From Membranihabitans marinus (lineage in GTDB: Bacteria; Bacteroidota; Bacteroidia; Chitinophagales; Saprospiraceae): a stretch of DNA of 32,239 nt. The stretch is taken from contig NZ_JAJQYA010000032.1 of NCBI RefSeq assembly GCF_021729155.1, positions 1-32,239 of the forward strand, given 5' to 3'. The translations under genes and the position numbers were made by a program. The notes below the pieces were generated by a model. The model had not been told where the DNA came from and ran no database searches. It saw only the letters and a list, made by a program, of their open reading frames with translations. Below, one piece after another: positions 1 to 32,239 of this stretch (positions are counted from its first letter, which is position 1; each line of letters starts with the position of its first letter).

Positions 1-46
1 TGTGAATCGCATTTATGAACTTTTGCCTGGAGAATCACCATTGTAA
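1..46 (+). CDS. possible C-terminal tail of a truncated upstream gene
   Basis: The frame starting at base 2 is open from the window edge and reads VNRIYELLPGESPL before a TAA at 44-46. The composition looks like a protein C-terminus, but 14 residues are too few to name a family. It would converge with the minus-strand gene ending at 153. A chance open stretch at the edge is a real alternative. Confidence 0.25.
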   Translation, partial: VNRIYELLPGESPL

Positions 47-152
47 TTTTTATACGTAGTTGCTTGGTCGCTTACACATTATTGTCATAGATTGCCTAAT
101 AACCTCGGATTTAAGGCAAGGAAGATTAGTGAGTTAGTAATAAAGGCTAGTA

Positions 153-1061
153 TTATAGCCCACGATACATTTGAATCATAGGTATGGGGACAGGATAAAA
201 CCTTCCATCTGCAAAGATAGTTGTAAATCCGAATTGAAAAGCTTTGCCCTCTTCCCTGTGCCATCTCAACCCGGGAATAAATAGTGCAAATCCCGATCTT
301 TGGTTAGAGGTGTTTGTTTCATATGGAAGTATTTCTTTTGGTTTTTGAGAGGGGTAGAAAATAAATGAATCAAAAACTAAGCTAATTTTAGTCGATACTT
401 TAATCATTCCTGCAATACTAGAAAGCCCTCGTCCATGAATGCTTCCTTTTTCCCAGATCATGCCATAACCGCCGGAAATAGCTATGTTTTTGCTTCGATC
501 TCCCAACGAAAGGGTTGCGAATGGTAACCCACCGCCAATATCATATGCGGCCCATGACCCAGTCCCTATTAAGCCTCCCAATGCAATTTGAGTTTTTTCA
601 TTAACCTCCCAGCTTTTCTTTATGGTTCCAATTAAAGGTATGCCTAACCATGAAGTCATAATACCCATTCCCCAATTGTTATTCAAGCCAAATTGAAAAC
701 TTGGACCATACAAATTCCATTGAATATAATGATCGTCTTTCTTTAAGGCTAACCCATTGGTCGTGATAAAATACCTTGTCGCAAACTTATCTTCACCAAT
801 ATATTGTCCTGATGGACTTAGGTCTGATTGCTTCAAAACAATCTTTTCCAGAATTAGATGCTGTGGAATATAGATCTTTCTTTGACCATTGACAAGTAAG
901 AGGATTTCACGAGGATCTTCACTTAGGATTTTACCGATAAATTCGCCTCCGTCAGTTTTTATAATGCGATAAGTATTGGTATCCACTGCGATGGTATCAT
1001 TTTGTGCAAAAGATGTTGCAGCTAGGAACAGAAGAGTCAAAATAAATAAAATTGATTTCAT
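153..1061 (-). CDS. secreted hypothetical protein, beta-rich, possibly outer-membrane
   Basis: A 302-residue protein with a clear Sec signal peptide (about residues 1-19, ending ...TSFAQ). Residues about 30-75 (KTDGGEFIGKILSED through IPQHLILEKI) resemble the small SH3/LSm-like barrel often found at the N-terminus of Bacteroidota envelope proteins. The rest is made of glycine- and aromatic-rich alternating segments with repeated turns, as in a small outer-membrane beta-barrel. I do not recognise a named family or function. The ATG at 1061 begins exactly at the signal peptide, which supports the start. A short hairpin (GGCTA-N6-TAGCC, 145-160) overlaps the stop codon and could help end transcription. 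The gene stands alone on its strand, about 290 bp beyond the end of the cupin gene. Confidence 0.7.
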   Translation of the reverse strand: MKSILFILTLLFLAATSFAQNDTIAVDTNTYRIIKTDGGEFIGKILSEDPREILLLVNGQRKIYIPQHLILEKIVLKQSDLSPSGQYIGEDKFATRYFITTNGLALKKDDHYIQWNLYGPSFQFGLNNNWGMGIMTSWLGIPLIGTIKKSWEVNEKTQIALGGLIGTGSWAAYDIGGGLPFATLSLGDRSKNIAISGGYGMIWEKGSIHGRGLSSIAGMIKVSTKISLVFDSFIFYPSQKPKEILPYETNTSNQRSGFALFIPGLRWHREEGKAFQFGFTTIFADGRFYPVPIPMIQMYRGL

Positions 1062-1307
1062 GGCGATTGCATTTTGATAATGTAAATACCTATCAAAATG
1101 CCTCTTACCTTAAATCACAGGAGTGAATCAATTTATTAATATAAGGAAATATTATTGATTATTCTCATTTTATTTTTCTTAATCCGTCTTGCATTGTTGA
1201 AATATGTTGTTTTATGGTAGGTATATAGACTTTCACATGGTTTTATATAGTAAAACTGTCTTTATACTTATAAAGTGTATTTAACTTTTGAGATTGATTG
1301 AATAGTA

Positions 1308-1343
1308 CTCAATGCAGTTGATGTTGAAAACAACTGCATTGAG
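1308..1343 (-). terminator. 13-bp perfect hairpin downstream of the cupin gene
   Basis: CTCAATGCAGTTG (1308-1320) and CAACTGCATTGAG (1331-1343) are perfect reverse complements around a 10-base loop. The hairpin begins 9 bases after the cupin stop codon in the direction of transcription, so it is probably the 3' end of that transcript. No strong U-tract follows, so it may act more as a 3' stabiliser than as a classical intrinsic terminator. The rest of 1062-1352 is AT-rich with no visible gene. Confidence 0.6.
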
Positions 1344-1352
1344 CATGAATAT

Positions 1353-1892
1353 TTAAACAAATTTTATTCCGTATCTACCGCATATCTCTGCGACCACAGG
1401 AAAATTTGGAGGACCCTCCGGTAATTTACTTAATTCGTTAAACATGTGTTCAATACCAGCAGGAAAGGCCGTAGTGCACATTTTTGCTTTTTCTGTACCG
1501 ACTACCTTCCAAGTATGAGGAATGTTTTTGGGAGCATAGGCCATATCTCCTGCACGTAATATCGTAGTTTTGGAACCTACGGTGATTTCAATTTCACCCT
1601 TGATGACTCTGAAGATCTCATCTTCTTTACTGTGTACATGAGGAGGGATTCCCACACCGACTTCCACATCATCCATCCATTCAACGATTTGATTGTCGGT
1701 ATCACTGCCCAGTAATTTATGGGTTTGAATGTCGCCGATTACATTTAATACCTCACCTTCGTGATCTCGTATTATTTTGGCTTCAACCTTTGCTTTTAAA
1801 CCATTTCCTCCTTCTCTAATCTTGGTTATAGAGGGTATAAAGGCTAATCCTAACCCTAAACCAGACGACTTAATAAATGTTTTTCTGTTCAT
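1353..1892 (-). CDS. cupin-domain protein with a Tat-like leader
   Basis: A 179-residue protein. The N-terminus (NRKTFIKSSG followed by a hydrophobic stretch, residues 2-21) looks like the leader of Bacteroidota twin-arginine substrates, with RK in place of RR, so export is likely but not certain. A cupin_2 barrel follows. Motif 1 carries H85, H87, E92 and the G of KGE near 99. Motif 2 has G115, P121 and H126. These are the usual metal ligands of the family, so a metal-dependent enzyme or sugar/small-molecule binding role is likely; the substrate cannot be told. The gene lies 84 bp after an AraC-type regulator on the same strand and may be its target or co-transcribed. A 13-bp hairpin follows the stop codon. 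Confidence 0.85.
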   Translation of the reverse strand: MNRKTFIKSSGLGLGLAFIPSITKIREGGNGLKAKVEAKIIRDHEGEVLNVIGDIQTHKLLGSDTDNQIVEWMDDVEVGVGIPPHVHSKEDEIFRVIKGEIEITVGSKTTILRAGDMAYAPKNIPHTWKVVGTEKAKMCTTAFPAGIEHMFNELSKLPEGPPNFPVVAEICGRYGIKFV

Positions 1893-1976
1893 AACTTTGA
1901 TTTTTAGCTAAGTTATTCGACAGAGAAAGGTTGAATCTCATGAAAATCGCGGTAAAAACCTATATTTTGACATGTA

Positions 1977-2780
1977 TTAACCGTTTTTGATAAAAGTTGG
2001 GGAGTTCCCTGTTTGATTTTTAATAAAATAGTTGAAATAATCTGGAGATGAAAATCCAAGATAATAACTGATTTCCTTTATGGTCTTATTAGAAAATTTG
2101 AGAGCATGCCTCGATCGCATAAGAAGTTGTTCTGTAATAATGGATTTGGCACTTACCCCTAATACTTCTTTGACACATTCATTTAAATATTTGGGAGAAA
2201 TATTCAATAGATTGGCGTAATCATTGACTTGGTGATGTTCCGATAATCGTTTGTCAACCAGTTTTTTAAAGCTATACACTATATTAGCTTTTGTGTTCTT
2301 GCTGTCTATACTAGATTTTATATTGCACTTGCCATCACAATACACAAAAAATGTATTGAGTAAGGATAGAATGGCATCATCTTTATGATGTAGGTTGGAT
2401 CCAATGAGTTCATCTAACATTTCGAGAATGGATTGTATCCTAGTTTCAATTCCTGGACTTAGGTTAATCATTGGGATTTCTCCAGAATGAAATAAACGCA
2501 CTTGATTAATATGTAATTTGCTTAATAATGGGTGGTTTAAAATTTCTGGAGTTAAATACATAATGTAACCTGCCACTTGATCATTGTTATTTTTATTTAT
2601 TTGCCATTTATTAATTGGATCTATGAAAAAAAGTGAATTTGATACATTCTCATAAGATACTCCTTTAATTTCCAATATGTCGATGCTGTCTTTTATCCAA
2701 ATGATGGTATAGTTCTCAGATAGTGAGGATTTTATCATGGGAGAATTTAATGGCTTAATATTTACAGCAGCTGTATTCAT
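1977..2780 (-). CDS. AraC-family transcriptional regulator
   Basis: A 267-residue protein. The C-terminal hundred residues (about 165-267) form the double helix-turn-helix of the AraC family: VNDYANLLNISPKYLNECVK is the first recognition unit, and the run ending in IKEISYYLGFSSPDYF...F is the typical second helix plus the conserved GF.s..YF signature. The N-terminal 150 residues resemble the cupin-like sensor domain of Bacteroidota AraC proteins, with no recognisable ligand-binding residues. It precedes the cupin gene on the same strand, so local regulation is plausible. The ATG at 2780 is the only good start. Confidence 0.88.
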   Translation of the reverse strand: MNTAAVNIKPLNSPMIKSSLSENYTIIWIKDSIDILEIKGVSYENVSNSLFFIDPINKWQINKNNNDQVAGYIMYLTPEILNHPLLSKLHINQVRLFHSGEIPMINLSPGIETRIQSILEMLDELIGSNLHHKDDAILSLLNTFFVYCDGKCNIKSSIDSKNTKANIVYSFKKLVDKRLSEHHQVNDYANLLNISPKYLNECVKEVLGVSAKSIITEQLLMRSRHALKFSNKTIKEISYYLGFSSPDYFNYFIKNQTGNSPTFIKNG

Positions 2781-2961
2781 GACAAATTAATAATTATATT
2801 TTAATGGTTTACAGATCGGTGTATTTCAAAAATACAATAAATTAATTAGTCTTACCCTAAAATAAACAAGTAGATTTTATGAAAAATGAATTGAATTAGG
2901 ACGTTTTTTGGACTTCGTCAAATTGAGATTATCGACATTCACATTGATGATAAGGGTAATA

Positions 2962-3206
2962 AAAAAGGCTCACTGAGAAAATTGATTTATTAATTCTCAT
3001 AAATCAATCCCACAATGAACCTCATCACAATCAAGTCAATATCTCAGATATTACTTTATATTCCGCTATCTATTTCATTTTCTACTGGATTTGCCTATGA
3101 AATGAAATTTTTGATTCTACACAGCAGAGAAGCGGAGCTATATTATCTATCCTGTTGTTGATAGAAGATAAATGATTCACGCTTCTATTTATTGGACATT
3201 TAAAGT
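2962..3206. repeat. decayed upstream copy of a tandem duplication
   Basis: This stretch aligns with few gaps to 3291-3530, about 329 bp away in direct orientation. Shared blocks include TCACTGAGA, ATAAATCAATCCC, CAATGAACCTC, AGAAGCGGAG versus GGAAGCGGAG, and spaced GCTTC/TTGGA matches. The second copy contains the 3' untranslated region and last codons of the RND pump gene, so this copy is a worn duplicate of that segment. Together with the following AT-rich sequence it fills the 654-bp gap between the AraC gene and the pump gene, where I see no other gene. Confidence 0.7.
3060..3206 (-). pseudogene. remnant of the 3' end of a second RND pump gene copy
   Basis: Read on the minus strand, this aligns with the last 30 or so codons of the intact pump gene (3435-3530), including the AGCTCCGCTTC segment against AACTCCGCTTC, which encodes the TPLPSSVEL tail in the intact copy. 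Indels and an in-frame stop make it non-coding. It stops resembling the pump gene upstream of about 3206, so only the end of the gene was duplicated or has survived. Confidence 0.5.
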
Positions 3207-3290
3207 GTAATTTAATTTTTCAACATGGATCCGGAGAAAACATAAATAATCCAAGGGATAAGCTATTTTTTATCCAAAGTATTAAAGAAT

Positions 3291-3530
3291 AAAAGTTCAC
3301 TGAGAGGATCGAATTATAATCCCTAATAAATCAATCCCCCAATGAACCTCTAAACAATCATGTCAATCTAAAAATTATTGCCTCGTTTTTAACTATATAG
3401 TTTTTTTAATTTCCTCCTGAATTTGAATGGAATTTTATAATTCTACTGAGGAGGGAAGCGGAGTTGCATTACCCTTCATATTGTCTGCCATAGAAGAATT
3501 CTTTTTGCTTCCAAATTTCTTGGATATCCA
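3291..3530. repeat. intact copy of the tandem duplication spanning the pump gene 3' end
   Basis: Direct-repeat partner of 2962-3206. It covers the 144-bp 3' flank of the RND pump gene and roughly its last 95 coding bases. A 12-bp perfect palindrome, AACTATATAGTT at 3391-3402, lies between short T-runs and might form the transcript end. Confidence 0.65.
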
Positions 3531-6500
3531 TTCGCCGATATCATCCATAAGGCGATAGGCAATGGGAACGACAATCATGGTCAATAGCATAGAACTAGTT
3601 AAACCTCCAATTAATACCCATGCCAAACCATTTTTCCATTCAGAGCCCGCACCAGAAGCGATGGCGATGGGCACCATAGCAATTACCATGGCAATAGTCG
3701 TCATGAGAATAGGACGGAATCTTTGCAGGGTTCCTTCGATGACGGCTTTTTTGCGATCCATCCCTTCTCGCTTTAATTGATTGACAAAATCCACGATAAG
3801 AATGGCATTTTTTACAACCAATCCCACCAACATGATTAATCCCAACATACCGAATATGCTTAGATTTTCCATGGCCAATGCCAGTGCTAATAAAGCGCCT
3901 ATCAATGCTACGGGAATAGAAAACAAGACGACGAAAGGATAGACATAACTGTCGTATAAGGCGACCATGATTAAATACACCAATAGAATTGAAGTAATTA
4001 GAGCAAAAGCTAAACTGCCAAAAGCATCAGCCTGTCTTTCTAGGTCTCCCCCTTGTGATATGGAGATACCAGCAGGAATGTCCATGGCATCCATTTTACT
4101 TTGGATATCTTCTCCAATGGAGGCGATGTCACGACCGATGATTTGACTTTCGATGGTCAACGACGATATTTTATCTTGTCGCTCTAGTCTTGATGGTCCA
4201 CTGCTCTCTACGATGGACGCAAATTGACTTAATTTTATGAGTTTCCCTTCGTTGTTGAGAAAGGTCAGTTCTGAGATGTCGTCAACATTTTTTCGATTGA
4301 ATGCATCTAATTGGATTCTTATATCGTATTCATATACACCGTCTTGAAACTTTGTGTCGGTATTTCCAGTAAACGCATTTTGCATGGTTAATCCCACAAC
4401 ATCTAAGGTCAGTCCAAGATCAGCCAATTTTTCGCGGTCGATATCTACACTGATTTCAGGATTTCCTCCTTCCACCGTGGATTTTACTTCAGCTGTTCCG
4501 GGGATGGTTTTTATTTCATCGATAAAATCATCGCTAAATTCAAGCAATTCATCGATGTTGTTTCCTTGAATCGTAAGTTGAATAGGCGCTTCCGTAGCAC
4601 CTGATACCATACTGACGGCCTTGGCAGAAAATTTCACCCCAGGGATATTGTCAGATAGCTGAGCTTTTACCATTCTTGCATATTCATCAGAAGTCATCGA
4701 TCGCTCATCAGAAGACACGAGTTTTACATTAATTTCAGTCATATAGGCCGTCGAAGTAGTGCTCAAAAGTCCACTACTCTGTCCAACCGTGGTAAATACA
4801 TTGGTTACTTCAGGTTGGTCTAGTAGATATTTTTCTACTTCCTGTGAAATCATATTGTTTTGATCCAAAGGGGTTTCCTTTGGCATCTCCATGGTGATTA
4901 AAAATTCGCCAACATCTCCGGCAGCTACAAACTCAGATCCTATATAACCATTTGACACTAATTTCATCGATGAAAATACCAGCGCAAATATCAATATCAT
5001 TGAAAGGAGTTTGTGTTTCAAAGTGAGATTGAGCATGGATCGGTAAAAATTTTCAAAACCCTTGATCAACTTTTCAAAACCAATAAGCGGCCAATGAAAT
5101 TTATTTTTAATATTCAAATGAGTGAGTTTAGTAAAGCGAGATGCCAACCACGGGGTCAAAGTAAAAGATACCACTAAACTAATGACGGTTGCTGCTACGA
5201 CGACGAGAGAAAATTGTCGCAAAAGGTCGGCGACCAAACCGGTAACCAAGGCTATGGGGAGAAATACGACGACAATGACTAGGGTAATGGAAAATACCGA
5301 CATCCCTATTTCATTCCAAGTACCTATGGCTGCCTCTCTTGCCGAGGCACCATTTTCCATCCTAGCGTGAATATTTTCTAAGACCACAATACTGTCGTCC
5401 ACCAATATCCCTATAACCAGTGAAAGGGCGAGTAAGGTCATAAGGTTTAGCGTGAATCCGGCCATACTCATCACTGCAAAGGTGGAAATAATAGATACCG
5501 GAATGGCTATCATTACGATAATGGCATTTCTGATGTTGTGCAAGAAAAAGAGCATAATTAGGGCCACCAAAATTACGGCTAACACCAAGTCATTGACTAC
5601 GTGATGGGCAGCCTCGAGGGTGAAAATTGAACTGTCGTTGGATATTTCAAATTTTAAGTTTTCATCGGCATACCGCTCTTCCAATTCTGCAATTTTTGCA
5701 TTGACTTTTTCACTGACTTCGACGGCGTTTCCATCGCTTTGTTTGCTGATAGTGATACCCAATGAAGGTCGACCGTTTATTCGACTTATCGTCTCGAAAT
5801 CTTTTTTGGTATCGTAAACTTCAGCAACATCACTGAGTAGTACTTGTGATCCTTCCTTCGTAGTCATTACACTTAAATTTCGCAATCGGTCGAGGTCTTG
5901 GATTTTCCCAGAAAGCCGAACTAAGACATCTTGATGTTCATCCTTAATACTACCAGTAGGAAAATTGAGATTTGACCGAGCAATGGCTTGGGACAATTGA
6001 AGAATGGATAGATTGTAATACTTTAGTTTATCTCCATCGACATTGATATTGATTTCTCGATCTGCACCTCCGATGATATTTACTTGCGCCACACCTTCTA
6101 TACGGGCAAGTTCTGGCTGTATTAATTCGGTGAATATATTGGTAAATTCAACATCTTCCATGGTAGAAGTTGCACCCATTCGCATTATAGGTGCTTCTGC
6201 CAATGAAAATTTGTCTACACTGGATTTTTTGGCGTCATCGGGTAGATCAGCTGCTATGGCATCTATTTTTCGCTGTGCATTTTGCATGGCAATGTCTTCG
6301 TTGGAACCGTATTTCAATTCCACGATGACGATAGAAAAACTCTCCATAGATGTGGCTTGAATACTTTCAAGATTCTCTATGGAAGAAAGTGCACTTTCAA
6401 TGGGTTTAGTTACCGAGTTTTCCACCTCAGAGGGGGAGGCTCCTGGATAGATAGTAGAGACTGTGATTACCGGTGATGATATATTGGGTAATAGTTCATA

Positions 6501-6599
6501 GGTTAAACTGGAGTAACCATAAAGACCAAAGAAGACCAAGATACTAAACAGCACTACGACCAAGGTCGGTCTTTTAACGGACAATTCTGTTATCGACAT
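3435..6599 (-). CDS. RND multidrug efflux pump, inner-membrane subunit (HAE1/AcrB-like)
   Basis: At 1054 residues it has the usual length for the family. TM1 is at about 8-30, and a large periplasmic porter loop (about 35-335) is followed by TM2-6. TM4 carries the conserved acidic pair D401-D402 in ILVDDSIVVLEN. A second periplasmic loop and TM8-12 follow, with the proton-relay lysine K930 in GLVVKNAILIVDF. These residues correspond to the Asp pair and Lys that carry protons in AcrB-type pumps, so the pump should be active. It would form a homotrimer and export hydrophobic or amphiphilic compounds through the adaptor and TolC-like protein encoded just upstream (2-bp gap to the adaptor gene). 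It is the last gene of the operon. The C-terminal tail is polar, and its coding end is duplicated in decayed form at 2962-3206. Confidence 0.95.
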   Translation of the reverse strand: MSITELSVKRPTLVVVLFSILVFFGLYGYSSLTYELLPNISSPVITVSTIYPGASPSEVENSVTKPIESALSSIENLESIQATSMESFSIVIVELKYGSNEDIAMQNAQRKIDAIAADLPDDAKKSSVDKFSLAEAPIMRMGATSTMEDVEFTNIFTELIQPELARIEGVAQVNIIGGADREININVDGDKLKYYNLSILQLSQAIARSNLNFPTGSIKDEHQDVLVRLSGKIQDLDRLRNLSVMTTKEGSQVLLSDVAEVYDTKKDFETISRINGRPSLGITISKQSDGNAVEVSEKVNAKIAELEERYADENLKFEISNDSSIFTLEAAHHVVNDLVLAVILVALIMLFFLHNIRNAIIVMIAIPVSIISTFAVMSMAGFTLNLMTLLALSLVIGILVDDSIVVLENIHARMENGASAREAAIGTWNEIGMSVFSITLVIVVVFLPIALVTGLVADLLRQFSLVVVAATVISLVVSFTLTPWLASRFTKLTHLNIKNKFHWPLIGFEKLIKGFENFYRSMLNLTLKHKLLSMILIFALVFSSMKLVSNGYIGSEFVAAGDVGEFLITMEMPKETPLDQNNMISQEVEKYLLDQPEVTNVFTTVGQSSGLLSTTSTAYMTEINVKLVSSDERSMTSDEYARMVKAQLSDNIPGVKFSAKAVSMVSGATEAPIQLTIQGNNIDELLEFSDDFIDEIKTIPGTAEVKSTVEGGNPEISVDIDREKLADLGLTLDVVGLTMQNAFTGNTDTKFQDGVYEYDIRIQLDAFNRKNVDDISELTFLNNEGKLIKLSQFASIVESSGPSRLERQDKISSLTIESQIIGRDIASIGEDIQSKMDAMDIPAGISISQGGDLERQADAFGSLAFALITSILLVYLIMVALYDSYVYPFVVLFSIPVALIGALLALALAMENLSIFGMLGLIMLVGLVVKNAILIVDFVNQLKREGMDRKKAVIEGTLQRFRPILMTTIAMVIAMVPIAIASGAGSEWKNGLAWVLIGGLTSSMLLTMIVVPIAYRLMDDIGEWISKKFGSKKNSSMADNMKGNATPLPSSVEL

Positions 6600-6601
6600 A
6601 A

Positions 6602-7705
6602 TTATTGATTGTTAGTGTTTGAAGTAATAGGAGGGGTGATGATTCTAATGGCCCTGCCGTTCTCGAGATTAATCTGTCCCGTAGTAATGATTTCAGTTCC
6701 CAAATCCAATCCGCTGAGGACGGTGACATTTTCACCTATAGTTTCACCGACTTCGATATCAGTCAGTATAGCATGTCCATTTTGCGCTAAGTAAACTTGA
6801 GGCTTCTTTAAACTGCCGACTACACTTTTTCTCGGTATGATCATGACCATTTCATCGGCAGAATTATTGGCAATTGGTATTTTAACCGTGCCATACATAC
6901 CGGCTTTTAGAGGATGGGTTTTACTGTTGGGGATTTCGATTGCCACTTCATATTTTCTGGCCGCATCAGTTTGCACCCCAATTTGGCTGACCTGACCTTT
7001 GAAGATTACATTTGGATAGACTTCCGTCTCGATTTCCACTTTTTGCCCATTTTTAATTTTAACGATATCTTTTTCATCGACCTTGACAATGAGTTTCAAT
7101 TTATTGATATCTACAATTGAGGCGATGATAGTACCGGGATTGGCAAAACTTCCCTCTTCGAGTTTGATTTCTTTGACCACACCACTCATCGGCGATTTGG
7201 CGGAAGCATATTTTAACTGTTCTTCCAAAGCGGTAAGGTTACTCTGCTGGTTTTGCATTCCGAGTTTTATTTCTTCGTATTGAGTTTGACTGATGGCTCC
7301 TACATCCAAGAGGTTTTTATACCGTTCCACATCTTTTTCGGATTTTTGGAAAGCCGCTTGTGCAGTCGACAATTTAGATTGCAATGTCGCAGCGTCAATG
7401 GTAGCAATGGTTTGTCCTTTGGAAATGACCTGACCTTCGGAGATGAGTAACTGGGTAATTCTCCCCTGCATTTCTGCAATTACATTTATTTCTTTTCTAG
7501 CTTCGAAGGTTCCGATCAATGAAAGGTTATTATCGTGTTTTATTGATTGTACCACCGTGGTAGCTACTGGAATTTCGGTTGAAATGACTTCGGTTTGTTG
7601 AGCTTTCTCGTCAATGATTACCTTGTTGCTTTTTAACTTGGAGTAGCCCCATCCAACGGATAACAAGACGATGACAATGGGAATGATGATTTTTAAATAT
7701 TTCAT
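6602..7705 (-). CDS. RND efflux periplasmic adaptor (HlyD/MFP family)
   Basis: A 367-residue protein with an N-terminal membrane anchor (about residues 4-22) and no lipobox Cys. Then come the first barrel-sandwich half (FEARKEINVIAEMQGRITQL, about 68-87), a helical hairpin (about 105-165), the second sandwich half (SPMSGVVKEIKLEEGSFANP) and beta-barrel/membrane-proximal domains to the end. This is the standard membrane-fusion-protein order. It links the RND trimer to the outer-membrane channel. The gene sits 11 bp after the TolC-like gene and 2 bp before the pump gene, so the three are surely one transcript. Confidence 0.94.
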   Translation of the reverse strand: MKYLKIIIPIVIVLLSVGWGYSKLKSNKVIIDEKAQQTEVISTEIPVATTVVQSIKHDNNLSLIGTFEARKEINVIAEMQGRITQLLISEGQVISKGQTIATIDAATLQSKLSTAQAAFQKSEKDVERYKNLLDVGAISQTQYEEIKLGMQNQQSNLTALEEQLKYASAKSPMSGVVKEIKLEEGSFANPGTIIASIVDINKLKLIVKVDEKDIVKIKNGQKVEIETEVYPNVIFKGQVSQIGVQTDAARKYEVAIEIPNSKTHPLKAGMYGTVKIPIANNSADEMVMIIPRKSVVGSLKKPQVYLAQNGHAILTDIEVGETIGENVTVLSGLDLGTEIITTGQINLENGRAIRIITPPITSNTNNQ

Positions 7706-7716
7706 GATTGATTTGT

Positions 7717-9075
7717 TTAGAATGTATTGTTGTTTATGGATTTGATTAATTGAGCTAATTGACCACTGACTTTAACATGGTCTAGTTCTGCTAGTTTGTT
7801 GTTGAGCAGCGCTGTTAAATATTGCGATTGAGCTTCTTTTAAACTGGTTTCAGCATTGAGTAACTCAGTCAAGGGGGCCACTCCTTCTTGATAGGATAAC
7901 TTTGTGACTTCGTATAATTCCTGCGCCAATTTCATGTTATCCTCTTGGGTTGTGATGAGTTCTTTGTTGTTCTCGATTTTTATCTTGGCGTTTTTATATT
8001 CCATTTCAACGGCATTTTCAAAGTTGTATGCACTGAGTTTGATTTGGTCGATGACGATTTTGTTCTCTTCTAGTTTTTTGCGTTTTTGAAACCCATCGAA
8101 AATAGGCATAGAGAGCCTTAATCCCCACAGTCCATATCCGAAGGAATAATAATTGTCTTTTTTAAGGTTGAATTTGTCGCCTTGTCCATTATAATTAAAT
8201 TGTGCGAATGCATTGATGGTCGGATAATATCCAGCCTTGATGACTTCATTATCCATTTCAGCCAATAATAATTGTTGTTTTAAGATTCGGTAATCTAAAT
8301 TTTCAGCCAACATCAATTCGTCTGAAATGGGATAATCTCCAGAGTCCAAAAGGTCTTGATTGAGTTCGATCATTTGATTTGGATCGAGAGCTAGGTAAAA
8401 TCGCAGTACGTTTAATTGTTGCTCAGCGGCAATATCCAAATTCGACAATTCTGAATGGAGATTAGTTCTGTTGACCTTGAGCTGATCTACGTCTAGTTTT
8501 TTGATGATTCCGTTTTCATATTGGGCTTGGCCAATGTGGACCAGATGCTCAATACGTTCTAGGTTGGCCTTTAAAATCCCCTCTTGTTCTCTTGTGATTT
8601 GATATTGAATATAGATTTGAGCTACGTTGTAGACCAAATCTTCCATGGTAGATAAGGTCTGTAATTGGTAGGTAGATTTTACCGCATCTAATTTTTTGAT
8701 GTTTTCGAGATAGGATTTATTGTAAATCATTTGATTGACCTCTAGGCCGGCATTCAAGCCGTATCTGACTCCGAATTGAATGGGGATTTGGCCTGTCTCT
8801 CCGATTATTTCTCCAGGCAATAATTGAGAGGGGAGAGCAAAGTTGTCGGTGAATCCAGCAGTTCCAGACAATTGTGGGAGTGCCGTTCCTTTGGCAGTCT
8901 CAATTTGCTTGGTTAGAATATTTTCGTTTAGCCTTACTCTTTTTAAATCGGGATTGTTATTGACGGCTATTTCCATCGCTTGACGCAGACTTAGAAATAG
9001 AGTATCAGAGGCAAATGCCGGATGAAGGATACACAAAAATAGTGTAGCCATCACACAGGTGAGAGGTTTAATCAT
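7717..9075 (-). CDS. TolC-family outer-membrane efflux protein
   Basis: A 452-residue protein with a Sec signal peptide (about 1-22, ending PAFAS). It has two OEP repeats, each opening with the alanine- and asparagine-rich helix typical of the family (LRQAMEIAVNNNPDLKR at about 30; the second repeat from about 270). The C-terminal half ends in the long helix ...YQEGVAPLTELLNAETSLKEA (about 395-420), a very common signature of TolC-like channels. It should trimerise to form the outer-membrane duct for the adaptor and pump encoded downstream. The start is 68 bp after the regulator stop codon; that gap contains an operator-like palindrome. Confidence 0.94.
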   Translation of the reverse strand: MIKPLTCVMATLFLCILHPAFASDTLFLSLRQAMEIAVNNNPDLKRVRLNENILTKQIETAKGTALPQLSGTAGFTDNFALPSQLLPGEIIGETGQIPIQFGVRYGLNAGLEVNQMIYNKSYLENIKKLDAVKSTYQLQTLSTMEDLVYNVAQIYIQYQITREQEGILKANLERIEHLVHIGQAQYENGIIKKLDVDQLKVNRTNLHSELSNLDIAAEQQLNVLRFYLALDPNQMIELNQDLLDSGDYPISDELMLAENLDYRILKQQLLLAEMDNEVIKAGYYPTINAFAQFNYNGQGDKFNLKKDNYYSFGYGLWGLRLSMPIFDGFQKRKKLEENKIVIDQIKLSAYNFENAVEMEYKNAKIKIENNKELITTQEDNMKLAQELYEVTKLSYQEGVAPLTELLNAETSLKEAQSQYLTALLNNKLAELDHVKVSGQLAQLIKSINNNTF

Positions 9076-9108
9076 AATTAGTATGGTTTGTTTTGTAAAT
9101 ATTGATTT

Positions 9109-9126
9109 GTTCTGTATTTTAAGAAC
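9109..9126. promoter_or_regulatory. operator-like palindrome upstream of the efflux operon
   Basis: GTTCT-N8-AGAAC lies between the regulator stop codon and the TolC-like gene start. The same arms with the same 8-base spacing recur at 9642-9659 in front of the regulator. A repeated palindrome at both transcription entry points next to a winged-helix regulator is the expected pattern for its binding site. That the encoded regulator binds it is inference. Confidence 0.6.
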
Positions 9127-9143
9127 TAGCGTGGCAAAAAAAA

Positions 9144-9596
9144 TTATTTATTGACCCATTCTTCAATGGCTTGGTTCATTTTTTGGGATAAAAATGTTTG
9201 AAAATCATTTAACTTTTTAATTTTTTCGTAAAACTCGACATGTTCACTGTTTTCTCTATTTTTTAATACTTCATTGAGGAGCTGATTCATTTCCGTAAGA
9301 GATTGCGCTTTCTCAATAATTTTGTTTTCCCATTCTTCGGTATTTACCATAAAGTACCGTTTTCGATCACCGTTAAATGTCTTGTAAATAATACTACCAT
9401 CCCTCAAGTAATAGTTAATGGCATTGCTGACAGCACTTTTACTTGCTCCGAGAAACTCCCGGATTTCATCAAAGGATTTGTACGGAGGCTCAGAAATAAG
9501 TAAAAATGCAAATACTCTACATTCTAAGGGCGATTTATGGTTCATACGCTCTAAAAGGACGCCCATTTTTTCTACGGATTGTTTTGTATCATTCAT
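9144..9596 (-). CDS. GbsR/MarR-like winged-helix regulator of the efflux operon
   Basis: 150 residues from the ATG at 9596. An upstream in-frame TTG at 9650 would add 18 residues but overlaps the promoter and operator, so I reject it. Residues about 41-84 form the winged helix: SFDEIREFLGASKSAVSNAI is the helix-turn-helix, and GDRKRYFMVN is the wing. The C-terminal helix-rich part fits the dimerisation region of GbsR-type proteins. The family usually represses a nearby transporter operon and is relieved by a small molecule. It is the first gene of the cluster, transcribed in the same direction as the three pump genes. Confidence 0.85.
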   Translation of the reverse strand: MNDTKQSVEKMGVLLERMNHKSPLECRVFAFLLISEPPYKSFDEIREFLGASKSAVSNAINYYLRDGSIIYKTFNGDRKRYFMVNTEEWENKIIEKAQSLTEMNQLLNEVLKNRENSEHVEFYEKIKKLNDFQTFLSQKMNQAIEEWVNK

Positions 9597-9619
9597 ATCG
9601 TAATTGTATTTTACAAAGG

Positions 9620-9651
9620 CAATTATACGATAGTTTTTTTGGTTCTGCAAA
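9620..9651 (-). promoter_or_regulatory. candidate Bacteroidota-type promoter of the regulator gene
   Basis: On the minus strand, TTTG (9648-9651) is followed after 20 bases by TATAATTG (9620-9627). This is one mismatch from the TTTG-N19-TANNTTTG pattern known for Bacteroidota primary promoters. Transcription would begin about 15-20 bases before the ATG at 9596. The palindrome at 9642-9659 covers the upstream element, which fits repression by occlusion. Confidence 0.5.
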
Positions 9652-9659
9652 TTAAGAAC
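9642..9659. promoter_or_regulatory. operator-like palindrome upstream of the regulator gene
   Basis: GTTCT (9642-9646) and AGAAC (9655-9659) flank an 8-base spacer. This is the second copy of the palindrome at 9109-9126. It overlaps the TTTG element of the candidate regulator promoter, which suggests negative autoregulation. Confidence 0.6.
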
Positions 9660-10017
9660 TAAAAAAACTAATTTTATTTTTTAGTGTTTTTGGTTAAGTC
9701 GTTGATATTCTATTGTTTATATTGTTGTTGTTTTAAATAGAAATTTCTGAAGATAAAGGGAGAATGATATAAATAAATAATTTTGTGCTCAATGCCTTTG
9801 TCTTTAATAATACTTAATGAGTACAAATTAATCAATGTCAAAACAGGTTTCCTAAACTTCAAACAATGGTTTTTCCTTCTATAGGATAATATATTCCAAC
9901 AATTATAAATGCATTTGGTATAATTCCTCTATTAGATATAAAAAATGGTTTACATTCAGTGGATTTTATCTTTGTAAAAAATCAATTTCTTGTATTCTTT
10001 CATAAAATTTAGAACGA
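9660..10017. other. AT-rich divergent intergenic region
   Basis: About 360 bp between the minus-strand regulator and the plus-strand GIY-YIG-like gene, with no open frame of note. A TATCTTTG at 9967-9974 matches the TANNTTTG promoter element about 45 bases before the plus-strand gene, but I see no well-spaced TTTG partner. Nothing else is recognisable. Confidence 0.4.
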
Positions 10018-10362
10018 ATGATGAAAAGTAGAAAAGAACTCGTTGCAGAATACCAACAGATGAAAAAACCAATAGGGGTGTTCCAAATTAGAAATTTGAG
10101 TAATGGTAAAGTATTTATCGATTCCTCAAATAATATTACCTCTAAATGGAATCGACATAAAATGGAATTAAAATTTGGTTCACATCGACATAAAACTCTG
10201 CAAAATGATTGGAATGATTTAGGAGAAGATCAGTTTGTATTGGAATTCCTATCCGAATTGAAAATCGAAGACGATGACGACGTCAATATTGAAAGGGAAT
10301 TGCAATTGCTTTTCGATATGGTGGTGGAAGAACTCAACCTTAGCGTGGATCAGCGATATTAG
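10018..10362 (+). CDS. GIY-YIG-like domain protein with altered signature residues
   Basis: A 114-residue protein (the start could also be the adjacent ATG at 10021). Residues about 18-80 follow the GIY-YIG fold pattern: IGVFQIRNLSNGKVFID, then a WNRHK segment, a LQNDW helix and GEDQFVLEFL. The family motif is altered: GIY is GVF, YIG is FID, and the usual R of the RWxxH motif appears to be K (KWNRH). The Glu of the FxxE segment is present. From memory, a small-protein subfamily carries WNRHK in place of RWxxH, so some changes may be subfamily traits. Nuclease activity should not be assumed. The acidic tail (DDDDVNIE) is unusual. The gene is probably monocistronic. Confidence 0.65.
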   Translation: MMKSRKELVAEYQQMKKPIGVFQIRNLSNGKVFIDSSNNITSKWNRHKMELKFGSHRHKTLQNDWNDLGEDQFVLEFLSELKIEDDDDVNIERELQLLFDMVVEELNLSVDQRY

Positions 10363-10540
10363 ACAGGCTCCGTGATAGATGATTAACCTTTCTTATCTAA
10401 CCATATATTCTGCTCATACAACAGTATTTATTTGTATTAAAAATTTAATTTTGTGTTCAATAATTAAATCATGATCTATTACGTCAATGACCATGATCTA
10501 CTTTTATTAATAAAATAGTTGGATTAAATGATAGACTTCA

Positions 10541-11296
10541 ATGTTTAGGCATCAGGGAAAAACCAGGACTTTAAAACATAATTTACAAATTGCCTCTGTT
10601 TTATCGCTGGTAGCTGGTATCGTAAATGTATCGGGTTTTTTGGCTATAAAACAATTGACCACCAACGTCACAGGGCATTTTGCCCTTTTCATCAAAGACT
10701 TGACTAATTTCGAATCTTGGAAAGCTGCCCTGTATTTAGCCTACATTTTTTCCTTTCTATTGGGTTCATTTACTTCTAGTCTGCTGATTGAAACATTTAA
10801 AGAAAAAAAGAGCCTAAATGTTTTTGTGATTCCCACAATCATAGAATGTATTGTATTGATATCGGTGGCCATTATCAGTGATTTTTATCTCGACCAAACT
10901 ATAGATTTGATTGCCTGTATGCTGTTGTTCGCTATGGGACTTCAAAATTCTTATGTCACTAAAATTTCAAATGCCGTAGTCAGAACCACCCATCTTACTG
11001 GTCTGTTCACCGATTTGGGCATCGAACTATCTCAATTGTTTTTTTCAAAAAATTATCCTCAGCGCGATGCTATTAAATCCACTATTAAGCTTCGAATATA
11101 CATCATCACCTTTTTCTTTTTAGGAGGTATAATTGGGGGATATCTGTATTCTGGACTGGAATTAAAGCTCAATTCTTTAATTGTAGCAGCAATTATTTTG
11201 ATTGGGAGTTTATCATTCGACGATGTTCGGTATCGAATTATTATAAGTAAAAGAAAATATGATCAGCGTAGAAAATTGGTTGAGAAAGCGTGGTAA
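10541..11296 (+). CDS. DUF1275 (YoaK-type) membrane protein
   Basis: A 251-residue protein with about six hydrophobic segments and the pattern of the DUF1275 family: an early LSLVAGIVNVSGFLA helix (about 21-35), a TTNVTGHFALF loop, and a central LLFAMGLQNSYVTKISNAVV segment followed by RTTHLTGLFTDLG. Family members are integral inner-membrane proteins of unknown transport or other function. The C-terminus is basic (RYRIIISKRKYDQRRK) and probably cytoplasmic. It stands alone with about 180 bp upstream and a repeat-filled region downstream. Confidence 0.85.
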   Translation: MFRHQGKTRTLKHNLQIASVLSLVAGIVNVSGFLAIKQLTTNVTGHFALFIKDLTNFESWKAALYLAYIFSFLLGSFTSSLLIETFKEKKSLNVFVIPTIIECIVLISVAIISDFYLDQTIDLIACMLLFAMGLQNSYVTKISNAVVRTTHLTGLFTDLGIELSQLFFSKNYPQRDAIKSTIKLRIYIITFFFLGGIIGGYLYSGLELKLNSLIVAAIILIGSLSFDDVRYRIIISKRKYDQRRKLVEKAW

Positions 11297-11463
11297 TCGT
11301 TGGGCTGTATAATCTTAGGATAAGATCGGATAACACGATTTTCGGTATTGATTTCTGCTTATTATGATTTTTATGGAATTTTTTAAATTATTGAGATTTA
11401 GATTAAGCCATCGAGTTTTAATATGCTGTTTAATAGTTGTTTATGGTGGATTTGGGCTATTAA

Positions 11464-11476
11464 CCGTTAATAACGG
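11464..11476. promoter_or_regulatory. CCGTTAATAACGG palindrome in repeat unit 1
   Basis: Inverted arms CCGTT and AACGG around AAT, inside a TTAACCGTTAATAACGGATA context. The same 13-mer recurs at 11643-11655 and 11981-11993. In each case a further CCGTT (or CTGTT in unit 1) half-site lies about 7 bases downstream. The recurrence looks like a cluster of protein-binding sites, but no known regulator is matched. Confidence 0.4.
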
Positions 11477-11642
11477 ATAATAACTGTTGAATGATTTCAT
11501 ATTTATTTATACAGGGAGATTCCATTATCATTTAGAGCCAGAAGATGTAGAATATTCTTCCTTTAATTGGAGTGAAAATTATTGAGGTTTAGAGTTTTAA
11601 TGTGTTGTTTATTAGTTATTTATGATGTGTTTGGACAATTAA

Positions 11643-11655
11643 CCGTTAATAACGG
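11643..11655. promoter_or_regulatory. CCGTTAATAACGG palindrome in repeat unit 2
   Basis: Identical 13-mer to the one in unit 1, again followed by a CCGTTGAA half-site at the same phase. Confidence 0.4.
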
Positions 11656-11980
11656 ATATTAACCGTTGAATGATTTCATATTTATTTATACAGGGAGATT
11701 CCATTATCATTTAGATCCAGAAGATGTAGATTATTTTTCCTTTAAAAGGAGTGAAAATTATTGAGGTTTGTAGGTGTAATGTGTTGTTTGTTAGTTGTTT
11801 GTGATGTATAAGGGCATTTAACCGTTGAGCAATTTCATATCTCTTTATATTGGAAGTTTACGGTATTATTTAATGAAGGGAAATGTGAAATATTCTAACC
11901 TTTAACAGCGAATATTTGACAACTATATAGCATCACATCGCGATGACTATCAACATTTTAAATCACCACATTAAAATTAA

Positions 11981-11993
11981 CCGTTAATAACGG
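11981..11993. promoter_or_regulatory. CCGTTAATAACGG palindrome outside the tandem array
   Basis: Third identical 13-mer, flanked by ATTAA and GATAATAACCGTTGAATAA as in units 1 and 2. The surrounding repeat sequence has been lost, so the palindromic core is the best-preserved part of the fourth copy. It lies about 230 bp before the SnoaL-like gene. Confidence 0.4.
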
Positions 11994-12221
11994 ATAATAA
12001 CCGTTGAATAATTTACTTCGCTTTCAACTTGAAGGGTATTTGTACTTATTGCTAATTATCCCGACCCTCACCATTAGTAAAGAGTCCTATCGATCTTTGA
12101 ATCTATTCAGATTGAATTTGTAAAGGAATTTGGTACAGTCCAATTAAATAATTTTATGTTTTATAAACCTTCCTACTATCATAAGGTTTACCTTTCTTGT
12201 ATAAACACTGTATAAAATCTT

Positions 12222-12599
12222 ATGGACTTAAATCGGAATAAAGAAAATGCCATTGCTTTTTATAAAATGGCTTATGAAGGCAATCCCAAGGAAGCGGTTA
12301 AACGATATGTTGGTCAAGAATATATTCAACACAATCCCGATGTAGCAGATGGAAAGCGAGGTTTTATTGAGTATTTTGAAAGGATGCTCAAAGAATATCC
12401 AGAAAAATCCATTAACTTTTTACGGTGCATCGCAGAAGGAGATTTAGTCGCTTTACATACTCATCAAATTTGGCCTGATAATGATCAGTATGTTACCATG
12501 GATTTTTTTAGGTTCGATGATAACGGGAAGATATGTGAACATTGGGATGCAATACAGCAAGTACCTAAAGAATTTGCCAATGACAATACCATGTTCTAA
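12222..12599 (+). CDS. SnoaL/NTF2-like protein
   Basis: A 125-residue protein with the SnoaL-like pattern: an N-terminal helix (NKENAIAFYKMAYEGNPKEA), YVGQEYIQHNPDVADGKRGF, and a C-terminal strand pair (DFFRFDDNGKICEHWDAIQQ, about 94-113). The H of QHNP and the EHWD motif line the cavity in this family, whose members include small isomerases, hydrolases and many uncharacterised stress proteins. No substrate can be assigned. It is a single gene with its own upstream region. Confidence 0.85.
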   Translation: MDLNRNKENAIAFYKMAYEGNPKEAVKRYVGQEYIQHNPDVADGKRGFIEYFERMLKEYPEKSINFLRCIAEGDLVALHTHQIWPDNDQYVTMDFFRFDDNGKICEHWDAIQQVPKEFANDNTMF

Positions 12600-12920
12600 T
12601 ACCCAATGCGTATTCTATAAAAGGAGAAGTAGATTGATTTACCTTATTTATTTTTTATCCATCATAATGTGAATTAAAATAGGCTATGGATTCATGGCTG
12701 GAGGGTCAATGGATAGATGATTGGACTGCATCATCAATGAATCTTCCATTAGTGATAGGATAGATTATTTAACGCTGTCTTTAGTTTCATTAATTAGTAA
12801 AAAAGAGAATTATAAAATAGACACAAGGCCGATGTAAATTGGTTTTGAATGTAATTAAATGGTGATTTTTGGTTTAATTGTTAGATATTAGATGAGTTTG
12901 ATAATAACAATCGCCGTCAT
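12600..12920. other. intergenic region without visible features
   Basis: About 320 bp of AT-rich sequence between the SnoaL-like gene and the secreted glycosidase-like gene. A weak AATAC-N7-GTATT stem follows the upstream gene. I see nothing else that can be supported. Confidence 0.4.
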
Positions 12921-14441
12921 ATGCAAGATATAATTCAAAGCCGTATTTATTTTTTTTCTTTAATTGTCATGACATTATCCATATCTGTTAATTCACAATC
13001 GATTCAGTGGGAAAATTCATTGGATACAGTTATTGAGATAGGTCATCAAAAACAGCTTTTTATTGATGATTATATTATTGAGACCAGTAAGGGCATTGAA
13101 TTTACAATGCATCAACCCTATATGACAGGAGAGACATTGTTAGAGTCTGATCAACCCTATGAAAAAGGTGGTTTTCCTTATTTGTATTCCAGCGTTATCA
13201 AAGATGATAATATGGGAGTGCAATTGTGGTATGACTTTTTCAAACCCAAGAGCAGCGACCCATATGATCACGATCGCCATTTAGCCTATGCTATTTCCAA
13301 GGATGGGATTCATTTCGAGAAACCAAATTTGGGATTTTATGAGTACAATGGAAATAAGGACAATAATATAGTCATTCCCGGTGTCATCGGTGGGGGATCA
13401 GTATGGATAGATCCCAAAGCAGAAGCGGAGCATCGATACAAATCTCAATCGAAAGTATATCCCTCTGGTGAGTTTCATATGCATAGTTCGCCCGACGGTA
13501 TCCATTGGAAAAAATATGGTAAGATTAACCCACAAGGACCTCATGATACTCAAACCATCGTTTTTTGGGATGACACCTTGAAAAAATATCTTTTTTACGG
13601 GCGGTATTTTATACAGCGAGGCGATATAAGGGAAAGAGCAGTTCGAAGGGCGATTATAAAAGATGATTTTAAGACTATAGAGAATACGGGATTAGCGATA
13701 TGGTCTGACCTAAAGGATAAGAACAAATACAGTGATATTATGTCTCATGGAAATACCGTGGATTACTATGGTGCCACGGTTTTCAAATACGAAGGTGTCT
13801 ATCTCATGTTGGCTCAAGCTTATTGGCATTGGGTGCCCAATACCACCTTTCAAGGTACTGATGAACCGGGAATGCGAGATGTCAGATTGGCGGTAAGTAG
13901 AAATAGTGTAGATTTTAAAAGATTGGGGGAACGAAAAGCTTTTATGACGCCTGGACCAATGGGGAGATTCGACTCTAAGCAGTTGTGGGCACTGCCCAAT
14001 CCCATTGTCATGGGCGATGAAATTTGGATTTACTATAGCGGAGTAAATTGGGATCGGGCAGGAAGGATTGATCCGATGTCCGAAGGGAAAAAAGCAGCCA
14101 TTGGCAGGGCAGTATTGCGTCTTGACGGTTGGGTTTCTGCTGATGCTTCCTATGAAAATACTGGTGAAATTATTACCAAACCCATCCAGTTTTCTGGAAC
14201 AGAACTAAAAATTAATGCCAATACTGGTGCAGGAGGTTCCATTCGACTGGCTATTTTGGATGAAGAAGGTCAAGTTATAGAGGGTTTTGATATTGAAGAC
14301 TGTCATTATATTATAGGAAATTCGACACAGCACAAGGTTGAGTGGGATAAACATCCTAAATTATTAGCATTGAAAGGACAGACCATTCGTTTAAAATTTG
14401 TATTAAGAGATTGCGAATTGTATTCATTTCAATTTTTGTAA
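12921..14441 (+). CDS. secreted beta-propeller glycosidase-like protein
   Basis: A 506-residue protein with a signal peptide (about 1-26, hydrophobic core FFSLIVMTLSISV, then NSQ). The mature part begins with IEIGHQKQLFIDDYIIE, a motif I associate with large families of secreted proteins in Bacteroidota and Planctomycetes related to the GH32/43/68 five-bladed propellers. Blade-like strands recur (YAISKDGIHFEKPNLGFYEY; HSSPDGIHWKKYGKI; LAVSRNSVDFKRLG; IWIYYSG). A beta-sandwich follows from about residue 415 (GEIITKPIQFSG to the end). Catalytic acids cannot be assigned with confidence, so the substrate is unknown; a role in polysaccharide breakdown is the family-level guess. The last codons coincide with the left end of the downstream hairpin repeat (shared 14-mer 14432-14445). 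Confidence 0.7.
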   Translation: MQDIIQSRIYFFSLIVMTLSISVNSQSIQWENSLDTVIEIGHQKQLFIDDYIIETSKGIEFTMHQPYMTGETLLESDQPYEKGGFPYLYSSVIKDDNMGVQLWYDFFKPKSSDPYDHDRHLAYAISKDGIHFEKPNLGFYEYNGNKDNNIVIPGVIGGGSVWIDPKAEAEHRYKSQSKVYPSGEFHMHSSPDGIHWKKYGKINPQGPHDTQTIVFWDDTLKKYLFYGRYFIQRGDIRERAVRRAIIKDDFKTIENTGLAIWSDLKDKNKYSDIMSHGNTVDYYGATVFKYEGVYLMLAQAYWHWVPNTTFQGTDEPGMRDVRLAVSRNSVDFKRLGERKAFMTPGPMGRFDSKQLWALPNPIVMGDEIWIYYSGVNWDRAGRIDPMSEGKKAAIGRAVLRLDGWVSADASYENTGEIITKPIQFSGTELKINANTGAGGSIRLAILDEEGQVIEGFDIEDCHYIIGNSTQHKVEWDKHPKLLALKGQTIRLKFVLRDCELYSFQFL

Positions 14442-14940
14442 TGACTGAGCGCAGTTGCCCTTTAGGGCAACCAAAGGTCGTAAATCGACCTTTGGCGAAG
14501 GAACCGGAGCCACTGTGCTCCGGGTGGGTGAGCCTAGATGAGGGAACCGAGGCCACTGTGCCGAGGCGTGACTGCAACGTAATTCGATAGGTATTAAGCC
14601 ACTGTGCTCCGGCGTGACTGCCCTGAAGTTCTACTGGATTTCATCTTTTGATATTATGTCGTCCCATCAGGACTTCTTTTTATGATGACAATCAATCATA
14701 GGGTTTCACCCTATGCTGTTTTATTTCGTCCTTTCAGGACTGCTTTTAGTTATTTGGCGTGACTGCAACGTAATTCGATAGGTATTAAGCCACTGTGCTC
14801 CGGCGTGACTGCCCTGAAGTTCAACGGGATTTCATCTTTTGATATTATGTCGTCCTTTCAGGACTGCTTTTAGTTATTTGGCGTGATTGCCCTGAGATTC
14901 GATTCGATTTTAGCCACTGCGATGAGAATAAATTATTTAT
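14442..14940. repeat. REP-like hairpin repeat array A
   Basis: Non-coding, GC-richer than its surroundings and full of short inverted repeats. It opens with GTTGCCCT-TT-AGGGCAAC (14454-14471), a second stem (14472-14494) and CCGGAGC-N6-GCTCCGG (14504-14523). A 191-bp unit follows (14576-14766) with the hairpin CATAGGGT-TTC-ACCCTATG (14697-14715) and GTCCT-TTC-AGGAC. Then comes a 124-bp short unit (14767-14890) lacking 67 internal bases, and a degenerate tail. The structure resembles REP/BIME elements or small non-autonomous mobile elements. The same array recurs at 19025-19700. Between converging genes it may also act as a two-way terminator. Confidence 0.8.
14472..14494. repeat. REP array A stem with covarying partner in array B
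   Basis: CAAAGGTCG-TAAAT-CGACCTTTG is a perfect 9-bp stem. The corresponding stem in array B (19065-19087) differs in two pairs, both changed on both sides, so pairing is kept. Confidence 0.75.
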
Positions 14941-15088
14941 GTCAGCTAATAAACTATGTTTTACCAAAATACTAAAACTATATCGAGAGAAATTACGACC
15001 ACTGTGTTGTGACGATAGTTAGTAAAAATTGGCGGTCCTTAGTGGGCATTTGGTATATACAGGAGAAAGGAAGTTGTTGCTATATAAT

Positions 15089-18000
15089 CTAGGGATGTTT
15101 TATAACCTTAATAAACTCTCCCAAAATTTTCATATTCTTGGCTTGGTCACGGTTGATTGATAGATTTTGGTATTGTCTATCATGGGAATGAGGCCGTAAG
15201 ACAATATTGACTTGATTATTGGAAGAATATTCTTCAGAGTAGGTTTTTACGGTAAAGGATGATTTGAAGTCGGTATCGTGATAGTCTCCTTGCTCAATTA
15301 AAACAATTTTACCACTTCGAATTCCGCCATTATATTTTTTAAATAAGCAAATCGATCCATTGGGAATTACTCGATTCATCGATTCACCGATCACTTTACA
15401 GGAAAAATACTCGTCCTGTTGATTTCGGGGTTGAGGAATTTCAATTGTGGTAAAATCTTTTTCCGCTTGCATCTCACTAAAGGAACCCGCAGCGGCATAA
15501 AAATTATACAATGGTATTTTAATAGTGTTATCTTGTTTGGAATCGACACTTTCGTCGACGCTTGGCTGCGGAGGAGATATCACATCCTGACTGGTTTGAT
15601 GGTCAGTGATGTATTGATACATGGCATTGGATACTGGCCGAGAAAGATTAAATCGAATTTTGACCACGGGAATAGATTTTCCGGAATCGTTTTGAATCGT
15701 TGTTTCTAATTCCCTACCTGGTTGGGGCGATATATCCCCCATAAAATAAAAGTCTATGCCTTCGTCGTTGTTCTTTTTAATAAATAAAGGGAGTCGAATC
15801 GAACCTTTCTTGCCGAGGATGGCTTGTACGTCATCGCTTTGAAGTCTGCGATTGGATTTTGACATCCAATCAAACTCTCGGTTGTTTATAAATTCATCAG
15901 CGTATTTAGTAGATTCGGAGATGTGGTCTTCCTTGTGATAATTGACAAAAATGGGGCAATTCTTAAGATCTGGACTGATCATGTAGCCACCCACGTTTTG
16001 AGCTACTGGATTGACTTCAAAGTTGAGAATGCGGAAAACATCTTTGCGTGAATATTTATGGTATAAGAGAAATCCGTTGTCCCACTTTTGAGGGGCAAAT
16101 TCCTGATTAAATCGATGTAGACCATAGTCGATAGAGTCCAATAAAAATGCTTTAAAGGTTGGATTCTCTAGTTGAATCTGAAAGGCAGGTGTTAGTTCAA
16201 AATGGTCATTGCGAAACCTTATAACTTCGATTTCATGAATTATTCCTGCAGGTTTTAATTTTCCATTCTTTTTCTGCCGAGTAAATCTAAAATTGAGGTT
16301 GTTGACACAGGATTCTATGGTGTCATTCGATATGGAGTAATCATAGTTTTTAGTGAGCTGTCTATTTAAGGTTTCTGCATCTAATTTGCCCGTAAGTATT
16401 AATTGCTGAAGGATAATAGACTCTTCCACTCGTTTGCCGTTGTTAATTTCGAGTGAAAAAAGTTCTAGAAGTTTAATTGCCTTTGAAGGTAGTTCTAGTG
16501 AAGAAGTTTGGTCGACTTTGCAAACAAAATTGAAATAGGATTGACTGTATTTGACGAATAAGTAAGGATCGCGTGAGCCCAGATGAATAAAATCCATCAT
16601 CATTGGTATCCTACCTAGTTTATATTTTAAAAGTAAATAGTCTTTTTTTAAATCTGAGAGCAATTGAAGGTTGGCGGCATTTATGGATTCATAAATCTTC
16701 TTTTTAGTAATTTCATCGAAATTAATCGTTGAAGCACCAGGGATCATTCTACTTCCATTTGAAAGTAGATTGCGCAATTTATCTTTATTATAGGAATGAT
16801 CTCCGTATAAAGCAATGGGAATGAGGTAATTATTTTTGTAATTGCCTATAAAGTCTATGATGGTTAGATATCCCTTTCCTTCCACCTTTCTAAGCCCTCT
16901 ACCCAGTTGCTGAATAAACACTATTGCTGATTCCGTGGGGCGAATAAGCAAAATTTGATTGACTTTGGGGATATCTACCCCCTCATTAAATATATCTACG
17001 GTAAAAATATAATCCAATTTTTTGGCCAAATCATCAGATTCTAATCTATCGATGGCTGAAGTCCGTTCATTTTCAGAATTTTCCCCAGATAACGCTAATG
17101 TTTTGTATCCCAGTTGATTAAAATTTTCAGAAAGAGATTTTGCTTCTTCTATTCTCGAACAAAAGACCAAACCTCGAACAATACCATTATCTGTACCGTA
17201 AAATTCAGCGGTGGAGACTATGTGGTTGAGTCTTTCATTATTTGAAAGACGGTTGAAATCTTCAGTATTTTCTAAATCTACTTCATCTACAGATAAGTCC
17301 GTTACCCCGTAATAGTGAAACTGACTTAACATATCCTCCTCCATGGCCCGACTAAGGCGAATTTCATAGGCAATGTTGTGATCGAATAGACTGAAAATGT
17401 CATAGCCATCCGTTCTTTCAGGAGTGGCCGTCATGCCCAATAAAAACTTCGGTTGAAAATAGTCTAAAATCTTTAAATATGAATCAGCACCTGATCGATG
17501 AGATTCATCAATGACAATATAGTCAAAGTGATCCACCGCAAAGTTTGAATAATGATGGGGCTTGGAAATGGTTTGAACGGTTGAAAATATAAAGTCATTA
17601 TCTATCTCTCGCTGACTGCCGGAATACAATCCCATGGTCCGTTGATGGCCAAATATTTGTTGAAAAGTCTCCATCGATTTTTTTGCAATATTTTGACGAT
17701 GGACTACAAAGAGCAACTTTTTTGCTTGAAATGCCTTGGCGTCGAAGGCGGATAAAAACGTCTTACCCGTCCCCGTAGCTGAAATAATTAGGGCTTTTGT
17801 TTTATTTTGACTTCTTAAAATGGATAAGTTCTTTAAAGCTTCGAGTTGCATCGAATTCGCTCGTATGGTATTTTCAGGATTGGTAGAAAGAGAATTCTCC
17901 CTATGAATCAGTCGTTGTTTATGGTATATTTTTTCATACTCCGATAGAAATGATAGCGTTACAGGACGTGCTTTGTCGAAATCTGTTTCAAACTCTTGGA

Positions 18001-18511
18001 TTACCTTATGAGAAATGGAGCTGTCTCTGAGCGCACTAACTTTTAGGTTCCATTCTTTATTGGTCGCCAATGCGGAAGCGGTAAGGTTACTGCTGCCTAT
18101 GATTAAATTGTAGTGATCGGACTTTTTAAAAATATAGCATTTGTTGTGTGCATTTTCCGTGGTAGCTATTCGCAATTCAATATTGGAAAATTTCCGCAAC
18201 CTTTTTAAGGCTTCCGGTTGAGTGAAATTGAGGTATTGTGATACTAAAATCTTCCCTTGTATTTGCCGGAATTCCAGCTCTTTCAATGTATTGATGATGG
18301 TTGCGACTCCACTAGTGGTTACAAATGCTACAGAAATATAGAAACTCTCGCAGGTATTTAATTCTTGTAGAATAGTGGATAAAACCTTGGTCGGTGGTTT
18401 TTTTCGGTTAATTAAAAGTTTGGGTTGGTATTCTAATGTTGAGAGGGATGTTTTGTCTATAAAGCCCGTTGCCAAACTTTTTTCAAATTCTTCAATCAGA
18501 CTATCCTTCAT
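15089..18511 (-). CDS. PLD nuclease / SF2 helicase / DUF3427 protein with C-terminal LexA-like S24 domain
   Basis: A 1140-residue protein. Residues about 35-180 form a phospholipase-D-type nuclease domain with the HKD-like motif HNKCYIFKKSD (H122, K124) and GSSNLT (139-144). Residues about 220-560 are an SF2 helicase: Walker A ATGTGKT (245-251), DESH (335-338), TATPERTDG (361-369) and QLGRGLR (535-541). Residues about 570-980 match the DUF3427-type tail of such helicases. Residues about 1002-1140 are a complete S24/LexA-like domain: candidate cleavage site AAAG (1006-1009), nucleophile S1044 in GESMNRVIPNGS, and general-base K1089 in FTVK. The gene starts inside the last codons of the NUDIX gene (11-bp overlap). 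Related nuclease-helicases are found in genome-defence contexts. A DNA-damage- or phage-responsive role is inferred, as is self-cleavage. Confidence 0.88.
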   Translation of the reverse strand: MKDSLIEEFEKSLATGFIDKTSLSTLEYQPKLLINRKKPPTKVLSTILQELNTCESFYISVAFVTTSGVATIINTLKELEFRQIQGKILVSQYLNFTQPEALKRLRKFSNIELRIATTENAHNKCYIFKKSDHYNLIIGSSNLTASALATNKEWNLKVSALRDSSISHKVIQEFETDFDKARPVTLSFLSEYEKIYHKQRLIHRENSLSTNPENTIRANSMQLEALKNLSILRSQNKTKALIISATGTGKTFLSAFDAKAFQAKKLLFVVHRQNIAKKSMETFQQIFGHQRTMGLYSGSQREIDNDFIFSTVQTISKPHHYSNFAVDHFDYIVIDESHRSGADSYLKILDYFQPKFLLGMTATPERTDGYDIFSLFDHNIAYEIRLSRAMEEDMLSQFHYYGVTDLSVDEVDLENTEDFNRLSNNERLNHIVSTAEFYGTDNGIVRGLVFCSRIEEAKSLSENFNQLGYKTLALSGENSENERTSAIDRLESDDLAKKLDYIFTVDIFNEGVDIPKVNQILLIRPTESAIVFIQQLGRGLRKVEGKGYLTIIDFIGNYKNNYLIPIALYGDHSYNKDKLRNLLSNGSRMIPGASTINFDEITKKKIYESINAANLQLLSDLKKDYLLLKYKLGRIPMMMDFIHLGSRDPYLFVKYSQSYFNFVCKVDQTSSLELPSKAIKLLELFSLEINNGKRVEESIILQQLILTGKLDAETLNRQLTKNYDYSISNDTIESCVNNLNFRFTRQKKNGKLKPAGIIHEIEVIRFRNDHFELTPAFQIQLENPTFKAFLLDSIDYGLHRFNQEFAPQKWDNGFLLYHKYSRKDVFRILNFEVNPVAQNVGGYMISPDLKNCPIFVNYHKEDHISESTKYADEFINNREFDWMSKSNRRLQSDDVQAILGKKGSIRLPLFIKKNNDEGIDFYFMGDISPQPGRELETTIQNDSGKSIPVVKIRFNLSRPVSNAMYQYITDHQTSQDVISPPQPSVDESVDSKQDNTIKIPLYNFYAAAGSFSEMQAEKDFTTIEIPQPRNQQDEYFSCKVIGESMNRVIPNGSICLFKKYNGGIRSGKIVLIEQGDYHDTDFKSSFTVKTYSEEYSSNNQVNIVLRPHSHDRQYQNLSINRDQAKNMKILGEFIKVIKHP

Positions 18512-18938
18512 CGGCCATTATTTTGTCTACAATTGGGATGTCAGCTGCTGCCCAATCAAGATTATTTAATTGGTTGTTTTTTAGCCATTTAAGGTCGATG
18601 TGTTCGCGTAGTATAACATCAATTTTACGCGGAATTCGACAACGAAAACTATGCATGGTTAATTCAAAATCGGGGTATTCATGACATACAGTAAGGTAAA
18701 AATCTTGAATTTCAACTTGGATATTTAACTCTTCCATTAACTCCCTTTGCAAGGCTTGTGTTCGCGATTCTCCAGCTTCTAATTTACCTCCTGGAAACTC
18801 ATACTTTTCTGAAATATAAGGTAACTTGTTTTTATCGCGTTGGACACATAAGATATCCTGACCACAGTAAATGATGCCGGCTACAACTTCAACTTTTTTC
18901 TTTTTATAATCTTTCTTTTGTGTTTCTGTGCTCTGCAT
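18501..18938 (-). CDS. NUDIX hydrolase (MutT/NudG-like)
   Basis: A 145-residue protein with a full NUDIX box at 51-73: G51, E57, R65-E66, E69-E70 in GKLEAGESRT...RELMEELNI, the Mg-binding signature of nucleoside-diphosphate-X hydrolases. The order VAGIIYCGQDILCVQR, then KYEFPGGK, is typical of MutT/NudG-like proteins that hydrolyse oxidised or modified (d)NTPs. The C-terminal HIDLKWLKNNQLNNLDWAAAD segment is also usual for that subgroup. Its stop codon overlaps the helicase start by 11 bp, so the two are translationally coupled. NUDIX domains are known partners of PLD/SF2/DUF3427 proteins, so the two probably act together. The substrate is unknown. Confidence 0.92.
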   Translation of the reverse strand: MQSTETQKKDYKKKKVEVVAGIIYCGQDILCVQRDKNKLPYISEKYEFPGGKLEAGESRTQALQRELMEELNIQVEIQDFYLTVCHEYPDFELTMHSFRCRIPRKIDVILREHIDLKWLKNNQLNNLDWAAADIPIVDKIMADEG

Positions 18939-18978
18939 GGAGGATTAACCTAGTTATTTCATCCAATAATAATAAAAT

Positions 18979-19007
18979 GTTGGTATATATTAATGAATTT
19001 GACCAAC
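18979..19007. promoter_or_regulatory. inverted repeat in the NUDIX-helicase promoter region
   Basis: GTTGGT (18979-18984) and ACCAAC (19002-19007) flank 17 bases, 41-69 bp before the NUDIX start codon. The centre-to-centre spacing of about 23 bp would place both arms on one DNA face, as in many operators. There is no second copy to support it, so it is tentative. Confidence 0.3.
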
Positions 19008-19024
19008 TATGTTTTTTAGCTTCT

Positions 19025-19700
19025 ATTTTTGTAATGACCGAATGAAGTTGCCCTTTAGGGCAACCAAATGTCCTTAATGGACATTTGATGAGGGAACCGA
19101 GGCCACTGTGCCGAGGCGTGACTGCCCCGTAATTCGATAGGTATTAAGCCACTGGCTCCGGCGTGACTGCCCTGAAGTTCTACTGGATTTCATCTTTTGA
19201 TATTATGTCGTCCCATCAGGACTTCTTTTTATGATGACAATCAATCATAGGGTTTCACCCTATGCTGTTTTATTTCGTCCTTTCAGGACTGCTTTTAGTT
19301 ATTTGGCGTGATTGCAACGTAATTCGATAGGTACTAAGCCACTGTGCTACGGCGTGACTGCCCTGAAGTTCTACTGGATTTCATCTTTTGATATTATGTC
19401 GTCCCATCAGGACTTCTTTTTATGATGACAATCAATCATAGGGTTTCACCCTATGCTGTTTTATTTCGTCCTTTCAGGACTGCTTTTAGTTATTTGGCGT
19501 GACTGCCCCGTAATTCGATAGGTATTAAGCCACTGTGCTACGACGTGACTGCCCTGAATTTCTACTGGATTTCATCTTTTGATATTATTTCGTCCTTTCA
19601 GGACTGCTTTTAGTTATTTGGCGTGATTGCAACGTATTTCTATAGGTATTTCACCACTTCGCTCCGAAATGGATGGCCTTTGGCCAAGGCTATATTATAT
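19025..19700. repeat. REP-like hairpin repeat array B
   Basis: Same elements in the same order and orientation as array A. The left edge ATTTTTGTAATGAC is at 19025-19038, stem GTTGCCCT-TT-AGGGCAAC at 19047-19064, and the covarying stem at 19065-19087. Then come a 190-bp unit (19126-19315), a 191-bp unit (19316-19506) and a 124-bp short unit (19507-19630), with a degenerate end containing GGCCTTTGGCC. The hairpin CATAGGGT-TTC-ACCCTATG occurs at 19246-19264 and 19437-19455. Unit 19316-19506 differs from array A unit 14576-14766 at only two bases by my reading. No open frame is conserved. Confidence 0.8.
19065..19087. repeat. REP array B stem with compensatory changes
   Basis: CAAATGTCC-TTAAT-GGACATTTG is a perfect 9-bp stem. 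Relative to 14472-14494 the fifth pair changes from G-C to T-A and the ninth from G-C to C-G. Confidence 0.75.
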
Positions 19701-19805
19701 ATTGATAGAAGATTAGATTTATATAGTTTTAAAAGATATTGAAAGACCTTTTTTATTATTACTTACACATTTTCTCTAATATGAATTCTATAATACTGAT
19801 TTATT

Positions 19806-20246
19806 CTATTTTAATGCCATATGTAAAGTTGGATATGGTTTCCCTGAAGAATCCAATGCTGAGCGACCAATTACTTCAAATCCAAAATGTTTGTAAAATC
19901 CAATAGCTTGTTCATTTTCTTCATTGACATCCACTTTGTTAACATTCAACTGGTTAATTGAATAGACCAATAGGGTTTTACCAATCCCTTTTCCTATATA
20001 TTCAGGGGCAATAAACAGCATTTCTAAATTATGGTCAGCTGTACCAAGAAATCCGACTATATTATCCTCACTATTCCTAATGCATCTTAATTCCACGGCA
20101 TCCAAGTAGGTGCTCAATATTAAGGTCTTATAATATTCAATATCTTCTTCTTTTAAAAAATGATGGGTTGATCTAACTGAAGATTCCCAGACATTTACTA
20201 CTTCCTGATATTCATTTTTATTTACTTTTTCTATTCTCTTTTCCAT
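19806..20246 (-). CDS. GNAT-family N-acetyltransferase
   Basis: 146 residues from the ATG at 20246; an upstream TTG at 20258 would only add four residues. The GNAT core is visible: strand 4 (NLEMLFIAPEYIGKGIGKTLL), where the YIGKGIGK loop (about 83-90) corresponds to the acetyl-CoA pyrophosphate-binding Q/RxxGxG/A motif, and motif B NEQAIGFYKHFGFEVIGR (about 112-130). The start VNVWESSVRSTHHFLKEEDI resembles YjaB-like acetyltransferases. The acceptor is not predictable. Neighbouring genes on the same strand are separated by long repeat-bearing gaps, so it is probably transcribed alone. Confidence 0.9.
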   Translation of the reverse strand: MEKRIEKVNKNEYQEVVNVWESSVRSTHHFLKEEDIEYYKTLILSTYLDAVELRCIRNSEDNIVGFLGTADHNLEMLFIAPEYIGKGIGKTLLVYSINQLNVNKVDVNEENEQAIGFYKHFGFEVIGRSALDSSGKPYPTLHMALK

Positions 20247-20686
20247 CAATGTGTCCAACTTTATTTACGATGAGTCCTATTCTACATTATTATTGACAGC
20301 TAAATTCCCCTTAGCCACAATCATATATTTCCTCGGATAGCGATTGAAATGATTATGGATTTATCACACTTCTTGCCCAATCAATTCTTATGAATTATTT
20401 GAATAAATATATACTTTCTCTAAGTATAAAGCTTGATTTTCCTGTAATTATGCAGGGAATTCGGGCCAGGCGTGACAGCCCTGTACTTTGTCAGGATTTT
20501 ACCACTTTGCTCAGATATGGATAGACTTTGGCCAAGGTGTGATTGCACTTCATCTCGACTGCGATTTACATGGAATCTAGTCATGCCGCAGTGGACATGA
20601 CTAGATTTTATTAAAACTGACAGAATGACTCAATTCATCGGAATATAACCGACCATGATCAATGCCATAAGGATAAAGTGTATTAT
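20247..20686. other. 440-bp intergenic region with a decayed REP fragment and a hairpin
   Basis: AT-rich at 20247-20450 with nothing recognisable. 20455-20560 is a degenerate piece of the array A/B repeat: GGCGTGACAGCCCTG, ACCACTTTGCTC, GGATAGACTTTGGCCAAGG and GTGATTGC occur in the same order as in the array B tail. A strong hairpin follows at 20574-20607. Confidence 0.5.
20574..20607 (-). terminator. 12-bp hairpin downstream of the NmrA-like gene
   Basis: AATCTAGTCATG (20574-20585) and CATGACTAGATT (20596-20607) pair perfectly around a 10-base loop. It lies about 80 bp after the stop codon of the minus-strand oxidoreductase gene and separates it from the acetyltransferase gene. The plus-strand side is followed by TTATT, so termination in either direction is possible. 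Confidence 0.5.
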
Positions 20687-21538
20687 TTATCTATGTGGCT
20701 CAGTACTCATTTCAATAGCATTCCAAATCCCTGTTTTTGCAGTTTCCTCGGCATATTCTAAAAATGTTTTTGCCTTTCTCCCTAATACTTTTTCTATATC
20801 GTGAGAAATCTTTTGATTTTGGGGATTGGTCAATACATGGCTAAACAAATACTCAATCAACCAAATCATATCCTTTGGTAGTTGCATTTCCCTCATTCCA
20901 GCAACATATTGTTCTAATGTTATATCGTAAAAATTTAAATTTCTGTTGCTCGTCTTTGAAATCGTTCTAACAATATCTTTAAAAGTGATTAATTCTGGAC
21001 CTGTTACTTCTATAATCTTGCTATTGTAGCTGTCGTCGAGTAAAACAGTTGCAGCAACTTCGGCTATGTCTTCTGCATCTACAAATGGAATTAATACATC
21101 TGACATTGGTAAGGCTACCTCGCCCGATAGGATGGGATCTAAAAAGAAACTTTCACTCCAATTTTGGTTAAACCAACTTGCTCTTACAATAGTGTAGTCC
21201 ACACCAGAATCCGCTATGATTTTCTCACAAGCTTCTGCTTCGATTTCTCCTTTTCCCGATAGTAGGACAATTTTTTTAACTCCGAGTTCTTTGGCCAAAT
21301 AAGTTAAACTTTCTATGGCTTCCTTTGCCCCAGGTACCGCTAAATCAGGATAATAGCTAAGGTAGATTCTATCTATGTTTTGTAAGGATTTTACCCAGGT
21401 ATCTTTATGGTTCCAATCGAAACTTGGAGAAGCATTTCTGGATCCAATCCTTGGTTCGATACCTTGGTTTTGTAATTGTTTGATAACTCGGCTACCAGTT
21501 TTACCAGTACCTCCGATAACTAAAATGTTACTGTTCAT
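20687..21538 (-). CDS. NmrA-like NAD(P)-binding oxidoreductase (atypical SDR)
   Basis: A 283-residue protein. The Rossmann nucleotide loop GGTGKTG is at residues 9-15, followed by an Arg-rich second strand (PRIGSRNAS) that suggests NADP(H). DYTIVRASWFNQNW (about 134-147) and PFVDAEDIAEVAATVLLDD are hallmarks of NmrA/azoreductase-type atypical SDRs, which lack the classical YxxxK catalytic pair. Members act as redox sensors or reductases of quinones and similar compounds. It lies 133 bp downstream of the DUF1772-like gene and beyond the AraC gene, all on one strand; AraC-controlled co-expression is plausible. Confidence 0.88.
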   Translation of the reverse strand: MNSNILVIGGTGKTGSRVIKQLQNQGIEPRIGSRNASPSFDWNHKDTWVKSLQNIDRIYLSYYPDLAVPGAKEAIESLTYLAKELGVKKIVLLSGKGEIEAEACEKIIADSGVDYTIVRASWFNQNWSESFFLDPILSGEVALPMSDVLIPFVDAEDIAEVAATVLLDDSYNSKIIEVTGPELITFKDIVRTISKTSNRNLNFYDITLEQYVAGMREMQLPKDMIWLIEYLFSHVLTNPQNQKISHDIEKVLGRKAKTFLEYAEETAKTGIWNAIEMSTEPHR

Positions 21539-21671
21539 AAATTGTTTGATTTACAATGTTTTACAAATAAAAATTGCGAGTAATAATTGAATAAATAAAA
21601 TGATGTTTAAATGGATTTTTACGAATTGATATACACTTGAGATGGCTTCATATTACCTTCTGAAATTTTAA

Positions 21672-22118
21672 CTACACTCCGTTGACTTTGTCTATTTCTA
21701 GCAGAGTCCATTCATGGTACAGAGGTACATTCTCAAAGGATGTAAATCCATAAGTACCCACTATATAAATGATTAATGCCGCTAAAACTAGCCAAAGAAC
21801 AGGCTTCCTATTGTACAGGTATATCGTATTTAAAATTAAGGTAAGTAGACTTCCAAATAACATTAAAAGCAATATGGGGATTATGATTTCTGAATGACTG
21901 TTGTGAATAGTTTCCAGATAAGGAAAATCGCCTACATTTTTTATACCTAAAATCACCGATATAAAATATGAAAGGAAAAAATCAGTCGAATGGGGATTTA
22001 TCAAAATGGTGATGAAAAACACAACCGGTTTTATGACTCGGTTTTTCGAATTAATTAATTTCTGAAATAAAACAATATTGCTCAAGACTATAATACCTAG
22101 GAATTTACAGGAAATCAT
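21672..22118 (-). CDS. DUF1772 (anthrone oxygenase-like) membrane protein, possibly aberrant
   Basis: A 148-residue protein with four hydrophobic segments. The stretch from FFLSYFISVILGIKNVGDFPYLETI onward follows the DUF1772 pattern (a VxPGL-like turn, a Y-L-x-x-M/I helix, a long helix, then LIIYIVGTYGFTSFENVPL). The usual NP after the first helix pair is IIIP here. The protein ends soon after the VPL motif, where relatives usually continue for some 30-40 residues. The first 30 residues (Lys/Asn-rich) have no counterpart. It may be a truncated or decaying copy. It sits between the AraC and NmrA-like genes, a neighbourhood common for this family. Confidence 0.5.
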   Translation of the reverse strand: MISCKFLGIIVLSNIVLFQKLINSKNRVIKPVVFFITILINPHSTDFFLSYFISVILGIKNVGDFPYLETIHNSHSEIIIPILLLMLFGSLLTLILNTIYLYNRKPVLWLVLAALIIYIVGTYGFTSFENVPLYHEWTLLEIDKVNGV

Positions 22119-22209
22119 AATTTTTAGTTTTTTAATTATGATGTAAAATTCAGGTAAACCGAAAAAATTTATTTATTTCAAAAAGAATTTGATTTGTTCG
22201 AAAAGGAGG

Positions 22210-23064
22210 TTATTTAATGTGGCTGGGCCTGTACCCATATTTTTTTTCGAAAGCATTGGAGAAAGATCCCAAGCTGTCATACCCCACATGCCAAGCGGCT
22301 TCTTGAACAGAGGCTTTCTGACTTCTTATTAATTCATGAGCCGTTTTAAGCCGTTCATTTTGTAAATATTTAAAAACAGGACTTCCAAATAATTCCTTGA
22401 AATTCTTTTTAAGATTATAGGAATTTAATCCTACCTGCCGTGACAATTCCGAAAGAGTGGGCGGATTATCCATGTTATTTATTAAAATGTCTTTTGCTAA
22501 ATATAATTTTTCTCTTTCTGCAGTATTTATTGTGTCGGTTTGTAAAGTGGCCAATTGTCCAAAAAAATGCGATAACAAAGCGGTCATTTGGCTGCGAAAA
22601 AACATCATTTTCGTCTTTCCCTGGTATTTCATATTAAAAACGGAATCAACAATGTTATCCATTTCTGGTGTCATAAAAAATTTAGGACCCTCCACATAAT
22701 GATCAGATGGATTTACCAATTCGTTTAATAATGTTGAAAAAATTTCACCTTCATCATAGGGGAGATTGTCGAGGTTTCTAATTGATGTAGCGATAAGTAT
22801 ACAACGTAATGGTTTTTTAGCTGAGATGGTATGAATAAATTCTACATTATTGTCGGCATAGAAAGACAAAGTCAATCCTTTAGTGTATTGAAATTTTTTT
22901 TCCTTCTTTGGGTAGTTAACACAAAGGTCTACATTGCCAGATCCGTAAAAAGCCACGGCAATTACAGGTTCATCAAACCGACAACCATCTGTTTTCACAC
23001 TTTCAGAGAAAGCTTCCTCTACCAAAATAGTGTAATCGTTAATAACTATATAATCCCGGGTCAT
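22210..23064 (-). CDS. AraC-family transcriptional regulator
   Basis: 284 residues from the ATG at 23064, where the recognisable sensor domain begins (MTRDYIVINDYTILVEEAF). An ATG at 23211 in frame would add 49 residues with no family character. The C-terminal about 100 residues are a clear AraC double helix-turn-helix: PPTLSELSRQVGLNSYNLKK is the first, and VQEAAWHVGYDSLGSFSNAF plus KKYGYRPSHIK is the second with the family signature. The KKNFKELFGSPVFKYLQNER linker is of the PchR-like type seen in many Bacteroidota regulators. It heads a same-strand set with the DUF1772-like and NmrA-like genes, which may be its targets. Confidence 0.9.
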   Translation of the reverse strand: MTRDYIVINDYTILVEEAFSESVKTDGCRFDEPVIAVAFYGSGNVDLCVNYPKKEKKFQYTKGLTLSFYADNNVEFIHTISAKKPLRCILIATSIRNLDNLPYDEGEIFSTLLNELVNPSDHYVEGPKFFMTPEMDNIVDSVFNMKYQGKTKMMFFRSQMTALLSHFFGQLATLQTDTINTAEREKLYLAKDILINNMDNPPTLSELSRQVGLNSYNLKKNFKELFGSPVFKYLQNERLKTAHELIRSQKASVQEAAWHVGYDSLGSFSNAFEKKYGYRPSHIK

Positions 23065-23338
23065 GATGATCGTAAAGTTAAACAAATATAGTAAATGTAG
23101 AATTGATTCTGTTTCCTTGTTTAGATTGTTATATTCTGACTTAATCCCTCTCCCCCCATATATGAGATTAAGATTTAAACCAGAATAGGATATAAACCTG
23201 GTTAATTTCATTCATTATTTTAAAAGGTAAAGGGCTATCGACTCTTATGAGGAGTAAAACCTATGACTTGAGTGGGGTGGTGATTATAAGATTCTAATAG
23301 CTACAATTATATTGAGAATTAATTTTGGCAGCTGGGCT

Positions 23339-23707
23339 TTACTCAATGACAATCTTTCCACTACGATAGAGGTCTAAGGCTTGATTTAGTAAATCTTCGA
23401 TGGTTTGAATGTCTAGATCTGCCTTGGGATTGATACGCAAAATCTTCATTCTCGCGCGATTGCCTGTCTCCAAGGCGGGGTCGTGAAGATGTTGACCTTC
23501 TACAAAAAGGATGTAGGGCTCAGTTGTTTTTTTATCCGTCCACAAGTAGCAAAACATTTTCTTTTTAAAGCAAAAACAAGGCATTCCGTATTTACGTGTT
23601 TCCGTGATATCGGGATCTTGTTTTAAAATTATATGTCTTAGTGCGAGCAAACAACTGTTATTAATGGTTGAATGCTGATTATAAAATAATTCTATTTCTG
23701 ATTGCAT
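23339..23707 (-). CDS. DUF1801 (YdhG-like) protein
   Basis: A 122-residue protein with the DUF1801 fold pattern: LRHIILKQDPDITETRKYGMPCF, then YLWTDKKTTEPYILFVEGQHL and RARMKILRINPKADLD. Family members are small cytosolic proteins related to frataxin-like folds; their biochemical role is unsettled. The gene is preceded and followed by AT-rich spacers of about 280 bp, and the neighbouring giant gene points away from it. Confidence 0.85.
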   Translation of the reverse strand: MQSEIELFYNQHSTINNSCLLALRHIILKQDPDITETRKYGMPCFCFKKKMFCYLWTDKKTTEPYILFVEGQHLHDPALETGNRARMKILRINPKADLDIQTIEDLLNQALDLYRSGKIVIE

Positions 23708-23988
23708 AACTTACATTCCATTTTTACATGAGTAAAGATAGATAACTTTATAGCTTATCGGATGATACTAAATTCATTTGGTTTAAGTCTTCCATAGCAA
23801 GTATAATCATGTGTAAGTAAATTGTTGTAGATTTATTTTCGTAATGTATTACTTTTCAGTCATGTATGTTGTTTATTTATACAAACTTTTGTTATATTTA
23901 CTGCCAGATATTGCTCGCATCGGCAGTGATATTAGAATAGCATGAAGATATATTATTTTCTAATTATTTTCTTAAACACCATTTGTTT

Positions 23989-26900
23989 ATGCGCTATTTT
24001 AATGTCTTAACCCTCACACTTGGATTTGTTTTATTTTCGTTTAATTTATTTAGTCAGGATCGACCTTTTATTACCACTTGGAAGACGGATAACTATGGAA
24101 CATCAGATCATCAATCTATTGTCATTCCAGTGAGTTTTCTTTATCAGTATAATTATGATGTCGATTGGGATAACGATGGTATTTACGACGATATTGGTCT
24201 GACAGGTGAATCATCCCACCGCTACGATAGCGCCGGTGTCTATACCATAGCTATCAGAGGACAATTTCCTACAATTCGTTTCAATAGAGGAGGAGATTGT
24301 GAGAAAATCTTATCTATTGATCAATGGGGGGATATTGAGTGGATTTCTTTTAATGGATCTTTTTCAGGTGCAGAAAATTTAGAGTTAAAGGCCAACGATC
24401 TTCCCGATTTATCGAAAGTGAGTAGTCTAGCCTATATGTTTTCAGGAGCATCTACAATGAATGCCGATATCAGTGTTTGGGATGTAAGTAATGTGACCGA
24501 TATGTCCTATATGTTTTCTGGTGCATCTTCCTTTAATCAAGATCTAAATAGCTGGGATGTATCGAGTGTTACCAATATGTCCTATATGTTTTCAAGAGCA
24601 TCTTCATTTAATCAAGATCTAAATAAATGGGTTGTGTCCAAGGTCACTAGTATGGAGTCAATGTTTAATCAAGCGAGTGAATTTAATGAAAATGTAAGTA
24701 ATTGGGATGTATCGAGTGTTACCGATATGTCTTATATGTTTTCAGGGGCATCCTCCTTTAATCAAGATCTAAATAGCTGGGATGTATCGAGTGTGACCTA
24801 TATGTCCTATATGTTTTATGGTGCATCTTCATTTAATCAAGATCTAAATAAATGGGATGTGTCCAAGGTCACTAGTATGGCATCAATGTTTAATCAAGCG
24901 AGTGAATTTAATGGAAATGTAAGTAATTGGGATGTATCGAGTGTTATGAATATGAAAGAAATGTTTTCCTATGCATCCATGATGAATGGGGATATCAGTG
25001 CTTGGGATGTGTCAAGTGTTATGAATATGAAAGCAATGTTTGCAGATGATACAGTTTTTAATCAGGATATTGGATCCTGGGATGTGTCGAGTGTAAGCGA
25101 TGTGTCTTATATGTTTTATGGAGCATCTTCATTTAATCAAGATTTAAATAGCTGGAATGTTGGGAATGTAATTGATATGTTTGGAATGTTTTACGAGGCT
25201 TCTTCCTTTAACGGAGAAATTGTTTCCTGGGATGTGTCGAGTGTAAGCGATATGTCTTATATGTTTTATGGAGCATCTTCCTTTAATCAAGATTTAAATA
25301 GCTGGAATGTTGGAAATGTAATTGATATTTTTGGGATGTTTTCAGAGACTTATTCCTTCAATGGAGAAATTGGGTCCTGGGATGTGTCGAGTGTTAGGGA
25401 TATGTCTTATATGTTTTATGAAGCATCCTCATTTAATCAGGATATAGGATCTTGGGATGTTTCAAATGTAACAGATATGCAATATATGTTTTATAGTGCA
25501 TCTTCCTTTAATCAAGCTTTAGACAACTGGGACGTGTCCAAAGTGACTACTATGGAAGCAATGTTTGCAGAGGCTTATTCTTTTAATAGAGATATTTCTT
25601 CGTGGGATGTTTCTCAAGTTGAAAACATGGCTTTTATGTTTACAAGTGATACGGTTTTCAATCAGGATATAGGGGCATGGGATGTTTCCAATGTTGCGGA
25701 TATGTCTTTTATGTTTTATGAAGCCAGAGAATTCAATGGAGATATTTCTTCCTGGGATGTATCAAATGTAACAAATATGCAATATATGTTTTCAAGAGCA
25801 TCCACCTTTAATCAGGATATAGGATCTTGGGATGTTTCCAATGTTGTAGATATGTATTCCATGTTTGCCCGTGATACAGTTTTTAATCAGGATATAGGAC
25901 CTTGGGATGTTTCCAATGTTACAGATATGTCTTATATGTTTCATAAAGCATCCTCATTTAATCAAAATTTAAATAGCTGGGATGTATCCAATGTTGTCTA
26001 TATGTCTAGCATGTTTCGTGAAGCATCCTCCTTTAATCAGGATATAGGATCCTGGGATGTGTCAAATGTGACTAGAATGGGGTATATGTTCTATGGAGCG
26101 GTCTCCTTTAATCAGGATATAGGATCTTGGGATGTTTCCAATGTAACAGATATGCGAAATATGTTTTATAAAGCATCCTCCTTTGATCAGGATATTGGTA
26201 ATTGGGAAGTATATAGAGTGAATGACATGTATTCTATGTTTGAAAATGCATCCTCTTTTAATCAGGATATTGGGGCTTGGAATGTGAATAGTACGTTTGA
26301 TATGACTAATATGTTTAAAAATGCCTCTTCTTTTAATCAAAACATTGGAAAATGGGATATTGGTCAGACATATTATATGTCCGGAATGTTGGATTCATCA
26401 GGAATGACTATTGAGGTTTATGATTCTGTATTATTATCTTGGTCAAATGCTGACTTTTATAATAAGATTCTAGGAGCGAATGGATTGAAATATTGTGAAT
26501 CATCTGAGGCGCGAAATCAACTTATCTCGGAAAAAGGATGGTCATTTAATGGAGATCAATGTTATTGTGCAGATATTGCCACCTATATAGAGACCATTGA
26601 TGATACTATCTATTGTAGTGATGATAGTATAAGTCAAATATGTTTTGATGACTATCCCAATATGAATTTTATTTGGGATGTTGAAAATATAGACGGATTC
26701 CAAAAACAGTATGGACACTGTATTGATTTAGAACCCGGTACCTATATTCGAAATTTATCCATTGAGAAAGATTCGGCTTGTATGATTAGTGATACGGTGA
26801 CTATCATTAAAAATACAGCTATTTCGGTGACTTTGTTTGAAGATTCTACTTATACCGTCATAGGAGGTGTACAGCCTTATGATGCAGAATTTCAACGGAG

Positions 26901-27228
26901 TGGAAATCAGTTGAGTATCGTAGTTACCGATGTCCTTGGATGTAAAGGAAGTGACGCTTTGGTATTGACGGCTGACCGCGAAATAGCCATCAATAGTTTT
27001 CAAATTTTTCCCAATCCCGTACATGAAACAGTGTATATCCAAAATGATGATGAATATACCTCTTATCGTGTCAAACTCATGGATCAATATGGCCGTCTAA
27101 TGGGTGAATACAAGGATGTGAGTCAAATTGATGTTAGCACTTATCCTTCTGGATTGTATTATCTCAGAGTCATTCCTCATTCGGCGGAAAATAAATATCA
27201 ACATTCTGCATTGATTATTTCTCACTAG
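23989..27228 (+). CDS. T9SS-exported DUF285/BspA-type surface protein (paralogue 1)
   Basis: 1079 residues from the ATG at 23989; a TTG six bases earlier is an unlikely start. The signal peptide is about 1-22 (...FNLFSQ). Residues about 25-110 form a PKD-like domain with a Ca-binding-type loop (DWDNDGIYDD). About 26 tandem 25-residue repeats follow (consensus [25 protein letters not shown], split here as [11 protein letters not shown] and [10 protein letters not shown]), from about 150 to 805: the DUF285/BspA-like leucine-rich type of surface proteins. A Cys-containing segment follows with a SprB-like motif (GGVQPYDAEFQRSG ... VTDVLGCKGSDAL, about 950-985), then the T9SS type-A sorting domain (FQIFPNPVHE through [12 protein letters not shown], about 1005-1079). 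It is probably attached to the cell surface and used in adhesion. Confidence 0.92.
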   Translation: MRYFNVLTLTLGFVLFSFNLFSQDRPFITTWKTDNYGTSDHQSIVIPVSFLYQYNYDVDWDNDGIYDDIGLTGESSHRYDSAGVYTIAIRGQFPTIRFNRGGDCEKILSIDQWGDIEWISFNGSFSGAENLELKANDLPDLSKVSSLAYMFSGASTMNADISVWDVSNVTDMSYMFSGASSFNQDLNSWDVSSVTNMSYMFSRASSFNQDLNKWVVSKVTSMESMFNQASEFNENVSNWDVSSVTDMSYMFSGASSFNQDLNSWDVSSVTYMSYMFYGASSFNQDLNKWDVSKVTSMASMFNQASEFNGNVSNWDVSSVMNMKEMFSYASMMNGDISAWDVSSVMNMKAMFADDTVFNQDIGSWDVSSVSDVSYMFYGASSFNQDLNSWNVGNVIDMFGMFYEASSFNGEIVSWDVSSVSDMSYMFYGASSFNQDLNSWNVGNVIDIFGMFSETYSFNGEIGSWDVSSVRDMSYMFYEASSFNQDIGSWDVSNVTDMQYMFYSASSFNQALDNWDVSKVTTMEAMFAEAYSFNRDISSWDVSQVENMAFMFTSDTVFNQDIGAWDVSNVADMSFMFYEAREFNGDISSWDVSNVTNMQYMFSRASTFNQDIGSWDVSNVVDMYSMFARDTVFNQDIGPWDVSNVTDMSYMFHKASSFNQNLNSWDVSNVVYMSSMFREASSFNQDIGSWDVSNVTRMGYMFYGAVSFNQDIGSWDVSNVTDMRNMFYKASSFDQDIGNWEVYRVNDMYSMFENASSFNQDIGAWNVNSTFDMTNMFKNASSFNQNIGKWDIGQTYYMSGMLDSSGMTIEVYDSVLLSWSNADFYNKILGANGLKYCESSEARNQLISEKGWSFNGDQCYCADIATYIETIDDTIYCSDDSISQICFDDYPNMNFIWDVENIDGFQKQYGHCIDLEPGTYIRNLSIEKDSACMISDTVTIIKNTAISVTLFEDSTYTVIGGVQPYDAEFQRSGNQLSIVVTDVLGCKGSDALVLTADREIAINSFQIFPNPVHETVYIQNDDEYTSYRVKLMDQYGRLMGEYKDVSQIDVSTYPSGLYYLRVIPHSAENKYQHSALIISH
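24541..24950 (+). repeat. 225-bp tandem duplication of three repeat units in paralogue 1
   Basis: 24541-24725 and 24766-24950 are nearly the same at DNA level, offset exactly 225 bp (three 75-bp units). Both contain GATCTAAATAGCTGGGATGT and, 75 bp later, GATCTAAATAAATGGG. This marks a recent in-frame expansion. Confidence 0.8.
25081..25400 (+). repeat. 150-bp tandem duplication of two repeat units in paralogue 1
   Basis: GATGTGTCGAGTGTAAGCGA occurs at 25081 and 25231, with a close variant at 25381, each 150 bp apart (two 75-bp units). The intervening SWNVGNVIDMFGMF and SWNVGNVIDIFGMF units are almost identical. Confidence 0.8.
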
Positions 27229-27728
27229 TATTGAGAAGCCAGCTGGTTGTTTATATTGAAAATAATTACCTAATCGAATCAAATGATGCCGGCTTCTATC
27301 AATGAAGTATGGGGAAATAAGATGGCGATGGTTGAAAATGAGTGGCTAACCCACAGCAATACCGAGGCTAGTCTATAGAGGTTATGTCAACTTTGTAGTA
27401 TGGAAGATTGAGTGATCGAACCACAGCCATGATAAAACTCTATATCCCTCTTTTGGGAATTGACAATAAGTTAGATATTATAAATTAATAGTGTTGAAGG
27501 CTTGTGTTTTTATGTTATTGTTTTTTGAAGGCATATGAGTATTTTTTTATGGCATTTTAGTGTATGTGATATAATAAAAGACAAATTGACTGTTGAATAC
27601 TTTTGTTCCTTGTTGTTTTTATAATATATTACAAGTAGTTGTTTTAAATGCTATTGTTGCTTCCAATAAGAGATTTTGAAATAGCAAAAGAACAAATTAT
27701 TAAGCCAATCCCTAAACTTCACATGATT
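27229..27728. repeat. 500-bp spacer between surface genes, copy 1
   Basis: No gene. It is clearly homologous to the next spacer (30669-31175): both start with ATTGAGAAGCCAGNTGGTTG, continue with ATGAAGTATGGGGAAATAAG, and end with a T-rich stretch containing TTTTTATGTTATTGTTTT and AATATATTACAA. GAAGCCAG near the start can pair with CCGGCTTC about 50 bases later, a possible transcript end. Promoter elements for the next gene must lie here, but none is certain. Confidence 0.65.
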
Positions 27729-30668
27729 ATGAATAAAATAGAATTTCTCTCAACTTTATTATTACTCATTTTATCAGTCTTGTCCTTACAGGCCCAAGAG
27801 AAAGCATTTATTACGACATGGAAGACTGACAATCTAGGTATTTCTGATGATTATACCATCGTCGTTCCCACCAATCCAATGTATGAATACAACTATGATG
27901 TGGATTGGAATAATGATGGTGAATTTGACGAAATCGGATTGACTGGTTCTGCATTACATCGCTTTGATAGTACAGGTGTCTATACCATAGCTATAAGAGG
28001 GGAGTTCCCCAGTATTTTTTTTAATAACGGAGGGGATAGACAGAAACTACTTTCTATAGATCAGTGGGGCGACATTGTATGGCAGTCTTTTCATTCTTCT
28101 TTTTATGGAGCAACGAATCTTGTATTGAAGGCGACAGATCTGCCGAATTTGTCAGAGGTGTCGAGTATGGCTTCTATGTTTCGTATGGCCCATTCCTTTA
28201 ATCAGTCAATCGAGGATTGGGATCTGTCGAATATCACCGATATGTCATATATGTTTGCTCAAACTGCTACCTATAATCAACCTATGGATAATTGGGATGT
28301 ATCCAATGTGACAGATATGACGGCTATGTTTTTTGCCGCTGCTGCATTTAATCAAGATCTAGGGAATTGGGATGTATCCAACGTGACAGATATGACGGCT
28401 ATGTTTATTCAGGCGGTATCTTTTAATTCGGATATAGGGAGCTGGGATGTTTCTCAAGTTGAAAACATGAGTTTTATGTTTGCAGAAAATCCTGTTTTTA
28501 ATCGTGATATAGGGAGTTGGAATGTATCTAGCGTTACCAATATGTTTGCAATGTTTGCCTTAGCGACTGCATTTGATCAAGACATAGGTAACTGGGATGT
28601 GTCCAATGTTACTGATATGGGCTCAATGTTTGAAATAGCCTCCTCTTTTAATCAAGACATAGGAAACTGGGATGTGTCCAGCGTTACCAGTATGTATAAT
28701 ATGTTTGCTTTTGCTACATCTTTTAATCGTGATATAGGGAGTTGGAATGTAACTAGTGTTACCGATATGTTTGGTATGTTTGCCTTAGCGACAGCTTTTA
28801 ATCGTGATATAGGAAGTTGGGATGTTTCTGGTGTGACAGACATGTCCTATATGTTTGCTAGAGTATCTTCGTTTAATCAAGATATAGGAAGTTGGGATGT
28901 GTCCAATGTTACATATATGACGGGTATGTTTGATCAGGCGGTATCTTTTAATTCGGATATCGGCAACTGGGATGTTTCCAATGTGATAAATATGGAGTTG
29001 ATGTTTGATTCTGCCATTGTTTTTAATCAGGATATTGGTGAATGGAATGTATCCAGCGTTACCGATATGTATGGTATGTTTAACTTTGCGACAGCTTTTG
29101 ATCAAGACATAGGAAGTTGGGATGTGTCCAATGTTACTGATATGTCGAATTTGTTTAACAATGCCCATTCTTTTAATCGCGATATTGGGGATTGGGATGT
29201 GTCCAGTGTGACTTCTATGGTTTCTATGTTTCAAGCAGCATCCTCGTTTAATCAAGACATTGACAGTTGGGATATGTCCAGCGTTACCGATATGTATGGC
29301 ATGTTCGCTTTTGCTACATCTTTTAATCAGAGTTTGGATAGTTGGGATGTTTCCAATGTAACTGATATGTATAGTGTATTTGCTCTGGCAACATCTTTTG
29401 ATGCAAGTATTGGAAATTGGGATGTTTCTGGAGTGACAGACATGTCTTTTATGTTTTATGGTGCATTCTCGTTTAATCAGGATATAGGAAGTTGGGATGT
29501 CTCCAATGTCGTTAATATGTCTTCTTTATTTACTGCAGACAGTTTATTTAACCAAGATATTAGCAGTTGGGATGTTTCCGCTGTGACAGATATGTCTTTA
29601 ATGTTTGCATCGGCATCATCTTTCAATCAAAATATCGGCAGCTGGAATGTATCCAATGTTACAGATATGTACGCTATGTTTTCAAATGCTAATCTGATGA
29701 ATGGTGATATTGACAGTTGGGATGTATCAAGTGTTATAGATATGACAGCAATGTTTGCTAACGCTTCATCATTTAATCAAAATATCGGCAACTGGGATAT
29801 TTCTAATGTGGAATTCATGTTGACTTTATTGGATTCTTCTGGCATGACTACAGAGGTCTATGACAGTGTCTTGATCGGGTGGTCTAGTGGGGGATATGAA
29901 GACAAAATATTTTCAGCTGCCAATATTAGTTATTGCCAGGGATCGACTGCAAGAGCAGATTTAATCGAAAATAAAGGATGGATTATATTAAGCGATGAAT
30001 GTAAATGTTCAGATATATTGAATTTTATCGAAGATATGTCAGATTATCAATACTGTGCTACAGATACGGTAAATCAAATATGTATAGATTCTTTTTCTTA
30101 TGCAAAGATAGTTTGGGATGTCAATACCGAAATGGGGACTTCTAAAGTTGAAGGTCATTGTGTCGACCTTTTGGCTGGCGAATCGATCAATTACTTGACC
30201 ATCGAAAAAGATGAATTTTGTGTATTCGGAGATACTGTTTCCTATTTGTATTCTGCGCCTATTGAAGTCAGCCTGGCGGAAGATTCTACCTATACCGTGA
30301 TGGGAGGTGTACCCCCTTATGAGGCAGAATTTCAACGGAGTGGGGATCAGTTGGAAATTATCGTCACCGATGCCAATGGGTGTACGGCAACCGATGCCTT
30401 GGTTTTAACCTCAAATCACGAGATCGCTATCGATAATTTTACATTTTACCCCAATCCTGTGTCAGAGACCCTGCATATTTATAGCGATGAGACTTATCTC
30501 AATTTTCAAGTTAAACTTATAGATCAGTATGGACGCATATTGGATGAGTATGAAAATGTGAGTCAAATTGATGTCAGTTCTTATCCTTCTGGTTTGTATT
30601 ATCTCAGAGTCATTCCTCATTCGGCCGAAAAAAAATATCAACATTCTGCATTGATTATTTCTCACTAG
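27729..30668 (+). CDS. T9SS-exported DUF285/BspA-type surface protein (paralogue 2)
   Basis: 979 residues from the ATG at 27729, which begins a good signal peptide ([19 protein letters not shown], then LQAQ). Upstream in-frame ATGs at 27648 and 27723 would put a polar 25-27 residue extension before it and are rejected. The layout is as in paralogue 1: a PKD-like domain with [10 protein letters not shown], about 22 repeats of 25 residues (about 145-705), a Cys-rich tail with [14 protein letters not shown] and [13 protein letters not shown], and a T9SS type-A sorting domain ([10 protein letters not shown] through [12 protein letters not shown], about 900-979). The last about 110 coding bases are almost identical to paralogue 1, as if homogenised. 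Likely cell-surface adhesion or matrix role, inferred. Confidence 0.92.
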
Positions 30669-31175
30669 CATTGAGAAGCCAGGTGGTTGTTTATATTAAT
30701 AGTAATGACCAAATGGAATCGAGTGATGCCGGATTCTACCAATGAAGTATGGGGAAATAAGATTGTGATGGATGGAAATCAGTTGCCAGTTCGCAGCAAT
30801 TCCTAGGTTAGTCTCTCTAGAGATCGAGTCAATTGAATAGTGTGGAAGGTAGAGTGATAGTATCATTGAAGTGCTGCCATGAAAGAAGGCTTAAACCTTC
30901 ATTGGGGAATAACTATAAGATAGAAATTATAAACTTTAAATTGTTTGTATTTTTATGTTATTGTTTTCTGTAAGTATTTAGGTGTTTTTTTGTAATATTT
31001 CAATGTGCATACTACATTAAATTATAATATGGCTGTGATGTCATTTTGTATCTTGTGTTTTTTGGAATATATTACAATTTATTATTTCATTGGTAAATTT
31101 TACTTTCGATAAATGGCATTGATATAATAAATAAGACAAATTATTTTTGAGAAAATCCCTAAACAACACTTGATT
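30669..31175. repeat. 507-bp spacer between surface genes, copy 2
   Basis: Homologous throughout to 27229-27728, with scattered substitutions and small indels. No gene. This shows that the duplicated unit was gene plus spacer. Confidence 0.65.
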
Positions 31176-32239
31176 ATGAGTAAAATAAATATTGCCTCGA
31201 CATTACTATTACTCATCTTATCCGTTTTTTGTTTACAGGCCCAAGACAATGCATTTATTACAACATGGAAGACCGATCATTCAGGTGTTTCTGATGACTA
31301 TTCTGTTGTTATTCCGATTCATCCAAATTATGAATATCTCTATGATGTAGATTGGGATAATGATGGTGAATATGACGAAATAGGTTTGACTAGCGCTGGC
31401 TCACACCGTTTTGATAGCATAGGGGTATATACTATTGCTATACGGGGGAAATTTCCTACCATATTTTTCAATAATGAAGGAGATCGTGAAAAGCTACTCT
31501 CAATCGATCAGTGGGGGGACATTGTATGGCAGTCCTTTCATTCTTCTTTTTACGGAGCAACGAACCTTGTATTGAAGGCCACAGATTTTCCCAATTTGTC
31601 AGAGGTATCGAGTACGGCAGCTATGTTTCGGCTGACCCATTCCTTTAATCAATCTATTGATGATTGGGATCTGTCTAATATCACCGATATGTCATTTATG
31701 TTTGCCGAAACTTCGTCATATAATCAATCTATGGAAAATTGGGATGTATCCAATGTAACCAGTATGATAGGGATGTTTTTTGCTGCTGCGGCTTTTAATC
31801 AGGATATAGGAAATTGGAATGTTTCCAATGTTTCTATGATGCAAGGGATGTTTGCCCATGCCTATGTATTCAATCAAAATATCGGCAACTGGGATGTATC
31901 CAATGTGTCGAATATGGAGTCCATGTTTTTTGCTGCCAGTAGTTTTCAAGGAGATATAGGAAGTTGGGATGTATCCAATGTTACCGATATGACGGCGATG
32001 TTTTATAAGGCGGTATCTTTTAATGAGGAAATAGGGACCTGGGATGTTTCCAATGTGATAAATATGGAGTTAATGTTTGATTCTGCCATTGTTTTTAATC
32101 AGGATATTGGTGATTGGAATGTTTCTAAAGTTGAAAACATGAGGTTTATGTTTGCAGAGAACCCAGTTTTTAATCGTGATATAGGGAGTTGGAATGTTAC
32201 TAGCGTTACCGATATGTTTGGAATGTTTGCCTTTGCGAC
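31176..32239 (+). CDS. DUF285/BspA-type surface protein (paralogue 3), cut by the window end
   Basis: The frame is open from the ATG at 31176 to the last base, 354 codons, with no stop. The signal peptide [19 protein letters not shown] (then LQAQ), the PKD-like domain with DWDNDGEYDE, and eight 25-residue repeats are present. The N-terminal 140 residues are close to paralogue 2 and align without gaps. The repeats then go out of register with paralogue 2 (see findings). A C-terminal sorting domain is expected beyond the window but cannot be seen. Confidence 0.9.
   Translation, partial: MSKINIASTLLLLILSVFCLQAQDNAFITTWKTDHSGVSDDYSVVIPIHPNYEYLYDVDWDNDGEYDEIGLTSAGSHRFDSIGVYTIAIRGKFPTIFFNNEGDREKLLSIDQWGDIVWQSFHSSFYGATNLVLKATDFPNLSEVSSTAAMFRLTHSFNQSIDDWDLSNITDMSFMFAETSSYNQSMENWDVSNVTSMIGMFFAAAAFNQDIGNWNVSNVSMMQGMFAHAYVFNQNIGNWDVSNVSNMESMFFAASSFQGDIGSWDVSNVTDMTAMFYKAVSFNEEIGTWDVSNVINMELMFDSAIVFNQDIGDWNVSKVENMRFMFAENPVFNRDIGSWNVTSVTDMFGMFAFA

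Follow-up and report, generated by a model that had tools for sequence, protein, structure and literature searches.

The locus analyzed here raises the question of what a LexA-like S24 domain would do at the C-terminus of a restriction enzyme. In the window (the whole 32,239-nucleotide stretch of Membranihabitans marinus DNA that was analyzed), this enzyme, its parts and its neighbor are encoded as follows:

15089..18511, minus strand: SauUSI-type restriction enzyme with C-terminal S24 module (ORF, 1140 aa)
17984..18370, minus strand: PLD nuclease domain, residues 48-176 (PLDc_2, E 1.7e-10)
16841..17866, minus strand: SF2 helicase/translocase core, residues about 216-557 (ResIII, Helicase_C)
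15608..16462, minus strand: DUF3427, residues 684-968, comprising a coupler and a predicted SRA-like domain for binding modified cytosine (Pfam, E 1.9e-83)
15518..15607, minus strand: variable low-confidence linker, residues 969-998 (AlphaFold pLDDT)
18501..18938, minus strand: NUDIX hydrolase, 145 aa, upstream of the restriction gene with an 11-base overlap

The preliminary description had recognized a nuclease-helicase with PLD, SF2 helicase and DUF3427-like regions, and Pfam recovered all of these (PLDc_2; ResIII at residues 216-365, E 7.1e-40; Helicase_C at 445-540, E 4.4e-12; DUF3427). The PLD-SF2-DUF3427/SRA architecture is present over the full SauUSI length: residues 4-968 align to positions 4-952 of the 953-position PADLOC model mREase_IV PDLC03658 (E 2.1e-225), and the protein matches SauUSI (PDB 7clg; phmmer, E 1.2e-213). 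The original reading stands as a PLD-SF2-DUF3427 protein and can be refined: by sequence, residues 4-968 are a type IV, modified-cytosine-dependent restriction enzyme of the SauUSI type, encoded in an operon with the NUDIX hydrolase. The protein shares with SauUSI, as reported for the latter (PDB 7clg, PMC7913695), the PLD-SF2-coupler-SRA order, the HxK and GSSN motifs and the helicase motifs. The PLD motifs (H122-x-K124, aligned with the HxK of SauUSI, and G139-S-S-N142) are invariant in all 41 full-length rows of the alignment; in the extended HxK(x)4E motif, H122 and K124 are present, whereas the Glu position (Glu126 in SauUSI) is occupied by Lys129. The modified-cytosine pocket of SauUSI is reported to consist of M829, Y831, F841, I842, D858 and W868 (PMC7913695); four of these six residues are identical in the aligned window protein (Y843, F855, D872 and W882), and at the other two I842 is replaced by Val and M829 by Gly. 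Unlike SauUSI, which stops after the SRA domain, the window protein continues with a 30-residue linker (mean pLDDT of 32 for residues 971-980 and 27 for 981-990) and a 142-residue S24 module:

15092..15517, minus strand: predicted S24 self-cleavage module, residues 999-1140 (Peptidase_S24, hhalign)
15485..15496, minus strand: predicted cleavage motif Ala-Ala-Ala/Gly, residues 1006-1009, cut between 1008 and 1009 (conservation)
15380..15382, minus strand: predicted catalytic Ser1044 (116/116 modules; Ser was part of the search pattern)
15245..15247, minus strand: predicted catalytic Lys1089 (116/116 modules)

The claim of a complete S24 domain was borne out by a Pfam match above the cut-off (PF00717, residues 1000-1132, E 6.1e-8, 32.8 bits against 23.3) and by hhalign, in which a profile of 20 modules matched a profile of LexA, UmuD, CI and the genome's own LexA-like protein with a probability of 94.9 (E 4.3e-8); the alignment places Ala-Gly, Ser and Lys opposite their LexA counterparts. 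The ORF translation carries the AAAG motif, S1044 and K1089 at the positions initially given, and the LexA-like Gly-Ser spacing also held, at 35 in this module compared with 34 in LexA, 35 in UmuD and 37 in lambda CI. The Ser-Lys spacing differs: it is 45 in the window module and in all 116 distinct modules compared, against 37 in LexA, 37 in UmuD, 43 in lambda CI and 37-43 when the organism's own S24 protein is included. The module represents a separate lineage of S24 domains, and a PDB profile search with it returned no matches at E 0.1. In agreement with the earlier proposal of a switch lacking a DNA-binding repressor part, Pfam and NCBIfam scans of the window protein found no helix-turn-helix (HTH) family at E 0.001. 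Whereas the LexA and CI repressors carry an HTH and UmuD has none, the cargo of the S24 domain here is a nuclease-helicase. In the full-length AlphaFold model, the cleavage site (1005-1009) and dyad loops (1041-1049) have pLDDT below 50, as they do in a second model; the 50 Foldseek matches listed for each model are nuclease-helicases.

A genome scan yielded 331 module loci, of which the best 80 were classified, and these place the same module on SauUSI-type enzymes in other genomes. Among these best 80, a SauUSI-type sequence precedes the module in 58 loci and a GIY-YIG/Schlafen-group-3 helicase in 22. The module is also carried by type I R subunits (HsdR; one, at locus L166, lies inside an HsdM-HsdS operon) and by a type III Res subunit encoded next to its Mod, bringing the fused classes of restriction enzymes and nuclease-helicases to four. 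Because a SauUSI-type enzyme and the S24 domain share a single frame of at least 1,100 aa in 47 of the best 80 of the 331 loci, a chance or assembly-artefact fusion can be ruled out. Judged on sequence comparison, the S24-tailed restriction enzyme is a recurrent design and no oddity; a literature search found no published description of an S24 module on restriction enzymes. Capture of a phage repressor by read-through is unsupported by tblastn searches (E 1e-5), in which the module was found in none of 50,697 phage records, in one of 72,556 plasmid records and at two loci in viral contigs, both encoding restriction subunits.

No intact free-standing module gene occurred among the strong matches of three overlapping surveys (18, 27 and 13 matches in 395, 345 and 328 genomes, respectively), and all five frames longer than 400 aa listed in a scan of 60 genomes for the whole S24 family contain this module. 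At some loci, the effector is deleted or broken and the S24 frame remains, suggesting that the module alone is tolerated. Conservation is concentrated at the predicted active site: among 116 distinct modules, A1008 is present in 116 and A1007 and G1009 in 114 each, and Ser and Lys in all 116 (the Ser was part of the scan pattern, so that its conservation is partly selected; the Lys lay outside it), and the positions adjoining Ala-Gly, Ser and Lys vary. The P2 residue also sets the module apart from the LexA family, being Ala in 114/116 modules, compared with 4 of the 25 ordinary S24 proteins from the class.

The reading we prefer, with a probability of about 0.5, is that the S24 module is a LexA-type self-cleavage off-switch tethered to the SauUSI-type enzyme; the RecA trigger, the direction of switching and the degradation are the parts we infer. 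The domain would remain stable until contact with RecA-ssDNA filaments, which would arise upon damage to the host chromosome, including that from the enzyme's own cutting. It would then cut its own chain at Ala1008-Gly1009, and the freed nuclease-helicase, ending in ...Ala-Ala-Ala like the LexA fragment or the ssrA tag, would be removed by ClpXP-type proteases. The result would be a built-in, post-translational restriction alleviation, with the enzyme on in healthy cells and off once host DNA is broken. We count in its favor the intact S24 residues and spacing, the occurrence of the module on four effector classes, the lack of an intact free-standing gene among the strong matches and the near-invariant P2 Ala, although, given that the modules share ancestry, the latter may reflect inheritance or active-site fit. 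Against it stand the low pLDDT of the cleavage-site and dyad loops, a type III relative without the catalytic residues (see below), the lack of a significant SOS box before the operon and the loci at which the S24 frame has outlived its effector. A ClpXP C-degron is reported to sit at the cut site of LexA-like proteins (PMC5742171), and HsdR to be a ClpXP target in restriction alleviation (PMC4231737, PMC3874165); in the account of EcoKI HsdR given by PMC4231737, a ClpXP degron was not found. Type I restriction alleviation, as described for EcoKI HsdR (PMC4231737, PMC3874165, PMC11109961), likewise removes the motor subunit upon host DNA damage, but ClpXP acts there in trans, whereas here the degron would be exposed by self-cleavage of a domain built into the R subunit.

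In further support of the off-switch, the host genome encodes RecA, a tmRNA tag (GNNNFALAA) and a single additional S24 protein of 298 aa that has Gln-Ala-Gly and in whose N-terminal part no HTH was matched by Pfam. It also encodes a cytosine-C5 methyltransferase adjoining a restriction enzyme of the MvaI/BcnI family. Enzymes of this family have CCNGG-type recognition sites. Self-damage is plausible given this methyltransferase and the reported cleavage of Cm5CWGG by SauUSI (PMC3874153). In Bacteroidetes, a DNA-damage response under S24 control, with these same residues as its signature, is reported to operate; that study deduced self-cleavage from conservation and not from a non-cleavable mutant (PMC8565304).

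The same cleavage could act in the opposite direction, with the S24 domain holding the nuclease-helicase inactive until phage replication or DNA damage triggers RecA-dependent release of an active SauUSI-like core. UmuD is activated by cleavage, and the predicted product, residues 1-1008, holds the entire SauUSI-type enzyme. The seven S24-less relatives in the tree all end 3-9 residues past the SRA-domain match, and S. aureus SauUSI (953 aa) is reported to function without an S24 domain (PMC7913695). An ssrA-like Ala-Ala C-terminus would, however, be odd on an activated product, and HsdR, another carrier of the module, is reported to be shut off after DNA damage in E. coli (PMC3874165); we consider activation unlikely.

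More doubtful is a role independent of cleavage, in which the S24 fold would serve dimerization or partner binding, with inheritance or some other cause behind the retained catalytic residues. The C-terminal domains of LexA, CI and UmuD do dimerize, and some type III relatives have lost all or part of the signature: L180 has Ala-Thr at the cleavage site, and a Res relative (L264/L266) retains an S24-like domain without Ala-Gly, Ser and Lys. On its sequence, the latter domain must act without cleavage, which counts against a cleavage-only role. The retention of Ala-Gly, Ser and Lys in the distinct modules amid variable neighboring positions argues against this explanation. Least probable is RecA-independent or constitutive processing, during maturation or upon another signal (DNA binding, translocation or stress), for which the distinct Ser-Lys spacing, the lack of PDB profile matches and the LexA-like IrvR of Streptococcus mutans, which is reported to depart from the rule of RecA dependence (PMC7101444), could be cited, but the site, dyad and Gly-Ser spacing resemble those of RecA-responsive members.

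The overlapping NUDIX gene (Pfam, E 4.1e-14) matches the PADLOC candidate PDC-S07 (E 9.3e-44), which here shares operons with SauUSI-type enzymes, whether or not these carry S24. Of the 58 SauUSI-class loci (from the best 80 of 331), 52 have an upstream NUDIX match, in 48 of them no more than 25 bases from the S24 frame, and an S. aureus plasmid record likewise has a NUDIX gene ahead of the SauUSI homologue. The NUDIX product probably keeps the nucleotide pool free of modified cytidine triphosphates, which would prevent host DNA from becoming a target. SOS-box control of the operon is unsupported: the window has no exact CTAA-N5-TTAG site and 13 one-mismatch sites against 17.45 expected, and the one at 19007-19019, before the NUDIX gene, is not significant (the search covered CTAA-N5-TTAG, one of two Bacteroidetes motifs, the second being GGA-N5-TCC).

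That several restriction enzymes carry the same tail although they are unrelated points to an emergency switch common to DNA-cutting defenses. Tentatively, and at somewhat less than even odds, one portable S24 module may serve as a RecA-triggered self-destruct tag on ATP-dependent restriction enzymes of types I, III and IV and on GIY-YIG/Schlafen nuclease-helicases, a cis-encoded alleviation that would make immunity depend on the integrity of host DNA with no transcriptional step. It has long been asked how cells keep restriction enzymes from destroying host DNA that is damaged or newly modified. If this reading is true, a self-cleaving domain on the restriction subunits of several unrelated systems would give this question, in another lineage, an answer that is direct and can be tested, and the LexA family would gain a class whose cargo is an effector enzyme instead of a repressor.

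The window protein, 1,140 residues in length, combines a SauUSI-type effector with a C-terminal S24 domain of the LexA/UmuD/CI type.

15089-18511, minus strand: ORF for the SauUSI-type enzyme with an S24 tail, 1140 aa
Residues 969-998 of its product: variable linker between the effector and the S24 domain
18501-18938: NUDIX gene, PADLOC PDC-S07

Residues 4-968 match PADLOC mREase_IV (E = 2.1e-225), indicating a full-length SauUSI-type enzyme, and the solved SauUSI 7clg matches by sequence (E = 1.2e-213) and is also the best Foldseek match. The PLD residues His122, Lys124, and Gly139-Ser-Ser-Asn142 are present, whereas the Glu of the SauUSI PLD motif is replaced by Lys129. Of the six residues assigned to the modified-cytosine site of SauUSI (PMC7913695, partial text), four are identical in the alignment (Y843, F855, D872, and W882), and the remaining two pocket positions change from Ile to Val and from Met to Gly. 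Downstream of the linker, the S24 domain matches PF00717 (32.8 bits, cut-off 23.3), confirming the S24 assignment made for this PLD-SF2-DUF3427 protein in the preliminary description. Elsewhere in the window, a 506-aa ORF (12921-14441) convergent with the S24 gene has no Pfam, NCBIfam, or PADLOC match, and the genes at 23983-27228 and 27648-30668 encode two large proteins with DUF285 repeats, each ending in a secretion (Por) tail.

The same genome encodes one other S24 protein, adjoining triose-phosphate isomerase; it resembles a non-canonical LexA (PMC8565304, partial text), but a Pfam search found no HTH in it. A profile built from 20 modules matched a profile of Escherichia coli LexA, UmuD, lambda CI, and this second S24 protein with a probability of 94.9 (E = 4.3e-8). 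The Ala-Gly, Ser, and Lys of the module are in register with LexA, the printed row of the profile-profile alignment; the second S24 protein is left unaligned at its Lys in this small reference alignment. The Gly-Ser spacing is 35 in the window module (in line with the LexA-like distance of about 35 proposed previously) and 33-37 across 116 modules, compared to 34 in LexA, 35 in UmuD, 37 in CI, and 38 in the second S24 protein; the Ser-Lys spacing is 45 in all 116 modules, compared to 37, 37, 43, and 42, respectively. Among these distinct modules, A1008, S1044, and K1089 are present in all 116, and A1007 (the P2 Ala) and G1009 in 114 each, the exceptions at the site being L048 (AAAS), L150 (VTAG), and L180 (AVAT). 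The count leaves out partial matches L210 and L211, modules from the later order survey, the degenerate L264, and L158/L168, which is cut by a contig end and shows Ala-Ala-Gly, Ser, and Lys in the visible part. The conservation of Ser is partly selected because the scan patterns that yielded 80 of the loci included the Ser motif; Ala-Gly and Lys lay outside the patterns. In the AlphaFold model of the full-length protein (pTM 0.41), the loops carrying the site and dyad are without confidence.

A scan of genomes counted 331 relatives, and the locus figures rest on the best 80. In these 80, the module is preceded by a SauUSI match (58 loci) or by a GIY-YIG/Schlafen-group-3 helicase protein (SLFN class, 22 loci); judged by record titles, the hosts break down into 73 Bacteroidota, 2 Balneolaceae, 4 Gammaproteobacteria, and 1 Rhizobium MAG. 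Of the 58 SauUSI-class loci, 47 consist of one frame of 1,100 aa or more, the other 11 being truncated at contig ends, disrupted by frame breaks, or remnants, and 18 of the 22 SLFN-class loci have frames of at least 700 aa. The module is also found in HsdR-type proteins approximately 1190 aa long (L166, L167, and viral contig L181) and in a type III Res that adjoins its Mod methylase (L180, viral collection); in Halomonas (L182), it lies 3' of a Schlafen-group-3 helicase in a different frame.

L166, 838-9570 (the one HsdR locus with its operon annotated): type I operon HsdM-HsdS-AAA_21-HNH-HsdR, module on HsdR
L180, 574-6508 (viral-contig record): Mod, Res with the module (Ala-Thr at the site), and a Fic gene

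The 116 modules comprise 63 of the SauUSI class, 47 SLFN, 3 HsdR, 1 Res, and 2 unassigned. On a quick module tree, in which just 19 of 113 inner branches are well supported, the four named classes require 4 changes (6 including unassigned rows) against a shuffled mean of 41, which fits few fusion events.

SauUSI-type enzymes occur with and without the module. DUF3427 is present in 46 of the 395 genomes of the phylum survey, with nine matches above 200 bits: five have the module in frame (this genome, G084, G220, G175, and G411), three of 975-988 aa lack S24 (G207, G279, and G117), and the ninth is a 241-aa frame. When 58 effector parts spanning residues 60-930 are placed on a tree, a single change separates 51 with S24 from 7 without, with long branches among the latter.

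No intact free-standing module gene gave a strong match in three surveys of 395 (phylum), 345 (class), and 328 (order) genomes, which are not independent because they share genomes, this one included. In the phylum survey, 22 genomes matched, 18 above 100 bits: 16 in frames of at least 724 aa (one with an internal stop), one in a frame of 246 aa preceded by an interrupted helicase frame, and one cut by a contig end; the four weak matches (about 20 bits) lie in frames of 58-249 aa. The class survey yielded 31 matches, 4 weak and 27 above 170 bits, all 27 in frames of at least 547 aa (two with internal stops), and the order survey 15, of which 13 exceed 170 bits in frames of at least 736 aa, one is a remnant, and one is degenerate. 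A scan for the whole S24 family in 60 genomes of the class listed five frames above 400 aa, all with this module. Among the best 80 of 331 loci, the S24 frame follows a frame break in L034, L050, L077, L088, L100, and L103 and has little or no effector left in L068, L081, L083, and L108. In L034, a GIY/SLFN-type frame (3-1652) lies upstream of the NUDIX-SauUSI-S24 operon (2680-6456) with the broken SauUSI frame; L057 carries a further S24 module at its edge (1-522; Pfam S24, 32.8 bits), upstream of the SauUSI-S24 gene on that contig.

Within the best 80 of 331, an upstream NUDIX match was detected at 52 of the 58 SauUSI-class loci, at 48 of them no more than 25 bases from where the frame with the S24 module starts, and at none of the 22 SLFN loci. 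Of the six SauUSI-class loci without NUDIX, four have fewer than 100 bases upstream, and L068 and L083 also lack the effector. NUDIX genes also precede S24-less SauUSI genes in G207 and G117 and, by annotation, in Hymenobacter, two lactobacillus, and one S. aureus plasmid records (Pfam NUDIX confirmed in 2 of these 4). The best NCBIfam scores of the window NUDIX are for PRK08999 (87 bits), NudG-type PRK10546 (77), and MutT (67); all of its scores are below cut-off. This protein may be a 5-methyl-dCTP pool cleaner, presumably keeping modified dCTP out of host DNA.

One locus counts against the cleavage reading.

L264/L266, 3236-6544, minus strand: type III Res-like protein with an S24-like tail, adjoining an N6/N4 methylase

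Its tail is S24-like (37.7 bits in the order survey; hhalign E = 1.1e-7; Pfam S24 17.5 bits, below cut-off) and lacks the Ala-Gly, Ser, and Lys. Our search, confined to PubMed Central literature, turned up no account of a restriction enzyme bearing an S24 domain or of these fusions as a set; subscription papers or domain databases may record the architecture.

S24 proteins control a DNA-damage response in this phylum, with self-cleavage inferred (PMC8565304, partial text), and this genome encodes RecA and a tmRNA with the tag GNNNFALAA. A cut at Ala-Gly would leave an effector ending in Ala-Ala. Of the 116 modules, 114 have the P2 Ala, but it occurs in 4 of the 25 ordinary S24 proteins that could be read at 29 loci in the class, and the second S24 protein of this genome lacks it (AQAG). 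Cleavage of LexA-like proteins exposes a ClpXP C-degron at the cleavage point (PMC5742171, partial text), and ClpXP removal of HsdR constitutes restriction alleviation (PMC4231737, PMC3874165, and PMC11109961, partial texts). Because of the Ala-Ala end, the P2 Ala bias, and these two precedents, we prefer the prediction that the module is an off-switch, whose self-cleavage would shut down the restriction enzyme after DNA damage.

Another contig of this genome suggests why such an enzyme might be restrained.

L252, contig C47: consecutive genes for an HTH protein, a cytosine-C5 DNA methyltransferase, and an MvaI/BcnI-family restriction enzyme

These genes likely constitute a type II restriction-modification system that shares this genome with the m5C-dependent enzyme. 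MvaI/BcnI enzymes recognise CCNGG-type sites. SauUSI cuts Cm5CWGG (PMC3874153, partial text). If the methylase acts at CCWGG-like sites, it would create substrate for SauUSI, and such methylation of the host's own DNA, if real, would be a reason to restrain the enzyme.
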